Below are positions 1 to 64,000 of a stretch of 64,000 nt of DNA, in pieces. The notes below the pieces were generated by a model, which had not been told where the DNA came from, searched no databases, and worked only from the letters and a program-made list of their open reading frames with translations. Position 1 is the first letter of the stretch. Each line of letters begins with the position of its first letter. The stretch comes from a virus, in IMG/VR virus record IMGVR_UViG_3300033998_000095, positions 48,007-112,006 of that record. One strand, 5' to 3'. A program made the position numbers and the translations under genes.

Positions 1-265
1 ATTCATCTACTTCAGTATTACCTGTAAGCACAGGATGATCCAGTTCTCCAAGCAATGTCCTTGCTTGAATAAGTGGTTGTAAGGAATTAATCGCTTTCTC
101 AACTAGATATTTAGGATACATACGTTTATTAAAATTAACATCATCAGTAGTCTGCAATACAGTTCTAATTTTAACTTTTGGCATCCTGGCACCCATATAC
201 TTTGAATCAACTACTTCAGTATATAGGTTAGTTTTATCTATACCATTATCCAAATATATATACAT
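1..265 (-). CDS. Prohead core protease, N-terminal part (T4 gp21-like)
   Basis: Partial gene running off the left edge; only the first ~88 residues are present. It starts at an ATG at 265 behind AGGAGG. The readable protein contains NFNKRMYPKYLVEKAI and then LLGELDHP, the sequence pattern around the catalytic His of T4 gp21/U9-type prohead proteases. Such enzymes cut the scaffold and capsid N-termini during head maturation. Its place just downstream of the portal and an acidic protein repeats the T4 order (20, 67/68, 21). The Ser and third catalytic residue lie outside the window. Confidence 0.8.
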   Translation of the reverse strand, partial: MYIYLDNGIDKTNLYTEVVDSKYMGARMPKVKIRTVLQTTDDVNFNKRMYPKYLVEKAINSLQPLIQARTLLGELDHPVLTGNTEVDE

Positions 266-281
266 TATGTTTTTGAACCTC

Positions 282-1049
282 CTAACCAATTGTATTTAAT
301 AAAGAGTCAATATCATCATCTTGTTCTTTTGGAGAACTAGATAATTGATTATCCTTATCAGATATATTATCTTCTTCACTATTAGTTGCACTGTTATCCT
401 CATCACTCTTTTTATCATCATTATTATCATTATCCTGATTATCTTGTGATAAGGTTTCATCATCAGAATTATATTTCTTCAATATCTCTATAGCCTGTTT
501 TACAACTTCTGCAGAAAATTCCTCCAGTTTTTTATTAACTTCATCTAGATTATCTTTCTCATATATGCTATCACCAATAGTTGCAATTGTTTGTAAAACT
601 TTGTTTACATACTTTATTAAAGGAGTAAAATCAGCATCTCTTGTTTTAGTAGATGCCATATTGAGCAAATCTCTGATTCTGATTAATTGTTTAAGATTAA
701 ATAAGAATTTATCTTTGATACTCTCAGCATCTTGTTCATCTCCAGAATCTATCTCAGGAGTTTCTGGAATGTTTTGATCATTGGTGTTTAAGATATCTTC
801 TGGTGTAATATCGTTGATATTAGAATCTGGATTATCATTCTGACCAGTAATATCAGAAGGTTCATTATTTAACTCATCATCATTAATTTGTTGATCATCT
901 GTTTCATTTTGATCATCATCTTCTTCATCTAACAAATCATCTACTTCAAATAAAACATCGTTTTCAGTATAATTATCGATATCATATATCTTATTCAATA
1001 ATTCATCAATATTCTCATACTTACTATATAATATATTGTCAATAGTCAT
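282..1049 (-). CDS. Very acidic protein between portal and protease; candidate prohead core protein
   Basis: 255 residues with long Asp/Glu/Asn-rich stretches near the N-terminus (about 35-100) and C-terminus (about 195-250). Between them a more ordinary helical segment (about 110-190) is predicted. No enzyme motif is visible. In T4 the small acidic core proteins gp67 and gp68 lie between portal gp20 and protease gp21, and this gene has the same position, so a scaffold or internal core role is inferred from position and composition only. It is transcribed with the portal (about 40 bases apart) and the protease. Confidence 0.6.
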   Translation of the reverse strand: MTIDNILYSKYENIDELLNKIYDIDNYTENDVLFEVDDLLDEEDDDQNETDDQQINDDELNNEPSDITGQNDNPDSNINDITPEDILNTNDQNIPETPEIDSGDEQDAESIKDKFLFNLKQLIRIRDLLNMASTKTRDADFTPLIKYVNKVLQTIATIGDSIYEKDNLDEVNKKLEEFSAEVVKQAIEILKKYNSDDETLSQDNQDNDNNDDKKSDEDNSATNSEEDNISDKDNQLSSSPKEQDDDIDSLLNTIG

Positions 1050-1090
1050 TTTATACTATAACCTCCATCAATATTACTTATAATATGTTA

Positions 1091-3142
1091 TTAAGGAGTC
1101 TCTGGAGCTGGTGTTTCTTCTCCTCCAAACAGATCTGATGAGAGTTCTCCACCACCCATGTCTTCTTCATTGGATTCTTCTCTTGATTTCTCCATCTGTT
1201 CTAGATAGAATTCATCAAAATCATATTCTGGTAAGAATCTCCTTAATATTTTCTCTTCAGGTACATTCATTTCTTTAAGTGAATTGTATATATCTCTAAT
1301 TTCAGTGTACATCTTTGACAATGCCTCAGTAATAATGCCTCTTGGTGGCATAAACGTTAGAGATATATTATGATAATTACTATTTAGATCATCATCATCT
1401 GAATGTACTAATATATATATTTTGTGCATTAACTCTGTAAAGTATTCAGAAAACATCTTTTGATATCTGATAACTGATCTCGCAAATAACATGCTTTCTT
1501 GTGCTAGGGTTGCTTTGGTTGAATTGAATTCTTCTATACCTAGATAAGATGGTGGAATTTCAATACCAGTTAATATATTCTTTATGAGTGTTGTATCTTC
1601 ACCCTGTCTGGTATCTGAATAGGATCCCATATCAAGTGTATCCATTTCAACATATCTTTTTCCATCTTTAGCAGGTAAATAATAATCTTCAAATGTAGAC
1701 ACAATAGAAGGAATAGTTTCTATATCATTTAAATCAGATACCTTTACTTCTCTACTCTTAACTGCTCTTTTAACATTTTCTATTCTACTAGATGCATCTC
1801 TAGTACCTGAAACATCTACAGTAAATATCATATGCTTTCCTGCTCTAGAAAGCATATATATCGTAGATGATACTAATCTAGCAAGATACAGTCTAAATAT
1901 AAACTCAAGATCTGCAAATATAGACTCTCCATATACTTCATCTTTAAGACTTATATTCTTAAAATGAATCATATTGCTTTCAGGCACATATCTTACATTG
2001 ACAGATTTAATAGAACTAATTTTATTATAACCTTTTATAATATTAATTAAAACATCCTTTATATCATCAGATAATGAATTTACATCAATTTGTTTGAGAT
2101 ATGAAGAAATAACAGCATACACTTTGTTTATAATAGTATTAAATGCCTCTTTTTCAGAGTCCATCTGCATCTTAGAAAAGGATCCTACATTACCCATTCT
2201 TGGACCTGCTGCTTCTTGAGCACTTGTTTCACTATCAATGACTAAATAACCAAGGCATATATTATAACGTTGTATCTTAATTACATTATGTGGTTGATGA
2301 AATATTAACGAAACATCATCATATGTTATATCATCTTTATTATTTTTTGCATCATCTTTATTTGATTCATCTTCAGTGATAAGATAATCTTCTGTGATGT
2401 TATCATCATTTTTATATTCTCTTAATTCCTTTGATACTAAATCATTTTCTATTAAATTATGTCTGCGAATATGCTTTATATCCTCTGTTTCTAATAACTT
2501 GACTGATATCTGTTTATCTTTAAATAACTTATTATTTATTTCAGATAGATTGATCTTTTCCTCTCTTATGACACCACCAAACACATTCTCCATTTCACGC
2601 TGTCTGGTAGTTAATTCAACAAAGAAATCACCAAATAATAAAGTATTCTGAATAATATAATCAGCTTTCTTATCTATAGCTAATACTTTCATAGCATTTC
2701 TAAATTCTTGTTTAAGAAGATCTATTTCAGTCTCTATACCTTCAATATCATCCAACTCAGATATTACATTCAAAGATCGTTTATTAATATCATCAGGTGA
2801 AAGAATATTATCAGCCCATATACGTAAAGCTTTTCCTAATATTGGTATTCTATCTTTAACAGCAAGTATATTCTTATAACTATCTAATCTTTTCTTAGAT
2901 GGTGTAAATTGAGAATATCCAGCATTAAATGAACTCAATACATTGTCTATAACATCTGATTCTTTTCCATTGTTAGATTTATTAACAACAGCATTAACCA
3001 AATCAATCCAATCTTTTTTCCTATAGGGACTTAATAAATCAGCACTATTAACATCATCTAGATGACGTTCGAAGTCAATAGTTAGATCTCCACTTTTGTT
3101 AATACTATATAGTAAATTTCTAAATGTATCTTTAATAGACAA
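1091..3142 (-). CDS. Portal protein (T4 gp20-like)
   Basis: 683 residues, larger than T4 gp20 (524). The dodecameric portal forms the DNA entry vertex and nucleates head assembly. Typical T4-type portal segments are VYGESIFADLEFIFRLYLARL, the stretch around residues 440-460 with SRAGKHMIFTVDV, and TGIEIPPSYLGIEEFNSTKA followed by a long amphipathic helix. An insert rich in Asp/Lys near residues 240-275 and an acidic, Gly/Pro-rich tail are extra relative to the family. Neighbouring protease and acidic core gene support the call. Confidence 0.85.
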   Translation of the reverse strand: MSIKDTFRNLLYSINKSGDLTIDFERHLDDVNSADLLSPYRKKDWIDLVNAVVNKSNNGKESDVIDNVLSSFNAGYSQFTPSKKRLDSYKNILAVKDRIPILGKALRIWADNILSPDDINKRSLNVISELDDIEGIETEIDLLKQEFRNAMKVLAIDKKADYIIQNTLLFGDFFVELTTRQREMENVFGGVIREEKINLSEINNKLFKDKQISVKLLETEDIKHIRRHNLIENDLVSKELREYKNDDNITEDYLITEDESNKDDAKNNKDDITYDDVSLIFHQPHNVIKIQRYNICLGYLVIDSETSAQEAAGPRMGNVGSFSKMQMDSEKEAFNTIINKVYAVISSYLKQIDVNSLSDDIKDVLINIIKGYNKISSIKSVNVRYVPESNMIHFKNISLKDEVYGESIFADLEFIFRLYLARLVSSTIYMLSRAGKHMIFTVDVSGTRDASSRIENVKRAVKSREVKVSDLNDIETIPSIVSTFEDYYLPAKDGKRYVEMDTLDMGSYSDTRQGEDTTLIKNILTGIEIPPSYLGIEEFNSTKATLAQESMLFARSVIRYQKMFSEYFTELMHKIYILVHSDDDDLNSNYHNISLTFMPPRGIITEALSKMYTEIRDIYNSLKEMNVPEEKILRRFLPEYDFDEFYLEQMEKSREESNEEDMGGGELSSDLFGGEETPAPETP

Positions 3143-3174
3143 TTAATAATACACCTCTCAGTGTGAAATCAATC

Positions 3175-3549
3175 TTATCTAATAACGTTATAAATCATAT
3201 TCAAATGTCTATATATTTCTCTAGATATAAAATCAAAGTATTGATCCTTGGTCATAAATACCAAGGATTCTCTTTGTAATTTTCTAGGTATATTTTTCAC
3301 AATATATGCAAATGCTTCTTTGTATATCATAAAGTATTCTTCAGTATTTAAATCCAAATTATTAACAAGTGCATCATGTACACCTTTTTCTTGCATGAAA
3401 AAATCTATCAATGATGATATTGTATCTGAAAGCATAAAAAGAGTATTTCTCATTGATTTAATTCTATTTCGCTCTCTTATTGATGACAATAATCTAGACA
3501 ACATGAATGTTAAGTATAATAACATAAAAATTATAATATATTTTATCAT
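3175..3549 (-). CDS. Small protein with N-terminal membrane segment
   Basis: 124 residues. Residues about 3-20 are a hydrophobic helix (MIKYIIIFMLLYLTFML), followed by Arg/Lys-rich residues and a helical soluble domain. It is probably a membrane-anchored protein with its C-terminal part in the cytoplasm by the positive-inside rule. I recognise no family. It lies ~30 bases upstream of the portal gene and is probably in the same transcript. Confidence 0.6.
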   Translation of the reverse strand: MIKYIIIFMLLYLTFMLSRLLSSIRERNRIKSMRNTLFMLSDTISSLIDFFMQEKGVHDALVNNLDLNTEEYFMIYKEAFAYIVKNIPRKLQRESLVFMTKDQYFDFISREIYRHLNMIYNVIR

Positions 3550-3579
3550 TTATGAAAAACTCCTCTCTCTTATTATCAT

Positions 3580-3822
3580 AATCAATCGAGTTGCAATGAT
3601 GTGAACTACCCCCACCTATAGAGGTGGTGGCTTCGTGGTCAATGCTCCCATCGGAGCAAGATTACCCACGCTCAAAGGGCTGTTCCTTCCCCAGCTTTAC
3701 CAATTACATGGCTAATTTTAGCAGGTTCTTTGATGCAGTCAAGCGACATTCATCACCCACTTATAGAAGTGGGCGACTTCTGTCGTTAATTAGGTTAATT
3801 TGACATTGCAACTCGATTGATT
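3580..3822. repeat. 19-bp inverted repeat interrupted by a mobile element
   Basis: AATCAATCGAGTTGCAATG at 3580-3598 is a perfect inverted copy of 3804-3822. About 205 bases separate the arms, and nearly all of that is an IS200/IS605-like element. Removing the element leaves a normal hairpin with a loop of about 7 bases between two minus-strand genes. This suggests a terminator or processing hairpin whose loop was the insertion target. Confidence 0.75.
3601..3798 (+). mobile_element. ORF-less IS200/IS605-type element (PATE/MITE-like)
   Basis: The left end has the subterminal hairpin CCCACCTATAGAGGTGG and the right end CCCACTTATAGAAGTGGG followed by GACTTCTGTCG, the usual palindromic ends of this superfamily. 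There is no transposase or TnpB/IscB gene inside. The right end matches the right ends of the two IscB elements in this window in form (CATTCA, hairpin, GACTTCT), so those or a host IS could mobilise it. Exact termini are estimated to within a few bases. Confidence 0.7.
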
Positions 3823-3850
3823 ACAAATGAGAATATTTTATTTTGTTTTA

Positions 3851-4144
3851 CTATTCATTTTCAGAACATTCATCATCAGAATAGTCTTCAGCCCCACCTC
3901 TTACATGTTTCTTAGTGGTAGCATAGAAAAACACAAGATCTTTCTTATTAAGTAATAAGACGTCTTGCTCTCTGGTTGGTATATCAAGCAACACAAAATC
4001 AGTTTGACTCTCTGCTATCTTTTCAGCTATACGATGAATGTCTTGTTTGGTAACATTCTCTGCAGTGAGAACTGATTTGGTGTTATTAATATACCCAAAT
4101 ACCAGCCTAATAGAACACGTTTTTTCCTTAACCTGATTTTCCAT
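3851..4144 (-). CDS. Hypothetical protein with acidic tail
   Basis: 97 residues from the ATG at 4144 (MENQVKEK), chosen because GGAGGG sits 6-7 bases upstream; an in-frame TTG further up overlaps that site. The body looks like an alpha/beta fold (SIRLVFGYINN, FVLLDIPTREQDVLLLNKKDLVFFY) and ends in an acidic DYSDDECSENE tail. No family recognised. Confidence 0.65.
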   Translation of the reverse strand: MENQVKEKTCSIRLVFGYINNTKSVLTAENVTKQDIHRIAEKIAESQTDFVLLDIPTREQDVLLLNKKDLVFFYATTKKHVRGGAEDYSDDECSENE

Positions 4145-4233
4145 AATTATACCCTCCAATATTCTTAGAATGATTTTATCTTTTCTTTTTGATTATAAAT
4201 GACATTTTGTGAAAAATCAAGTAGTTAATAAAA

Positions 4234-4458
4234 CTACTTTCCAATTTCTTCACTTTCTGGTTGTAATGATTTAGATTTCTTACCAGTGCTTTCTTGAGTA
4301 TTATCTATAATCTCATATTGTACTCCTTGCACATCCAAAAGCAATAGCTGGTGTTCATATAATTCAACAATAGCTGGAGTTCTAAGGGAGTTAAATCCAA
4401 ATGCATTTAATGTGCCAGGAGATTTTATATTGACAAGTACCTTCTTTCTAGTATACAT
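4234..4458 (-). CDS. Small hypothetical protein
   Basis: 74 residues behind a good AAGGAG site. The N-terminal half is beta-rich and basic (MYTRKKVLVNIKSPGTLNAFG); the C-terminus is Ser/Lys/Glu-rich. It lies in the head module between two acidic proteins. Function unknown. Confidence 0.6.
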   Translation of the reverse strand: MYTRKKVLVNIKSPGTLNAFGFNSLRTPAIVELYEHQLLLLDVQGVQYEIIDNTQESTGKKSKSLQPESEEIGK

Positions 4459-4497
4459 GGCTGTAATCTCCTTTTATATAATGATGAACAAACAATA

Positions 4498-5946
4498 TTA
4501 CTTATTATCATTTGCAAGTTTACGCAAGACCATAGCTGGATCAAATTCTTCATATGTGCTATAGATGCTCAATAATCCAGAAGATTCTCTAAACTTAAGA
4601 TTACCTTCCTGCGATTCAGCTTCCTTCCAAGGTATAAGCATACCAAGCTGTTCGAGATATTTCTCCAGCTTTTGCCTCACTTCTTTAACTACATTTTCAT
4701 TAACCTTTAAAGCTTTAAGGGTAGCATCATTAGCAAATACATCAGTTAAGGTTTTAATAGCACCAGGTATTGCATAAAGTTTTCCATCAATAATATCTGC
4801 TATGGGATACTGATATGCATCTATATCATTTTCCTTACCAGGTTCAACATATAGATGGGCTTGTTTTATTAATTCAAAATTTACAGTATCAGTCTTAACT
4901 GCAGCTTCAAGTATTCTCTTACTAGAATTGACAGGAGACCAAGTAGCATTAACAGCAATTGGAAGTGGAACATAAGATTCAGTCTGTTTTTCTGGAGTTT
5001 CTGCTTCTTTATCTGGTGCTTTTTTATTTACTTCTGCTTCTTTTTTCTTACATTTTGCCTCTTCAGGCATCTCATCACTTACATCTTCTAGTTTGTCAAT
5101 ATCTCTTAATACAGTATCCAAATCAGCATCTTCTGCTTCAGTTGTTTTTACCATATCTTTATCATTTTTCATTTCAGCATCAGGATCTTCAAAATTCTTT
5201 GCTACTTTTTCCATAGCTTTATCTACACTAGTTTTTGCTGCTTCAACCTGATTTATGAAATGCTCTACAGTAGAAAGTGTTTTATCAAGATCAAATTCAT
5301 CTTCAGATCCAGCTTCTGGTTCTAACTCAGCCTCAGGCTCAGTTTCCTGTTCTGGTTCCACTTCTTCAGGCTCTTCTGCTGGTTCTTCTTGAGGTTCCTC
5401 TAAAGATACAATTTTATCTAGAAACTCACTTATAATAGACATAAGTATATCTATATCATTGTCCTCATATACATCTACATCAGATGCATCTGCAGGCTCT
5501 TCAACAGATACTACAGATTGAACTACATCATTCTCATCATCTACAGGAGTATCAACTGTAGAAGCAACAACAACAGGTTCTTCCTCATCTTCCTGTTCTT
5601 TTAAAGCTGTAAGTAAATTACGTAGTTCAGTAACATCATCAGATTTCTTGCTTACTGACTCTTTGATAGCGTTGTCAACTTGTTTAGCACTCTTTTTAGG
5701 TTTAGACTCAGCAACAGAGACCATCTTCTGAGAAACTATATCCTCAACCATAGCATTAAGTTTCTCAGCTTCCTTTGTTAACTTTGCTTTAAGATCAGCA
5801 GTAATATCAACAGGAACTATATTACTCTTTTCAAGATCCTTAATAATCCTACTAGAAAACAATTCACTTGCAATATCATTCATTGCAGGTTCCTTTGAAA
5901 ACTCCATTTCTTGAACCATTTTATTCTTCTTCTTCTCGTTTGTCAT
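4498..5946 (-). CDS. Large acidic head-module protein
   Basis: 482 residues. Residues ~100-320 are low complexity and strongly acidic, with a run of Glu/Pro repeats (PQEEPAEEPEEVEPEQETEP). The C-terminal ~130 residues are folded-looking and include YQYPIADIIDGKLYAIPGAI and a helical segment. This resembles the 'P-AD-IDGKL-AVP-A' pattern in some phage scaffold or prohead-protease-associated proteins; I offer that as a weak family hint. Composition and location suggest an internal head or scaffold role. The start is an ATG after AGGAGG. Confidence 0.6.
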   Translation of the reverse strand: MTNEKKKNKMVQEMEFSKEPAMNDIASELFSSRIIKDLEKSNIVPVDITADLKAKLTKEAEKLNAMVEDIVSQKMVSVAESKPKKSAKQVDNAIKESVSKKSDDVTELRNLLTALKEQEDEEEPVVVASTVDTPVDDENDVVQSVVSVEEPADASDVDVYEDNDIDILMSIISEFLDKIVSLEEPQEEPAEEPEEVEPEQETEPEAELEPEAGSEDEFDLDKTLSTVEHFINQVEAAKTSVDKAMEKVAKNFEDPDAEMKNDKDMVKTTEAEDADLDTVLRDIDKLEDVSDEMPEEAKCKKKEAEVNKKAPDKEAETPEKQTESYVPLPIAVNATWSPVNSSKRILEAAVKTDTVNFELIKQAHLYVEPGKENDIDAYQYPIADIIDGKLYAIPGAIKTLTDVFANDATLKALKVNENVVKEVRQKLEKYLEQLGMLIPWKEAESQEGNLKFRESSGLLSIYSTYEEFDPAMVLRKLANDNK

Positions 5947-5981
5947 TTTTAAATGACCTCCTATTTTAATATTTTCTTATT

Positions 5982-6869
5982 TTATGAAACAAGAGCAGAT
6001 GTTGCTCCTGATCCCAATAGTGCTAAAATTGAAGATATTGATAATATTATACCAACTGGTTTAAACAATGCTTTAAGATACATAAGTTTCTCATTAAGTT
6101 CTTCACTTAATCTATAAGCTATAACTGCCTTAAGAAATAAAACAAATAAACCACCCATGATTATATTAAGACTAGCTTGCTCATTAACAGTGTCTTCTTT
6201 AACAATAGTAAATGATATATTAGGTACTTCTGGTACTGGAGGAGTTAATTCTTCAGGAAGTGGTTCTGGTTCTTTTCCTAGTAGATTATTGTATATTTCT
6301 TTTGCATAATTTTTAATTTTACCCAACCAACTCTCTTTATCCTTAACATTGATAGATGTTAATTTTTCATTAGCTCTATTTAACCATATTGAAAGTGCTA
6401 TCATTATAACACAAGCAGTCAATCCTCCAGTTAATCCAGCAAGCGATAAAGAAATTCCTGTTACTAATCCACCTACTGCTAATCTATCTACTATACCACT
6501 TTTAGATAATTTATCACCAATATATCTACCTACACTTTTAATAATATTATAAGCTAAATTAAGAGCAGCTTTGGCTGATTTTAAAATTAAAGTAAGAATT
6601 GACTTAAACCATTCTTTGTCTACTACATTTTCTATTTCTGCACCAACATGAGCATGTTTAATATATTCCTTTATTATGTTCTTAGGATTTTCAAGAACAT
6701 TAGTAACTATTTTTTTACTGCTTGGGTATTTGTTTACAACATCATTTACAAATTCCTTAAAATTAGGAAGATCTACATTTAAGTATTTGCCTTTTTGTTT
6801 GGCATTCAATTCTACCTGTTGCATAATACGACTGCGTTCTCTTTTATCTGGTAGTGACATTTTTATCAA
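5982..6869 (-). CDS. Multi-pass membrane protein
   Basis: About 295 residues. Start choice: TTG at 6869 lies 5 bases after GGGGAGG, while the first ATG (6860) lies 14 bases away, so TTG is preferred. Hydrophobic segments occur near residues 128-165 (GLVTGISLSLAGLTGGLTA) and 235-290. A Pro-rich linker (EPEPLPEELTPPVPEVP) separates them, and amphipathic helices lie at the N-terminus. No family recognised. The plus-strand neighbour at 7069 is also an amphipathic/membrane protein of similar architecture. Confidence 0.6.
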   Translation of the reverse strand: MIKMSLPDKRERSRIMQQVELNAKQKGKYLNVDLPNFKEFVNDVVNKYPSSKKIVTNVLENPKNIIKEYIKHAHVGAEIENVVDKEWFKSILTLILKSAKAALNLAYNIIKSVGRYIGDKLSKSGIVDRLAVGGLVTGISLSLAGLTGGLTACVIMIALSIWLNRANEKLTSINVKDKESWLGKIKNYAKEIYNNLLGKEPEPLPEELTPPVPEVPNISFTIVKEDTVNEQASLNIIMGGLFVLFLKAVIAYRLSEELNEKLMYLKALFKPVGIILSISSILALLGSGATSALVS

Positions 6870-7068
6870 TGATTCCTCCCCTTTTCATTATATCAAAATA
6901 ATAATCAGTATTGTAATTCATATTTGGTTATGATATAGTTTATTTAATTATATCATATTGTATCATTTATTTGTTACGATTTCTTTTAGAATATGGAACA
7001 AATAATTGAATGAATGGGAACGAAATATAACCCAAAATAACAATAAATAATATAGGGGGTAATAAATA

Positions 7069-7842
7069 ATGGAAATGCAGGAAAGATTTTATGGAAATTT
7101 GGATAAGATACTTGTTGATGTAAAATCAGGAGATCTAGAAAAAATGCTCCAATGGATGAAAGAGTTTGGATTGACTACATTTGCTGCTATATCAGGTTTT
7201 CTAACAAGCATAATTAGTTCTTTAAAAGATATAGCAAGTAAAGGATTGGATACTATAAGTGGCGTCATCCCTGTGGATCAAATACCTAAAGGAATAGCAA
7301 CATTCTTTCAAAATGCATATGCTAGTCTTATGCAGGTACTAAGTAATGTAGTATCTCATCTAACTGGTGCTGCTAAAGCAATAGCTACAAACGTACCAGC
7401 TACTGTAACTGTTGGTGCTGTAACTATATCAACTGCTCATCTTATCCTTGGTGGTGTTGCAGCTTCTGTAGTATTGCTAGCATTGTTTAAACTATTTAAT
7501 AATCTTAAGGCACAGCCATCTGAAAATACGTTTAGTGATGCTATGGATATATTTAATGAGATGCCTCTATTTGCAGAGAGTATTAGCAAACATCTATCTG
7601 AAGAAAATGGAGAACCATCCAAGATGGGTAAAGTTATTTCTACCATCCTTAATAAAGGTAAACAAATAGCAGATAAAGTTGTAGATATGCTCTCTTCTGG
7701 TGTAGATAAGTTGGAAGGTGCAGCAAAAGTACTGCTCAGTTCCAAAGCAGTGCGTATCTTGTTAGGAGTATGTGTTCTGTTGATTTCTGTTGGTTTTATG
7801 CTATTATTTAGTGATCAGGTCCAGAATTTAACTGCTGTCTAA
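7069..7842 (+). CDS. Membrane protein with amphipathic helices
   Basis: 257 residues behind a GGGGG-type ribosome site. Two clear hydrophobic segments lie near residues 113-142 (VGAVTISTAHLILGGVAASV) and 228-250 (VRILLGVCVLLISVGFMLLF). Between and before them are long helices without catalytic motifs. It is the only plus-strand gene between two minus-strand blocks and ends in a shared bidirectional terminator. Function unknown; holin-like action cannot be excluded but nothing proves it. Confidence 0.6.
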   Translation: MEMQERFYGNLDKILVDVKSGDLEKMLQWMKEFGLTTFAAISGFLTSIISSLKDIASKGLDTISGVIPVDQIPKGIATFFQNAYASLMQVLSNVVSHLTGAAKAIATNVPATVTVGAVTISTAHLILGGVAASVVLLALFKLFNNLKAQPSENTFSDAMDIFNEMPLFAESISKHLSEENGEPSKMGKVISTILNKGKQIADKVVDMLSSGVDKLEGAAKVLLSSKAVRILLGVCVLLISVGFMLLFSDQVQNLTAV

Positions 7843-7868
7843 ATTACTGTAAGAAGTAACAAAAAATA

Positions 7869-7901
7869 ATATAGCACTCAGGAAATACCTGAGTGCTATA
7901 T
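7869..7901. terminator. Bidirectional terminator
   Basis: A 14-bp perfect stem (ATATAGCACTCAGG and its complement) with a 5-base loop AAATA lies between the convergent genes ending at 7842 (+) and 7911 (-). A T-rich stretch follows on the plus strand and an A-rich stretch precedes it, so it can serve both directions. Confidence 0.85.
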
Positions 7902-7910
7902 TTATTTGTT

Positions 7911-9644
7911 TTATATTAAAGTATCTATATCAACTTTCCATAAATCCTCTGTTTCCTCTTCATCAGTTGTGACTACTTCTTGCTCTTCTTCATTAATATC
8001 TTGAGTATTAACTGAAACTTTATACTTAGCTAATTTAACTGTGCTAGGATCTTCATCGAATATGATACTAATCCTCTCTGGAATATCAAACATTCTACAA
8101 ACAGTATAATCAATCCTCATTAAAAATCTTATATTGCTAGGACCATCTCTATTTTTATCTATAATACCCCAAACTTCTTTATAGTTCTTATAGTTATCTG
8201 TATTGTTTAATATATCATCCACATCTAATGTATTATAATCAATTACAGTTTCTTCAACTTTAGAGAAATCAAATAGAACTAATACATCAGCATTTTCTCT
8301 CTTCCTAATAGAGCCAGCTATTTTATCTCCTTTTATGTTTTCACCATATCCACTTCTATTTACCTGTGTAACAGTTACAACAGGGATATTAAATTCAACA
8401 CTCATGGCTTTTAAATCATCTACAATCTTTCCTAGATCTATCCATTCTTGTCCAGTCTTACTCTCTGTGGTTGCTGCCAATTTATCAGCATAATCTATAA
8501 ATACTATCTTTATTTTAGTACCATATGTGCGTTCAATATCATTTATTAATGACATAATATCAAAAGTATTAATTGATCCAGGTGATCTCCATACTATGAA
8601 TATTTCAGTACTATTTGGCTTGACAAATACCTGATCATATTTTTCTTTCACATAATTATAGTTGTTTAATCTATAAGATGATTCAAATTCATGTTTGGCT
8701 ATTCCAGTGGCACAACTTACAAATCTTGCCTGTGTTTCCTCTTTACCATTTTCTAATGTTAAATACAATACACCCCATTTTTCTGATTCAGGTATATTGT
8801 CCAACTTTCTTCTTTCATCAAGAGATATCTTAGCAGTGTAAGCTAAATTAATTAATACTAGAGATTTACCTCCACCAGAAATACCTCCCATAATGTAAAC
8901 CCTTCCATTTTCAAAGCCACCATTAAAAGCATAATCAAATACTTTGTATCTAGTGGGTATATGCTCTTTATTAAGTTCTTGGAGAATATAATCTTCAAAA
9001 TTAGAAGTAGAAAGACTTAGAATATCTCCTCTTGATAATTCACTTATTTTAGTTTTGACTACAGTCTCATCTATAATCTTATTAAAGATGCTCATATATT
9101 CATCTAAATCTTTACATGTCTTGTAATCTTTAATGATGAAATTCATTAGCACTTGATGTTGTTCAAATATATTAAATAAACATTTCCTATATGTAAATTT
9201 CTCTTCAATAAGATTAATGACATCCATGGAAAGAACATCTTGAGCTACACAATATCTGGAAAGAATTTCGTTTTGAATAGATGCTAATCTTGAATCTGAT
9301 TGGAGTATCTTTTTGAAATCCTCTAAACATATATCTCCATCTATATACTTCTTTCTACTATCTATGCATTTATCAAGGATATTGACTGTAGCTGAAGCTA
9401 TATCATCAAAAGCCAAAAATTTAATATTATATTCCTTTTCCTTTGATTTAATCATATTGATAAAGGTCTTGAATTCTTTGGCCAAAAGGGAAGCTATCTC
9501 CATAACATCTTTATCTGGTTTCTTACCAAAAGCACATCTAGTATAATATGCTACAAACTCATTACCCATAAATACTTTATCTGTTTCTATTATTCTTTTC
9601 AGTTCTTGAAACAACATATCTGGTGATATATTATCAGTAATCAT
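7911..9644 (-). CDS. Replicative DNA helicase, DnaB/T4 gp41 type
   Basis: 577 residues. A RecA-type core starts near residue 235 with Walker A GGISGGGKS (about 253-261) and Walker B KIVFIDYADKL. A 'VTQVNRSGYG' segment corresponds to DnaB motif 4 and is followed by an Arg-finger-like region (SIRKRENAD). The N-terminal ~230 residues are helical, as expected for a primase-interaction/collar domain. As a hexamer it would unwind the fork 5'-3' and recruit the primase. It lies 33 bases downstream of the polymerase C-terminal gene and probably shares its transcript. Confidence 0.88.
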   Translation of the reverse strand: MITDNISPDMLFQELKRIIETDKVFMGNEFVAYYTRCAFGKKPDKDVMEIASLLAKEFKTFINMIKSKEKEYNIKFLAFDDIASATVNILDKCIDSRKKYIDGDICLEDFKKILQSDSRLASIQNEILSRYCVAQDVLSMDVINLIEEKFTYRKCLFNIFEQHQVLMNFIIKDYKTCKDLDEYMSIFNKIIDETVVKTKISELSRGDILSLSTSNFEDYILQELNKEHIPTRYKVFDYAFNGGFENGRVYIMGGISGGGKSLVLINLAYTAKISLDERRKLDNIPESEKWGVLYLTLENGKEETQARFVSCATGIAKHEFESSYRLNNYNYVKEKYDQVFVKPNSTEIFIVWRSPGSINTFDIMSLINDIERTYGTKIKIVFIDYADKLAATTESKTGQEWIDLGKIVDDLKAMSVEFNIPVVTVTQVNRSGYGENIKGDKIAGSIRKRENADVLVLFDFSKVEETVIDYNTLDVDDILNNTDNYKNYKEVWGIIDKNRDGPSNIRFLMRIDYTVCRMFDIPERISIIFDEDPSTVKLAKYKVSVNTQDINEEEQEVVTTDEEETEDLWKVDIDTLI

Positions 9645-9677
9645 AATATAAAAATACCTCCCTTTTATTTATCTTTC

Positions 9678-10667
9678 TTACCAAGTTAAATTATCCATAT
9701 GATCAATATTAATTCCAAATATATCTATAATTGGTTCTAGTCTCTTATAAATTGCAATATCAAGCATGGCATCTATATCTGGATAAAAAATAGAGGTATC
9801 TAAATTAACTCCTTCAGGTACTGTAATAACATCAATCTGATCGTTTTTAATTAGCAAACCCTCAACACGCATTTGCTTTAATTTCTTATCATAATCTTTG
9901 ATCTTGCTACCATCTACTTTACTTATAGTAAATGTATATCCTCTATCTCCTTCATAAAAGGTAGGACCATATATGACATTGTATATTTTCATGCCTCTTA
10001 TAGTCTTTGTCAATACTTTATATTCTCTAGCACCCCATCCACCAGGAACTCCTAAAGTATAATCACCAGCCATAAGTCTGGTTTTATATTCATCTATATA
10101 TTTGTCTATTAGATTTAAAATTTGAAAAGAGCTGTATTCTTCTCTTAATATCTTATCTATAACATCTTGTAACATCTGTTTAGTAAACCTTGGGAAATCT
10201 GCTCTAACCACCTCCATACCAGTGATACTTAGATTATCTATTTTCTTTCCTTCTTTGTTGATGATCCATAATGCATACTTCTTCTTTGCATCTAAGAACA
10301 TAGCTCTCTTAATAACTAATTCCTCTTTAAATGTAAAGTTATATTTAGTGGCAAGCTCAGAATCACCAGCATTATGCCTTTTAAGCATTTCAGGAATGAT
10401 ATATTTATTAATATATTCAGAACAATTTCTAACAATCTTTAAAGTGGTTTCTGTCTTTTCATCTTCACTTATTGAATCATATTTATCACCATATAATGAC
10501 TTGAGCACTGGTTCAATAAAGAGAAACATTGAGTCAGTATTATGTACTAAAATGTCATTAGCAAAAAACATATGGTTATTATCAACTTCAATATCATATA
10601 CATACTCTGGTACATTATTTTCAATTTTCTCAACAGATGCTATTCTTTCCTTTACTATAGGCATCAT
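9678..10667 (-). CDS. Family B DNA polymerase, C-terminal piece with split-intein C-half
   Basis: 329 residues. Residues 1-43 are an intein C-terminal half (YVYDIEVDNNHMFFAND then ILVHN). The next residues, TDSMFLF, complete polymerase motif C (YGD/TDS). Then come palm and thumb parts including KKKYALWIINKEGKK (the KKxY motif that binds primer-template). With the gene at 12188-15478 it makes a complete T4-like polymerase after protein trans-splicing. It has its own consensus promoter and a structured leader, and the helicase gene follows. Confidence 0.9.
   Translation of the reverse strand: MMPIVKERIASVEKIENNVPEYVYDIEVDNNHMFFANDILVHNTDSMFLFIEPVLKSLYGDKYDSISEDEKTETTLKIVRNCSEYINKYIIPEMLKRHNAGDSELATKYNFTFKEELVIKRAMFLDAKKKYALWIINKEGKKIDNLSITGMEVVRADFPRFTKQMLQDVIDKILREEYSSFQILNLIDKYIDEYKTRLMAGDYTLGVPGGWGAREYKVLTKTIRGMKIYNVIYGPTFYEGDRGYTFTISKVDGSKIKDYDKKLKQMRVEGLLIKNDQIDVITVPEGVNLDTSIFYPDIDAMLDIAIYKRLEPIIDIFGINIDHMDNLTW
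10539..10667 (-). other. Split intein C-half (IntC), 43 residues
   Basis: The segment has the intein block F pattern (YVYDIEV...HMFFAND) and block G (ILVHN), with the terminal Asn followed by Thr as the +1 extein residue. It matches the end of canonical pol-c inteins of archaeal polymerases in pattern. Asn43 cyclisation and Thr44 nucleophile are the expected chemistry. Confidence 0.9.
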
Positions 10668-10828
10668 CTAGTACCCCCTATTCAAAATATCCATATATAT
10701 TATTATAATGATATGGAGTAAAATCCATATCGATCATATAGCATTGCCACAGCAGAACCACCAGGCTCCCTAAATAATATATCACATCAGGAGATATATA
10801 TCTCCAAATATTTTTTAACTGTCTTTGT
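10668..10828 (-). promoter_or_regulatory. Structured leader of the polymerase C-terminal gene
   Basis: About 160 bases lie between the predicted start site and the ATG at 10667. On the minus strand it holds GGAGATATATATCTCC (8-bp self-complement), then a GC-richer stretch, then GATATGG/CCATATC with an 8-base loop. A reading frame crosses it but lacks a ribosome site and starts at the promoter -35 box. I read it as a 5' UTR that may control expression; no known riboswitch was recognised. Confidence 0.4.
10692..10711 (+). promoter_or_regulatory. Copy 1 of a 20-bp AT-rich repeated element
   Basis: CATATATATTATTATAATGA here is identical to bases 1-20 of copies at 10906 and 50532. It includes TATAAT and so may be a promoter -10 region. 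This copy overlaps the leader on the other strand, and a hairpin plus T-run (10790-10820) follows it, so a short plus-strand transcript is possible. Confidence 0.4.
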
Positions 10829-10834
10829 GGATTA

Positions 10835-10863
10835 AGTATAGCATAATATCTCTCACTTATCAA
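10835..10863 (-). promoter_or_regulatory. Sigma-70/sigma-A type promoter for polymerase C-terminal gene
   Basis: On the minus strand, TTGATA (10863-10858), a 17-base spacer and TATACT (10840-10835). It lets the C-terminal polymerase gene and the helicase be transcribed independently of the N-terminal polymerase gene, which ends at a strong terminator. Confidence 0.65.
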
Positions 10864-10905
10864 GCATATTAATATTAATAATCTCTTTAATGATATAAAA
10901 ATTTA

Positions 10906-10929
10906 CATATATATTATTATAATGAAAGA
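10906..10929 (+). promoter_or_regulatory. Copy 2 of repeated promoter-like element
   Basis: A 24-base block identical to 50532-50555, containing TATTATAATGAAAG. There is no -35 box at the usual spacing, so a phage-specific promoter is likely. The transcript's first bases (TGAAAGAAGAAG) can pair with CTTTTTCTTTCA about 20 bases later. The gene at 11000 follows behind a run of six G. Confidence 0.5.
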
Positions 10930-10999
10930 AGAAGTTTGTAGCTGTGTTTTACAGGCTTTTTCTTTCAAATATTTTTTTTACTTTTAGGGGGGTATTATT

Positions 11000-11218
11000 A
11001 TGTTTAAGGTTGTAATTGAATCTTTATTTAATGATAGGTATGGGAAAGGTAAAAGGAAAGAATTCGTAGTATTAAGTAAAGCAGTTGCTATTCAAAAAGC
11101 AACTGCATTTAGTAAGCATTCTTGTGTAGAAGTTATCGATCACCATAAACAATGTATTGCTTATGGAGATCCAGTAGTAGGATTCAAGGAGATTGAGAGT
11201 TATGAGCACAATTTGTAA
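11000..11218 (+). CDS. Small hypothetical protein in accessory cassette
   Basis: 72 residues with no recognised family, and basic in its N-terminal half (NDRYGKGKRKEFVVLSKAVA). It starts at an ATG behind AGGGGGG. Its end overlaps the next gene by 17 bases, so the two are probably translationally coupled. It is the first gene of the plus-strand cassette between the polymerase halves. Confidence 0.6.
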   Translation: MFKVVIESLFNDRYGKGKRKEFVVLSKAVAIQKATAFSKHSCVEVIDHHKQCIAYGDPVVGFKEIESYEHNL

Positions 11219-11534
11219 GATATATAAAGCAGTACTGTCAACTACAGTACTGCCAAATGATGGAATTTATCAGGTAAGAACTCTTGAAACCTTACCTGAT
11301 ATCACAGGGGTGCCTCATTATATAGGACACCCTGCAACAAAAGCAATTGTAGAACAGCTTGGAGCAGTTGAAGCTTCCTCCAAGCTGTTCCAAGGATTAG
11401 ATGTTGGAGAAGCAGCTGTATGCTTTGCCATCAAGCAAGGGAGAAGTACTAGAAAGGATGAAGGGTTCACAACTCCTCATCAAGAAGTTAGCATTGATGA
11501 TCTTTCTGTAAGAGAGATCATCAGATTAGAGTAA
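11202..11534 (+). CDS. DUF1874 / AcrIII-1-like protein, putative anti-CRISPR ring nuclease
   Basis: 110 residues from the ATG at 11202 (AAGGAG 9 bases upstream). It follows the DUF1874 pattern: TTVLPNDGIYQVRTL at the start, then the His-bearing motif YIGHPATKAIVEQLGA, then GLDVGEAAVCFAIKQGR, ending in DLSVREIIRLE. In archaeal virus AcrIII-1 the His of the 'IGH' motif helps cleave cyclic tetra-adenylate, switching off type III CRISPR ancillary nucleases. Function here is inferred from family resemblance; the loop after GLDVGE is longer than in archaeal members. Location in a small cassette of accessory genes fits counter-defence. Confidence 0.65.
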   Translation: MSTICKIYKAVLSTTVLPNDGIYQVRTLETLPDITGVPHYIGHPATKAIVEQLGAVEASSKLFQGLDVGEAAVCFAIKQGRSTRKDEGFTTPHQEVSIDDLSVREIIRLE

Positions 11535-11540
11535 TAGAAA

Positions 11541-11576
11541 ATGGAAATGATCTGAGAATACTCAGGTCATTTCCAT
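11541..11576 (+). terminator. Hairpin terminator after the DUF1874-like gene
   Basis: A 16-bp stem (ATGGAAATGATCTGAG with one G-T wobble) and loop AATA immediately follow the stop codon at 11534. No strong T-run follows, so partial termination is possible. Confidence 0.6.
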
Positions 11577-11609
11577 AAATACATAATTAAGAATAAGGAG
11601 ATGATAGTG

Positions 11610-12110
11610 ATGATATCAATGAAAAGGTTAACAAAATTATTTGTTTTATCTTTTATTATAAGCTACTTCTGTATAAATACAGGATTAGCATATGGGAATA
11701 ATCTACATTTAGGAACAATTCCAAATGTAGATTATAAAATAGCTGAAAATAATGGTAATAATACTATCACCATCAATGAAAGTGGCTCATCTAACATTGA
11801 TGTAATATTAGATGAGTATGGTGATGTTTGTTTTAATATCAAAAAGATAAATCTCTATTTTACTGCAAATATATTTGCTGTATTAGATATCCTAACACAG
11901 CTTGATGTTATTGAACCAGGTACATATAGAAATATGATTTTGGATGACAATGGAGTGACATTTGAAGTTGGTGTTAGCTCTGTGAAAAAAGATAACGTCA
12001 TGATGTGCATTAGTAATCAAGATATATCACTAATTCTAGACATTAAAACACCTAAACAGTTTCAATGTCTAGAAGATATAGAAAACAATATTCGCTCCTT
12101 ATTTAAATGA
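11610..12110 (+). CDS. Secreted hypothetical protein
   Basis: About 166 residues from the ATG at 11610, chosen because AAGGAG ends 9 bases before it, whereas the ATG at 11601 touches that site. It has a typical Gram-positive signal peptide: MKRLTK, a hydrophobic stretch (LFVLSFIISYFCINTG), and cleavage likely after LAYG. The mature part is beta-rich with no recognised motif. It is the last gene of the cassette and could act at the cell surface, for example against superinfection (inference). Confidence 0.65.
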   Translation: MISMKRLTKLFVLSFIISYFCINTGLAYGNNLHLGTIPNVDYKIAENNGNNTITINESGSSNIDVILDEYGDVCFNIKKINLYFTANIFAVLDILTQLDVIEPGTYRNMILDDNGVTFEVGVSSVKKDNVMMCISNQDISLILDIKTPKQFQCLEDIENNIRSLFK

Positions 12111-12116
12111 ATAGAT

Positions 12117-12159
12117 AAAGATATCAAGCGTGATTAAACGAATCACGCTTGATATCTTT
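12117..12159. terminator. Strong bidirectional terminator
   Basis: A 19-bp perfect stem (AAAGATATCAAGCGTGATT) with loop AAACG sits between the convergent genes ending at 12110 (+) and 12188 (-). It ends transcription of both the cassette and the polymerase N-terminal gene, separating the two polymerase pieces transcriptionally. Confidence 0.9.
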
Positions 12160-12187
12160 TATTTAAGTAATATATTTCACTATATAT

Positions 12188-15100
12188 TTATTTTTGGTTT
12201 GTCAATACAAGATCAGAATCCAATATTTCATTTGGTTTAACTTGCATTAATTGTCCATCTCTCTCAATCATAATAGAATGGTCTTCAGTTACAATTAATT
12301 CTTTTCCACTTTCAGTTCTAATTCTATACATTGGTTTATTAACTTTATGTCGTGATATATTATTTATTGATCTATATACAGCATCAGAATCTTCATATGT
12401 AAGTACTTTGTCATTTGCAAAGATATATTCTCTTCCTATATAATTCATAAGTTTGTATTCCTTATGCCTTTCAAATAGATCTTTGATTGGTATACCTTCT
12501 GGATATTGTTCAGTATTTATTTTTGTATTTTCATCAACAGAATCACCATATACTATATTCTCCAGTACATCAGCATCGAGAAATCTTGTATCAAATTCAT
12601 ATGGTTCAATATCCATCTTGTGAGCATCTCTCATTTTATTTAAATACTGATGAATATGATATGCACCCATTGTTACTATTTCTCTTCCAGATGCAGTTAT
12701 AGTCTCTGCAGATGGAAAATGAAACAGTCTAAAATATTGATTAGCAATTCCACCATATAGTGAGTTAGTAAGAACCTTATAAGTAAATTGCCAGTTATTA
12801 TATCTTTCTGCTAACATATGATTATTATTCTCAATAGCTTTAAACATTTCATTTTTATATCGTTTACGTTCTCTAATAAGCATATCTATAATTTCATAAT
12901 AAACTGACAATTTCGTGTTATGATTGACATACATTGTACCCATTATTGTTATTATCAAATTGTGTTTCGTTATAGTCTCATGCAATTTCTGTACTGTTAT
13001 CTGTTTAACATTTAAGTTCTTATCTTCATAATTAATAAGTCTATCTGGTTGAGGTAATAATTCATCTCTATTATAGATATACTCACGAGCTATATATTCA
13101 TCTACCTTACCAACATAGGTGTCAATAGAAATATTATATCGTGCAATGATATATGGATACAGAGAAGAAAGATCCAAATCAGCCAACCAGTTATATAATC
13201 CTTTTAATGGTTTTCTTACAAAAGCACCTTTAAGCTTTTCTGTTTCCTGATCATTATCTTTATCATATTCATATTTTTTACATATAACTGTCTTATTTTG
13301 TTTATCCAATGTTGTAAATAGAATACCATCTATAATTGGAAGTGTGCTGAATGATTCCTCCCAACTGATGTTGGTAGCTCTTATAATGTTAAATTGAATA
13401 TCAATATATTTAAGTTTATTGTCCAACTTTCTAACAAGATGAACATCATTAATATTATAAGCAATGAATCTATTGGGATCTGATAACCACATATCATCAA
13501 ATCGTTTGTCAAGAGACAATTTCTTTATACCAAGTTCGAATTCAGCAATAAATCCAAGTGTATATGATTCTCTTTTACTGAATGTTCTTTTCTTATACAA
13601 TGTTAAATAATCACATTCCACGACATATGGAATGTATGGTTTATTAGTTCTCTCATTAATAAAAATACGACCATATTTGTTTTTACATTCTATTCCAAGA
13701 TATTGTGATCTATTAATAATAATTGGCCAGTCAAATGCTGATGAGTTCCATCCTGTTACAAGATCAGGATCTATTTCATCAAATTTTTGAATAAACCCGT
13801 TCAACATCTTTCTCTCATCATTATATACAAATATTTCAATATTACATTCGTCTTTATATTCAAGATGTTTGATTATTTCTTGTTTATCAATGTTCAAATT
13901 GAATGAGTTGTTTATAAATGTATAATAAGTATCAGTATAGTTATCATACAGGGTTATCAACGATATAGCATATCTCTTTGCAGCTGCCATCATGTCATCA
14001 AGAAGCATCATATTGCCATTGAGAAACAATTCGATATCTATAGCAGCAATTCTTAATGGTTGTTCAGTCTCAGTATAAGTATTTCTAAACTGAATATTCT
14101 TATATACTGATAGATTCATATCTCCAAAGACATTAAACCCTTTACTCTTCAAATCATTTATTACATTTACTCTATCTTTAAACTGTATAACCTTGAGCTT
14201 TAGTTTATCCTTGTATTCAACAGTATTATTTGATTTACCATAATATAGAGCATATTTATCATCTGTAGTATGAATTATTTTATCTTGTCCTCTTCTTAAT
14301 ATATAATTAACTTCAGATTTAAGATAATTGTATACTGTATTGACTAACATTATATTATCTGATGTATTACTTGTGGTATCAGTATCACTCTTATTGTCAT
14401 TAACTGTTTCATATTTAGTATTGTTAGGAATAGGAAATAACTTCCTCACATCATCAGTAGTATAAGACATATGTGGTTGAACATTATCTTTTGATTCTAC
14501 AGCATATCTTATTTGTTTTAACCTATTAGCAAAAATATCGTATCTGGACATATTTCTGCATATTGCTGATGGATGAATACATGGCAATAATAGATGATCA
14601 TTATATTTATATATCTTTGTCATAGCATCAGTTATCTTATCTGTTATACCAAATCTACTACATGGATAATTACCAAGTGGAACTATAACAGCATCAGCAG
14701 GTAATTTAGAAATGATTAACTCTAGATTGTCAAAACAATATGCTATCTCATCTTTCATTGGTGGGTTTGATGGTTGATGAAAACATAAACAAACATTCAT
14801 AACACCCCAATGAATATCATTAAAACCAGTATTATCTAATGTTTGTCTTAATAACTGTCCTGCACGTCCAACAAAGGGTTTTCCTTCTTTAATTTCATTG
14901 ACAGCTGGTGCTTCTCCAACAAATAATACTTTAACTTGAGATATATCATTTGTTGTAAAATCAAAAATAGTTCTTTGTATATCATCTTTATTATTAGATT
15001 TGCATAATGCACATTGTGTAATGAGTCTCTTTTCTATCTCATCTTTCAATGGAGAGATAGTATCTATAGTATCTTCAACATTGCAAGAAACAATAGATTC

Positions 15101-15478
15101 TTGATTAAGATTTTCAGTATTATTATTTTTTGTCAATGTAAGATATGTTTTAATATCTTCTTCTGATAAATAGGGATGTTGGTGTTTTAATTGATTTATT
15201 TCATCAGTAACTTTCTTTGATTTGTTTGACATATATTGTATCTGTTTAGATCTATTAATATTTCTGTGAAATTCAGATAATTTATCAAAAGGTACATTTC
15301 GTGCAAGTATAGGATTAGTATTAATTAACTGATCTAAGTATATACAAGATAACACATCATCTTCAGATATATTTAATATCGTAGATATATTAAGTTGTTT
15401 AACTGAATCATCCAATGAATCAGTCTTATGTTGTATATAATAAATGTATTTAGTTAGTGGTGATAACTCTTTTGCCAT
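12188..15478 (-). CDS. Uracil-DNA glycosylase / family B DNA polymerase N-terminal piece / split-intein N-half
   Basis: 1096 residues. Residues ~150-330 are a family 4 UDG domain: GEAPA (188-192), PFVGRAGQLL (201-210), HPSA (302-305) and four Cys at 156, 159, 232, 248, spaced as 4Fe-4S ligands. Then comes a T4-type polymerase: Exo I DIE (481-483), Exo II TGWNSSAFDWP, Exo III YNIND (674-678), motif A DLDLSSLYP (metal Asp 769), motif B KVLTNSLYGG (901-910), motif C stopping at YGD (977-979). Residues 980-1096 are an intein N-half. The partner is the gene at 9678-10667. The ATG follows GGGGGA. Confidence 0.92.
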   Translation of the reverse strand: MAKELSPLTKYIYYIQHKTDSLDDSVKQLNISTILNISEDDVLSCIYLDQLINTNPILARNVPFDKLSEFHRNINRSKQIQYMSNKSKKVTDEINQLKHQHPYLSEEDIKTYLTLTKNNNTENLNQESIVSCNVEDTIDTISPLKDEIEKRLITQCALCKSNNKDDIQRTIFDFTTNDISQVKVLFVGEAPAVNEIKEGKPFVGRAGQLLRQTLDNTGFNDIHWGVMNVCLCFHQPSNPPMKDEIAYCFDNLELIISKLPADAVIVPLGNYPCSRFGITDKITDAMTKIYKYNDHLLLPCIHPSAICRNMSRYDIFANRLKQIRYAVESKDNVQPHMSYTTDDVRKLFPIPNNTKYETVNDNKSDTDTTSNTSDNIMLVNTVYNYLKSEVNYILRRGQDKIIHTTDDKYALYYGKSNNTVEYKDKLKLKVIQFKDRVNVINDLKSKGFNVFGDMNLSVYKNIQFRNTYTETEQPLRIAAIDIELFLNGNMMLLDDMMAAAKRYAISLITLYDNYTDTYYTFINNSFNLNIDKQEIIKHLEYKDECNIEIFVYNDERKMLNGFIQKFDEIDPDLVTGWNSSAFDWPIIINRSQYLGIECKNKYGRIFINERTNKPYIPYVVECDYLTLYKKRTFSKRESYTLGFIAEFELGIKKLSLDKRFDDMWLSDPNRFIAYNINDVHLVRKLDNKLKYIDIQFNIIRATNISWEESFSTLPIIDGILFTTLDKQNKTVICKKYEYDKDNDQETEKLKGAFVRKPLKGLYNWLADLDLSSLYPYIIARYNISIDTYVGKVDEYIAREYIYNRDELLPQPDRLINYEDKNLNVKQITVQKLHETITKHNLIITIMGTMYVNHNTKLSVYYEIIDMLIRERKRYKNEMFKAIENNNHMLAERYNNWQFTYKVLTNSLYGGIANQYFRLFHFPSAETITASGREIVTMGAYHIHQYLNKMRDAHKMDIEPYEFDTRFLDADVLENIVYGDSVDENTKINTEQYPEGIPIKDLFERHKEYKLMNYIGREYIFANDKVLTYEDSDAVYRSINNISRHKVNKPMYRIRTESGKELIVTEDHSIMIERDGQLMQVKPNEILDSDLVLTNQK
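12191..12541 (-). other. Split intein N-half (IntN), 117 residues
   Basis: Begins SVDENTKI directly after polymerase YGD (Ser as the first, nucleophilic residue). It contains block B ELIVTEDHSIMI (TxxH motif), ending LVLTNQK before the stop. The insertion point is the pol-c position used by archaeal polymerase inteins. No endonuclease domain is present in either half. Confidence 0.9.
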
Positions 15479-15557
15479 GAATTAAAATCCCCCATCATAT
15501 AATAATCATATAGACAATGTTTTATTTAACTAAACTTGGCAAGAAGTCTCCCATCTT

Positions 15558-16823
15558 CTACAAGTGGGAGATGAATTGCCAATTATTGTTATGATTTATG
15601 AACTCTATATGCTTAAAACTAACTTGTTTATAAGATTTATTTGGTATAGTGATATAATTACCTTCTATATCTTGTATATATGCACCACCATTAGTAAAGC
15701 CTGTTATAAAACCAACTTTACCAAATACCTTCACTTTATCATTAAGATAAAAGCCATTTCTATATTTAGTGTTTTTACTGTTTCTTTTTTGAGTTCGATT
15801 TGGTTCTTTTCTACCTTTTCTTGGTATTGCTTCATGTAAACTACGCTTCTTTTTTCTAAATTGCTTTATTTTGAAGTAGTTGTCTGGATTATGCTTTATA
15901 CTTTCTATTCCTGTTATAGCTATCGCATCATTATAATGAGTTTTTTCTAAGCCTAATTCTTTTCTTCTTATAGTTGTATAACTGCCATAGACTATATTGG
16001 CTTCTGGGTATTTTTCAAAAACTCTACGTCTTATAATGTTCATTAATGGAGTTTCTTTATAACTTGGCATCTTTTTCTTTTCCATCATCCATTTGTAAAA
16101 TATGCCACCTTCTTGATGATTTTTATGTGTATGACAATCTGTGCAAACTGTTATTAAATTACTTGGTCTATCTGTACCACCTTTAGACTTATATACTATG
16201 TGGTGAGTTTGCAAAATCTTGCCTTTCTTCTTACATACTTGACAAGTATAATTATCTCTTGCAAATACATAATATCTCACATCATAGTAACCATAAGTTT
16301 CCCCTTGCTGGTATTCTACACCTTCTATGTCTGGATTCATCATTTTTTGAACATCAAATTTGCCTACTTCAATGCACAACTTAGGGCTTGGCAGTAAATT
16401 TATAAAGTTGTCTATCCATCTAAATGTATTATCAATTCTACTTTGAATTGAAGGTGGTAGCCAATCTTCTGGTCTCTTTCGGTTATTAAATCTAGGTTTT
16501 CTATATTTAGTTTTTCTATATCTCCTACTTCTACGATACTGCCTTCTTATATCTAAATTTTTCTTTACATCATTTCTTAGTTCAATTTCTCCTTTTATAA
16601 GAACTTTATCTTCACTTGTTACTGCTATTCCTATGTGTTTAGAGCCTAAATCTACACCTAAAGTTACAGGTTGTTTATAGCCACTACTTCCGTATAAAAG
16701 CTGAATTGTAAAAGGTTTATAACTAATTATCTTAGCTTTCTTTTGTTGTAGTAATTTTCTAGCTTTACTAGGTTTACATGGCATTAAATTTTCACCATGC
16801 TTATTTTTTACGAACACTAACAT
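15558..16823 (-). CDS. iscB: IscB RNA-guided nuclease 1
   Basis: 421 residues with full IscB architecture. The PLMP-like N-terminus is ENLMPCKPSKARKLL. RuvC-I is GVDLGSKHIGIA (Asp58). An Arg-rich bridge helix spans ~93-117 and RuvC-II is CIEVGKFD (Glu152). The HNH domain has CQVC (194-197), LQTHHIV (207-208) and CTDC (227-230). RuvC-III is HYNDAIAI (His296, Asp299), and a C-terminal beta domain follows. All expected catalytic residues are present, so it is probably active. IscB uses an omega RNA, encoded just upstream, to cut DNA. The stop codon lies inside the right-end hairpin of the element. Confidence 0.92.
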   Translation of the reverse strand: MLVFVKNKHGENLMPCKPSKARKLLQQKKAKIISYKPFTIQLLYGSSGYKQPVTLGVDLGSKHIGIAVTSEDKVLIKGEIELRNDVKKNLDIRRQYRRSRRYRKTKYRKPRFNNRKRPEDWLPPSIQSRIDNTFRWIDNFINLLPSPKLCIEVGKFDVQKMMNPDIEGVEYQQGETYGYYDVRYYVFARDNYTCQVCKKKGKILQTHHIVYKSKGGTDRPSNLITVCTDCHTHKNHQEGGIFYKWMMEKKKMPSYKETPLMNIIRRRVFEKYPEANIVYGSYTTIRRKELGLEKTHYNDAIAITGIESIKHNPDNYFKIKQFRKKKRSLHEAIPRKGRKEPNRTQKRNSKNTKYRNGFYLNDKVKVFGKVGFITGFTNGGAYIQDIEGNYITIPNKSYKQVSFKHIEFINHNNNWQFISHL

Positions 16824-17059
16824 AAAGTGCTCCTCCTTTCAGGAGTTGTTGCCCTTCGCCAATGTTATCTATCCTTACATGTGAAGCCGACTATCCCTAC
16901 CCCTTAGGATTGTTTACGTACTCCACGACAGAGCTTGGAACTAGGGCATCATTCCAATGTGTCATAAGATAGATAACGTAGCTTTCGCTTAGGCTAGTCA
17001 ACTAGGGCTTACAAGCCCCCACTTCAAGCACCTATGGTGCTAAGTGGTGGGTAGTTGAC
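16824..17059 (-). ncRNA. HEARO / omega RNA of IscB element 1
   Basis: Directly upstream of iscB. On the minus strand it begins GTCAACTACCCACCACTT and closes with TAGTTGAC after the hairpins CCACTT...AAGTGG and GGGCTTGTAAGCCC. It continues with CTACGTTATCTATCTTATG and CAAGCTCTG segments that recur in the other two HEARO RNAs here. It ends in a small GGAG hairpin just before the start codon. The first arm carries an additional AGCACC/GGTGCT extension not seen in the others. Confidence 0.88.
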
Positions 17060-17093
17060 TTGAAGTGGGAGATACTGTTTTAGCTATTTATTA

Positions 17094-17474
17094 TTATTCT
17101 GTTTTCTCTGTAGTAGTTTGCTGAGATTCAGCAACGTGTTCAGTATATCCAGGTATATCTTTTACACTATCAGCTATTGGTACGCACATAATGAATTCAT
17201 CATCACTAATAAATTCTAGATTTTCCAACTTTACCATAAAATACTTAGCTAACTCATTAGATCTAATACCAGTTACAGTTTCAAATGCAACCATCTTTAT
17301 ATCATCGATACTTCTAAATGCATTTGGTACTAATACCTTAAAAGAAGAACCATGTCTAGATATCAACGATACAACTGCAGATACATGGTCATTGTCTGCT
17401 CCTTCTGTAAAAGCACTATCTTTACATGAAATATTGATTGTTACTAATATAGAACTTGCACCTTGATATTTCAT
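17094..17474 (-). CDS. Hypothetical protein
   Basis: 126 residues behind AGGAGG. An alpha/beta fold with several hydrophobic strands (SILVTINISC, SFKVLVPNAF, EFIMCVPIAD) and a polar Thr/Gln/Glu tail. No family recognised. It has its own consensus promoter at 17519-17547. Confidence 0.65.
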   Translation of the reverse strand: MKYQGASSILVTINISCKDSAFTEGADNDHVSAVVSLISRHGSSFKVLVPNAFRSIDDIKMVAFETVTGIRSNELAKYFMVKLENLEFISDDEFIMCVPIADSVKDIPGYTEHVAESQQTTTEKTE

Positions 17475-17518
17475 TTTAATACCTCCTGTAGTTTATGATA
17501 GGTATCTCTATCAGTATC

Positions 17519-17547
17519 ATTCTACCAAGTAAGATAATAACTGTCAA
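17519..17547 (-). promoter_or_regulatory. Sigma-70/sigma-A type promoter
   Basis: Minus strand TTGACA (17547-17542), 17-base spacer, TAGAAT (17524-17519), about 45 bases before the ATG at 17474. A near-perfect host-type promoter, likely early. Confidence 0.75.
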
Positions 17548-17568
17548 GTCTATTTTTTTAGAAATATT

Positions 17569-17607
17569 CAGTGGTTAGAAGTCCGCTACGCAGCCCTCTA
17601 ACCACTG
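17569..17607 (-). terminator. Hairpin downstream of the PAS operon
   Basis: An 11-bp stem CAGTGGTTAGA/TCTAACCACTG with a 17-base GC-richer loop. It lies after the stop of the gene ending at 17689 and before the next promoter, the position of a terminator. The T-run on the minus strand is poor. Confidence 0.45.
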
Positions 17608-17688
17608 ATGAGAAGATACTATAATCCTATCTGATGATGAGTAATACCTAGTATATAATAACATATATTATAAACAATGTCAAATAAT

Positions 17689-18255
17689 CTATGGTACTAA
17701 AGTTACATATGATATAGCTGCCATTATAATGGAAAATGCAACACTGATAACAGTTAATACCAGTTTATTATGATGTTTAAGCTCTTCAATATCAGATGTT
17801 ATTTTCATTATTTTGTCATATAATGGACTACCTACTTGAAAGACAGATTCTAATATATCTTGAGTATATTTATTTTGTAATATATCTTTTTCATTACGCC
17901 ATGTCTTAAGTTGCTCTATCATTTCTTTATTATCTTCAAACATTTTTTTAATTTCAAGTAGCATATTCTTCTCATTATCAGATATAGTATTTATTTTCTT
18001 TTCCAATAATACATCTAAAGTTTTAATACATTCATCAATTTTTTCTGATATAACTTCTCTATTTTTCATGATAATATCATAAAGTTGTGATCGAGAGGGT
18101 GGTGCAGTTACATATGTTAATAACTCATTTATTGATTTGGTAAGTTCTTTAATGGCTTCAAGGTTGTCTTCCTGAGGTTTGATGATAGTAGCTAGTATAG
18201 TCTCAACAAACTTAGCTGGTATATATTCATCTTGTGCCACGTTATGCACCACCAT
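17689..18255 (-). CDS. Coiled-coil protein with C-terminal membrane anchor
   Basis: 188 residues. Helical, coiled-coil-like sequence throughout (DECIKTLDVLLEKKIN, ILEIKKMFEDNKEMIEQLK), ending in a single hydrophobic segment (LVLTVISVAFSIIMAAISYV) at the extreme C-terminus, so tail-anchored in the membrane. Its start overlaps the end of the upstream sensor-like gene by 14 bases, implying coupled translation and probably a joint function. Family unknown. Confidence 0.7.
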   Translation of the reverse strand: MVVHNVAQDEYIPAKFVETILATIIKPQEDNLEAIKELTKSINELLTYVTAPPSRSQLYDIIMKNREVISEKIDECIKTLDVLLEKKINTISDNEKNMLLEIKKMFEDNKEMIEQLKTWRNEKDILQNKYTQDILESVFQVGSPLYDKIMKITSDIEELKHHNKLVLTVISVAFSIIMAAISYVTLVP

Positions 18256-19690
18256 TTCTTGTTTTTATAGCTGAAAGTTTTTCCTTCATCTTGGTAAATT
18301 CTCTTTTCATATCAGCATAAGTTTTACCATTATTTATAAAATACTGGTTAGTAATAAGTTCTACATCTTTTTTAATTTTTTCAAATTCTCTTATTTGTTC
18401 TGTTATATCTGTACCTATAGAAATAATACCAATTATGTCTTTATTAAAAAGTAATGGTGCATGTGTAAAACTGTACCAGTCATTACTATTAGTTTTAATT
18501 GTGTGTTCTATTGGTTTTCTATGTTCAAGTATTAATTTATCTATACGATACAATGCATCTACAAATTCTTTGTTATTTGCAAATATATCTTTGTAATGCT
18601 GTCCTATAATATCCATGTAAGTTAACTTAGATGTGACCAATGAGGATTCTACTAATTGTTTATTTGAGTATATTATAATACCTGTTTTGTCGTGTACAAA
18701 TAATAAGTTTGGTATTTGATCTGTAATAATCTTGAGGAGAGTATCCATTTTATAAAGCTCTTTTTGGAGGGCTATATATTCTGTTAGGTTTACAGCATGA
18801 CCTATTATTCCTTCTGCATTAATACCATCACTGCTAAGTATTGGTGCTTTATAGACACTATATGTTTCATATTTGTTTTTATTATATCCAGATTCAACAT
18901 AATTAACAGATTCTTTATTTTGAATTACTTGTTTATCTGTTTCATTAACAGTATCTGGTTTAAAGTTCTGGAGTTTATATTTCAAAAGTTTTGTATTATA
19001 AAAGTAATCATATGTTTTGTTAAGTACATCTTCACTATCTTGGGCGTCTAAAAATTCCATTACTTTTTCGTTTATATATGTATATTTACCATTAGCATCT
19101 TTTGTCCAAAGATAATCAGGTATAATATCTTGGATGGCCCTAATAAATCTGCTTTTCTGTATAACTGTGCTTAAATATAATATTTTAAAAACAGCAGAAG
19201 ATATTAATCCTGCAAATAACGCTAATGTATCAAAAAATATATCAGGCATATTGTTATTAATCTTTATAATTAATAAGGCAGTAGGTATATTAGTATACAA
19301 TATTGGGGCTATAAATAGTTTATTATTATCATCTAATGTTTGAATAGTATATTGATCATCTTTAATAGATTCAGAATTAAATAGGTTAATTATATCATTC
19401 TGAGAAATATAATCTTCTGGAATTGGAATTTCTAACTCCTTTAATAACATAGATGGATATATAACACTTTTATCTATTGGGTCGATAATAGAAGTATTAT
19501 TAAATACCAACCATATATTTTCAATATTTTCCACCATTTGTTTTAATTCATTAAATATATATAGTATATTATTTTTTAGATTAGTGATCACTGTCTCTTT
19601 AACAAAAGTTGTACTATACTTGGAAATAAGATAAAGTAATCGTATTGTTGGTACATTATTGATAAAATCATTATCGTTAATCTTACACAT
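18242..19690 (-). CDS. GAF/PAS/PAS sensory protein without output domain
   Basis: 482 residues. Residues ~30-180 look GAF-like (ENIWLVFNNTSIIDP; KLFIAPILYTNIPTALLIIKI). Two PAS domains follow at ~190-310 (IIPDYLWTKDANGKYTYIN, then GIIGHAVNLTEYI) and ~315-435 (QIPNLLFVHDKTGIIIYSN, then IIGIISIGTDITEQ). A short coiled-coil tail ends the protein. There is no kinase, GGDEF or DNA-binding domain. Such multi-sensor proteins are unusual in phages. The coupled downstream membrane coiled-coil protein could be its effector (inference). Confidence 0.75.
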   Translation of the reverse strand: MCKINDNDFINNVPTIRLLYLISKYSTTFVKETVITNLKNNILYIFNELKQMVENIENIWLVFNNTSIIDPIDKSVIYPSMLLKELEIPIPEDYISQNDIINLFNSESIKDDQYTIQTLDDNNKLFIAPILYTNIPTALLIIKINNNMPDIFFDTLALFAGLISSAVFKILYLSTVIQKSRFIRAIQDIIPDYLWTKDANGKYTYINEKVMEFLDAQDSEDVLNKTYDYFYNTKLLKYKLQNFKPDTVNETDKQVIQNKESVNYVESGYNKNKYETYSVYKAPILSSDGINAEGIIGHAVNLTEYIALQKELYKMDTLLKIITDQIPNLLFVHDKTGIIIYSNKQLVESSLVTSKLTYMDIIGQHYKDIFANNKEFVDALYRIDKLILEHRKPIEHTIKTNSNDWYSFTHAPLLFNKDIIGIISIGTDITEQIREFEKIKKDVELITNQYFINNGKTYADMKREFTKMKEKLSAIKTRNGGA

Positions 19691-19756
19691 TTATATAACC
19701 CTCCATTTTATATCTCTAACTAGATAATAAGGTAAGAATAGTAACTTATATACTTA

Positions 19757-20122
19757 TTACATATTTTGTTCTGATCTTTTATATTTGTTTCGAATAATAA
19801 TAAGATTGGGTTTAAATACTAGTGATTCACATTGTTGTAACATTTTGTTGAAAGTATATAATTTATCTAACATATCTAAACTAATATTGCTGCATCGAAA
19901 AACAATAGTAAATTGCTTATTTGGCCTGGCCATAATAACTCTAACAGTTTCAGCATATGGGTCAATAATTGAGCATATGTTGTTTATTACATTTACTATT
20001 GAATCATAACTTATATTATTTTCTAAACATAAGATGATAAGTTGATTAAACGTATCATCATCAATATTAGCTTGGATACAATCATCAGGTAATAACATGT
20101 ACTTCCTCTGTGCAGTAATCAT
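19757..20122 (-). CDS. Hypothetical protein
   Basis: 121 residues (MITAQRKYMLLPDDCIQANI...), a mixed alpha/beta sequence with no motif recognised. It is the first gene leftward of the AT-rich region, with a perfect consensus promoter about 60 bases upstream, and heads the minus-strand block that includes the sensor protein. Confidence 0.6.
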   Translation of the reverse strand: MITAQRKYMLLPDDCIQANIDDDTFNQLIILCLENNISYDSIVNVINNICSIIDPYAETVRVIMARPNKQFTIVFRCSNISLDMLDKLYTFNKMLQQCESLVFKPNLIIIRNKYKRSEQNM

Positions 20123-20177
20123 AGTAAATTCAGTTTTAACCTCCTAAAGATATGTGAAGATATATTACATTAAAATA

Positions 20178-20206
20178 ATTATATTATACAAATTTATACA
20201 TGTCAA
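20178..20206 (-). promoter_or_regulatory. Perfect sigma-70/sigma-A promoter
   Basis: Minus strand TTGACA (20206-20201), spacer of exactly 17, TATAAT (20183-20178). All twelve consensus bases match. It drives leftward transcription into 20122. Confidence 0.85.
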
Positions 20207-21194
20207 CCTAGTTAAATCAAACTAAGTTAACATTGTATTTGCCAATAATTATAAACTTGAGTTTATTTTGAACTAATATTAAAATAAACTAATTGGTGTA
20301 AGAAAGTTTACTAGTATATATTTTATGGTTATAATTAAAGAGTACTGTGCTTGTTTAAACTAATGTATCAAATTAATGTGAAAATTATATTATATATCAA
20401 AATTATTTTATATAATATAAAAATATATAACCTAGAAATTTTATATTATATATAATCTTTTGAGTAAAAATGAGTGAAAATCATAAATAATATAAATTTT
20501 CTTGGTGGTGAAATTATAAAAACATTGATGCTAACTGGTGTCTCCCAAATTTGAATTTTATATTATATACGTAAACGTAAATTAGAAATTTATATAATAT
20601 AAAATATTTGATATGTTAAATATAAATAATATAAATTTCCAGAACAAATGATTTTATATAATATATATTTTACCTGGCGATAATACTTTAACTTGCAGAA
20701 TTGGGTCATACCTACTTTGTGAAAACAATAGCTTGCCTATATATTTATAATATTATAATATATTATATAACCTGAGTATATTAAAATAAAATATTATAAA
20801 TACTAGTATTTTATACATAGCTAGATAATATAATAATATTAAATACTAGTACTAGATACTAGTATTATTATTATAATATTAATATTAAAATACTAAATCT
20901 AATAATTTTATTATTTTTATAACACACACACCCTAACTCTCTTTACAGAGTTAGGGTGTGTGTTATAATTATTATAATATTACTAGTGTCTAAATATATT
21001 AATATTAATATTATATTATTATTTTAATACTAATACTAATTCTTGTATTAATAATATTATTTTTAAATATACTATTCCCTAATAACTCTTTAATATATTT
21101 AATATATCGAGTGGGTGGGCTAATATCAACACCAGTTATAGGTCTAGAGACCTAATTTTGCATAAAATTAAAACACTAAAATTAAAACACACTG
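20207..21194. other. Very AT-rich divergent intergenic region, possible replication origin
   Basis: About 1 kb without a credible gene. 20200-21110 is almost entirely A and T, with many short ATATTATA/TATAATAT palindromes and repeats of ACTAGTATT. One GC-containing hairpin stands out at 20923-20963. Genes diverge from it on both sides. An unwinding element or origin is a reasonable guess from composition, but there are no recognised initiator boxes. Confidence 0.4.
20923..20963. repeat. 17-bp hairpin in the AT-rich region
   Basis: ACACACACCCTAACTCT pairs perfectly with AGAGTTAGGGTGTGTGT around the loop CTTTAC, flanked by A/T-only sequence. Because the flanking genes diverge, it cannot terminate either of them. 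It could end an unannotated RNA or mark an origin or protein-binding site. Confidence 0.6.
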
Positions 21195-21223
21195 TTGACA
21201 ATTCCAAGATAAAAGGCTATGCT
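21195..21223 (+). promoter_or_regulatory. Sigma-70/sigma-A type promoter
   Basis: TTGACA at 21195-21200, 17-base spacer, TATGCT at 21218-21223. First of two promoter-like sites reading toward the gene at 21392. Confidence 0.65.
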
Positions 21224-21264
21224 TTAGTAGCATCAGACCTGGTTTACAAATCTCCAAAAGGGTA

Positions 21265-21294
21265 TTGACAGAATTAAACCAGCTGGTGTAGAAT
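21265..21294 (+). promoter_or_regulatory. Second sigma-70/sigma-A type promoter
   Basis: TTGACA at 21265-21270, 18-base spacer, TAGAAT at 21289-21294, about 100 bases ahead of the ATG at 21392. Confidence 0.65.
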
Positions 21295-21391
21295 TAAAAT
21301 ATCCTTGGCCAGGGGATAAGCAGTAGCACCACAAGCAGTAAAGCAAAAGCAACAAAAATTCTAAACACGAAGGAGGACATCAATCACAATC

Positions 21392-23701
21392 ATGATAAAT
21401 CAAAGATTTAGCCCAGATAAGAATGCAGTGGAGGAGGAACTGATAGAGGAGTGGATGCCTGTTGAAGGCAGCAGATGTGATTTTCAGTCTTCAACTAGGA
21501 GTTTAAAGTATTACATTGAGCACGTGATTCTTCTCAAGAAAGGCAGATACACTGGTACCATTGCTGAGTACAAGCCATTTTTCCACATGTTCATGTTCAC
21601 GATAGACAATGTGAAATTCAATGTGTACATCCCAATTGAGCATGCAGTAACCTTTGCAACAATGCTGAAGTACGTCATATCCAACAGCACAATCAACAAA
21701 GTTTTTGCATCATCAGTTACACAAGGTTGGACCATTGCACAAGATCAAAGAGATAAATCAATCATCAGGAAAGCATTTAACAAAAAAGTCATACTTGAAG
21801 TTATGCCATACATTGAGCCAGTCAGGAAGATACCTGCTTTCCTGTTCAAGTGGACAAATGGGACAACCACTTTTGACATGGTCACCACAGCAGGTGAGAT
21901 TTCAATCCTGATAGAGAGACTCAATGGATTCATCAACAACGCACCAGTATACAATGCTTTAATTAAGCAAGAGATTAGAGACAGCTACCTTGAAACTAAG
22001 CTTGAAAAGCTTGACAGCCTATATGCTATGCTACTTGAAAACAGCAAAAAAGTTGACGAACAGAGTAATAGGCTTGACAATTTCACATCCAACATCAAAC
22101 AGGAGATATCAACAGCATTCAGTGCAGCAGTTGGTTCGCTGATGGCTTATTTTATTAACACACAAAACCATTCAAATGCTTTGATTAGTCAAACTAATAC
22201 ATTAACAGGAGTGCTCACTGAAAATACAATTGGCACTATCCATGACAGTGAAAAAAATACAGAGACTGAAAGTGAGCATGATAATATTCCAGTTGAAGTT
22301 GAAATAGATACTGAGCAGTCATATGTTGACGCTAGTGAGATTAAAGAAACTCAGACAAATGAAGCTGGTGATGATGATCTAATTTCAACAGAGTTTTTAT
22401 CTGATGAAGAGATAGAACGTGAAATACAAACAATGGATAAAGATGCCTTTTTGGCTGATTTGCTCAAAGATGAGTTTAATGTTATTGGCGTAAGCAATAG
22501 TGATGTAACCAAAGAGGACATCAAATCAATTGCACAAATTGAACGTGAAGAGCTAGACAAAAATGATAAAGGACTTCATGACGATTTAGCTAAAAAGATA
22601 TCTCTAGTTAAAAATAAACCAGTTGTTGAAAATGTCCATAATTTTGAGAAGGAGATACCCTTGACAGAAGTATATCCTAAGCCCTTAATTGAATTGCTTA
22701 CTCCAGAATTAAGTGATGCTAATGTTCCTCATTCAACATTTCCTGAGGAGGTCAAAGAGTATTATTCAAGAATCAATCTTAAGAAAATCATTGAGACTAT
22801 AACCAAGGAACGTCCTAGATTAATTGATGATTCACTCTTATGCAACATGCTTGGCAATGTTTTCACCAAGAGAAATTTATCAGCAATGATGATTAATAGA
22901 GGAAACGTTGGTATACCTGCAACATCAGTACTTTATACTGCATCTTTGTTTGCAGCTGGTTATGAAGAAATGTATATGACCAAAGATAAAGATGAACGTA
23001 AACAAATTGCGTTTAAATATGGTCGCCTTGCTATGAAATCATTTCTGGAACTATATTCCAATAAAGCAGATACATCTATTGCTTCAAAGTATCATAAAGC
23101 ACTATGTGAAGATATATTTAAAGAGCAAGATGAGAAATATGTGTGGAGATTGTTTGTATTAGATAAGATGCTGGCTAAAGATAAATATGATTATAGCTAT
23201 ATTGACTTATCCCTTTCAACTTTAAAACCACAAGAGAAATACTGTCTTGTAAAAGCATTGACTGATATATATTTGCTGTTATGGTACTCTGAGGCTAAGC
23301 ATATTGCCATTGGAAGTAACACACCAGGCTTAAATATGGTAGATGCATTTACTTTGATAAATAAACCCATGTACAGATTCACCAGAATGCTAATTGTAAA
23401 TATAATAGCTAGTGCTACAACTAATGAAGAACGTAATACATTAAAATTAGCAGTGAGTGAATCAGTAGTGGCATTTGTTAAAGTATTAAAAGTACTTAAT
23501 TGGGATTTGGATGTATATAAAGATGCTGTTATAACATTACTGGGTTCTATATCCTATATTAATCAATCTGATATTAAAAATAGACCAGTTGATTCAGATG
23601 GATTCATTGAAGGTACACCTATATATGCTGGAATACCTTATGGTGATATATACTCTATTATTAAATCAACATGTGATAAGATCAAAGAGAGGTCTAGTTA
23701 A
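21392..23701 (+). CDS. Large protein of unknown function
   Basis: 769 residues, ATG behind AAGGAGG. Residues 1-215 look compact and globular (RYTGTIAEYKPFFHMFMFTI, VYIPIEHAVTFATML). Residues ~205-250 are coiled coil with a weak hydrophobic stretch (ISTAFSAAVGSLMAYFI). Residues 275-430 are acidic and disordered-looking, and 450-769 are helical. The first ~750 bases are clearly richer in G and C and use different synonymous codons from the rest. No family recognised. Confidence 0.7.
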   Translation: MINQRFSPDKNAVEEELIEEWMPVEGSRCDFQSSTRSLKYYIEHVILLKKGRYTGTIAEYKPFFHMFMFTIDNVKFNVYIPIEHAVTFATMLKYVISNSTINKVFASSVTQGWTIAQDQRDKSIIRKAFNKKVILEVMPYIEPVRKIPAFLFKWTNGTTTFDMVTTAGEISILIERLNGFINNAPVYNALIKQEIRDSYLETKLEKLDSLYAMLLENSKKVDEQSNRLDNFTSNIKQEISTAFSAAVGSLMAYFINTQNHSNALISQTNTLTGVLTENTIGTIHDSEKNTETESEHDNIPVEVEIDTEQSYVDASEIKETQTNEAGDDDLISTEFLSDEEIEREIQTMDKDAFLADLLKDEFNVIGVSNSDVTKEDIKSIAQIEREELDKNDKGLHDDLAKKISLVKNKPVVENVHNFEKEIPLTEVYPKPLIELLTPELSDANVPHSTFPEEVKEYYSRINLKKIIETITKERPRLIDDSLLCNMLGNVFTKRNLSAMMINRGNVGIPATSVLYTASLFAAGYEEMYMTKDKDERKQIAFKYGRLAMKSFLELYSNKADTSIASKYHKALCEDIFKEQDEKYVWRLFVLDKMLAKDKYDYSYIDLSLSTLKPQEKYCLVKALTDIYLLLWYSEAKHIAIGSNTPGLNMVDAFTLINKPMYRFTRMLIVNIIASATTNEERNTLKLAVSESVVAFVKVLKVLNWDLDVYKDAVITLLGSISYINQSDIKNRPVDSDGFIEGTPIYAGIPYGDIYSIIKSTCDKIKERSS

Positions 23702-23703
23702 CA

Positions 23704-24654
23704 ATGTTAAAGGAACTTATAGAATTATGGAAGAGGACTGTTATATTCACAGATAATAAAATACAATTAAGTGCCTATATCTTTGCGCCTGTTATAAAAG
23801 AACTTATAGATTATCTTTACATTAAAGATACCAGAAAGATGTATGATAAACTGTTTGAATTAGAAAAGGACAGCATCATTGATGAGTTTAGATTTGCAGA
23901 AAGCACAACAAGAGAAGATTATTTGGATTACGATAGAGACATTAAAAATATGCTTCTTGAAATTGATTGGGAACAGGTATTGTTGTTTATAGTTGATCAT
24001 TTAGATGAGTTTAAAGAAGTACTTGATAGTAATACATATAGTATATTAATTAACAAAAAAAGAATATTGGGAAAAGTAAGCAACTATAAGGAAAGCAATA
24101 AAACACCAGAACAAATAAATAGGATTAATGTTTTTCTATTAAAGGTATCAGAATATTTACCTAAGAACCATTGGTTGATATATATCCTCAAAAACCATTG
24201 GATGGGTTCTGTATTTGATTGTTTAAACAGTATTCTAATAAGTTTTGTCAAATTAAATAGTTTGATTATAGATGTTATTGATGAAGTATCCAATCTGTTA
24301 TATGAACTTGATAATAGAACTAAATTATCATCATCTAACTTACTAATATTATTAAGAAACGCATCAAAATATTATGATAAATATGCATTGGATATAATGG
24401 ATATGCTGATTGATGGAAAGACTATAAGATATATATCTAAGATATTGGAAGAAAAAGGATTAAATACCAAAGAACGTCTATTATTAACAGATGCTGTATT
24501 ATGGATAATAACAGCAGGTAGTCTTAAATCACTAAATAATGAGAAAGATAAAGATGACAATATAATTCAATTATTGAAAGTATATTATGAAAACTTTGTT
24601 TATCCTTCTGGTAAGAGGATGTTAATTGATTATCCAATAGATTTGTCTCCTTAA
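23704..24654 (+). CDS. Hypothetical helical protein
   Basis: 316 residues, starting two bases after the previous stop and so part of one operon with it. Entirely helical-looking (ELWKRTVIFTDNKIQL; EVSNLLYELDNRTKL). No motif recognised. The spacing suggests that the two products act together. Confidence 0.65.
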   Translation: MLKELIELWKRTVIFTDNKIQLSAYIFAPVIKELIDYLYIKDTRKMYDKLFELEKDSIIDEFRFAESTTREDYLDYDRDIKNMLLEIDWEQVLLFIVDHLDEFKEVLDSNTYSILINKKRILGKVSNYKESNKTPEQINRINVFLLKVSEYLPKNHWLIYILKNHWMGSVFDCLNSILISFVKLNSLIIDVIDEVSNLLYELDNRTKLSSSNLLILLRNASKYYDKYALDIMDMLIDGKTIRYISKILEEKGLNTKERLLLTDAVLWIITAGSLKSLNNEKDKDDNIIQLLKVYYENFVYPSGKRMLIDYPIDLSP

Positions 24655-24739
24655 AATCTTTTATGTAATGGAAATGTATTTCCACTAGAATAATCACTAG
24701 TTATATTTTGTAATATGGTATAAGGAAAGGTAGATTAAT

Positions 24740-25885
24740 TTGTCTTATAAGAAAGTATCTAAAAGAGTTCCATATATACATACTACTTTTGGACCATTTA
24801 TAAATGCGCTTAGATCGTTCTTTAATACAAATGTTTATAAATTTAATTTTACAATGGTAGGAACAATGGATAAAGCAATTCAATTAATTTTTCAATCACA
24901 AGCTGATCCTAATGTGACATTACAGGGTCCATTAATGCCTATGATTGTATTTACTCCAAATTTAGTAGAACAGGTAAAAGAACTTGATTTTCCTTTTAGA
25001 TATACTACATATCATCCATTTCAATCTAAATGGTTTCAGCAACCATTTATTTTTCAAGATGGATCAGCATTGGATATAGTAACAAGACGTATGACTGGTA
25101 GTGTTGATATTAGAGTATTTGCACATTCTTTGATGGAAATACATGATATTCAGATGGCTTTTCTGGATGCTTTTAGAGGTTATGGAAAGTGGATAATGTT
25201 AAATCATATTAAGCAATTTTTAGTAATTGAAGATAATGTTAGATTATTTACAGATGAAGGTGTTGAGTTTTTAGATTGGTCTAAAACTAATTTAAGTAAT
25301 ATGCTAATAAGATCAATAAATAAAAATAAATATTACTTACAAGTTGATACTGATGTTCAAATTAGATTGGAGAGTTTAACAGATGCATCTGAATTTTATG
25401 GTGGTACAGGTTTAAGTGATTATGCATTAACTGGAGAATTAACATATGAAATAGAACTACCTGCATTATATAATCTGTATACTGATCTTGACATAGTAGA
25501 TTTTGATGTTAGTATATATAATGTGTTTGTTCCTAATTATAATCTAGATATACCACCAACAGCATCATTTAAATTAATTGGTATATCTAAAGAAGAACGT
25601 AATGATAGAGTTGCATATATGTATGCTGATGAAGATCGTTCTTTATCTTTAGCTCAAATATTAAACAGAACAGTATTTGAAGTAGAATTACCAGAAGCAG
25701 GAGAAATAGTACCATTAATATTACAGAGTAATGAAATGGACTTATCTAAAGATTTTATAGTTTTAATTAATGGTGATATCTTTGAGGATATAGAAGTTAT
25801 AGATAATCATACGATAAAAGTTAATTATACTAAACCAAACACTGAACCTATTGTAATAGAAGTAATGGAAATTAATAGATTTTAG
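24740..25885 (+). CDS. Probable virion/baseplate structural protein
   Basis: 381 residues beginning with TTG at 24740 (GGAAAGG upstream; no better ATG). Beta-rich: residues ~85-210 (GSALDIVTRRMTGSVDIRVF) resemble tail/baseplate structural proteins. The C-terminal ~70 residues form a small beta domain (FIVLINGDIFEDIEVIDNH) like those in fibres. The PAAR spike-tip gene follows 35 bases later, which supports a baseplate role. Exact T4 equivalent not assigned. Confidence 0.55.
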   Translation: MSYKKVSKRVPYIHTTFGPFINALRSFFNTNVYKFNFTMVGTMDKAIQLIFQSQADPNVTLQGPLMPMIVFTPNLVEQVKELDFPFRYTTYHPFQSKWFQQPFIFQDGSALDIVTRRMTGSVDIRVFAHSLMEIHDIQMAFLDAFRGYGKWIMLNHIKQFLVIEDNVRLFTDEGVEFLDWSKTNLSNMLIRSINKNKYYLQVDTDVQIRLESLTDASEFYGGTGLSDYALTGELTYEIELPALYNLYTDLDIVDFDVSIYNVFVPNYNLDIPPTASFKLIGISKEERNDRVAYMYADEDRSLSLAQILNRTVFEVELPEAGEIVPLILQSNEMDLSKDFIVLINGDIFEDIEVIDNHTIKVNYTKPNTEPIVIEVMEINRF

Positions 25886-25919
25886 AAACATTATTTTATT
25901 CTGAAAGGAGATAATAATA

Positions 25920-26237
25920 ATGCCAAAAGTTACAAGAATTGGAGACGAAGAAGAAAATACTTGTAACCCTGGTTATGATTGTTGTCCACATCATAGAGTG
26001 GGTACAAATGCTACTGGATCACCTAATGTTTTTGTTAATGGTAAGAAAGTACATAGAGTAGGTGATACTGGACCAACCAATTGTCCACATGGTGGTACAT
26101 TTGAATCAATTTCTGGATCACCCAATGTATTTGTTAATGGTAAAGCAGTTACAAGAATTGGTGATAGTACTAAGTGTAAGAAATGTGGATTAGTTGGTAA
26201 GCATATAAGTGGATCTCCAGATGTGATAGTAAATTAA
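25920..26237 (+). CDS. PAAR-repeat spike tip protein
   Basis: 105 residues. Repeated SPNVFVNGK motifs followed by VGDTG/IGDST (residues ~34-50, ~67-85, ~97-105), with His and Cys residues (CCPHH, NCPHGG, CKKC) that would bind metal at the tip. PAAR proteins such as T4 gp5.4 cap the gp5 spike and sharpen it for membrane puncture. The gp5-like gene is at 49198. AAAGGAG precedes the ATG. Confidence 0.88.
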   Translation: MPKVTRIGDEEENTCNPGYDCCPHHRVGTNATGSPNVFVNGKKVHRVGDTGPTNCPHGGTFESISGSPNVFVNGKAVTRIGDSTKCKKCGLVGKHISGSPDVIVN

Positions 26238-26271
26238 ATACTATTTTTAGTAGGGAGGTTAATTATTTATC

Positions 26272-27171
26272 ATGATTAAACCTGAAGATGTATTAAAATA
26301 TATAGATGAAATGAAAACAATAGAAGCCAAAGATGTAGAGAAACTTAAGAAGGATGTAAATAGTGATAATATTGCTTGGGTTGATAATAAACCAGCACAA
26401 GCTCCATTAGATATAAAGCAACAAGCTAATACTGATACAATTATTAGTAATAATAATATACCTACAAAGATTACAAAAGAACTACTTGATGAATATTTGC
26501 GAGACTATTATATGGAACATGTTAAACAACGAAATTCCTATCAAAAAGAAAACCTCTCTGTTACTGATTTAGTTAATTGTATAAGAATGGTTTATTTTGA
26601 TTTTGTCAATACTGAGCGTAAACGTAATTATATATATCCTTATGAAGAAATAGTTACTGAAGTGGGAAATACAATTCATTCTATCATTCAGAAAAGAATA
26701 CCATGTATTGATAAAGAAGAAAAGATAAAAATTACAGATATATTTGCTTTTCCTATTAGTTTTAGGATGGATATACATCTTAATGATAAAACTTTAATTG
26801 AAATAAAAAGTATAGATGCATTGCCAGATAAACCTAAACCAGAGCATATGAAACAAGCTATCATGTATGCATACTTTTTAAATAGATTTAAGAATTATAA
26901 TATTGATTTAGTTCAATTGTTGTATGTCAGTAGGGGTAAGATAGATATAAAAGTATTTGATATTCCTATTACTGTACAATTGCTCGATAAAGTTGATATT
27001 AGTATAAAAGAATATATCAATGATCTCAAACGACATATAGATATGAATGTACCACCACCATTAACCAACAAATATATAGACAAAAGTAAATGTTTCTTTT
27101 GTGATTATTCTTATATATGTCAAACAACATCAAATATTAGATATAAAACATATTCAGAAAAAATAAATTAA
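26272..27171 (+). CDS. Cas4/RecB-like PD-(D/E)XK nuclease with Fe-S cysteines
   Basis: 299 residues. Core motifs in order: Cys in SVTDLVNCIRMVYFD; GNTIHSIIQKR; FRMDIHL then TLIEIKSI (the D...ExK active site); QAIMYAYFL; then the cluster CFFCDYSYIC at the C-terminus. One N-terminal and three C-terminal Cys are the Cas4/AddB-type 4Fe-4S arrangement. Such phage proteins are 5'-3' exonucleases in recombination or host DNA breakdown. There is no adjacent CRISPR array. Confidence 0.8.
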   Translation: MIKPEDVLKYIDEMKTIEAKDVEKLKKDVNSDNIAWVDNKPAQAPLDIKQQANTDTIISNNNIPTKITKELLDEYLRDYYMEHVKQRNSYQKENLSVTDLVNCIRMVYFDFVNTERKRNYIYPYEEIVTEVGNTIHSIIQKRIPCIDKEEKIKITDIFAFPISFRMDIHLNDKTLIEIKSIDALPDKPKPEHMKQAIMYAYFLNRFKNYNIDLVQLLYVSRGKIDIKVFDIPITVQLLDKVDISIKEYINDLKRHIDMNVPPPLTNKYIDKSKCFFCDYSYICQTTSNIRYKTYSEKIN

Positions 27172-27186
27172 GAGGAAGGTAAATAA

Positions 27187-27816
27187 ATGTTAGATATCTT
27201 AAACTTTTATGAGAAAAACTCATTTAAAAAGATTAAAAAGCTTGATAAAGAAGATATCGATCGTAATTTAACAAAATTAGATGATAATATATTATGTTGG
27301 AATAATGAAGTGTATGTACCTAATGATAATGATATGTATGACTTGATTAAAATAAGATATTTTTATTCTAATGTTGATTTCTCCAAGTTAGATACTGATA
27401 TGATAATTATATTTAATGATAAATATGGAATATTATATAATTTATTACCTAAAGATATAACGATATGTATAGTAAATGATGATGATATGCTAAATGATGA
27501 GGATGCGATATATATTAGAGAGTTAAATGGTGTAGATGAGCAATTACTGCTTTCATGTAATGATATTGAAAATTTTTCTACTAAAAAGACTGTTATATTA
27601 TTAGATGATAATATAATAAAACTTTATGATATTCAAAATGCTAAGTATGGATTATTTATATCCAAAGTGAGTAATTTTGTAGTGTATTCTTTCTTTGATT
27701 ATGCTTTATCTATGTATTCAACTCTTGGTGAAAATAAAAAAGATGTATTTAGGATGAAAGAGATTATAACTGATGATGATTGGTGTTTAATAAAGACAGA
27801 GGTGGAAACGATTTAA
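27187..27816 (+). CDS. Hypothetical acidic protein
   Basis: 209 residues, rich in Asp/Asn/Ile (DDDMLNDEDAIYIRELNG). Alternating strands and helices, no recognised motif. AGAGGAAGG precedes the ATG; the stop is 2 bases from the next start, so probably co-translated. Confidence 0.6.
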   Translation: MLDILNFYEKNSFKKIKKLDKEDIDRNLTKLDDNILCWNNEVYVPNDNDMYDLIKIRYFYSNVDFSKLDTDMIIIFNDKYGILYNLLPKDITICIVNDDDMLNDEDAIYIRELNGVDEQLLLSCNDIENFSTKKTVILLDDNIIKLYDIQNAKYGLFISKVSNFVVYSFFDYALSMYSTLGENKKDVFRMKEIITDDDWCLIKTEVETI

Positions 27817-27818
27817 AG

Positions 27819-28388
27819 ATGATTACTAACAATCCTACTTTAGAAAGTCCTATATATGGTGAAGAATCATTTTATACAGATGATTTTTTAACTGAGAAAG
27901 AAGAAAAGAGATTTATTAGAGAAGTTGAGAAAATAGTGAGAAAATCTCCAGAGTATGATAGATGGGTAAGATTTGTACATGGTGCATTAGGGACTGGATT
28001 TGTTTGTTATTTAACAGGACATACTAGTGATGAATGTAAAATTGAATTACATCATTATCCAATATCATTATATAATTATATCCAGATAGCTATATATAAT
28101 AATGACTCTTTTACTTCTTTTGATATAGCTCATCAAGTCATGAAATGGCATTTTGAAAATATGATTGGATTTATACCATTAAGCCAATCTGTTCACGAAA
28201 TGTATCATAATAATTATCTAAAGATACCTATAGATATTGTTGAAGGTGAATGGGAAGCTATATTAACAGCAGTGGATATTCCTGATAAAATAAAAGCACA
28301 AATTGATATATTAAAAACAATTACATTAGATTCTGTCAATGAAAATTGGGAAATTAGAGAAAGACAATATGATTTAAAAAATAACTAA
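27819..28388 (+). CDS. HNH-like protein
   Basis: 189 residues from the ATG at 27819, two bases after the previous stop; an upstream in-frame region would overlap the preceding gene. It contains CYLTGHTSDECKIELHHYPI and, 50 residues later, IPLSQSVHEMYHNN. This His-His...His-x3-His arrangement recalls HNH (His-Me finger) nucleases, without the zinc Cys pairs. Nuclease activity is inferred, not shown. Confidence 0.55.
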   Translation: MITNNPTLESPIYGEESFYTDDFLTEKEEKRFIREVEKIVRKSPEYDRWVRFVHGALGTGFVCYLTGHTSDECKIELHHYPISLYNYIQIAIYNNDSFTSFDIAHQVMKWHFENMIGFIPLSQSVHEMYHNNYLKIPIDIVEGEWEAILTAVDIPDKIKAQIDILKTITLDSVNENWEIRERQYDLKNN

Positions 28389-28495
28389 TATTTTATAAAG
28401 TTAATTGATAAATATATTTTGATTGTGTTTAGAGTATAAGAAAATGTAAAATTAATTAACAAATACTATAAATGTTAAGTAAAGGAGAAGAATAA

Positions 28496-29476
28496 ATGCT
28501 TAAAATACAATGGTTTATGATGACTAAACAAATTGAGTATATTCCATCTGTTTATTATTATGGTACTATTACACCATTAAGTGTAGCTAGAGGTTATTTT
28601 GCAGCTACTACTGTAGGTGATTATGCTCTATTTGGTGGTGGAAATCCTACATCTAATGTAGTAGATGCATATGATACATCTCTTACTAGAACTACACCTA
28701 CTGCATTAAGTGTAGCTAGAAGATATTTAGCAGCTACTACTGTAGGTAATTATGCTCTATTTGGTGGTGGATATACTGATAGTGCAAATTCTAATGTAGT
28801 AGATGCATATGATACATCTCTTACTAGAACTACACCTACTGCATTAAGTGTAGCTAGAAGATATTTAGCAGCTACTGCTGTAGGTAATTATGCTTTATTT
28901 GGTGGTGGATATCCTATAACTAATGTAGTAGATGCATATGATACATCTCTTACTAGAACTACAGCTCCTGCATTAAGTGTAGGTAGATATTATTTAGCAG
29001 CTACTACTGTAGGTAATTATGCTCTATTTGGTGGGGGTAGTGGTCCTTCTAATGTAGTAGATGCATATGATACATCTCTTACTAGAACTACACCTACTGC
29101 ATTAAGTGTAGCTAGATATAATTTAGCAGCTACTGCTGTAGGTAATTATGCTTTATTTGGTGGTGGATATACTGGTAGTGCAAATTCTAATGTAGTAGAT
29201 GCATATGATACATCTCTTACTAGAACTTTACCTATTGTATTAAGTGTGGGCAGACGTTGGTTAGCAGCTACTACTATAGGTAATTATGCTCTATTTGGTG
29301 GTGGATCTACTAATGGTAATGTAGTAGATGCCTATGATACATCTCTTACTAGAACTACACCTACACCATTAAGTGTAGCTAGAGGTTATTTAGCAGCTAC
29401 TACAGTAGGTAATTATGCTCTATTTGGTGGGGGAGATCCTACATCTAATGTAGTAGATGCATACTATGTATTTTAA
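28496..29476 (+). CDS. Seven-repeat kelch-like beta-propeller protein
   Basis: 326 residues: a 27-residue leader followed by seven repeats of 42-46 residues (LSVARRYLAATTVGNYALF, GGG, variable loop, NVVDAYDTSLTRT). Each repeat has the kelch double Gly and the spaced aromatics of a four-stranded blade, so a closed seven-blade propeller is expected. Repeats are nearly identical even at DNA level; differences cluster in the loop after GGG and at the residues after SVAR. Likely a receptor- or glycan-binding protein of the tail or a fibre (inference). AAGGAG precedes the ATG. Confidence 0.8.
   Translation: MLKIQWFMMTKQIEYIPSVYYYGTITPLSVARGYFAATTVGDYALFGGGNPTSNVVDAYDTSLTRTTPTALSVARRYLAATTVGNYALFGGGYTDSANSNVVDAYDTSLTRTTPTALSVARRYLAATAVGNYALFGGGYPITNVVDAYDTSLTRTTAPALSVGRYYLAATTVGNYALFGGGSGPSNVVDAYDTSLTRTTPTALSVARYNLAATAVGNYALFGGGYTGSANSNVVDAYDTSLTRTLPIVLSVGRRWLAATTIGNYALFGGGSTNGNVVDAYDTSLTRTTPTPLSVARGYLAATTVGNYALFGGGDPTSNVVDAYYVF
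28577..29473 (+). repeat. Seven tandem ~125-140 bp repeats inside the propeller gene
   Basis: Units share long identical blocks such as GTAGTAGATGCATATGATAC and CTCTTACTAGAACTACACCT. Repeats 2 and 5 carry an extra SANS-encoding insertion in the same loop, showing duplication or exchange between units. Such repeats can expand and contract by recombination. Confidence 0.9.
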
Positions 29477-29578
29477 TTATAAATGTTTTTTTTAAATTAT
29501 TTATAATTATAATAATATTGTTTAAAATCAATATTTATTTATCATGTTCTTAATTTGAAAAAGGAGGACTAAACATAA

Positions 29579-29795
29579 ATGCCAGTAGAAAAGACATTGT
29601 TATCTAAAGATCAATTGAAATTAACCATTGATTGGGTGAATTATCAGGAGATATTCGCGATCAATATGATTTAATGCGTAATATTATTGATAATGCAATA
29701 AACAGGCAGGAATTGCCCAAAGTTATGCATATGAATATCATATAAGATCTCAGATTTTTGGAACAACAGTCGACGAAGCAGGAAGAAGCCTATGA
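29579..29795 (+). pseudogene. Broken small gene (two frame shifts)
   Basis: An ideal AAGGAGG and ATG at 29579 start MPVEKTLLSKDQLKLTID. The frame then must slip by -1 near 29633 to read LGELSGDIRDQYDLMRNI, and by -1 again near 29708 to read GIAQSYAYEYHIRSQIFGT, ending at TGA 29793-29795. Joined, the three parts give a plausible ~72-residue helical protein. Each unshifted frame stops early (31 residues for the first). True decay or sequencing error in a single assembly cannot be told apart here. Confidence 0.6.
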
Positions 29796-29844
29796 CTTTA
29801 GATTTTAATTAATTATAGATAGTTCACGATAAAAAAGATAAAAC

Positions 29845-29894
29845 AGGAGGTGAATAATAGACAATATATACTTTATTGTCTATTATGACAAATG
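29845..29894 (+). promoter_or_regulatory. Shine-Dalgarno and start codon joined by a 13-bp hairpin
   Basis: AGGAGG at 29845-29850 is 41 bases before the ATG at 29892, too far for normal initiation. Between them ATAATAGACAATA (29854-29866) pairs perfectly with 29874-29886 around a 7-base loop. Folding leaves 3 + 5 = 8 bases between AGGAGG and ATG, the ideal spacing. This is the 'split' ribosome site principle known for T4 gene 25. Confidence 0.75.
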
Positions 29895-30335
29895 ATAGGT
29901 GATATTATTAATTATGTGATTTCTAATGATATTATATTGAGCTTGATAATAATAGCTGTCATTGCTCTTAGTATTTATAGTTTCAGTAAGCATAAAACTC
30001 TAAAAGATATAGTTATTGCTTTGCTAGGTGTCATTGCATTTATCCTACTTTTATTTAAGAAATCAAATAAAGATATAGATGAAAAGATAGATGAGCTTGA
30101 AGAACAAAAAGAACAGTTAAAAGATGAAATGCACAAAGTAGATGAAGAAGTAAAAGAAAATAAGGAACAATTTGATCAAGTAATGGATGAAAGAAAAGAT
30201 ATAGAAACTGATTTAAATCAGAAACTGGAAGATGCTCAGAAAATTGAGCCAAAACCAATTGAATCAGATCAAGATATACTAGATGCTTTTGACTTTGCTG
30301 CTGATGTAGCTAAAAAGAAGAAAAAAGCAAAATAG
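29892..30335 (+). CDS. Membrane protein with long coiled coil
   Basis: 147 residues. Two hydrophobic segments (ILSLIIIAVIALSIYSF and IVIALLGVIAFILLLF) lie in the first 56 residues, then a charged coiled coil (DEKIDELEEQKEQLKDEMHK) and a Lys-rich end. The start at 29892 is decided by the hairpin-bridged ribosome site. The next gene also has a coiled coil and a membrane segment, so the pair could interact across the envelope, for example in lysis. Inference only. Confidence 0.65.
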   Translation: MIGDIINYVISNDIILSLIIIAVIALSIYSFSKHKTLKDIVIALLGVIAFILLLFKKSNKDIDEKIDELEEQKEQLKDEMHKVDEEVKENKEQFDQVMDERKDIETDLNQKLEDAQKIEPKPIESDQDILDAFDFAADVAKKKKKAK

Positions 30336-30378
30336 CTTATTTGGATATTATTATGTCATTGTTATGAGGTGAATATAT

Positions 30379-30846
30379 ATGAAGAGAATGGTATTATTAA
30401 CTATATTTTGTTTAATATTTGTATTGACAATAGTAAGTCCCTCTCTGGCATTAGGTATGAAAATAGAGAGTGGTATACTTTCTTTACCTGATGGAAAAAG
30501 CATTAAAGTAGGACCAGGTTTTTATTTGACTCAAAATGATGCAACAGATGTTGCTTCTGGTATAGAAATATTAAAAGCAGATCTCCAACGTATACAAGCA
30601 GAGCGTGATGCATATAAAGAAGCATATGAACGTGAAAAGGAGACCAATGATAAAATTGCACAGATATATAAAGATCTATATCTTAAATATGAACAAAAAG
30701 CTGATTTATTGGAGCAATATATAGCAGCAACAGAGAAAGAGATAGCCTTACTTAAAAGTGAAAATAATGTCTTAAAGTTTGAATCTAAAGTATATAAAAC
30801 ATCTACGTCTATACTGGGTATAGCATTAATAATAGCTTTGCTATAA
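30379..30846 (+). CDS. Exported coiled-coil protein with C-terminal membrane segment
   Basis: 155 residues. Signal peptide (MKRMVLLTIFCLIFVLTIVS, cleavage likely after SLALG or nearby), a short beta region (GILSLPDGKSIKVGPGFYL), a coiled coil of ~80 residues (residues 55-135), then a hydrophobic C-terminus (SILGIALIIALL). It would lie outside the membrane and be anchored at its end, a layout like unimolecular spanins but with no lipobox Cys. AGGTG precedes the ATG. Confidence 0.65.
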   Translation: MKRMVLLTIFCLIFVLTIVSPSLALGMKIESGILSLPDGKSIKVGPGFYLTQNDATDVASGIEILKADLQRIQAERDAYKEAYEREKETNDKIAQIYKDLYLKYEQKADLLEQYIAATEKEIALLKSENNVLKFESKVYKTSTSILGIALIIALL

Positions 30847-30870
30847 TATGATGGGAGAGAATGATACAAT

Positions 30871-32772
30871 ATGGCAAATTTAAATCTAGATTATGCGTGT
30901 GTTGGATTAAATCCATCACAGTATATAGTCATAGCATATGTTACAGATATAGAACCCTGGGAATATAGAGAGTATATATTTTCTGTAGATAATCCAAATG
31001 TAGTGTTTAACGCAGAGCAAAATGCAAGTAAATTTATCTTTTATTTAAAATATAATCAAACTGTAAATGTAACTTGTACTGTTAACCTTTATGATTATAA
31101 CTATAATATGCAAAAACATATTTATAGTACGATTAGCAAAACTATTACAATTGAATCTATTGATGATGGCACATTGTTTAGAACTAGACCACGTATTAAA
31201 TTAAATAGAGCAGAGACTAGTTATATTCCCAGCTATGCTTCTTTTTCAATCGATATACCAGATTGTGGTATTCCACCTTTTGAATATTCCTGGAATGTAT
31301 TTTCAGAACATCCATATATGTTTTTTGCAGAAGATGATAGATTGTTTTTAATTGCAATGGGTAATGGTACATATAGAATATCATGTAGTGTAACTGATGC
31401 TGGTGGTATAACTGTATCTGAATCATTAAATGAATATGTATTATTGCATAAAGTATATAAAACAGCAGAAGCCAATCAGAATATATTCGATATATCAGAT
31501 TGCTGTGAATCAAGCAGTATATATTTTGATATATATCATAATGGGTTGCATATGATTGAATCATTAGATTATACTATAGATGTTATTAATAAAAAATTGA
31601 TTTTCAATTTTCCATGTAGGAAAAATGATGTAATAACAATATATAATTTCTATAGAAAATATGATGATATTACTACTGTAAATGTGAATACTAAGACGTT
31701 AATAGCAACACAAAATCAAACAGTATATGATATAGCAGATATATATGTTGAAGGAATGTCTAATATAATTGTATTTAGAAATGGGTTGCAACAAGTAGAA
31801 GGATTAGATTATATTTTTGTCTTTGATACCAAATCAATTGTATTTAATTATGGATGTAATGAAAATGATATTATAACAATTAATAATTATGTGAATATAA
31901 ATCCTAATTATGCATGGTTGGATATGAAAAGAATAACATCTGTCGCTGATTTGGGACAATATATATTTGACATAAGCGATGATTATAACAATAATGTTTT
32001 TGATATTATGGTATTCAGAAATGGTTTGCTGGAGATCTATGATGCAGCATATACTGTAGAAAATGAACAAATTAGATTCGTATATCCATGTGATAAAAAT
32101 GATGTAATAACAATATTAATACTATATCAAAATAGTGTAGCATCAGAATACGTTTTAGAAGTTGATGGAGTTCCTATAGAAGAAGATTCATCTGCTATAT
32201 ATAAACGTAAATCCAATGTATTCAAAGGTAAGTTAAGTGTTCCATATGATGTACCTGATGCTGATAAAGATGCTTTACTTGCTGAAATTAATTTACTTAA
32301 TAGTTATGATATGCGTCATATACTATTGTTTAAAAGAGATAAAGCTTCAGATAGTAATTTCTTTAATGCAATCAAAAACCTAGATGCTATATATTCAAAT
32401 GCTCAGTATAGGTTATGTGCTGTTGCGTTTGATAGTGATAACTATTTGTATTTTTATGTAAAATGTACATCTGATTATGCTGCAAAGACAGCAGCTAATA
32501 GATTGATTGAAACAGTATCATGGGTAATATATAAACATGGATATAGAGCTAAAGATGACAAAATAGCATTTACTTATGAATATGAACCTGCATTATATTC
32601 AGAACAGGTGGTAAGTGATATGACAGCATATTTGGAGCATGTAATGCAAACAAAATATAACAGGATGGATCTATTGGAAGTTCATGATGCTCTGAAAGGA
32701 GAAGTTGCAATTTTCTTAGAGTCTCTTAGAAATACTGATCCTATAATTATGCCTGGGTTGCAAAAGATATAA
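30871..32772 (+). CDS. Tail fibre / adhesin-like structural protein
   Basis: 633 residues. Residues ~100-195 resemble an Ig/PKD fold (IPDCGIPPFEYSWNVF...YRISCSVTDAGG). Three repeats of ~60-80 residues follow at ~200-430, each with the phage-fibre pattern 'NQTVYDIAD...IIVFRNGLQQVEGLDYIF...NDIITI'. The C-terminal ~200 residues form a mixed domain of unknown type. The repeats are typical of fibre and baseplate-wedge proteins that display receptor-binding modules. Confidence 0.7.
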   Translation: MANLNLDYACVGLNPSQYIVIAYVTDIEPWEYREYIFSVDNPNVVFNAEQNASKFIFYLKYNQTVNVTCTVNLYDYNYNMQKHIYSTISKTITIESIDDGTLFRTRPRIKLNRAETSYIPSYASFSIDIPDCGIPPFEYSWNVFSEHPYMFFAEDDRLFLIAMGNGTYRISCSVTDAGGITVSESLNEYVLLHKVYKTAEANQNIFDISDCCESSSIYFDIYHNGLHMIESLDYTIDVINKKLIFNFPCRKNDVITIYNFYRKYDDITTVNVNTKTLIATQNQTVYDIADIYVEGMSNIIVFRNGLQQVEGLDYIFVFDTKSIVFNYGCNENDIITINNYVNINPNYAWLDMKRITSVADLGQYIFDISDDYNNNVFDIMVFRNGLLEIYDAAYTVENEQIRFVYPCDKNDVITILILYQNSVASEYVLEVDGVPIEEDSSAIYKRKSNVFKGKLSVPYDVPDADKDALLAEINLLNSYDMRHILLFKRDKASDSNFFNAIKNLDAIYSNAQYRLCAVAFDSDNYLYFYVKCTSDYAAKTAANRLIETVSWVIYKHGYRAKDDKIAFTYEYEPALYSEQVVSDMTAYLEHVMQTKYNRMDLLEVHDALKGEVAIFLESLRNTDPIIMPGLQKI

Positions 32773-32823
32773 ATATATGCTATTCTTGTATTGATGATAT
32801 TAAATAAAGGAGCCATTATCCCA

Positions 32824-33258
32824 ATGATATCTGTTTTTGATATAGCCAAATATATTTTAGAAAAGTATGAATCATTACCAAATATGAAGTTGCAAAAGCT
32901 TGTATATTATTCACAAGCATGGAGTCTAGCTTGGGATAATGAACCTCTTTTCTTCGAGGAAATTAAAGCGTGGGCTAATGGACCTGTTGTTGAAGAGTTA
33001 TATGAATTACTTAAAGGAAAATTTGAAGTAAATTCAGGTATGATAGAATCATTTAATACATTAACAGACGAACAAAAGGAAACAATTGATGCAGTATGTG
33101 AATTTTATGGAGTTAAAGAACCTCAAGAACTTAGTGATATGGTTCGTCTAGAAGATCCATGGATTAATGCAAGAATAGGGCTTGAAGAATATGAACGTGG
33201 TGATAGAATTATTCTAAAGGAAGCAATGAAGGAATATTATAGCAATATTGATATATAA
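32824..33258 (+). CDS. Panacea-domain (SocA/GepA, DUF4065) protein
   Basis: 144 residues from the ATG at 32824, picked because AAAGGAG lies ~12 bases upstream; an in-frame upstream ATT/ATG region overlaps that site. Family pattern: FDIAKYILEK, MKLQKLVYYSQAWSLAWDNE, FFEEIKAWANGPVVEELYEL. Panacea domains serve as antitoxins or proteolytic adaptors next to varied toxins. No toxin gene adjoins it here, so an orphan that blocks a host toxin-based defence is conceivable (inference). Confidence 0.82.
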   Translation: MISVFDIAKYILEKYESLPNMKLQKLVYYSQAWSLAWDNEPLFFEEIKAWANGPVVEELYELLKGKFEVNSGMIESFNTLTDEQKETIDAVCEFYGVKEPQELSDMVRLEDPWINARIGLEEYERGDRIILKEAMKEYYSNIDI

Positions 33259-33288
33259 TAATATCTAGTTGGGAGGTAAATCATTATT

Positions 33289-34248
33289 ATGGATATTCAG
33301 AATTATTTATGGGTAGCTAAATATAGACCAAAGCAGTTAGATGATATTGTATTGAACAATACAATTAAAACTGCTGTCAATAGTTTTATTGTGCAAGATA
33401 ATATGCCTCATTGTATGTTTATTGGTAAACCTGGTACAGGTAAGACAACATTGGCATTGATCTTAATGAATCATTTTACCAATAATGACAACGATAGGTT
33501 GTTTTTGAATGCATCTGATGATAGAGGCATTCAAAGTATGAGGGATATTGTTATTGAATTTATGAAAACACCACCATATTCTTCTAAATATAAAGTAGTT
33601 GTTATGGATGAGTGCGATAATTTAACTAACGATGCTTGGTTAATCATTAGAAATCCAATTGAGAATGATCAAATAAATGCAGATTATCTCACTAGATTTA
33701 TATTTACAGCAAATTATGCTAATAAGATACCTGATTTTATGAAATCAAGATGCGCTGTATTTGAGTTTACTAGTATTCCAAAGAGTATCATGATTGATAA
33801 GATCAGATATATATTAGGTAATGAAAATATCTCATATGAAGAAGAAGATCTTGTGAATCTTGTAGACTACTATTATCCTGATTTTAGAGCAGTTATAAAT
33901 AATCTCCAATCAATGTGTATAAATAATGTGTTTTCATTTTCTACTGGTATAGAATCAATTTCTACCCTTGCAGAATTGGTATTTAATACAATAGAAAATA
34001 ATAATATAGACCAACTTAAATACAATATAACTCAAATTAGAAATATAATGCATACTTCAGAAGTGAATCCAATAGAAGTCATCAGATATATTCTTAACGA
34101 AAAGGATGTTTCATTATCAAGTTATATTGTTTTGAACAGATACATGAATACCTTTAATAATGTAATAGATAAGGTAGCACATTTTATAGCTATGATATAT
34201 GAATGTATATTATTCAATCAAAAAATTGGTAAATTATCATGCAATTAA
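33289..34248 (+). CDS. Clamp loader AAA+ subunit (T4 gp44/RFC small subunit-like)
   Basis: 319 residues. WVAKYRPKQLDDIVLN at the start is the RFC-box signature. Walker A is GKPGTGKT (46-53), Walker B/DExD is KVVVMDECDNL, and the Arg-finger motif is KSRCAVFEF. It loads the sliding clamp at primer ends using ATP. The primase gene overlaps its end and the clamp-like gene follows. No separate gp62-type subunit was recognised. Confidence 0.92.
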   Translation: MDIQNYLWVAKYRPKQLDDIVLNNTIKTAVNSFIVQDNMPHCMFIGKPGTGKTTLALILMNHFTNNDNDRLFLNASDDRGIQSMRDIVIEFMKTPPYSSKYKVVVMDECDNLTNDAWLIIRNPIENDQINADYLTRFIFTANYANKIPDFMKSRCAVFEFTSIPKSIMIDKIRYILGNENISYEEEDLVNLVDYYYPDFRAVINNLQSMCINNVFSFSTGIESISTLAELVFNTIENNNIDQLKYNITQIRNIMHTSEVNPIEVIRYILNEKDVSLSSYIVLNRYMNTFNNVIDKVAHFIAMIYECILFNQKIGKLSCN

Positions 34249-35138
34249 AAGACATATTAAAAACTAAATTAACTTATATTAAATCAAATACAAGGCACCA
34301 TATATTTAGATGTCCATTTTGTGGAGATTCAAAAGATACCACACATGGTCATCTATATATTGCTATAGATAAACCTGTCTTTAGATGTGTACGCTGTGGT
34401 ACTGGTGGCCATTTATCATATTTAATAAGAGAGATAGGTTTACAAGATGATCTTAATATTGAAGACTATTATGACAATGTATCATCAGATAGAAGTATTA
34501 CATCAACTTCAAATTTGTCCTTTAATATAAATGATGAACAATATGAAGAGTTTATATACGAATACATTAAGCAGAGACTTGGAGTAGATACTATTCTTCC
34601 AGAATATAACATATTCTCATATAAAACTTATGTTGATATAGTTCAAAATAAGTTAAAAGATATTGTTTTTGAAAAGGGTATTTGTTTTTTAACTTATTAC
34701 AAAAAGAAAATGATATTTAGAGTATTGAATGATGATAAGTTATTTAGATATTATAATTATTCCCTTGCAGATGGTAATGATACTTTTATTGTTAATAATA
34801 CAATTGATATATTTAAATTCAGACAGCATAAAACAGTTGTAATAGCTGAAGGTATATTCGATATACTTAATGTTTATATACATGGATATATTGATATCCC
34901 CGATGATGCTATCTTTGCAGCAGCACTTACTAGTACGTTTTCTAATACCTACAAATTGATAAAGTCTTTGACATTATGTAATTATCCCAATATAATAATT
35001 GTAGCAGACAATGATAAAGATGATAATAATTATTTAACTGGATTAAATTATAATAGCGTTAAAGTAGTGCGAAATAAAATTGATAAAGATTTTGGACAAT
35101 ATGATAAAGTTGATCCATATATTAGTTTAGAAATATAA
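34239..35138 (+). CDS. DNA primase (zinc and TOPRIM)
   Basis: 299 residues, overlapping the clamp loader gene by 10 bases. Zinc-binding CPFCGDSK...FRCVRCG (Cys 25, 28, 50, 53) is followed by a TOPRIM core with VVIAEGIFDILN (catalytic Glu) and NIIIVADNDKDDN (DxD-like). Smaller than bacterial DnaG, near the size of T4 gp61. It would make RNA primers with the DnaB-type helicase. Confidence 0.87.
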   Translation: MQLKDILKTKLTYIKSNTRHHIFRCPFCGDSKDTTHGHLYIAIDKPVFRCVRCGTGGHLSYLIREIGLQDDLNIEDYYDNVSSDRSITSTSNLSFNINDEQYEEFIYEYIKQRLGVDTILPEYNIFSYKTYVDIVQNKLKDIVFEKGICFLTYYKKKMIFRVLNDDKLFRYYNYSLADGNDTFIVNNTIDIFKFRQHKTVVIAEGIFDILNVYIHGYIDIPDDAIFAAALTSTFSNTYKLIKSLTLCNYPNIIIVADNDKDDNNYLTGLNYNSVKVVRNKIDKDFGQYDKVDPYISLEI

Positions 35139-35171
35139 TTAATCATTATAATATACAGGAGTGTGATATAA

Positions 35172-35903
35172 ATGATCTTTTCCAAAGAAGATTTTAAACA
35201 ATTTATTTCATTGTGTGGATTCATTAAAGGTTATTGTGATGATCTTCATATTAAAAATGCAAAGATACATCAAAAGAGTAATAATAGTCTGTTTGTCATT
35301 GATGCTGATTTATCAAGTATATTTAATGCTGATATTGATGAATTAAGACTATCAAATTTACAAAAGACAAATAATATGTTATCAGTATTTTCTGATGCTG
35401 AAGAAGTCACATTAACTAAAGATGAGAAATCCTATTATTTAAGCGATAAATCATCTACATTAGAAATAAGAATCCCACAAGATTCTATATTGACAAACAG
35501 ATATGATGAACAACTTATGACATCATATAATCCAGAATCTTACTTTTTAACATATAAATTAGATGATTATATATTAAAGAAAATAAAGAAGATATCTGAT
35601 GTTGTAAATACCCAAAATATTGAATTCAATATATCTTCTGATAACATATCTGCATTATTAACAGATACAGCCAAAAACATAACCATGACTGTATTTACAC
35701 TTCCCTATGAAGGTAGTATAGTTATTACAGAACCATACTCACTTAAATTAAATAATGCTTGTTTTTTAAATATACCTGCAAAAACAGATCCTACGCTTTC
35801 AATCTTTTATGATGAAAACACCAATATAGCTATCACTCTAGTTAGTATTAAGTTTTCAGATGTCATTAACATAGATATATACCAACGTACCAGAATACGA
35901 TAA
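35172..35903 (+). CDS. Probable sliding clamp (T4 gp45-like)
   Basis: 243 residues, close to T4 gp45 (228). Alternating strands in two similar halves, an acidic first half (DADLSSIFNADIDELRL), little sequence signature. The call rests mainly on size, fold-like pattern and position between clamp loader/primase and the FEN nuclease. A basic end (YQRTRIR) is unusual. Confidence 0.55.
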   Translation: MIFSKEDFKQFISLCGFIKGYCDDLHIKNAKIHQKSNNSLFVIDADLSSIFNADIDELRLSNLQKTNNMLSVFSDAEEVTLTKDEKSYYLSDKSSTLEIRIPQDSILTNRYDEQLMTSYNPESYFLTYKLDDYILKKIKKISDVVNTQNIEFNISSDNISALLTDTAKNITMTVFTLPYEGSIVITEPYSLKLNNACFLNIPAKTDPTLSIFYDENTNIAITLVSIKFSDVINIDIYQRTRIR

Positions 35904-35918
35904 GGAGTTGAGCATACA

Positions 35919-36953
35919 ATGATCTTCATAGGATATTATCCATCTTGGTCTGATTTGGATTCTGTTATAGATCCTTCCAAACAAGTTAATATATTTGTAG
36001 ATCTTAAGAACTGTTTGACAGGGTTATTTATAAAGGAAGCTGTACAGACTGCTATAGATGTAAATAGAGGTTCGAAACAACCAATAACAGATATATTTAT
36101 GTCATGGTTAGACTTTGTACTTTTTCATTTTAAATATATGCATAAAAACAATATAAATATGAATTTGTTTCATATATCTGATTCTGGTGATTCTGTATAT
36201 CATAGAAGCATATATAGTGATTATAAGAAAAACAGAGTAATCACGAAGTTTAATACTGTATCAGAATTAGAAACAGATGCAGTAAAAAAAGTTATAAGAC
36301 AAAATTTTGAAGCAATACATAAAGCAGCCAAGAAAATGTATAACAATTATAGTATAAATTTATCACATTTTGAAAGTGATTTTGCAGCACATTATTTAAT
36401 AAAAACAGAGTTTAACGATGATAAATATATTAATATAATTTACTCAAGAGATACTGATATGTTTCAGACTTTAAAGTTTAAAAATACTAAGATATTTTAT
36501 AGAAACTCAAAAAATAATAAATGCTTTTATGATCATACTAATTGGTATACTAAATTTGAAAAACAGGTTGATATAGATCCAACATTTCCAGTAGAAAATT
36601 ATATTTATGTTAAATGTATAGCTGGAGATAAGAGTGATGATGTGCCTGGTATTAGAGGATATGGATTTAAGAAAACATTTGCATTCTTAAATCAAATTAA
36701 AGAACCAATTAACAATATTAAAGTTTTAAGAGAGATAATAGAACTAATGGATACTGATATAGCTCATAAGATGTTAGATAATTGGGATATAATTGAACGT
36801 AATTATAAGTTGATGTGCTTTGATGAAATTATTAATTCAATACCATTATCAGTTTTTAATGAGTTCAATAAATTAGATCAGCAAAAGAAATTATCCTTTG
36901 GAGAGACAATGTTATTTATAGACAAGATACATCAAATGTGGGGAGGAGTATAG
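35919..36953 (+). CDS. 5'-3' exonuclease, FEN / T4 RNase H family
   Basis: 344 residues. Acidic-site segments are present: NIFVDLKNCLTGL (first Asp), SRDTDMFQTL, and KCIAGDKSDDVPGIRGYGFKKT, the helix-hairpin-helix that grips the 5' strand. It removes RNA primers from Okazaki fragments. The longer N-terminal helical arch region is intact. Confidence 0.87.
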   Translation: MIFIGYYPSWSDLDSVIDPSKQVNIFVDLKNCLTGLFIKEAVQTAIDVNRGSKQPITDIFMSWLDFVLFHFKYMHKNNINMNLFHISDSGDSVYHRSIYSDYKKNRVITKFNTVSELETDAVKKVIRQNFEAIHKAAKKMYNNYSINLSHFESDFAAHYLIKTEFNDDKYINIIYSRDTDMFQTLKFKNTKIFYRNSKNNKCFYDHTNWYTKFEKQVDIDPTFPVENYIYVKCIAGDKSDDVPGIRGYGFKKTFAFLNQIKEPINNIKVLREIIELMDTDIAHKMLDNWDIIERNYKLMCFDEIINSIPLSVFNEFNKLDQQKKLSFGETMLFIDKIHQMWGGV

Positions 36954-36959
36954 AATAAG

Positions 36960-37673
36960 ATGCTTTCAATGCAGAAAGTCTTATATTATATAAAAAGACA
37001 ATTAGGTTTTCCATATGTTGGCATAGAATTATCTGATAATGATATAGAGATGGAAATAAAGATGTTTGTTTTACCAAAATTTTCCAAATATGTTCCAAAT
37101 GTTAATTGGGTTACAGTAAATCCTAATATTCCTCAGTATTTGGTATCACCAGGATCAAACATGTATTATATATTTGATCCTGATGGATGTTCTATATTAA
37201 ATGTAGTTGCTGTGCATTATGAAGAAACAGATTATTTGGTGCATAGATATCCTTATACATATACATTAGCTAATGAAGAAGAAGTTATTGCATATGTTGA
37301 AGGAATAGAACGAGCAGAAACTGCAATGATATTCTCAGGGGCAGCTAGAACATTTATGTATATACCTCCTAATATAATAAGAGTATATCCACATAGAGAA
37401 CCACCAGCATCTTTTATAGTTAAATATGAAAGAGTACATCCTGAGCATTTAGCTACTATCCCAGCTGAATTTGAAATAGATTTTCTAGTATTATCACTAG
37501 CACATATTATGACAATTTGTGGCAATATACGTAATAAATATCAGACTATAACAACTCCATTTGGTGATATTCCACTCAATGCTGATTTGAGAGAAAGAGC
37601 TGAGACACTAGAACAAAATGTTATATCTAGACTTGAGAGTTTGCCACCTAATATACTAATAGATGTTTACTAA
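36960..37673 (+). CDS. Probable virion (neck/connector-like) protein
   Basis: 237 residues. It starts with MLSMQKVLYYIKRQLGFP and contains a helical N-terminus, a beta-rich middle (PPASFIVKYERVHPE) and a helical C-terminus ending LPPNILIDVY. This layout recalls T4-type neck or head-tail connector proteins, but I have no decisive motif. It directly follows the FEN gene (6 bases). Confidence 0.4.
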   Translation: MLSMQKVLYYIKRQLGFPYVGIELSDNDIEMEIKMFVLPKFSKYVPNVNWVTVNPNIPQYLVSPGSNMYYIFDPDGCSILNVVAVHYEETDYLVHRYPYTYTLANEEEVIAYVEGIERAETAMIFSGAARTFMYIPPNIIRVYPHREPPASFIVKYERVHPEHLATIPAEFEIDFLVLSLAHIMTICGNIRNKYQTITTPFGDIPLNADLRERAETLEQNVISRLESLPPNILIDVY

Positions 37674-37696
37674 TCAATAATTGAAGGTGATTCTTA

Positions 37697-38170
37697 GTGA
37701 CATCAAAGCAGAAGGCCAAAGGTAAATACTTTGAATCTAAGATAGCATCACTCATATGTGAAGGTTTAAATCTTGATGAATATCAATGCAAACGATCTCC
37801 ATTTTCAGGCAACGAACGTCTTGAGTTTGGAGATATTTATTTTTCCAATCCTGAAAAATATGGTATAATTATAGAGTGTAAATTCCATAATGATTGGGAT
37901 ATGAGATCTATATGGCCAACTGTTGGTTCTAAGTTTCTATCTTTCTTGGATGAATTATATGAAGCATATAATAAATATAAACATAAATTTAATAGAGAGC
38001 CTATATTTGCAGGTGTAGTATTCTCTAAACCATATTATGATATTTATGTTTTAACATGGTATGAGTTAAATATTCCAGTAAAAGTTGTATGTGCTAACAC
38101 ATATAATAATAATATATTATACTTATATCTGTTTAAAGATGTATTAAATGAATTAAAAGATATGATATGA
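37697..38170 (+). CDS. PD-(D/E)XK nuclease, resolvase-like
   Basis: 157 residues beginning with GTG at 37697 behind GAAGGTG. It contains GKYFESKIASLI, CKRSPFSGNERLEFGDIYF and IIIECKFHNDWDM: the Glu, Asp and ExK residues of the PD-(D/E)XK fold in order. The family includes phage Holliday-junction and recombination nucleases. A role in DNA processing beside UvsX is inferred from neighbourhood. Confidence 0.65.
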   Translation: MTSKQKAKGKYFESKIASLICEGLNLDEYQCKRSPFSGNERLEFGDIYFSNPEKYGIIIECKFHNDWDMRSIWPTVGSKFLSFLDELYEAYNKYKHKFNREPIFAGVVFSKPYYDIYVLTWYELNIPVKVVCANTYNNNILYLYLFKDVLNELKDMI

Positions 38171-38197
38171 TTGGACTGATATTTAAAAGAAAATATC

Positions 38198-38226
38198 TTG
38201 ACAAACGTTAGTAGTAAGGATAGTAT
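38198..38226 (+). promoter_or_regulatory. Sigma-70/sigma-A type promoter
   Basis: TTGACA at 38198-38203, spacer 17, TAGTAT at 38221-38226, ahead of the GTG start at 38255. It would feed the small-gene/uvsX operon. Confidence 0.6.
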
Positions 38227-38254
38227 AAAGCCACAATACTGGAGGGTATGATAA

Positions 38255-38659
38255 GTGGATGAGAAAAATTCCAAATATACTAAATCTATAGAAAGTCTTA
38301 ATTCTATAATAGAAGAAAGAAATAAATTAGCTGAACTATGTGAAGAAATTAAGGATGTTAGAACAGAGGTTCAAAATAGAGTATTAGGTTATATTAAAAA
38401 TAGTGCTAAGAATTTACCTAACTTTTATTCAACTAAAGAGATACTTGATACATTATCTTCTTTGTTTAAAACTGAGTTGGATATACATGATAGGATAATA
38501 CGTTCACATGAAAAGACTATAGAGATAACAGCTAAATATATTCCAAGTTCTGAAGATGAAGAAACACCATATGAATTGAATTTTGAGAAATTAAGTGAAT
38601 TAAAAAGAATGGTTTTTGCAACACCAGATCCAGATGATGGAGGTAATGATAATGGATAA
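38255..38659 (+). CDS. Coiled-coil hypothetical protein
   Basis: 134 residues from GTG at 38255 (GGAGGG 8 bases upstream). Helical sequence of alternating charge (SIESLNSIIEERNKLAELCE), acidic tail. Its end overlaps the next start by 8 bases, so translation is coupled. Function unknown. Confidence 0.6.
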   Translation: MDEKNSKYTKSIESLNSIIEERNKLAELCEEIKDVRTEVQNRVLGYIKNSAKNLPNFYSTKEILDTLSSLFKTELDIHDRIIRSHEKTIEITAKYIPSSEDEETPYELNFEKLSELKRMVFATPDPDDGGNDNG

Positions 38660-38897
38660 GGCAATACAGCTTACAATAAGATTGGATAATGGAGATATTA
38701 TTGTTGGAACATTAGCTAAAAGAGATAGAGATTTCATTTATCTTGATGATGCTGTTGTATCTACAAAGAGTGATACATCAACTGCATTTAGCGTATGTAT
38801 ACCTAAATCTAAAATAGTTTACATGTCATCTCAAGAGCAGATATCATTTAAACCAAATAAATCAAAACAATCTGGCAGACAATTATTAAGAGAGTGA
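38652..38897 (+). CDS. Small beta-barrel-like protein
   Basis: 81 residues from the ATG at 38652 (GGAGG upstream, overlapping the previous stop). LTIRLDNGDIIVGTLAKRDRDFIYLDDA resembles Sm/Hfq-like or small SH3-type barrels, with a basic C-terminus. RNA or DNA binding is possible but not shown. Confidence 0.55.
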   Translation: MDKAIQLTIRLDNGDIIVGTLAKRDRDFIYLDDAVVSTKSDTSTAFSVCIPKSKIVYMSSQEQISFKPNKSKQSGRQLLRE

Positions 38898-38902
38898 TAA
38901 TC

Positions 38903-39169
38903 ATGGATAAAAGAGATGGTTATACAATTAAAATTATAGGACAGGATAATAGACCAGATGATAAGTATGATCCAGAAGAACTAAAAGCTGGAATTGAAGT
39001 AGAGAAAGAACATACTGATCAAGAAGAACTAGCAAAAAGTATTGCTAAAGATCATTTGGATGAATTGCCAGATTATTATACTAGACTTAAAAAAATGGAA
39101 GATAAAAGCCAACTGGAAATAGAATCATTAATAGATAAGTTTTTGTATAAAGATGAAATAGATAATTAA
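38903..39169 (+). CDS. DUF5661-like small protein
   Basis: 88 residues from ATG 38903; a GTG nine bases earlier overlaps the previous stop and is less well placed. PEELKAGIEVEKEHTDQEEL and AKDHLDELPDYYTRLKKMED follow a pattern common in small phage and bacterial proteins of unknown function (E-HT-D...A-DHL-E-P-YYT-L). Likely real; role unknown. Confidence 0.6.
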   Translation: MDKRDGYTIKIIGQDNRPDDKYDPEELKAGIEVEKEHTDQEELAKSIAKDHLDELPDYYTRLKKMEDKSQLEIESLIDKFLYKDEIDN

Positions 39170-39199
39170 ATAATTATTATTTAGAAGGGGTGTATGATT

Positions 39200-40363
39200 A
39201 TGGGTGATATTTATGAACTGGTAAAAGAGATTGAAGAGGATTTGAAAGAGACTGTTGAGGATATTAGTTTTAATGAAGATATTGAAACCATACCAACTGG
39301 TATAGATCTATTTGATACTATACTTGGTGGTGGAATACCTGTTGGTAAGTTGGTGCTTATAACAGGTGCTCCTGGTGGTGGAAAGACAAGCTTAGCAATA
39401 AGTATGATATCATCTTTGCAAAAGAGATATAAAAATGCTCTTGCTTTATATCTTGATGCTGAACAGTCTATGGGAAAGAAGAGATTGGAAGAATTTGATG
39501 TTGATACTGATAGGACTATTCTCATTTCCCAAGATCTTACAGTAGAAAAGGTTAGCAAGATAATATCTAAAGCAACTGCATATAGAGAAAATAAAAAATA
39601 TAAAGATATTAATGATCCTTTCTTTGTGGTATGGGATAGTGAATCTGCTACCATGACAAATAAACAGTTAGCAGCAAACGATGATCCATCTAAAGTACTT
39701 GGACAAAAGTCAAACATGTTATCATTAGTTATCCCTAAACTGGTAAATGTTGCTAATAAGTATAAAATGACATTTATAGTTATATCTCAATTGAGAGATA
39801 AGATAAGTATGAATCCATTTGCATCTAACTCTCCTGATTTGAAAGGATTAGGTGATAAAAGAATAACTGGTGGAAATGTGATGCGTTTTCATCCATTTCA
39901 GATCATCTATATGAGACCAAAGGAAGATGTAGATATAGATGTTTATGGATTCTCAGGTGTTATATCTGAAGTTAAATTGATAAAGAATAAGTTGTTTAGA
40001 CCAAACATTAAAATTAACATAGTCTTAGATTATATACGTGGTTATAATGATTTTTGGACTAGAGAGTATCTAATAAGACAACATAAAGGTATAAAAGGTA
40101 CAGCATGGCAGTATTTAGATAATTATCCAGATGTTAAGTTTAGAAAAAGCGATATCCTTAATATGTATAATACAAATGAGACATTTAGACAGAAATTTGA
40201 TGAATTGTATTATACCTATAAAGAAGAACTTTTGAAATCTACACTTCTAGATACTGCTGTTGTTGATCTTGATGATTCTGAAGAAGCAGATGAAGAAGAT
40301 GGTGTTTCTGATGTCAACTACCCACCGCTTATAGAAGCGGAGGCTTGGAAAAGCCTTAGTTGA
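39200..40363 (+). CDS. UvsX/RecA-type recombinase with C-terminus altered by IscB insertion
   Basis: About 387 residues from ATG 39200 (GAAGGGG 9 bases upstream). GIDLFDTILGGGIPVGK, Walker A GAPGGGKT (56-63), ALYLDAEQS, VVWDSESATM and FIVISQLRDK mark the RecA core. UvsX forms filaments on single-stranded DNA for strand exchange and recombination-dependent replication. The native protein seems to end in an acidic tail DDSEEADEEDGVSD; the last 16 residues (VNYPPLIEAEAWKSLS) are translated from the left end of IscB element 2. Confidence 0.9.
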   Translation: MGDIYELVKEIEEDLKETVEDISFNEDIETIPTGIDLFDTILGGGIPVGKLVLITGAPGGGKTSLAISMISSLQKRYKNALALYLDAEQSMGKKRLEEFDVDTDRTILISQDLTVEKVSKIISKATAYRENKKYKDINDPFFVVWDSESATMTNKQLAANDDPSKVLGQKSNMLSLVIPKLVNVANKYKMTFIVISQLRDKISMNPFASNSPDLKGLGDKRITGGNVMRFHPFQIIYMRPKEDVDIDVYGFSGVISEVKLIKNKLFRPNIKINIVLDYIRGYNDFWTREYLIRQHKGIKGTAWQYLDNYPDVKFRKSDILNMYNTNETFRQKFDELYYTYKEELLKSTLLDTAVVDLDDSEEADEEDGVSDVNYPPLIEAEAWKSLS

Positions 40364-40556
40364 CTACCCTAAGTCTTAACTGACTACGTTGGAATAATTA
40401 TCTTACCCTGAAATGATGCCCAAGTTTCAGGCTCTAAGGTGGCTCTGTAAAAGTTCTGATGGGTAGGAACGGTCAACCACAATTGGCAGTTATACTGCAA
40501 AGTTATTCCAACATTGGGGATGGGCAAATAACTCCGAAAGGAGGGCTTAAAGCCAA
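40313..40556 (+). ncRNA. HEARO / omega RNA of IscB element 2
   Basis: Hairpins CCGCTTATAGAAGCGG and GGCTTGGAAAAGCC are enclosed by GTCAACTA/TAGTTGAC. The conserved ACTACCCTAAGTC...CTACGTTGGAATAATTA core and the ATGATGCCC and GGCTCT segments follow. It ends with GGAATAA...TTATTCC pairing and the ribosome site CCGAAAGGAGG just before iscB. Bases immediately 5' (the end of uvsX) would form the guide. Confidence 0.88.
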
Positions 40557-41870
40557 ATGTTAGTATATGTTATTTCAGTTGATGGGAAACCTTTAATGCC
40601 TTGCAAGCCTGCTAAGGTAAGAAAATTGCTGAAAAACAAGAAGGCTAAAATAGTAAAATATGAACCATTTACAATTCAATTATTATTTGAGTGTGAAAAC
40701 CAAGTGCAAGATTGTATATTAGGAATTGACGCAGGAAGTAAACATATAGGAATAGCAGTTATAACTGAACAAGGTAATGTGCTTTATCGTGCCGAAGCAG
40801 AATTAAGGCAAGATATAAAAGAAAATATTGAAACAAGGAAACGGCTTCGGCAAGCAAGACGTAATAGAAAAACAAGATATAGAAAACCTAGATTTCTAAA
40901 TAGAAAAAGGAAAGAAGGATGGTTACCACCGAGTATACAATCAAGAATTAATGCTCATATAAGACTAGTAAATGATATTGTAAAAATTTTACCTATAAGC
41001 AGAATAAGAGTAGAAATAGGGCAATTTGATACACAGGCATTAGTTAATCCAGATATTAATGGTATAGAATATCAACAGGGAGAAATGTATGGATATGATA
41101 GCGTAAAAGAATATGTAAAAATAAGAGATAATTTTACTTGTCATTATGCAAAATTAAGACCAGACATACCTTGCAATGATATTCTTGAAGTAGACCATAT
41201 TATACCAAGAAGCAAGGGTGGTAGCAATAATCCAAGCAATTTGGTATGTAGTTGTGAAGCACATAATAAAGCAAAAGGCAACATGGAATACAAAGAATTT
41301 ACAGGTAAAAATCTACCTAAGATAAAGCAATTTCAGGAAACGGCATTTATGAATGTTCTTAAAGATTATCTTGTGCCTAAACTACAAGAAATAATACCAA
41401 CGCAGTATACTTTTGGACTATACACACGCAGAAAGCGTAAAGAGTGGAATATAGAAAAGTCGCATATAAACGATGCAGTAGTAATTGCAAATATAAAACC
41501 AATGAAGTATAGCGATAATATATATTATATAAAGCAAGTACGCAAAAAGAAACGTAATTTGCATGAAGAAATACCGCGTAAAGGTAGAAAAGAACCTAAT
41601 AGGAAAGCAAAAAGAAATAGCAAAAATACAAAAGAAATAATTGTAAAAGAAAAGAAGTGGTGCTTGCGGGATAAAGTGTATATACCAGAAATAAATAAGA
41701 TTGGTTTTATATCGGGATTCGCTGGTAATTGGGTATATGTGCAAGATATACAAGGCAATTATTTACAAACAACATCTAAATATAAGCAAATTAGCACAGA
41801 AAAAATTCGATTGGCGTGTAGAAACAACAATTGGATAACCGATTCATCCTCCACTTTCGCTTACGCTTAG
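40557..41870 (+). CDS. iscB: IscB RNA-guided nuclease 2
   Basis: 437 residues. KPLMPCKPAKVRKLL (PLMP domain), RuvC-I GIDAGSKHIGIA (Asp58), bridge helix ~94-117, RuvC-II RVEIGQFD (Glu153), HNH LEVDHIIPRSKGG...AHNKAKG (213-241), RuvC-III SHINDAVVI. Catalytic residues look intact. Its HNH lacks the clear double CxxC zinc pattern of IscB 1 (HYAKLRPDIPC and CSCEAHN instead), and overall it is well diverged from IscB 1, so this is a separate acquisition rather than a recent copy. Confidence 0.92.
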   Translation: MLVYVISVDGKPLMPCKPAKVRKLLKNKKAKIVKYEPFTIQLLFECENQVQDCILGIDAGSKHIGIAVITEQGNVLYRAEAELRQDIKENIETRKRLRQARRNRKTRYRKPRFLNRKRKEGWLPPSIQSRINAHIRLVNDIVKILPISRIRVEIGQFDTQALVNPDINGIEYQQGEMYGYDSVKEYVKIRDNFTCHYAKLRPDIPCNDILEVDHIIPRSKGGSNNPSNLVCSCEAHNKAKGNMEYKEFTGKNLPKIKQFQETAFMNVLKDYLVPKLQEIIPTQYTFGLYTRRKRKEWNIEKSHINDAVVIANIKPMKYSDNIYYIKQVRKKKRNLHEEIPRKGRKEPNRKAKRNSKNTKEIIVKEKKWCLRDKVYIPEINKIGFISGFAGNWVYVQDIQGNYLQTTSKYKQISTEKIRLACRNNNWITDSSSTFAYA

Positions 41871-41930
41871 AAGTGGAGGACTTCTCGGTAATTTAGTTAA
41901 ACAATAATTATATATGTGGAGGATATTGTC

Positions 41931-42401
41931 ATGTTAAGTATTAATCAGACAAAAGCCAAAATAGCAATAATCTTTAAAGATAAAGATATAGCTCAGGAAA
42001 CATTAAATGATATATGGGAAGCTTTTATAGCATTCATGGATGATGAGCTTCCCAGTAGAATTGGTAGTAAGATATTTACCAATCCAATATTTCATTCTTC
42101 AGCAGCTGGTGAGAAAACAGGCAACATTGAAACTGAAGAATTAAGAGAGCCTATGTTCATAACTAGAAAGTATATAACAGATGTTGATGATTTTATTCTT
42201 GTACTAAGTGCTTTAAGAAAGTGGAAACAAATGCAAGATAAAGATATCCATATTAGCATTGAAGTACTTGTTAATAAACTAAAATTTCCTTTATATTTAC
42301 GTAATAATAAATATATACCACCTGACACATATTATCACTTGAAAGTTATTACTAAACAAGAGGAAGAATTTATTAATAAATTGAATGAAAGTTTACTATA
42401 A
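41931..42401 (+). CDS. Hypothetical protein
   Basis: 156 residues from ATG 41931 (GGAGG upstream). Helical N-terminus, a middle with 'PMFITRKYITDVDDFILVLS', and an N-terminal strand (KAKIAIIFKDKD). No family recognised. First native gene after the IscB element. Confidence 0.6.
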   Translation: MLSINQTKAKIAIIFKDKDIAQETLNDIWEAFIAFMDDELPSRIGSKIFTNPIFHSSAAGEKTGNIETEELREPMFITRKYITDVDDFILVLSALRKWKQMQDKDIHISIEVLVNKLKFPLYLRNNKYIPPDTYYHLKVITKQEEEFINKLNESLL

Positions 42402-42440
42402 AATAATTATTTAAATAGATAAATGGGGGTTAATCCAATT

Positions 42441-43808
42441 ATGATCAAAAATAATAATTTTATCTTGGACATGTTTTATACTTCAGAATTAGATAGCGTG
42501 GATGCTCAAAAGTTAGTACTGTTTAATGATGCTGATGTATTATGGTTTTATGAACAAGTAGAGTTTAATGGTACTATAATGTATAGAGTTCCACGCTATT
42601 ATTTTACTGATAAACAGGCTACAGATCTAACTACACATGGTGAAGATATTGATTTAAAAATTAAATCAGATTATGCTCCTCAAAGTGAAGCTCAAAGGTT
42701 AGCAATAGAAGCCATAGTTAATAATGATCATGGTTTAATAGCAGCTAAGGTTGGTTTTGGAAAAACATATGTTGCTATAGATGCTATATCTAGAATCAAA
42801 AAGAAGGCATTGATTGTAGTCAATAAAACAGCACTTATAGATCAGTGGATTGAGAGAATAATCCAATTTACATCTCTCACTGCTGATGATATTGGTATCA
42901 TATCTGGCAGAAAGCAAGAATTTAATAAACCCATTTGTATTGCTACTGTTCAGACTCTATTTAGAAGAGTTAAAAACGAAGATAAAGCCTTTATTAAAAG
43001 TATGTATGAAGCTAATTTTGGTGTTACCTTTTATGATGAATGCCATATAACAGCAGCAGCTCCAACATTTTCAACAAGTATTAAGACTATATTCTCTAAA
43101 AGACTATATGGATTGTCTGCTACGCCATATAGATCAGATGGTCTTGGACAATTATTGAATTGGTTTATAGGCCCAATTATATTTGATGATAGTAAGTTAA
43201 ATGTTCCTGTATATGTTGGACTAGTAGACATACCATTGTATATATCTCAAGGATATAAGAAGTATATTGAGTGGTCTAATGACAACAGCATAATAACACG
43301 CTATTGTAAGTTTCTTAAGAAACAGGATGTTTATATACGTCAGATAGCTAAGACAATAGATGATTTAATAAAATTAGATTTACAAATTTTAGGATTGAGT
43401 GCAATGATAGATCTTTTGTATATGATATATGATAAATGTCAATATAAACATAAGATATCTATAGTACATTCTTCTGTAGAGGAAAAAGATTATTCTAAAC
43501 AATGTATACTAGCTACATATGGAATGTTTAAAGAAGGAATGGATGTTCCACGTTTGAATACTTTAATTTATATAACTCCTATAACTAATAAGAACAGTTT
43601 AATGCAAAGCATAGGGAGAATCAGTAGATATACATCTGCAGATAAAAAGGCGTTTGTAATAGATATAGTTAATAGTGAATATGAACCATTGAAGAAGATG
43701 AGAGAATATAGGCTTCGCTATTACAAACAATTTGGATTTAAATATGTTAATGCTGATCTGGATAATATAGATAAGTTTATAGAGTATGCACGAGGAGGTA
43801 TTATATAA
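42441..43808 (+). CDS. UvsW-like superfamily 2 DNA helicase
   Basis: About 455 residues from ATG 42441, about 10 bases behind GGGGG. Q-motif-like APQSEAQRLAIEAI, Walker A AKVGFGKT (102-109), DECH box FYDECHITAAA, motif III LSATPYRSDG, motif VI QSIGRISRY. T4 UvsW unwinds branched DNA and R-loops, and switches origin-dependent to recombination-dependent replication. It overlaps the ribosome site of the NrdD C-terminal gene. Confidence 0.88.
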   Translation: MIKNNNFILDMFYTSELDSVDAQKLVLFNDADVLWFYEQVEFNGTIMYRVPRYYFTDKQATDLTTHGEDIDLKIKSDYAPQSEAQRLAIEAIVNNDHGLIAAKVGFGKTYVAIDAISRIKKKALIVVNKTALIDQWIERIIQFTSLTADDIGIISGRKQEFNKPICIATVQTLFRRVKNEDKAFIKSMYEANFGVTFYDECHITAAAPTFSTSIKTIFSKRLYGLSATPYRSDGLGQLLNWFIGPIIFDDSKLNVPVYVGLVDIPLYISQGYKKYIEWSNDNSIITRYCKFLKKQDVYIRQIAKTIDDLIKLDLQILGLSAMIDLLYMIYDKCQYKHKISIVHSSVEEKDYSKQCILATYGMFKEGMDVPRLNTLIYITPITNKNSLMQSIGRISRYTSADKKAFVIDIVNSEYEPLKKMREYRLRYYKQFGFKYVNADLDNIDKFIEYARGGII

Positions 43809-43809
43809 A

Positions 43810-44742
43810 ATGGATGGACAGAAGAAAGTAAAAAAATGTTTTGTACAGGGTGATATTGAGAGTAATAATGTATATATGACTTCTGGTTTACAACCACCAA
43901 CTGATGCTGATTTGATATATAGAAGTGAGATATCAGCATATACACAACCTTTCAGTAGTGGTGGTTGTTATGATGACAAAACAAAAGTCAGAACAGATAA
44001 TGGATGGAAGTATTTCAAAGATGTAGATATTGATGAAGATCGTTTTTACACTTTTAATATAGATAGTAATAGGATTCAGTTACAGCATGCTATAAAAAAA
44101 TTTGATTTCGATATTGATGAAGAATTAATTCATTTTAAAAGTACTGTATTGGATATAATGGTTACAAAAGATCATAATATGGTAATAATAGATAAAAATG
44201 GAAAATATAGAATTGTACAAGCATCAATGGTAGAAGAAATGTTTCAAAAAGGGGAACATATATTTATCCCAACTGCAGAAACAGAGCATGCTTCTTTAAA
44301 AGTACAGAGTATAGAACGAGTACCATATAAAGGAAAAGTATATTGTGTTGAAGTTCCCAATCATGTTTTGTATGTTAAAAGAGAATGTGGTATCCCTGTT
44401 TGGTGTGGAAACTCTATAGAACATGTCTTTCTTGGAGCTAAAGTGTCTGAAAAATTAAAAAAGGATATAATTGATAAGTTATTCGATATGCCAATTAATT
44501 ATATTACATTGTCACCAGTATTGAGCGTATGTAATAATTGTCATTCTAAGTTTGTAGGAGAACATTATGTATGCCCTAATTGCAAAGACGCTGATCATAT
44601 GATGATATATGCTAGGATAATTGGATATGTAAGACCAATCATATCAGGACATATACGCATAGAGAATAATATGATAAATGGTGATGAAAACTATTGGCAA
44701 GATGCTAGACGTGTTGATTGGGTAGACAGAAATAAGTTATAA
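43810..44742 (+). CDS. nrdD: NrdD C-terminal piece (glycyl radical domain) with mini-intein
   Basis: 310 residues from ATG 43810, chosen for GAGGAGG 9-10 bases upstream. Residues 1-52 and 202-310 are class III ribonucleotide reductase: VYMTSGLQPPTDADLIYRSE, FSSGG/SIEHVFLGAK, the four-Cys zinc site (241, 244, 255, 258), and glycyl radical motif RIIGYVRP (Gly272). Residues 53-201 are an inserted mini-intein. The rest of NrdD is the gene at 45870, downstream, so the order is reversed. The cut falls inside the catalytic barrel, so both parts should assemble to work. Confidence 0.87.
   Translation: MDGQKKVKKCFVQGDIESNNVYMTSGLQPPTDADLIYRSEISAYTQPFSSGGCYDDKTKVRTDNGWKYFKDVDIDEDRFYTFNIDSNRIQLQHAIKKFDFDIDEELIHFKSTVLDIMVTKDHNMVIIDKNGKYRIVQASMVEEMFQKGEHIFIPTAETEHASLKVQSIERVPYKGKVYCVEVPNHVLYVKRECGIPVWCGNSIEHVFLGAKVSEKLKKDIIDKLFDMPINYITLSPVLSVCNNCHSKFVGEHYVCPNCKDADHMMIYARIIGYVRPIISGHIRIENNMINGDENYWQDARRVDWVDRNKL
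43966..44412 (+). other. Mini-intein in NrdD, 149 residues
   Basis: Starts with Cys53 (CYDDKTKVRTDNGWKYFKDV), has block B IMVTKDHNMVII, block F GKVYCVEVPNHVLYVK, and ends IPVWCGN before Ser202. Length and lack of DOD motifs mean no homing endonuclease. The penultimate residue is Gly instead of the usual His, an exception known among inteins. Removal rejoins FSSGG to SIEHVFLG, matching NrdD. Confidence 0.9.
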
Positions 44743-44766
44743 TAAAGGAGCGTATGAAAAGAAAGA

Positions 44767-45174
44767 ATGGGTGAATGCAATTTGTATCTGATTAAAGCTA
44801 TATCTATACTAATTGAAGATGAAATATATCCAGATATACTATTACGCATAATGGCATCAGCAAAGACCTCTACACCCATTCTTTATTCATTAGTAAATAT
44901 ACTTAAAAGAGCAGAATTTATAGATGTACCAGATAAACAGTTGCTATATTTTATTAGTAAACATATAATTAAGTTATCTAAATATATACAAAGTAATACA
45001 TCATCTCGTGAATTAATACATGCTAGCATTAAAGATGAACTAGAGTCATTATCAATTTGGATTGATGTTGATAATAATCTTAGTAATTTAGTTTTAATTC
45101 TTTATAAGATGTTTCCAGAAGATCATGATATAGAAAACTTAGTAAAAAAAGTTAATAATATTCTTAAAGACTAA
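44767..45174 (+). CDS. Hypothetical helical protein
   Basis: 135 residues, ATG behind AAAGGAG. All-helical sequence (NLYLIKAISILIEDEIYPDI) with no recognised motif. It lies between the NrdD C-terminal gene and nrdG, so could be part of the nucleotide operon. Confidence 0.6.
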   Translation: MGECNLYLIKAISILIEDEIYPDILLRIMASAKTSTPILYSLVNILKRAEFIDVPDKQLLYFISKHIIKLSKYIQSNTSSRELIHASIKDELESLSIWIDVDNNLSNLVLILYKMFPEDHDIENLVKKVNNILKD

Positions 45175-45216
45175 TTCTGTAATAGTAGAATAACTTTTAT
45201 TGGGAGGTAATGTTAC

Positions 45217-45840
45217 ATGCGTGAACCAATGTTTTTTAATTTACAATGTTCTTTAGTTGATCATCCTGAGACAATTTCTGCTGTTGTTTATACCAGATTC
45301 TGTAATTGGAATTGCTGGGGTTGCCATAATATGAAGTATTTATTAAAAGGCAAAGATCTGGTATCATATACAATGGAAGATATAATTCAAGCTGCTAAGA
45401 ACCCACTTGTTGAATTATTAATTATTACTGGTGGAGAACCTCTTATTCAGGGTGATGAATTTATAGATGCTTTGAGATATCTTAGGCGGAATATAGAGAA
45501 ACCAATTAGATTAGATACCAATGGTACTTCTCCTGAATTAGTGAAACAGGTAAAAGAAGAAGGATTAGTAGATGGGTTTGCTGTAGATGTCAAGTTTCCA
45601 TATTGGTTAGAAGATCATGATAATATTTTACAAAAGATAACTGGTACAAAAGATATTGATAAGAGTGCTATACTTAAGACTATGAAGCTGGTTGATGGTA
45701 TGCCTTTTAGTTTATTTAGGACAGTTAAATATCCTATATTGTCAAATGAGCTTTTATCTTGTATAACTACATATATGAAGGATAATTTTACGTCACCACA
45801 TTTTGTGAACACATATTATACGTTTAATAATGTACAATAA
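45217..45840 (+). CDS. nrdG: Anaerobic ribonucleotide reductase activase
   Basis: 207 residues. The radical SAM cluster motif TRFCNWNCWGCHN (Cys 29, 33, 36) is followed by LLIITGGEPLIQGDEF, typical of NrdG. It uses S-adenosylmethionine to place the radical on the NrdD glycine (here Gly272 of the separate C-terminal piece). It is 30 bases ahead of the NrdD N-terminal gene. Confidence 0.92.
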   Translation: MREPMFFNLQCSLVDHPETISAVVYTRFCNWNCWGCHNMKYLLKGKDLVSYTMEDIIQAAKNPLVELLIITGGEPLIQGDEFIDALRYLRRNIEKPIRLDTNGTSPELVKQVKEEGLVDGFAVDVKFPYWLEDHDNILQKITGTKDIDKSAILKTMKLVDGMPFSLFRTVKYPILSNELLSCITTYMKDNFTSPHFVNTYYTFNNVQ

Positions 45841-45869
45841 TAAAATTATTTAAGGAGGATATAATTATC

Positions 45870-47423
45870 ATGTCAAAGTATACTGAAATAGTTGACAAAT
45901 ATCTTAATAGGGATGACATTTCCAGGCATAATAGTAATTTGGTTTATTCTTTACCTGCACTTAATTCAACATTATATGGTGAAGCAAGTAAAGAATATTG
46001 GTTTGAAAAGGTGTACCCATCATATGCCAGTAAATTGCATGAAGAAGGATGGCTATATATACATAATTTGAGCATATTAGGTCCATATTGTTCTGGATAT
46101 TCTGCTGAAGATATAGCTATGAAAGGACTTAATTCCACTGCTGTAAATGGATTAAAGACAGCCCCTCCCAAACATGTACATAGTCTTTTAGGTCAGTGCA
46201 GTAATTTTATTGCATTAATTTCTCAAGAAATACATGGTGCATGTGCTATAAATGATATTACAACAGTAGTGGCAGCCTATCTGTTTGTTGAAAGAGAGTT
46301 ATTAAACAGAAATGTTGATTATCAAGATCTAATTAATGCATGGCAGCATTTTATATTTGAAATTAATGTTCCTTTTAGAGCAGGTAATAGTTCTTTTTCT
46401 AATATCACAATGGCATTTGGAGGACCAGATGCTGCTTTAAAGGATGAATTTATTGTATTTGGTGGAAACCATTTAATTAAAAATACTGTTATACGTTCTG
46501 GAAATACAGAGATTAAACTTGATAGAGATTATAAGTATTCAGATGTACCTGCAAAATATTATGATGAAGTGAATAAAGCATTTATAGAGACTTTTGCAAA
46601 AGGAGATAATAGTGGAAAACCATTCAGTTTTCCTTTGATTACAGTTAATATAACTGATAATTTTGATTTTGATAATGAAATATTTAATATGCTACTTGAA
46701 GAAATGGATAAATGGGGTGGAGTATATTTTGAAAATTATAGAACCAAACCATTTCTTGAAGATAGCAAATATAAACAATTAAACAAGTATATTAAAGCTA
46801 GAAATATGGAGATGCAGAAATCATTTTGTTGTAGATTTCAAGTCTCTTTAGAGGATATATTGAAAATAAATAGTGGTATATTTAGAAGTGGTTCTGGTGT
46901 GGGTGGTGTTGGTGTATTTAATATTAATCTAAATAGAATTGGATATATAGCTCAAGGTGATTGGGATATATATTTCACTATTTTAGATGATCTTATGGAG
47001 AAAGCTGAAGAATTAGCACAGGCTAAGAGATGTTTTATAGAAGCGCATAAAGAACTATATCCTTACTTTTTCTTTTATAACCAATCTCTAGATTCTTATT
47101 TTAATGTTATATCTATTTGTGGTGGACATGAATCTCTTATGAATATGGGTTATTCAAAGGGATTACTTTCTGAAGATGGTATTGTTGCTGCTACTAAAAT
47201 AGGTGATTTTATGTGCAAGAAAGTTAATGCACTTATTAAGAGAGATAATATTCCTATAAATTTAGAATATGCTCCATCAGAATCTGCTGCTCCAAAGATG
47301 GCTAAAGCTGATTTGAGTTTCCAGAAATGGATAGAGAATGAGATGCAACCTGAAGATAAGTTTTCCTTTTTCAAGGATATCATAAAGCAGCAGTATGAAA
47401 AGGGAGTATTCTTTGAGGATTGA
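45870..47423 (+). CDS. nrdD: NrdD N-terminal piece (class III ribonucleotide reductase)
   Basis: 517 residues. NrdD barrel segments: AMKGLNSTAVNGLKTAPPKH, QEIHGACAINDITT, FPLITVNITDNFDFDNEIF, MQKSFCCRFQVSLEDILKIN, FRSGSGVGGVGVFNINLNRI, SICGGHESLMNMGYS, and INLEYAPSESAAPKMAKAD. It ends (KGVFFED) where a full NrdD would continue into the segment found at 43810. It lacks the zinc site and the glycyl radical. There is no intein at its end, so joining must be non-covalent. AAGGAGG precedes the ATG. Confidence 0.88.
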   Translation: MSKYTEIVDKYLNRDDISRHNSNLVYSLPALNSTLYGEASKEYWFEKVYPSYASKLHEEGWLYIHNLSILGPYCSGYSAEDIAMKGLNSTAVNGLKTAPPKHVHSLLGQCSNFIALISQEIHGACAINDITTVVAAYLFVERELLNRNVDYQDLINAWQHFIFEINVPFRAGNSSFSNITMAFGGPDAALKDEFIVFGGNHLIKNTVIRSGNTEIKLDRDYKYSDVPAKYYDEVNKAFIETFAKGDNSGKPFSFPLITVNITDNFDFDNEIFNMLLEEMDKWGGVYFENYRTKPFLEDSKYKQLNKYIKARNMEMQKSFCCRFQVSLEDILKINSGIFRSGSGVGGVGVFNINLNRIGYIAQGDWDIYFTILDDLMEKAEELAQAKRCFIEAHKELYPYFFFYNQSLDSYFNVISICGGHESLMNMGYSKGLLSEDGIVAATKIGDFMCKKVNALIKRDNIPINLEYAPSESAAPKMAKADLSFQKWIENEMQPEDKFSFFKDIIKQQYEKGVFFED

Positions 47424-47448
47424 CATTGAAAGTACATAATGCTATAAT
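47420..47448 (+). promoter_or_regulatory. Perfect sigma-70/sigma-A promoter
   Basis: TTGACA at 47420-47425 (overlapping the nrdD stop), 17-base spacer, TATAAT at 47443-47448. It points to the gene at 47533. Confidence 0.85.
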
Positions 47449-47532
47449 CAAAATGATATATATTACATATTAACTTAATAAACTATTTTTTAATATTTTA
47501 AATTATGATTATCTGTGGAGGTAATTGTAATA

Positions 47533-48198
47533 ATGGCTTCCAATTCCTATATACAGGACAGAACACGTAGAAAGAATGTTAGCAGAATTATTGATAAAGT
47601 AATTATACGTGATTATGTCTCCAATCATTTTCAAACAGCTGTCTTTAGCTTAGAAGATATGGATACTCAAGATAATATATTTTCTAAGTTTGATATTATT
47701 TATGGTATTGATCATTTTCACTTTGCAAAGAATGAGCGTGCTAAATTGACAACATTTGCGACATCTAATAGAATATGTTTTTATACCAGTACACCAAAGT
47801 ATTATTTTCAGATTAAATTTCATCGTAGTACATATGAAACAGAATATGAAAAATGGAAAAGATATATAGAGAATTCAAAACAATTTCAAAAAGAGTTTCT
47901 CATTATACCAACCTATTTTATTCAATCTATTGTACAAGAGGATTTGAGACGTTTAATTGAATGGTATCTTGCAAAAGATTGGAAAGTAGAAGATATAGAA
48001 CGTCATCTTAAGAAGAATATGGAACGTTTTAAAATCAATGAAAAGATTTCTCATATAGCAGTTGCTAAGATAAAGGATATAATAGATGCTATTGATAATG
48101 GTCATTATACTACAAAAAAAATAAAAGATGGTTCAAGTATTCTTGTTTGGGCAATGGTACCTTGGACTGCAGTTAATGATCTAGAACTTATTAAATAA
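47533..48198 (+). CDS. Hypothetical protein
   Basis: 221 residues from ATG 47533 (GGAGGT about 11 bases upstream; an in-frame GTG lies on that site). Basic N-terminus, middle alpha/beta part with KFDIIYGIDHFHFAKNERAK, helical C-terminus (LRRLIEWYLAKDWKVEDIER). No family recognised. It has its own consensus promoter. Confidence 0.62.
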   Translation: MASNSYIQDRTRRKNVSRIIDKVIIRDYVSNHFQTAVFSLEDMDTQDNIFSKFDIIYGIDHFHFAKNERAKLTTFATSNRICFYTSTPKYYFQIKFHRSTYETEYEKWKRYIENSKQFQKEFLIIPTYFIQSIVQEDLRRLIEWYLAKDWKVEDIERHLKKNMERFKINEKISHIAVAKIKDIIDAIDNGHYTTKKIKDGSSILVWAMVPWTAVNDLELIK

Positions 48199-48241
48199 TT
48201 ATAATATCATCATATTATTAAAAGGAGAGAGATAAATCCAA

Positions 48242-49174
48242 ATGCTGGTAACTAATTATGGTGTTGATTGTGCATTCTCACAGGTTATATACTATCACAT
48301 TACAAGTAAGATGGATTTCTATACAGTTTCTCCAAGAAATATAAATATATTCCTTGTATCAGCTGAACCAGATATAATAATAGGATATTCTCATATAAGT
48401 GTTCCAATTCCAGATAATATAGTTATTATTAATAATACAAAAACAAGTAAAGAATTCTTTGATGGGTTTAATAACTTCATTTATGGTGATAAATCTAATA
48501 CTAGATTGTTATATGAATACCTATCTAAAACAAATAAGGTAGATGATAACATTAGAAAGATAATACTTCCAATTTGTAATATGGCTGATAATTGTGGATT
48601 TACATACAATGAAATAAGTCAAGATATTAAAGAATTATATAATGTTTTAGGTAATGATCAGTTCATTTACAGATTTATAATTAATCCAGATTTGACATTA
48701 AATAAACATGAACAACATCTTATATCACGTAGTATAAAAGAGAAAGAGCTAATAGTAGAACAATATTGTAATAATTTTTTAACATATGATGATGGAATTG
48801 TTATATGTAGATCACATTATAATATCAATGATAGGGTTGTGGATAAGATATTAACCAAATATGAAACAGAAGTCATCTTAATAACATTGTGGGATTATTC
48901 CCAAGATGGTAAAATAAAAATAAATATGTATTCCCAGTCAGTCCTTGCTGGTAAAATAGCAGAGCGTTTCGATGGTAATAACTTTTTCTCTAAAGGTGTT
49001 TTTCAATTAGATATACCTAAAGATATTAATGATATCAATATGTGGCTTCTAGAAATAATGAAATCTAATAAGGCTAAGATATATGAAGATATGATAGTAG
49101 AGAATTACAATAATAATCAATATATCAATTATGATCAGGCTACTATAGATGATATATTTTCTGGAATAATATAA
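48242..49174 (+). CDS. Degenerate DHH-family paralogue, likely inactive
   Basis: 310 residues. Segment by segment it parallels the intact DHH protein at 61857: NYGVDCAFSQVIYYHI for HNDLDGITSILL, IIIGYSHISVP for IIITDINLS, IIINNTKTSKEFFD for LYIDHHSNTIKDLI, SNTRLLYEYLS for YSATKLYADML, and GKIAERFDGNNFFSKGVFQL for SIAEVYGGGGHEDAASFVI. All metal-binding Asp/His positions are replaced, so phosphoesterase activity is unlikely; a binding or decoy role is possible. The homology is my reading of pattern and order. Confidence 0.5.
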   Translation: MLVTNYGVDCAFSQVIYYHITSKMDFYTVSPRNINIFLVSAEPDIIIGYSHISVPIPDNIVIINNTKTSKEFFDGFNNFIYGDKSNTRLLYEYLSKTNKVDDNIRKIILPICNMADNCGFTYNEISQDIKELYNVLGNDQFIYRFIINPDLTLNKHEQHLISRSIKEKELIVEQYCNNFLTYDDGIVICRSHYNINDRVVDKILTKYETEVILITLWDYSQDGKIKINMYSQSVLAGKIAERFDGNNFFSKGVFQLDIPKDINDINMWLLEIMKSNKAKIYEDMIVENYNNNQYINYDQATIDDIFSGII

Positions 49175-49197
49175 GAGATAATTGGAGATGATCAATA

Positions 49198-49968
49198 TTG
49201 CCAACTAGAGAATATTTTGACAAGATAGCAGCAAGTAACGCTCAAGACTTTAAAAGAGAAATTAAAGCAACTAATCTATATGCTGCTAAAGTTGTAGATG
49301 TAAAAGATCCAAAGAAACAAGGTAGAATTAAAGTATGGATACCTGCATTAATGATGGATTCAGTAGATGAATCTCAAGGTATATGGGCTATGCCTGAAAA
49401 CAATTTCTTTACAGGCAATTCAGAATCACAAGAGACTGGTATAGATGATTGTGGGTCATGTTTAATACCACCTAAAGGGAGTTATGTATTAATTAGATTT
49501 GATGAAGGTGATTTTAATAGGCCCAAATATATTGCAGGTCTTAATTTGGTAGATAATCCAGCTTCTATTCCAGTAGAAAATACATATGGATCTGAATACT
49601 GGAATAAATGGACTGTGATAAAGACACCTAAAGGTAGACAGATTCTTATATCTGATGATCCTGATGATGAAGGTATAATAATACGTGGTAAATATAAGAA
49701 GAGAGGTAAACGTAATCAAACAAATGATCCTAGATTACCATCTGATTCAGCTTATATTGAGATATGGGAGAAGGCAGGTCAGGAATATGTTATAATGAAA
49801 GATCAATCTGGACAATTTGTTTTATTAGATTCAGCAAATAAAGAGATAAGGATAAAACATGCATCAGGAAGTTATATAAGATTTGCAGCATCAGGAGATA
49901 TTTATATACAAGCTGCAAATAATATATATCTAAATTCAGCAAGTGCTAGTAATGAGACACATTTATAA
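49198..49968 (+). CDS. Baseplate spike protein, gp5/VgrG/gpV OB-fold type
   Basis: 256 residues, TTG start at 49198 after GGAGATG. N-terminal OB fold: LYAAKVVDVKDPKKQGRIKV, IPPKGSYVLIRFDEGDFNRP, YIAGLNL. Then a beta-helix-like tail (GQFVLLDSANKEIRIKHASG, GDIYIQAANNIYLN). No lysozyme domain is inserted, unlike T4 gp5. It would form the central spike carrying the PAAR tip encoded at 25920. Confidence 0.82.
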   Translation: MPTREYFDKIAASNAQDFKREIKATNLYAAKVVDVKDPKKQGRIKVWIPALMMDSVDESQGIWAMPENNFFTGNSESQETGIDDCGSCLIPPKGSYVLIRFDEGDFNRPKYIAGLNLVDNPASIPVENTYGSEYWNKWTVIKTPKGRQILISDDPDDEGIIIRGKYKKRGKRNQTNDPRLPSDSAYIEIWEKAGQEYVIMKDQSGQFVLLDSANKEIRIKHASGSYIRFAASGDIYIQAANNIYLNSASASNETHL

Positions 49969-50001
49969 TAGAAATATAATAATAAGAGGAGGTTATTATT
50001 A

Positions 50002-50526
50002 ATGCCTATAGATATATCTGAAATTAAAGGTATTGGTGATAAGAGAAGGGAAATATTACGCAAACATAACATACTTACAGTTGAAGATTTGCTTGCTGTT
50101 TGTGATAGTGATGCTCATATAGAAGAACTGAGTACTAAAATAGGAATCAGTGTTCCTACAATACAAAAATGGATCAATAGGGCCAATTTATTACTTTCCA
50201 ATATTGCTGATGAAGAAATAAAAGAAGAGCCAGAACAATTAATGGAAAAAAAGGAAGAACCAGTAAAAGAAATTAAAATCACAGCTAATGAGAAAGAAGT
50301 AAAACAACCCGCTCAACCAAAAACAATAATAAGAGAACCATATTGGCGTGTATTGCAGCTTGCTGGTATTAAAAATGAGAAAAATATTGTTGCATATACT
50401 CCAATGCAAATATTACAATTAATATATGATACCAATATTAAAAAGGCATGTGGAATTAAATCAATGCCTACTATAAATGAGATAATATATTGGATAAATA
50501 TGATAAAAATTAAATATAATGTGTAA
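50002..50526 (+). CDS. Helix-hairpin-helix protein
   Basis: 174 residues. ISEIKGIGDKRREILRKHNI at the start is a helix-hairpin-helix as in DUF4332-type and DNA-binding proteins. A charged linker (residues ~72-110) leads to a second small helical domain (YWRVLQLAGIKNEKNIVAYT). Probably binds DNA or another protein; function unknown. AGGAGG precedes the ATG. Confidence 0.65.
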   Translation: MPIDISEIKGIGDKRREILRKHNILTVEDLLAVCDSDAHIEELSTKIGISVPTIQKWINRANLLLSNIADEEIKEEPEQLMEKKEEPVKEIKITANEKEVKQPAQPKTIIREPYWRVLQLAGIKNEKNIVAYTPMQILQLIYDTNIKKACGIKSMPTINEIIYWINMIKIKYNV

Positions 50527-50531
50527 ATTCT

Positions 50532-50555
50532 CATATATATTATTATAATGAAAGA
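50532..50555 (+). promoter_or_regulatory. Copy 3 of repeated promoter-like element
   Basis: 24 bases identical to 10906-10929, containing TATTATAATGAAAG. As there, the following bases can fold back (ATGAAAGAGT near 50549 with ACTTTTCAT near 50573), and a gene with a G-run ribosome site follows. Confidence 0.5.
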
Positions 50556-50614
50556 GTAAGTATTGTTGTATCACTTTTCATAATCTCACAATAAAAAAAT
50601 TGGGGGGTTGTGAA

Positions 50615-50794
50615 ATGTGGTACAAAGATAGCAATGGCAATTGGTGCCTAGTGTCTGTTGATCAAATAAGATCTTCAGATGCTAGGCACCAATTATTTTG
50701 GATTAAAGATGAAGATGGAAATTGGGTTTCATCTTCATCTTTAAACATATACCTTAAAGGGAGGAATGGAAATGGACATAAAGAAGTTAAATGA
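50615..50794 (+). CDS. Small two-repeat protein overlapping strong RNA hairpins
   Basis: 59 residues from ATG 50615 (TGGGGGG upstream). Two internal repeats, MWYKDSNGNWCLVSVDQI and FWIKDEDGNWVSSSSLNI. The same DNA holds two perfect hairpins (see next entry), so the stretch could be a structured RNA, a coding gene, or both. Codon periodicity and the repeated WxKDxxGNW favour a real peptide. Confidence 0.5.
   Translation: MWYKDSNGNWCLVSVDQIRSSDARHQLFWIKDEDGNWVSSSSLNIYLKGRNGNGHKEVK
50639..50744 (+). repeat. Two consecutive perfect hairpins inside a short gene
   Basis: AATTGGTGCCTAG (50639-50651) pairs with 50682-50694 (13 bp, 30-base loop). TTAAAGATGAAGATG (50703-50717) pairs with 50730-50744 (15 bp, 12-base loop). 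They may act as attenuators or as a regulatory RNA. Confidence 0.65.
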
Positions 50795-50852
50795 TTTACG
50801 TTGGAGAATTAAGAATATTAAAAAAGCTATATACATTGATATATGCGCTTAA
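50772..50852 (+). CDS. Possible 26-residue basic peptide
   Basis: MDIKKLNDLRWRIKNIKKAI..., ATG 7 bases after GGGAGG, overlapping the end of the preceding gene in another frame. Good start signals and amphipathic basic helix; no other support. Confidence 0.35.
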   Translation: MDIKKLNDLRWRIKNIKKAIYIDICA

Positions 50853-50912
50853 TAGCTATGAAGAATTTACATCTTCTACTGATTAATTCTTTCACTAAAT
50901 ATTTATCTAAAT

Positions 50913-50985
50913 AAAAATCAGATACTTACACTATGTGGGATATATTTAAATGATATCTCTTGCATAGTGTAAGTATCTGATTTTT
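50913..50985 (+). terminator. Long hairpin terminator
   Basis: A 23-bp perfect stem (first bases AAAAATCAGATACTTACACT) with a 27-base loop that itself contains GATAT/ATATC. It ends in TTTTTGTTGT. It separates the 50615 unit from the gene at 51058. Confidence 0.85.
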
Positions 50986-51057
50986 GTTGTGTCCCTGGTA
51001 CATTATTTATTGTTTCTTGTATCATCAAAATTATTATATTTTAGAGGAGGTAAAATA

Positions 51058-51522
51058 ATGGCTAAGAGAGAATTGTTACAGAAGTGGAATGATGTTTCTT
51101 TTCATAACTTTCCATTGAGGTTATGGAAAGAAACAAAGAAGGGGTACATTTACATTATGGATGGTATTAGCTTAAGCAATGATAATACTAATGCCATCTG
51201 TGTTGGGCGATATCGCTTTCATACACCTAAGTTGTCTACAGATGATATTTGTAAGTATATTTGGGATGTTAGAAAAATGAAGGAGAGGGTGTTTGTTGGA
51301 GAGAATAAAGAAGAAAAAGAACGAGAATATTTTTGTCTTGAAAACCCTCGTCCTTTATCATCCTCAGTAGCAAAGCATTTCATGTTATTTACCAGCAATA
51401 AATATGAAAAAGTAGCTGGTAAAGCAACATTGATAGCTAAAGTATTCTGTATTAAAAATAATGAAAAAGTTAATTTGAAGTTATTAGTAGCGACTGCACC
51501 ATTTATAGTAAATAAGAATTAA
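51058..51522 (+). CDS. Hypothetical protein
   Basis: 154 residues from ATG 51058 behind GAGGAGG; longer upstream frames cross the terminator and are unlikely. Basic, beta-rich (KKGYIYIMDGISLSNDN, TLIAKVFCIKNNEKVNL). Flanked by terminators on both sides, so it is probably a single-gene unit. Family unknown. Confidence 0.62.
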   Translation: MAKRELLQKWNDVSFHNFPLRLWKETKKGYIYIMDGISLSNDNTNAICVGRYRFHTPKLSTDDICKYIWDVRKMKERVFVGENKEEKEREYFCLENPRPLSSSVAKHFMLFTSNKYEKVAGKATLIAKVFCIKNNEKVNLKLLVATAPFIVNKN

Positions 51523-51565
51523 TCTAATTTATCACGTACTTTTGTGTATATGATAAATTAGATTA
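51520..51565 (+). terminator. Hairpin terminator
   Basis: TAATCTAATTTATCA (51520-51534) pairs with 51551-51565, 15 bp, 16-base loop, overlapping the stop codon of the preceding gene and followed by a T-rich stretch. Confidence 0.75.
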
Positions 51566-51598
51566 GTTATATTTTATTCTTTTATAAGGAGGGATAAT

Positions 51599-51925
51599 AT
51601 GATATTATCTACTAATGGTTTAGAGATCTTGATTAAGTCTATGACATCTGTATTACTTGCTGCTTTATCTGATGATAAACAAAGATTACTTGAAAATTTT
51701 AAAACATTACACAATGTTCTTATCAATATTGCTAATTCTCTTGAAATAAATGAGCAACCTCAACAGGATAATCTACAAGTAGATGATAATACATATATGT
51801 TAAAAGAGTTAGAGAATAAATTGACTGATCCTAATCTTTCTATTGAGCAAAAAACTATTGTTTTATCAAAAATATTTGAATTAAAGAAGTATTTAAATGA
51901 TATAAAAAGAAATGATAAGGAGTGA
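51599..51925 (+). CDS. Hypothetical helical protein
   Basis: 108 residues, ATG after AAGGAGGG. All helical (LEILIKSMTSVLLAALSDDKQRLLENFKT), no motif recognised. Its end is next to the thyX ribosome site. Confidence 0.6.
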   Translation: MILSTNGLEILIKSMTSVLLAALSDDKQRLLENFKTLHNVLINIANSLEINEQPQQDNLQVDDNTYMLKELENKLTDPNLSIEQKTIVLSKIFELKKYLNDIKRNDKE

Positions 51926-51930
51926 TAATT

Positions 51931-52566
51931 ATGTTTGTTGATTATGATGATATACGTATCAAATTGTTACATTATACACCAATCCATATAGCTGTAGAAG
52001 CAGCTTTGGTATGTACTGACAATGATGATAGGTTTGATGAATATAAAAAGGATAGTCAGACCTTTTTATTGAAACTATTAGAACATGGACATGAGAGTAT
52101 TTTTGAACATATAAATTACACTTTTAAAGTTCAAAACATATCAAGAGCTTTATTACAAGAATTAGCAAGACATAGACATATCTCATTAAGTGTTATGTCA
52201 ACAAGATATACTCTTAAGAAAGTAATTGATAGACAACAGTTGATATTTAAATTGCCTCATTTTTCTTCTAGAAATGATGAAGAAACAATAATGTATAATA
52301 AGTTAATAAACACTTTAGTTGAGCTTGAGAAGGTGGTAGCAGATGCAGTTGATACTGGAATAAAGAATGATGTATTAAAATATTTTATACCTGAAGCTCT
52401 TGTAACCAAACTAATGCTTACTATTAATTGTAGAGAATTAAGACATATTTTTCAATTAAGATTGAGCAATAGAGCTTTAGAAGAGTTTAGATGTCTATGT
52501 AGGAGTTTATATAATGCATTGCCAGAGGATCATCAATTTCTGTATAAAGATATTGTTTTAGTATAA
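51931..52566 (+). CDS. thyX: Flavin-dependent thymidylate synthase
   Basis: 211 residues from ATG 51931 (AAGGAG 9 bases upstream; GTG at 51922 is too close to it). The ThyX signature RHRHISLSVMSTRY lies at 80-93, preceded by HGHESIFEHINYTF. It methylates dUMP using FAD and methylene-tetrahydrofolate, supplying dTMP for an AT-rich genome. Confidence 0.92.
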   Translation: MFVDYDDIRIKLLHYTPIHIAVEAALVCTDNDDRFDEYKKDSQTFLLKLLEHGHESIFEHINYTFKVQNISRALLQELARHRHISLSVMSTRYTLKKVIDRQQLIFKLPHFSSRNDEETIMYNKLINTLVELEKVVADAVDTGIKNDVLKYFIPEALVTKLMLTINCRELRHIFQLRLSNRALEEFRCLCRSLYNALPEDHQFLYKDIVLV

Positions 52567-52607
52567 AATGTCCTTTTTATTATCTATAAAGGAGATGAAG
52601 ATATATT

Positions 52608-53060
52608 ATGATGATGTTATTGATTAATATACTAGATATTGTGATGACAATAGTAGTGGTTATTGCATTACATGTTTTGTCACCTACAAATGCCACCTTT
52701 TTTGTATTTGTAATGTTTTTCTTGTTTATTACAAGACTAATAATAGATTCTATATTAAATATAATTTCAGAACTCAATAGCGAACCAATTCAAGCACCTT
52801 TATTGAGGTTACAATATGCTTCTAGATTGATGCGATATAGAAAGTTCTTTTCAAAATTTAATAGAAAAATAATAGAATACATTAAATCTACATCATATTG
52901 GTGTTTATTGATAGTTCTTTCTTTACATTTATTTAGTTTTATGCAACATTTGAGTTATACAATAGCGTGGATAGCAATTATATTGTATCTAATTTATATA
53001 AGTTGCAGATGTCTGTTATATCTGTTATATATGATACATAATACAATTGAGGAGGTATAA
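52608..53060 (+). CDS. Multi-pass membrane protein A
   Basis: 150 residues, ATG after GGAGATG. About four hydrophobic segments (LINILDIVMTIVVVIALHVL; FFVFVMFFLFITRLII; WCLLIVLSLHLFSF; TIAWIAIILYLIYI). Adjacent and similar in layout to the next gene. No family recognised. Confidence 0.65.
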   Translation: MMMLLINILDIVMTIVVVIALHVLSPTNATFFVFVMFFLFITRLIIDSILNIISELNSEPIQAPLLRLQYASRLMRYRKFFSKFNRKIIEYIKSTSYWCLLIVLSLHLFSFMQHLSYTIAWIAIILYLIYISCRCLLYLLYMIHNTIEEV

Positions 53061-53064
53061 ATAT

Positions 53065-53520
53065 ATGTTTAAAGCATGTATGCGTATAGCATCAATGTTA
53101 AAAATAATATTAATAGGTATAGTACTAACATCTTTTATTAAACTATCTAACATTAATGCTGATTATTATTTCTCTTTATATTCAGGAATATTTGTAAGTA
53201 TATTACTATTGTATATAATAGCAGCTATATCATCGATATATAATGAAAAAACTAATACCATGAAAGACGATGATCCATATTTATCATTGTTTAATGCTGC
53301 TAAGAAGGCTGAAGCAAAACATGATAAAGCATATATATTTGTTATAACTCTATGGACATTTATTTTACAATTGATTTTATTGATAATATATTATCTGTTT
53401 AATATGCATCATTACGCATATTTCTTTATACGATTAGCGAGTATTCTATATATTGCATATATATGTGCTAGTACTATATCACATCATATTATGAAAGAGG
53501 GGGAGAGTAATAATGGATAA
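53065..53520 (+). CDS. Multi-pass membrane protein B
   Basis: 151 residues from ATG 53065 (GAGGAGG 8 bases upstream). Four hydrophobic segments (SMLKIILIGIVLTSFI; YSGIFVSILLLYIIAAI; FVITLWTFILQLILLIIYYL; YFFIRLASILYIAYI) around a charged middle loop. Likely a distant paralogue or partner of protein A. It overlaps the next gene by 8 bases. Confidence 0.65.
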   Translation: MFKACMRIASMLKIILIGIVLTSFIKLSNINADYYFSLYSGIFVSILLLYIIAAISSIYNEKTNTMKDDDPYLSLFNAAKKAEAKHDKAYIFVITLWTFILQLILLIIYYLFNMHHYAYFFIRLASILYIAYICASTISHHIMKEGESNNG

Positions 53521-53743
53521 TCTAGAAAAAGAAATCAATGATATAAAAGAAATGCTCATTACCATTAATAAAAAGATAGATATTCTAGTTGGAGAAAAGG
53601 TTGCATATGAATTAAAACGTCAGCAAATACTGAAACAATTGGACGAATACTATAAGTACTTAGAAGAACATCCAGAAGAAAAAGCAGAAATGCAAAAGGA
53701 AATAGATGAATGGATGTATGGTTTTAGAAGAAATGATAGATGA
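53513..53743 (+). CDS. Small coiled-coil protein
   Basis: 76 residues, almost all charged helix (NLEKEINDIKEMLITINKKI), GAGGGGGAG before the ATG. Overlaps membrane gene B, so it probably works with it. Function unknown. Confidence 0.6.
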   Translation: MDNLEKEINDIKEMLITINKKIDILVGEKVAYELKRQQILKQLDEYYKYLEEHPEEKAEMQKEIDEWMYGFRRNDR

Positions 53744-53773
53744 TAAACATAATAATAAAAGGAGGTTATTAGA

Positions 53774-54289
53774 ATGAAAAGAATATCTAGAGTACTTGGG
53801 GTAGTAATAATAGCAATATTAATTGGTATTACTCCAGTATTAGCACTTAACTTCAATCAAGATAAGTTCACTCAAGAAGAAACAGAATATATGATGTTTA
53901 CTTTAGTAAATATGCAGAGTATGATGAAAACATTGAGTAATCTTGATCAGTTATTTCCAATGTGTCCAGATCCTTTAGATACTAAGAGATATCAAGAATG
54001 GTACTATGTTATGCATGTACAATTTCAAGCAATAGAAGCAATTGGAAATGAATTCTTTGATAATACAAACATTCCAGAGTATTTCTCCACGATAGATGAA
54101 GAATATAGAGTATGTTTAGATAATCTAGTCCAAGCAGCACAATATTTTGATGCTGGATATCAATCATTGAATCCAGAGATTATCAAGATGGGTATGCCTT
54201 ATTGGATTGAAGGTTGTAATCAAATTGGACAGATAGTTCCAGCTTTCGTTAAAATATTGGAAAATAAAAATGGTGGACCATTAATGTAA
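53774..54289 (+). CDS. Secreted helical protein 1
   Basis: 171 residues with a signal peptide (MKRISRVLGVVIIAILIGIT, cleavage near VLA-LN). The mature part is a helical bundle with conserved-looking Cys and Met (FPMCPDPLDTKRYQEWYYV). Layout matches the secreted protein at 54666, suggesting a family duplication. No catalytic motif. Could act at the envelope of the infected cell, for example in superinfection exclusion (inference). Confidence 0.65.
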   Translation: MKRISRVLGVVIIAILIGITPVLALNFNQDKFTQEETEYMMFTLVNMQSMMKTLSNLDQLFPMCPDPLDTKRYQEWYYVMHVQFQAIEAIGNEFFDNTNIPEYFSTIDEEYRVCLDNLVQAAQYFDAGYQSLNPEIIKMGMPYWIEGCNQIGQIVPAFVKILENKNGGPLM

Positions 54290-54331
54290 CTAAGTAATAT
54301 AATTAAATATAATAAATAGGAGGTAATAATT

Positions 54332-54637
54332 ATGACCATGGATTTTATTACGTTAAAGGATAATATTAAGATTTTAGCAGGATTACAGAAAATAGCTAAA
54401 CAGAGGGTTAAGATACTCTATAGTATTCAAGATACTGCATTAGCTACAGAACTACAGAAATGTGTAAACAAAAATAGAAAAACTTTACGTTTGATGCACG
54501 TACTTTATTCTATGAAAAAGGGTAGATCCTATAAAGAAGTAGAACCAAATGCTAAAAATGAATTAGATGTAAAACAACTTAAGCGTTTAGTTAAGAAGAT
54601 TAAAGATAAACCAGTAGTTGAATCTATTAATACTTAA
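54332..54637 (+). CDS. Small basic helical protein
   Basis: 101 residues, AGGAGG before the ATG. Lys/Arg-rich helices (LAGLQKIAKQRVKILYSIQD; DVKQLKRLVKKIKDKPVVES). Family unknown. Confidence 0.6.
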   Translation: MTMDFITLKDNIKILAGLQKIAKQRVKILYSIQDTALATELQKCVNKNRKTLRLMHVLYSMKKGRSYKEVEPNAKNELDVKQLKRLVKKIKDKPVVESINT

Positions 54638-54665
54638 AATTAATATTTAATTTGGGGTGAAGTAG

Positions 54666-55133
54666 ATGAAAAAGAGAATAGTATTTGGGTTATTAATAAT
54701 ATTGTTGTTACCCTTGTTTATTGCTGTTAAAAGTGAAGCTTTAACAAACGAAGAAAACACATATATTACACAAAAAGATATTCTTGGTGCTAAAATGATC
54801 GCTAAACTAGATGATTTATCTAATGCTTTACAAGATATATCAGATACAAAGAATATCGATTATGATTATCTTATTAAACTAGCTAAAGATATAGATAAAA
54901 TTACATATGATGCTTATGATATAGATTGTCCACCTAGATTTAAAAGATCACACAAGTATTATCTGCTGGCAATGGATTATATTCATGAATTCGCTCAACT
55001 ATTTATCTCTGCATTATATGAGAATGATACTATAAAATTGAATAATGCTTTTGCTATTATTACTGAAGCTTCTCAAAATATGGATAAATCAAATGAACTG
55101 TTTGCCATGGAGCTGAAAGAGAAGAGTATATAA
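54666..55133 (+). CDS. Secreted helical protein 2
   Basis: 155 residues: signal peptide MKKRIVFGLLIILLLPLFIA (cleavage near SEA-LT), then helices (MIAKLDDLSNALQDI; SHKYYLLAMDYIHEFAQLF). Similar in size and architecture to secreted protein 1. Followed by a strong terminator, so it ends this operon. Confidence 0.65.
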   Translation: MKKRIVFGLLIILLLPLFIAVKSEALTNEENTYITQKDILGAKMIAKLDDLSNALQDISDTKNIDYDYLIKLAKDIDKITYDAYDIDCPPRFKRSHKYYLLAMDYIHEFAQLFISALYENDTIKLNNAFAIITEASQNMDKSNELFAMELKEKSI

Positions 55134-55153
55134 CATCTAAACAGAAATGGTAA

Positions 55154-55208
55154 AATCGTTCTCTCATAGAACGAATATAATCCAATGTCGTTCTATGAGA
55201 GAACGATT
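55154..55208 (+). terminator. Long hairpin terminator
   Basis: A 21-bp perfect stem (starts AATCGTTCTCTCATAGAACG), 13-base loop. It closes the membrane/secreted protein operon. Confidence 0.8.
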
Positions 55209-55330
55209 AGTGTGGTTGAATGTATACATTTTTAGGGTTACTTTATTTTTAGTATATTATGGTGTATTGTTAGGATAATCTAATCTAATTAATCTTATCT
55301 AAAAAAATAGAATAGGAGGATCTTTAATTC

Positions 55331-55825
55331 ATGCAATCAGACAAGTACTATGCTGAGATTATATTTGAAGCTGATTTTAAAACATTATTAACCATAATGA
55401 ATAAGATAACAACTTATATCTATAAAAAAGGTATAACAGCATTTTCTAAAATAATACCATATAATTATCATGTTATTTTTAATAATTATTCATTAGACAA
55501 ATTTAATCAATATAAGTTAAATGTTAATCAGCAATCAACAGAAATGATACCAAATAAACAATTTACTGAGTTTATGAATAGATGTTTATCAGATAATAAT
55601 GTTATTAATATAGGCTTTTATCCACAATATCAAACACACAATGATAGCATTATTAACGTATACAACAGTAATACTATCTCAAAACAAGTTCGTCTGGTAG
55701 TGTCTTTTATTTCTGATCTTGCCAATCTAACTCATTTAATAGATAAGATACGTGAAAAGTTTCCTAGTATAAAATTCAGTATCAATATGGTAAACGTTCA
55801 AGAATATACTAATAATGTATTATAA
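55331..55825 (+). CDS. Hypothetical protein
   Basis: 164 residues, AGGAGG before the ATG. Alpha/beta sequence with Tyr/Asn-rich strands (YYAEIIFEADFKTLLTIMNK; QVRLVVSFISDLANLTHLID). No family recognised. It stands alone between a terminator and the iterated repeat at 55893. Confidence 0.6.
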   Translation: MQSDKYYAEIIFEADFKTLLTIMNKITTYIYKKGITAFSKIIPYNYHVIFNNYSLDKFNQYKLNVNQQSTEMIPNKQFTEFMNRCLSDNNVINIGFYPQYQTHNDSIINVYNSNTISKQVRLVVSFISDLANLTHLIDKIREKFPSIKFSINMVNVQEYTNNVL

Positions 55826-55892
55826 AATTAAGAGGATAAAGGACTTCCATTATAGTAAATTACATCTTATGACTAACTTAGAATTGGTCGTA

Positions 55893-55925
55893 ATTGCACA
55901 ATAATTGCACATTATTTGCACATAT
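55893..55925 (+). repeat. Three tandem 11-bp direct repeats
   Basis: ATTGCACAATA, ATTGCACATTA, TTTGCACATAT follow one another exactly, sharing TTGCACA at an 11-base period (one helical turn). They lie in the 195-base gap before the gene at 56021. This fits an operator or iteron bound on one face of DNA. Confidence 0.65.
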
Positions 55926-56020
55926 TGTCTTTTATATTTTAATTATTTATAGAGATTTGTCTAGTACTTATTGCTTAATATGTATAATAAAATAAATCTA
56001 AAATAGGGAGGTAATAAATT

Positions 56021-56596
56021 ATGAAGAAGTTATTAACAATCCAAGTATATACTATAAATGAATTGGATGAGGATACGAAGGATTATGTTTTAGAAAGATT
56101 TATCAATGAACATTGTGATGATCTTATGCCAAACGACTGGAGTGATCCTATATTAAGAGAAGCTAATGACTTTTATGGATTAGATATCTTTGTATATAAT
56201 TTGTATAGTGGATATATTAAAGCTAAATTAGTTAAAGATCCAGAGGAATGCATCAAAGCTATAAGAGAAAATTCTCAATCGAAAGAACTATTAGATTTAG
56301 CAGATTTTTATGAAAAAATAATGACTAAATACTATTATGAATATGGTGATAGTGATGATGAAGATGAAGAAGGTAGAGATGATGCTAATGAGGAATATGA
56401 AGCAATTAGAGACAATTTACAAAGAGATTTGTCTGAATACTTTCTTAAAGAATTAGAAAAAGAGTATTATTATTATTTTTCTAAAGAATATGTTTACAAT
56501 TTTTTAGAGAGTAATGAGACCTATTTTACTAAAGATGGTACAATGATACCATATAGTTATGTTGTCAAAGGCAAGGTGACATGTAAAGATGAATGA
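56021..56596 (+). CDS. Hypothetical acidic protein
   Basis: 191 residues, GGGAGG before the ATG. Starts KKLLTIQVYTINELDEDTKDYV and ends with FLESNETYFTKDGTMI, a pattern found in many small phage proteins of unknown role ('ELSEEAKE...AN-YEFTEDG'). A poly-acidic loop sits near residues 108-125. Overlaps the ligase gene by 8 bases. Confidence 0.6.
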   Translation: MKKLLTIQVYTINELDEDTKDYVLERFINEHCDDLMPNDWSDPILREANDFYGLDIFVYNLYSGYIKAKLVKDPEECIKAIRENSQSKELLDLADFYEKIMTKYYYEYGDSDDEDEEGRDDANEEYEAIRDNLQRDLSEYFLKELEKEYYYYFSKEYVYNFLESNETYFTKDGTMIPYSYVVKGKVTCKDE

Positions 56597-57446
56597 GATT
56601 GGACTACAGTTAGCATATGATACAGAAAAACTTACTAAACATATATCTCATCTATCTAGTTTTCCAGAAGACTTTATAGTGGAACCTAAATACGATGGGA
56701 TAAGAGTAGCCTGCTTTGTATATGATAAAGATGACATTAGATTTGTAACTAGGTATGGTAATAAAGTATATAATATTAGTTATATAGAAGATGATATTAA
56801 AAAGCAGGCTGATAAGCTTAAAGGATATATGCTGGATGGAGAAATATATGGTAAAGATTGGAATGAAACTGTATCTACTACCAGAACCAGAACATCCAAG
56901 AAAGAGAATCCAGATTTAGTATATTATGTATTTGATATTATTCCAATTGAAAACTTTAAGAAGAAGTCATATGATGCTACATTAGATGAAAGAAAAAAAT
57001 TGTTAGATAAATTATTATCTAATACCAAGCATGTTAAGAAAGTCAAATATCATAAGATAAAAGATGTGGATGAAGCGTTAGATATATATAAAAATGAAAT
57101 TGAAAATGGTCTTGAAGGTATTATGTTAAAGAGAATTGACACTCCTTATAGGTTCAGAAGAACTCCTGATTGGCTCAAAGTTAAGAATATATTATCAGAT
57201 GAATTTGAAGTTGTTGATGTGTTTGAAGGTAGTGGCAAGTATAAAAATATGCTTGGTGGTATTGTAATTAAATTACCCAATGGGGACACTATGAAAGTGG
57301 GTTCTGGTTTTACTGATGAAGAAAGGGACAGGTATTGGAAGAATCCCAAATCTATCATAGGTAAGACTATAGAAGTAGCATATCAGGAGAAAACTAAAGA
57401 TGGTAAACTGAGGAATCCAAGGTTCTTAAGAATACGAATGGATTGA
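56589..57446 (+). CDS. ATP-dependent DNA ligase
   Basis: 285 residues. Adenylation motif EPKYDGIR (Lys34), LDGEIYG (motif III), YVFDIIPIE (IIIa), EGIMLKRIDTPYRF (IV) and DWLKVKNI (V), then a small OB domain (VDVFEGSGKYKNMLGGIVIK). Compact like T7-type ligases, without the T4 N-terminal domain. Seals Okazaki nicks. Confidence 0.92.
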   Translation: MNEIGLQLAYDTEKLTKHISHLSSFPEDFIVEPKYDGIRVACFVYDKDDIRFVTRYGNKVYNISYIEDDIKKQADKLKGYMLDGEIYGKDWNETVSTTRTRTSKKENPDLVYYVFDIIPIENFKKKSYDATLDERKKLLDKLLSNTKHVKKVKYHKIKDVDEALDIYKNEIENGLEGIMLKRIDTPYRFRRTPDWLKVKNILSDEFEVVDVFEGSGKYKNMLGGIVIKLPNGDTMKVGSGFTDEERDRYWKNPKSIIGKTIEVAYQEKTKDGKLRNPRFLRIRMD

Positions 57447-57527
57447 TAATAAATTAACTAAATAATTTGACTTAACATTTGATCTTAAAACTTATGACTA
57501 TATGATAATTATCTGGAGTAAACTTCA

Positions 57528-58145
57528 ATGTTTAGATTTAATAAGGATATAGGATTATTTACATTAGATAGGGGCAAAGATACATGTAAATATTCTACTG
57601 AATTTTGTAGATTACATTGCTATAATAATAAAATGTATAAAGCATTTGGAAAGCGTATGCGTGAAAGGGATATAAAAAATGAACAGTATTGGCAAACAGC
57701 TATAGGTGAAGATATTTATAAAACTCTTCAACATAAACAATATGATATCTCTAGAATAAGATTATGTTCAAGAGGTGAAGCATTTCTTGATACCCATGAT
57801 GTTGAAAGAGTAGCATCATGGGCATCTTATCTTTCTAAATATAATATTGACATTTTAGTATTCACTAAAGCATGGAGAGATGATGATATTAGGTCTTTAA
57901 TAGAAAAAGATCTGTTTTTATACCCTAATTTATATATCATAGCTTCATTAGATCTAGATACTCTGCAATACTATGATTCTTTAAAAAATAATAAATGGAT
58001 AGTATCTTTCTTTGGAAATGATTCATTTGAGCATCCAAATTTTATCAAATGTCCAAAAACATGGAAACATTTAAAGAGTTATTGTATTAAATGTAATGAA
58101 GGATGCTTCTCGAGATGTAAAGATATACATTTCAAGATGCATTAA
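57528..58145 (+). CDS. Gp88-like Cys-rich protein
   Basis: 205 residues. An N-terminal Cys cluster (DTCKYSTEFCRLHCYNNKMY), central RIRLCSRGEAFLD, then DILVFTKAWRDDD, and a C-terminal cluster CIKCNEGCFSRCKD. The layout resembles mycobacteriophage Gp88-type proteins, thought to bind Fe-S in a radical-SAM-like barrel. Activity unknown. Confidence 0.6.
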   Translation: MFRFNKDIGLFTLDRGKDTCKYSTEFCRLHCYNNKMYKAFGKRMRERDIKNEQYWQTAIGEDIYKTLQHKQYDISRIRLCSRGEAFLDTHDVERVASWASYLSKYNIDILVFTKAWRDDDIRSLIEKDLFLYPNLYIIASLDLDTLQYYDSLKNNKWIVSFFGNDSFEHPNFIKCPKTWKHLKSYCIKCNEGCFSRCKDIHFKMH

Positions 58146-58185
58146 ATGGATTATTATTATAATTAATTAAAGGGGGTTAAAGATA

Positions 58186-58455
58186 ATGTTGGTTATTAAG
58201 ACAGAACATGTGTATTTAAATAATAAGGATGCTGTAAAGCGTGTTGTTGAGATAAAACATGATACTACTTATACTAGCAATCGTTCATTATCATCTGATG
58301 TTGTTATTACATATAATGGTATACTTCTCAAAGATATAGATGATACATATCTTGTTGTTAAAGATCAAATGTATGATTATGCATATTTAAAGAACGTAAT
58401 ACAATTATTGCGACAAAAGTTGAAAGAAAAAGTATATATGATAAAAGTAGAATAA
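58186..58455 (+). CDS. Small protein, tandem paralogue 1
   Basis: 89 residues: LVIKTEHVYLNN...VEIKHDT...LLKDIDDTYLVVKDQMYDY...IQLLRQKLKEKV. Clearly related to the next gene over its whole length, so a tandem duplication. GGGGGTT before the ATG. Function unknown. Confidence 0.68.
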   Translation: MLVIKTEHVYLNNKDAVKRVVEIKHDTTYTSNRSLSSDVVITYNGILLKDIDDTYLVVKDQMYDYAYLKNVIQLLRQKLKEKVYMIKVE

Positions 58456-58503
58456 ATTATAATAGTAAATAATTATTATCATTATGGAATGGAGGATGAT
58501 AAT

Positions 58504-58773
58504 ATGATAGTTATTAAGACAAACAATGTTATGGTTAATAATAGTCTGATTTTTAAGAAAATTATTGATATTAAGCATATTGAAAGCAAGAAGAAGCAAC
58601 CTGCTATGATGAAAAATCAATTAGTAGTATCAGATAGCATGATCTTATTGGTAGATGAAGATAAGAGTCATTATTTGATTAAAGATAGTATATATGATGA
58701 TGTGTATATGCGACAAATTGTACAACTACTAAGGAATCACACCAAAGAAAAGGTAAGAGTAATAAATATTTAG
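58504..58773 (+). CDS. Small protein, tandem paralogue 2
   Basis: 89 residues from ATG 58504 (GGAGG upstream). IVIKTNNVMVNN...IDIKHIE...ILLVDEDKSHYLIKDSIYDD...VQLLRNHTKEKV aligns with the previous gene without large gaps, sharing perhaps a third of residues. Strong terminator follows. Confidence 0.68.
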   Translation: MIVIKTNNVMVNNSLIFKKIIDIKHIESKKKQPAMMKNQLVVSDSMILLVDEDKSHYLIKDSIYDDVYMRQIVQLLRNHTKEKVRVINI

Positions 58774-58791
58774 ATATCTAATATTTAATTT

Positions 58792-58822
58792 AATGGAGAG
58801 AGATGACCTGTCTCTCTCCATT
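58792..58822 (+). terminator. Hairpin terminator
   Basis: A 12-bp stem AATGGAGAGAGA with loop TGACCTG, followed by a T-rich tract, after the paralogue pair. Confidence 0.8.
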
Positions 58823-58868
58823 GTATTTATATTTCATAGTGTTTATAATGGGAAAGGAGGAAAAGCGA

Positions 58869-59099
58869 ATGAGTGTGAAAATATTAGGAGAATTTGCATC
58901 AGATGAAGAAATAAAGGACTTCTTACTTTATCATATGGATGAGGCAGATGATAAAAAATCAAAGACAAACCCAGCATTAACTAGACAGCAAGTATGGGAT
59001 ATAAATATGGGGGCAGTAATGCAAGGAGATATTACAAGAGTTAGATCCTTAATAACTAAAAATGTTACTAAGGAGTTTGGAAAGTATTACGAAGTTTAG
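58869..59099 (+). CDS. Small hypothetical protein
   Basis: 76 residues from ATG 58869 (AAAGGAGG upstream); longer frames would cross the terminator. Sequence SVKILGEFASDEEIKDFLLY... helical, no family recognised. Confidence 0.6.
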   Translation: MSVKILGEFASDEEIKDFLLYHMDEADDKKSKTNPALTRQQVWDINMGAVMQGDITRVRSLITKNVTKEFGKYYEV

Positions 59100-59142
59100 G
59101 TGAACATTCCATAGAAAATGCGAAACAGACAGGAGGGTCCAA

Positions 59143-59196
59143 ATGAACTTACACCATATTGGGGTAATTAGAAAACAAACATTAATAAATAATTAG
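59143..59196 (+). CDS. Possible 17-residue leader peptide
   Basis: MNLHHIGVIRKQTLINN behind AGGAGGG at ideal spacing. Its stop overlaps the ribosome site of the gene at 59209, so it may couple translation to it. Weakly supported. Confidence 0.35.
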   Translation: MNLHHIGVIRKQTLINN

Positions 59197-59208
59197 GAGG
59201 TATACTTT

Positions 59209-59406
59209 ATGCAAGATACTGATAGAAAATCATTAAAATTAAGCTTGTCATTTTCTTGTGATTGGATAGATATGATCAGAGCAATTAAAGATAAATCTTA
59301 TGTCTTTGATCTTACTATTGTGAATTTCTCATGGTCATATGATCCAGGTATATTGGCATTTTATATAAGTCTGCTTGGGTTTGGTGTTTTGATTGAGATT
59401 TTTTAA
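59209..59406 (+). CDS. Small hydrophobic protein
   Basis: 65 residues: LKLSLSFSCDWIDMIRAI then FDLTIVNFSWSYDPGILAFY ending GFGVLIEIF. Beta-rich and aromatic, reminiscent of short phage proteins of unknown role. AGGAGG before the ATG. Confidence 0.5.
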   Translation: MQDTDRKSLKLSLSFSCDWIDMIRAIKDKSYVFDLTIVNFSWSYDPGILAFYISLLGFGVLIEIF

Positions 59407-59452
59407 AAAGTGGTGATACTGATATGATAAACGAAGAGGATGATGATTAAAT

Positions 59453-59779
59453 ATGCGTATTCATACGAGTAAGCACAATATATACGAATGGTTAACTATA
59501 TCTTCAAATGATGGACACAAGTTTATTGTGCTGGGATGGAACAATCCTTTCAAAAAAACAGCAATATTATTTAATATATCATGTTCTTTTTCCAAATATA
59601 CTGAGTTCGTAGAAATAATATTGATATTTTTACATATATTCTTTAGATATAATACTAAGGAGGGGAGTAAAGCAATTGATGAATTAATAGAACAAGCTAA
59701 TAAAGAATATGAAGAAGGGCAATATGTTACTTACGAAGGTAATGATTATATTACTTTTAAGATAGGAGGTAGTGATTAA
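59453..59779 (+). CDS. Hypothetical protein
   Basis: 108 residues. The first half is aromatic and beta-rich like the previous protein (WLTISSNDGHKFIVLGWNNP); the second half is charged (GSKAIDELIEQANKEYEEGQ). The stop overlaps the next ATG (TAATG). Confidence 0.52.
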   Translation: MRIHTSKHNIYEWLTISSNDGHKFIVLGWNNPFKKTAILFNISCSFSKYTEFVEIILIFLHIFFRYNTKEGSKAIDELIEQANKEYEEGQYVTYEGNDYITFKIGGSD

Positions 59780-59970
59780 TGAAATATGTTACTATAGTTG
59801 TTGATGAAATACCTGGTGAGTATGAATGCCCCATATGCAAAGACATAGTAAGGGTAGAAGAAAGCATGGATGATGATGAAAACTACGTAGAAGTTATAGG
59901 ATGTAAGCATGCATTTATAAATGTAGATATAAATGATGATATCATTTTAGAGTTTTACGATGATGTTTAA
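59779..59970 (+). CDS. Small acidic Cys protein
   Basis: 63 residues, start overlapping the previous stop. EYECPICKDIVRVEES plus a later Cys and His (VIGCKHAFINVD) could form a zinc knuckle. Acidic end. Function unknown. Confidence 0.55.
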   Translation: MKYVTIVVDEIPGEYECPICKDIVRVEESMDDDENYVEVIGCKHAFINVDINDDIILEFYDDV

Positions 59971-60000
59971 TTTTAATTAACTGAGATTGGAGTGATTTAC

Positions 60001-60738
60001 TTGAGCAGAAAGACTATCAAAACTGGGGATGAGAATGAAAAACATACTGAGGTAAAACATAAGACAAAGAAAAGAAAGATATTAAAAGTTATTGCTTTTG
60101 TATTTATAGTGGTAGCTGCATTATTTGTATTTTTTATATATACTACACAAGATATACCATTAATACAAACATTAAATAAAGATGTTCCTTTAAAACCTAA
60201 TACTACAGTAGCAGTAGTTGAGGAACAACCAATTTCAACTATAGAAGATCAATTATATAAGATATCACATAATATCATTGTTAATTATTTCTTGAATAAA
60301 AATGCATTCCTACCAGTACAGGAAGCTGAGGAATATGCTACATATGTAATTAAACATGCCCAATATTACAAATTGGATCCATTTATTATAGCAGCTATCA
60401 TAGGAAAGGAATCTACAGTTAATTTTATGGCTAGATCAAAAGTAGCACATGGTTTGATGCAGATTCATTGGAATGTACATAAAGACAATATATTAAAATC
60501 ATTTGGTAGTAGAGTGAAGACTTTACGTGATATTTATTATCCTCCTACTAACATTTTAATAGGTTGTTGGATATTTGCAGATTGTATGAAAAAATCTAAT
60601 AATAAATTACCAGATGCATTAAGCAGATATTATGGTGCTAAAAGCAACGAATATATAAATGCTATCTTATCTGATTACTCAGAAATGGCTTCTTCATTTT
60701 ATAAAAAAGCCAGTAATATAATAAAACAAACATCATAA
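60001..60738 (+). CDS. Membrane-anchored lytic transglycosylase
   Basis: About 245 residues from TTG 60001 (TTGGAG 8-9 bases upstream; GTG at 59992 overlaps that site). A basic N-terminus, one membrane segment (KVIAFVFIVVAALFVFFIYT), a linker, then an SLT-type domain: IIAAIIGKESTVNFMA (catalytic Glu in the ES motif), AHGLMQIHWNV, and ALSRYYGAKSNEY. It would cut peptidoglycan from outside the membrane, in lysis or local wall opening. Confidence 0.8.
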   Translation: MSRKTIKTGDENEKHTEVKHKTKKRKILKVIAFVFIVVAALFVFFIYTTQDIPLIQTLNKDVPLKPNTTVAVVEEQPISTIEDQLYKISHNIIVNYFLNKNAFLPVQEAEEYATYVIKHAQYYKLDPFIIAAIIGKESTVNFMARSKVAHGLMQIHWNVHKDNILKSFGSRVKTLRDIYYPPTNILIGCWIFADCMKKSNNKLPDALSRYYGAKSNEYINAILSDYSEMASSFYKKASNIIKQTS

Positions 60739-60768
60739 ATAAAATTAATAAATAGGAGGTAAATTATT

Positions 60769-61716
60769 ATGATTAAAGATTATGATTTTGATGTTAAGTT
60801 AGTTCCTGCATTTATCAAGGATGCTGAAGGAAAGCTTGTACAAATCTCTAATAGGCAATTTGTGTATTCTGATATACTTGATAATGAAGTATATGATTGT
60901 GTATCGCCACAGTATGAATTAATTCATCACAAGGATGTTGTAGATATTGTTAAAAATGAATTAATCCCAGCACTTGGATGGAAGATAAGCAAAGAAAACT
61001 TATATCTTTATGATAAAGGTGCTATTCTCTTTAATATGCTTACAATAGATAAAACCTATAATCTTGATGATCTTGTATTGCATCCTGTAGTAACTGCAGT
61101 TAATTCATACAATAGAGTTACAAGGGCTGGTGTTCATGTATCACTTGTTGATTCCAACAATAACTTATTAGTTCCACCTTCTAAGCAAATTATCTATGTA
61201 TTCTCTGGATTGGTGCATAAACATGGTACAGCAAGTATATCTAATTTTAAGAACTTAGCTAATACCATTCCATCAATAATCAACAATGCTATTGAGCAAT
61301 GGTCTAAATGGTCAAAAGATTATATTCATATTGACAGATTAAAAATAATGTTGCAATTGTTTAATGTTAGATTAGCTAAGAATATATTATCTACAGCAGA
61401 GTATAAAAATATTACTAGATTTGGTTTGTATCAGTTGATTTGTAATTATATGTTAAATCATGAGAACATGTCTAAAAGTGGATTTTATTATATGATGCAG
61501 GTAAACAAAATATTAAAATTCATTCAAAATGATAATCTTTTTACATGTTCATTATCTGAATTGACAAATTATGTTGAGAAACATTCTAAGTTTGATTGGG
61601 AGCGTGTGAATGATAAAAGTAAAGATAGTAATGATATAATCATCGATAATTCAAAGGAGAATAATAATGATAATAAACCAGTATTGGATGACATATTGTC
61701 TATTCTAAATATTTAA
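60769..61716 (+). CDS. DUF932-like protein
   Basis: 315 residues. FVYSDILDNEVYDCVSPQYELIHHKDVVDIV, then PVVTAVNSYNRVTRAGVHVS, then a helical C-terminus and disordered Asp/Asn tail. The pattern resembles DUF932 phage/plasmid proteins, frequent in large phages; role unknown. AGGAGG before the ATG. Confidence 0.6.
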   Translation: MIKDYDFDVKLVPAFIKDAEGKLVQISNRQFVYSDILDNEVYDCVSPQYELIHHKDVVDIVKNELIPALGWKISKENLYLYDKGAILFNMLTIDKTYNLDDLVLHPVVTAVNSYNRVTRAGVHVSLVDSNNNLLVPPSKQIIYVFSGLVHKHGTASISNFKNLANTIPSIINNAIEQWSKWSKDYIHIDRLKIMLQLFNVRLAKNILSTAEYKNITRFGLYQLICNYMLNHENMSKSGFYYMMQVNKILKFIQNDNLFTCSLSELTNYVEKHSKFDWERVNDKSKDSNDIIIDNSKENNNDNKPVLDDILSILNI

Positions 61717-61777
61717 AAAACATAAAGATAAATACTATTAATCTATGATGATTATTCTAGTATAATATTTGATATTT

Positions 61778-61815
61778 GGGACAAGATGGGTGTATAACAT
61801 TACTCATCTTGTCCC
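61778..61815 (+). terminator. Hairpin terminator
   Basis: GGGACAAGATGGGT pairs with ACTCATCTTGTCCC (14 bp, one wobble), 10-base loop, after the DUF932-like gene. The tail contains GGTTATATTATTT. Confidence 0.75.
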
Positions 61816-61856
61816 AGGTTATATTATTTGATGAACATCATTGGAGGTAAGATACT

Positions 61857-62843
61857 ATGATCATTCATTTATCACATAATGATTTGGATGGTATAACATC
61901 AATTCTCTTATCAAGACAGTTTAACATAAGGCATTATTTCCCTTGTTCATATGATAAAAGTACTAAAACATATTTTTTAAATATTATGAATTATTTTATA
62001 TCCAAATATGGTTCCAAGATCACACATATCATCATTACAGACATTAATCTCTCAAAGGAAATGTTAACCTACTTGGATAATAGTATGAATTCTATAAACC
62101 CATCATATAAATGTTTATATATTGATCATCATAGTAATACAATAAAAGATTTAATAGAAACTAAAACAAATTATATTTGTGTAATAAATAAAGACTATTC
62201 TGCTACAAAGTTATATGCAGATATGCTTTCTTCTATTAATGATGAAAGAATCTTTAAATATAAAGATCTAATTAATGCAGTTGATGGATGGGATATGTGG
62301 GACTTTAGTAGATCCCCATTCTCTTTGGATTTACAGAGAGCGTTTTATTATCATGTTTTTAGTAGAAATACATATGAAAAGTTTCATGAACGTTTGTATT
62401 CTTTTATAAAATTACTTGAGAAAGACCCACCAACAAACGATTATAAACCAAATTGGTATAATAAGTTATTAGACTTATATCATATTGCATATCAATATAC
62501 AATTGACAAAGCCATGGAACACGTATATAATGTTGATAATATATATTGTCTTGAGTTTTTTAATGAGATGAAGTATATTCCTGCATTTGAAATAACATTG
62601 AGATTACAACAAATGAATCCAAATATAAAGTATTTCGTTTATGCATTTGAGTCAAATAACGATCATATAAAAATATCTTTGAGAACAAATAATAGTAATA
62701 ACAGTACTTTAAACCTATCCTCTATTGCTGAAGTTTATGGTGGGGGTGGGCATGAGGACGCAGCTTCTTTTGTTATCTTAAAATCAGATTTTCGTTTAAC
62801 ATTAGAAAAGATAATAAAAGAGCTGGAGTCCACCAATGTTTAG
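61857..62843 (+). CDS. DHH-family phosphoesterase
   Basis: 328 residues. HNDLDGITSILLSRQF (7-22), HIIITDINLS, YIDHHSNTIKDLI, and C-terminal DHHA1-type GGGGHEDAASF. All metal-binding motifs are present. The family includes NrnA-type nanoRNases, RecJ-like nucleases and cyclic-dinucleotide phosphodiesterases; which substrate is unclear. A degenerate relative is at 48242. GGAGG before the ATG. Confidence 0.85.
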   Translation: MIIHLSHNDLDGITSILLSRQFNIRHYFPCSYDKSTKTYFLNIMNYFISKYGSKITHIIITDINLSKEMLTYLDNSMNSINPSYKCLYIDHHSNTIKDLIETKTNYICVINKDYSATKLYADMLSSINDERIFKYKDLINAVDGWDMWDFSRSPFSLDLQRAFYYHVFSRNTYEKFHERLYSFIKLLEKDPPTNDYKPNWYNKLLDLYHIAYQYTIDKAMEHVYNVDNIYCLEFFNEMKYIPAFEITLRLQQMNPNIKYFVYAFESNNDHIKISLRTNNSNNSTLNLSSIAEVYGGGGHEDAASFVILKSDFRLTLEKIIKELESTNV

Positions 62844-63186
62844 TGCGTTATTATTAATAGGATTGATCTTTATACTATATATGAGTTTAAGATCTAAAAC
62901 ACATGAAGGACTATCATTATATAATATTGGAAAGAAACATCAGAAGTTCGTTTATGGATATTATATAAGTTCTTTTTGTTCTTCATGTGTTAGTTTTATA
63001 TCTAAACGTTCCTCTCCACCATATGAGCTCAATGGGATACAGCATGAAGGAATTGGTATTATAGTATATGTGTATGAAATGCGAGATGGGTTATATAAAC
63101 ACGTTGTTAAAATATATGCCAATCAAGAATATATTGATTATCTTCCAGCTATATGTGAATATATTTCGTCTTTATATTTATATTAA
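62836..63186 (+). CDS. Small membrane-anchored protein
   Basis: 116 residues, ATG overlapping the DHH stop. N-terminal hydrophobic helix (MFSALLLIGLIFILYMSL) then a beta-rich domain (GIGIIVYVYEMRDGLYKHVV). Probably anchored with its C-terminal domain in the cytoplasm. Coupled to the DHH gene. Confidence 0.6.
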   Translation: MFSALLLIGLIFILYMSLRSKTHEGLSLYNIGKKHQKFVYGYYISSFCSSCVSFISKRSSPPYELNGIQHEGIGIIVYVYEMRDGLYKHVVKIYANQEYIDYLPAICEYISSLYLY

Positions 63187-63228
63187 GAGAAATAATTTAT
63201 CATTAGTATTTAAAAGGAGAGAAAACTT

Positions 63229-63810
63229 ATGATCATTAAGACGTTTTTCGATAATAGTGGAGCAATACAGATGAAATTTGATGTTCTTGAAGAGCGTATT
63301 TATATTGCAGTTGCAAGACCATTACCCAATCAATCTGCCAAATCTAAGTATGATTGGAAGAATAGTTTAGTATTTACGTTATCTACAGAAAACTATATTC
63401 CTTTCCTTGCTGAGATTAAACAAGTGCTTGATGGTAAAATGAAAAATACTTCTGTATTAAGTTATAATACACCAAATGCTAAGAAGGGTATGGCATTTGG
63501 TGAACGTCAAGCATCATATTCGCTATTAATATTTAAGGACAAAGATAAAATAATGGTTAATATAACCAAACCAAATGTCATTCAAATGTGTCACTATATA
63601 CAGACATTCTTTCAAAATAATCTAATAGTTAGATTGATCATTGATGCCTTATCTACATCCAAATCATCTCAACAAACAAATCCTTCTCAGCAAACTTCTA
63701 CTGCTGAAGTAGAAGAAGAGCCTAGACCTAATGCTGATCAAGATACGAATGTATTATCATTATTTGAAGATAATGGGACAAATAATGTAGTACCACCAGA
63801 ATTATTCTAA
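63229..63810 (+). CDS. Possible single-stranded-DNA-binding protein
   Basis: 193 residues. Beta-rich N-terminal ~125 residues (ERIYIAVARPLPN; DWKNSLVFTLSTENYIPFLAEI; YSLLIFKDKDKIMVNITKP), then a polar Ser/Gln linker and an acidic tail ending LFEDNGTNNVVPPELF. A folded domain plus flexible linker and acidic hydrophobic tip is the layout of SSB and PC4/Whirly-like proteins. This is a shape argument only. Confidence 0.4.
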   Translation: MIIKTFFDNSGAIQMKFDVLEERIYIAVARPLPNQSAKSKYDWKNSLVFTLSTENYIPFLAEIKQVLDGKMKNTSVLSYNTPNAKKGMAFGERQASYSLLIFKDKDKIMVNITKPNVIQMCHYIQTFFQNNLIVRLIIDALSTSKSSQQTNPSQQTSTAEVEEEPRPNADQDTNVLSLFEDNGTNNVVPPELF

Positions 63811-63816
63811 AAGATA

Positions 63817-63852
63817 AAGTGAGCAGTAGATTTAAATGTCTACTGCTCACTT
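63817..63852 (+). terminator. Hairpin terminator
   Basis: AAGTGAGCAGTAGA pairs with 63839-63852 (14 bp, 8-base loop), just after the stop at 63810. Confidence 0.8.
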
Positions 63853-63865
63853 GTCTGGAGGTTAA

Positions 63866-63874
63866 ATGATAACA
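63866..63874 (+). pseudogene. Start of a gene interrupted by IscB-type element 3
   Basis: TGGAGGTTAAATGATAACA gives a good ribosome site and ATG ATA ACA. The next base begins the HEARO left end, which adds stop codons after ~6 more residues. It looks like the first three codons of a gene split by the insertion; the remainder would lie beyond the window. Confidence 0.45.
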
Positions 63875-64000
63875 GTCAACTACCCCACCCTATAGAGGGT
63901 GGAGCTTGTAAAAGCTCAAGTTGACTACCCTAAGTCCTTCGAGGACTACGTTATATAGGTCATAACACCTACGGGCGTTTCTCCTAACTCGTAGCTCTGT
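63875..64000 (+). ncRNA. HEARO / omega RNA left end of IscB-type element 3 (partial)
   Basis: GTCAACTACCCCACCCTATA, hairpins CCACCCTATAGAGGGTGG and AGCTTGTAAAAGCT, closing AGTTGACTACCCTAAGTCC, then CTACGTTATATAGGTCATAA and GTAGCTCTGT. These match the same positions in the other two HEARO RNAs. An iscB gene is expected just past the window's right edge. Confidence 0.85.

Follow-up and report, generated by a model that had tools for sequence, protein, structure and literature searches.

A phage genome encodes NrdD, the catalytic protein of a class III ribonucleotide reductase (RNR), as two genes in reversed order, and the upstream gene, which carries the glycyl-radical motif, is itself interrupted by a mini-intein. 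Judged from sequence comparison and predicted structure, this is probably (about three chances in four) a functional class III RNR whose catalytic protein consists of two polypeptides that assemble non-covalently after splicing in cis. The window, the 64,000-nt stretch analysed here, comprises bases 48007–112006 of a 112,006-base IMG/VR phage record and includes a T4-type portal, a family B DNA polymerase, a clamp loader and a RecA-like protein. The nrdD and nrdG genes sit in a series of + strand genes with regular intergenic gaps, with these features (window coordinates):

43793..43799, + strand: Shine–Dalgarno sequence AGGAGGT of the C-piece, with a 10-base spacer to ATG 43810 (from sequence)
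43810..44742, + strand: nrdD C-piece, 310-aa precursor, ~161 aa once spliced (Pfam, HMM, Foldseek)
43810..43965, + strand: N-extein of the C-piece, 52 aa, FSSGG at its end
43966..44412, + strand: mini-intein, 149 aa, Cys1 to Asn149, without endonuclease domain
44413..44742, + strand: C-extein, SIEHVFLG..., with four zinc cysteines and RIIGYVRP
44623-44625, + strand: predicted radical glycine codon (Gly272 of the precursor)
44767..45174, + strand: 135-aa ORF between C-piece and nrdG, no Pfam or NCBIfam family
45217..45840, + strand: nrdG, radical-SAM activase with CNWNCWGC motif (Radical_SAM E 5.5e-17)
45852..45859, + strand: Shine–Dalgarno sequence AAGGAGGA of the N-piece (from sequence)
45870..47423, + strand: nrdD N-piece, 517 aa (Pfam NRDD, AF2, Foldseek)

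The N-piece matches the Pfam NRDD profile over positions 2–428 (E 8e-70, above cut-off) and contains barrel strands 1–8, C74 and the C320–C321 finger loop. Its AF2 (AlphaFold) model (mean pLDDT 83.8, pTM 0.85) retrieves solved class III reductases first in Foldseek, with Thermotoga maritima NrdD at the top (4u3e, E 7e-18). Eight of ten barrel strands and a helix were counted in this model, in which residues 491–517 are disordered; because the model ends after strand eight, the split cuts the catalytic barrel, as a preliminary description of this DNA had proposed. That description also had the N-piece lacking a zinc site and a glycyl radical, and indeed both the site and the radical loop are absent, with a negative search for the RxxGY motif. 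Along a 606-column NrdD HMM that we built from intact relatives, homology stops at about column 463–468 and gives way to a non-homologous tail of ~33 aa. The N-piece is the most divergent member of its alignment, keeping 76% of the columns conserved at 95% (median 98%).

Zinc site, glycyl-radical loop and the last strands of the barrel are in the C-piece, which matches Pfam NRDD over profile positions 469–545 (E 3e-13, above cut-off). The four zinc cysteines and RIIGY that had been read in this gene are C241, C244, C255 and C258 and R269-I-I-G272-Y. Another ATG lies upstream in the same frame, at 43786; the start at 43810 is taken as correct because AGGAGGT precedes it by 10 bases. The predicted structure is weak overall (mean pLDDT 57.7), with most of the C-extein at 73–89, and this part forms two further strands plus the zinc and glycyl hairpins. 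Foldseek with the extein part again returns T. maritima NrdD 4u3e as the top match.

The two pieces meet at one joint. The spliced C-piece occupies HMM columns 462–584 and abuts the N-piece without substantive overlap, which upholds the earlier claim that the upstream gene resumes where the N-piece stops, a claim that overlapping pieces would have contradicted. Joined as N followed by spliced C, the sequence aligns along intact phage NrdDs. A complete nrdD elsewhere would also have spoken against a split enzyme, and the 112,006-base contig, which is possibly an incomplete genome, holds no further NrdD match. As a class III RNR, the system has the NRDD profile over body and C terminus, the catalytic cysteines, the zinc cysteines, RxxGY and a dedicated radical-SAM activase, NrdG, encoded between the pieces as originally noted; the best NCBIfam match of this activase is NrdG2 (E 8.8e-29, under the curated cut-off). 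It departs from the class in having two genes in place of one polypeptide, which leaves the homology unaffected.

The mini-intein lies exactly where it had been placed, between FSSGG and SIEHVFLG, and spans residues 53–201 of the 310-aa precursor (FSSGG/C...N/S). It starts CYDDKTKVRTDNGWKYFKDV and finishes VPYKGKVYCVEVPNHVLYV...VWCGN, followed by Ser, and has the features of a class 1 intein: Cys53, a TxxH block (T-K-D-H), Asn201 and Ser202 at +1. Its ends match those of inteins in other phage genes, for example GCYDDKTRVLTDNGWKYFKDV and VWCGN/S in L003, and homologous ends recur in L003–L008. The matching inteins interrupt genes of unrelated phages (terminase-like, DNA-polymerase-like and others) and, unlike the window intein, have a long insertion in their centre. 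With Pfam Intein_splicing the window intein scores 18.1 bits against a cut-off of 35.8 (E 0.0024), so that we assign it on the basis of pairwise homology and of an insertion site shared with two other phage NrdDs (L018 and L090), whose inteins have the identical insertion point (YSGG/C...HN/T). The penultimate intein residue is Gly; the usual residue at this position is His. Elsewhere in this genome, the DNA polymerase contains a split intein. Clostridium phage c-st nrdD also carries an intein (PMC3653736).

The arrangement is known from this one metagenome-derived contig. A second contig (G001) is 91–98% identical to the window phage over window positions 1–40474 and ends short of nrdD. Among 2.9 million viral contigs the N-piece has no close relatives, and the C-piece finds no close NrdD relative, only inteins inside other genes; a search for relatives of the window nrdG also returned none. 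A match in Lak phage A1 was rejected as NrdD, being an intein within another gene.

Breaks at or near the same joint occur in other phages. The nrdD of L089 is broken there too (column 467/460), and differs from the window in its normal gene order, its endonuclease-like gene and a further break by which the glycyl-radical loop is detached; its main piece carries inteins. The 352-aa ORF between the L089 pieces is a putative homing endonuclease, with a Pfam match to MTES_1575 (restriction-endonuclease fold; E 9e-5, below cut-off) and a weak match to Mom. L089 thus resembles an endonuclease-fractured gene, weakly so by Pfam; between the window pieces, Pfam and NCBIfam reveal no endonuclease gene, and the 135-aa ORF and nrdG alone intervene. 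On a 39-kb contig without an NrdD body, L094 has a stand-alone 141-aa C-terminal NrdD piece whose start lies immediately ahead of YYTNS and near the joint. Since L089 breaks at the joint and L094 close by, the joint tolerates a break.

The glycyl-radical loop (columns ~569–604) is a separate ORF in at least 18 phage loci (L019, L036, L041, L048–L050, L053, L055, L057–L059, L062, L069, L071, L075, L089, L149 and L153), and the main NrdDs checked in such loci end after the zinc site, with no RxxGY. In L149 the small glycyl-radical gene, with its own ribosome-binding site, directly precedes the main gene, so reversed order occurs elsewhere too. The preliminary description had called the window arrangement non-standard: its combination of early split, reversed order and intein is new, while detached pieces, a break at this joint and reversed order are each known elsewhere.

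Bacteria have detached radical pieces as well. In genomes of Elusimicrobia, Treponema and Betaproteobacteria the glycyl-radical loop is its own small gene, and by our own count a stand-alone glycyl-radical ORF is present in 48 of 60 genomes of the family of Treponema G008. In at least eight of those Treponemataceae genomes it shares a contig with the main gene but is over 90 kb away. Another member, G061, has as its only NrdD a body of 571 aa, with a charged, helix-like segment at the end; its 170-aa tail, encoded 0.8 Mb away, opens with a similar segment, followed by ARIVGYYR and a glutaredoxin-like part. As a guess, the two segments might make a coiled-coil contact. In one Betaproteobacterium (G011), three tails accompany a single body. 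With detached glycyl-radical genes in phages and in bacteria, including Treponemataceae whose tail gene is distant from their sole nrdD, a radical subunit that binds non-covalently looks viable. The literature searched, to which subscription papers mostly did not belong, contained no report of Treponema NrdD, nor of a split NrdD whose glycyl-radical part has its own gene; the two-subunit pattern may already be known to specialists.

Could the C-piece mainly be a spare that repairs host NrdD after oxygen damage, in the manner of YfiD, with the N-piece a separate remnant or partner? L094 and two zinc-plus-glycyl proteins, in L157 (67 aa) and L158 (65 aa), stand alone with no main nrdD on their contigs, and in L193 and L198 an additional small glycyl-radical gene accompanies a complete or near-complete NrdD, as such a role would allow. 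YfiD, the autonomous glycyl-radical cofactor, likewise places a glycyl-radical domain on a separate small protein, but repairs pyruvate formate-lyase (PMC8683613), whereas the C-piece is an NrdD domain that has the zinc site and exceeds a YfiD-like tail by its barrel strands; it also diverges from other NrdDs. The N-piece, moreover, is intact with its catalytic residues kept, and the contig has neither a complete NrdD to repair nor another glycyl-radical domain. A spare-part role is unlikely on this evidence, and the C-piece appears to be required.

We regard it as quite improbable that an nrdD has been lost and that the two pieces are its decaying remains. Campylobacter phage nrdA decays in this way (PMC3653736), and the divergence of the N-piece fits. 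Decay is at odds with two long intact ORFs that have strong ribosome-binding sites and adjoin an intact nrdG, and with the retention of all zinc residues, key catalytic residues and splicing motifs. In favour of a functional enzyme we counted the abutting homology, the intact ORFs, strong Shine–Dalgarno sequences, tight spacing and kept catalytic, zinc and splicing residues, together with the intein site shared with L018 and L090, the pieces in L089 and L094, the detached glycyl-radical genes and the published split enzymes; against it, the lack of close relatives, the N-piece divergence, the penultimate Gly of the intein and the weak C-piece model.

Covalent joining of the pieces, whether through RNA trans-splicing or through an undetected split intein, is very unlikely. 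A rearranged order is typical of trans-spliced genes, and the polymerase of this genome does contain a split intein. Set against this, there is no relevant Rfam match (intron or trans-splicing RNA) at 43.0–48.5 kb, start and stop codons are present in both pieces, and the Pfam intein matches across the contig are the two DNA polymerase halves only. No intein motif is found at the end of the N-piece or the start of the C-piece, in agreement with the initial view that no intein flanks the split, and the mini-intein is contiguous and away from it. Non-covalent assembly after cis-splicing is therefore the best reading, as the joint shows neither an intron family nor an intein motif. An assembly artefact behind the reversed order is scarcely to be credited, even with a single metagenome-derived contig whose near-identical relative stops at window position 40474, because a misjoin would break reading frames at arbitrary points and the split ends here are natural gene ends with Shine–Dalgarno sequences and regular spacing.

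Under the two-polypeptide reading, the upstream gene would yield the 310-aa precursor, from which the 149-aa mini-intein would excise itself in cis; the subunit left, of ~161 aa, would contribute the radical glycine, the zinc site and the final strands of the barrel. The downstream gene would provide the body, 517 aa that include the nucleotide site and catalytic cysteines, and the two would associate without a covalent link. NrdG would then put the radical on the small subunit, from which it would move to a cysteine in the body. For the origin of the window order, we infer that a break followed by rearrangement is simplest: the gene would have broken where homing-endonuclease insertion is tolerated, as in L089, and then been rearranged, for example by tandem duplication with complementary loss, giving the order C-piece, 135-aa ORF, nrdG, N-piece.

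The NrdDs of T4 and T. maritima share with the window the fold, catalytic cysteines, zinc site, glycyl-radical motif and NrdG partner; the window differs in its two genes, reversed order, split after barrel strand 8 and intein-bearing radical piece. The functional split NrdA of Aeromonas phage Aeh1 and the split DNA polymerase of phage 25 are precedents for split-enzyme assembly (PMC2988022). Both are enzymes of nucleotide metabolism or replication, divided over two genes whose products assemble non-covalently, and both splits are linked to homing endonucleases (PMC2988022, PMC3653736). By contrast with the window, they have normal gene order and no intein in a piece, the window split has no remaining endonuclease, and the Aeh1 enzyme is class I, not class III. 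Jug phage nrdD, in the excerpted account, also comes in several fragments, one joint being without evidence of RNA splicing, but there group I introns and endonucleases account for most of the fragmentation, within a cotranscribed operon, and those excerpts do not describe a reversed order (PMC12363816).

The window is a new, more extreme variant, with an earlier split and reversed order plus an intein, and as far as sequence comparison reaches its arrangement is the extreme of a wider pattern, not an isolated oddity. It is fairly likely that natural two-subunit class III RNRs exist with a detachable radical subunit encoded apart, either upstream or far away, the window having the earliest break and an intein to splice first. 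A detachable radical piece is apparently far commoner in phages and bacteria than searchable papers report, so the class seems under-described, and this wider pattern may matter more than the window case.

Oxygen cleaves glycyl-radical enzymes at the radical glycine. If the radical part is a separate and replaceable subunit, making the small piece alone could renew a damaged enzyme, and exchange of subunits or splicing of the intein could serve to control the supply of dNTPs. The window illustrates the extent to which a catalytic barrel can be divided, and the comparative data offer many natural systems, some in cultured Treponema, for direct tests.

The family B DNA polymerase of the window, to which a uracil-DNA glycosylase domain is fused, is divided between YGD and TDS by a split intein and is encoded by two genes.

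12188–15478, minus strand: first polymerase gene, ending in the intein N-half
9678–10667, minus strand: second polymerase gene, carrying the intein C-half before TDS

The first gene closes with the N-half, whose sequence starts SVDENTKI; in the second gene, the C-half ends VHN and is followed by TDS. This region lies inside a stretch that aligns continuously to a relative with 91–98% identity.

Two IscB-type genes are also present in the window, each adjoined by a HEARO RNA (Rfam, 129–136 bits).

15558–17059, minus strand: IscB-type gene (RRXRR and HNH) with adjoining HEARO RNA
40313–41870, plus strand: IscB-type gene (RRXRR and HNH) with adjoining HEARO RNA

The element at 15558–17059 is missing from the corresponding position in the close relative contig G001, in keeping with a mobile element.

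Beside the anaerobic reductase genes lies a further small reading frame.

44767–45174, plus strand: 135-aa open reading frame between the NrdD C-piece gene and nrdG

A search of Pfam and NCBIfam found no family match for it; its location between these two genes suggests a role together with the reductase.

In two other loci, L133 and L156, nrdD open reading frames exceed 2,000 aa, with NrdD homology in four to five separate segments; the several inserted segments are probably inteins.

In bacteria, the glycyl-radical domain of class III reductases can reside on a separate small gene (for example, in the Treponema-family genomes G061 and G053, the betaproteobacterium G011 and loci L193, L198 and L223–L247), which is unlinked or multi-copy in some cases and, in Treponema, often carries a fused glutaredoxin-like domain. 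At L193 and L198, an extra small glycyl-radical copy accompanies a complete or near-complete NrdD.

Three phage contigs that lack a main nrdD encode stand-alone NrdD glycyl-radical proteins of 65–141 aa.

L157, 5989–6189: stand-alone glycyl-radical protein gene
L158, 5980–6174: stand-alone glycyl-radical protein gene
L094, 5932–6357: stand-alone glycyl-radical protein gene

These proteins may serve as spare parts for the host enzyme.
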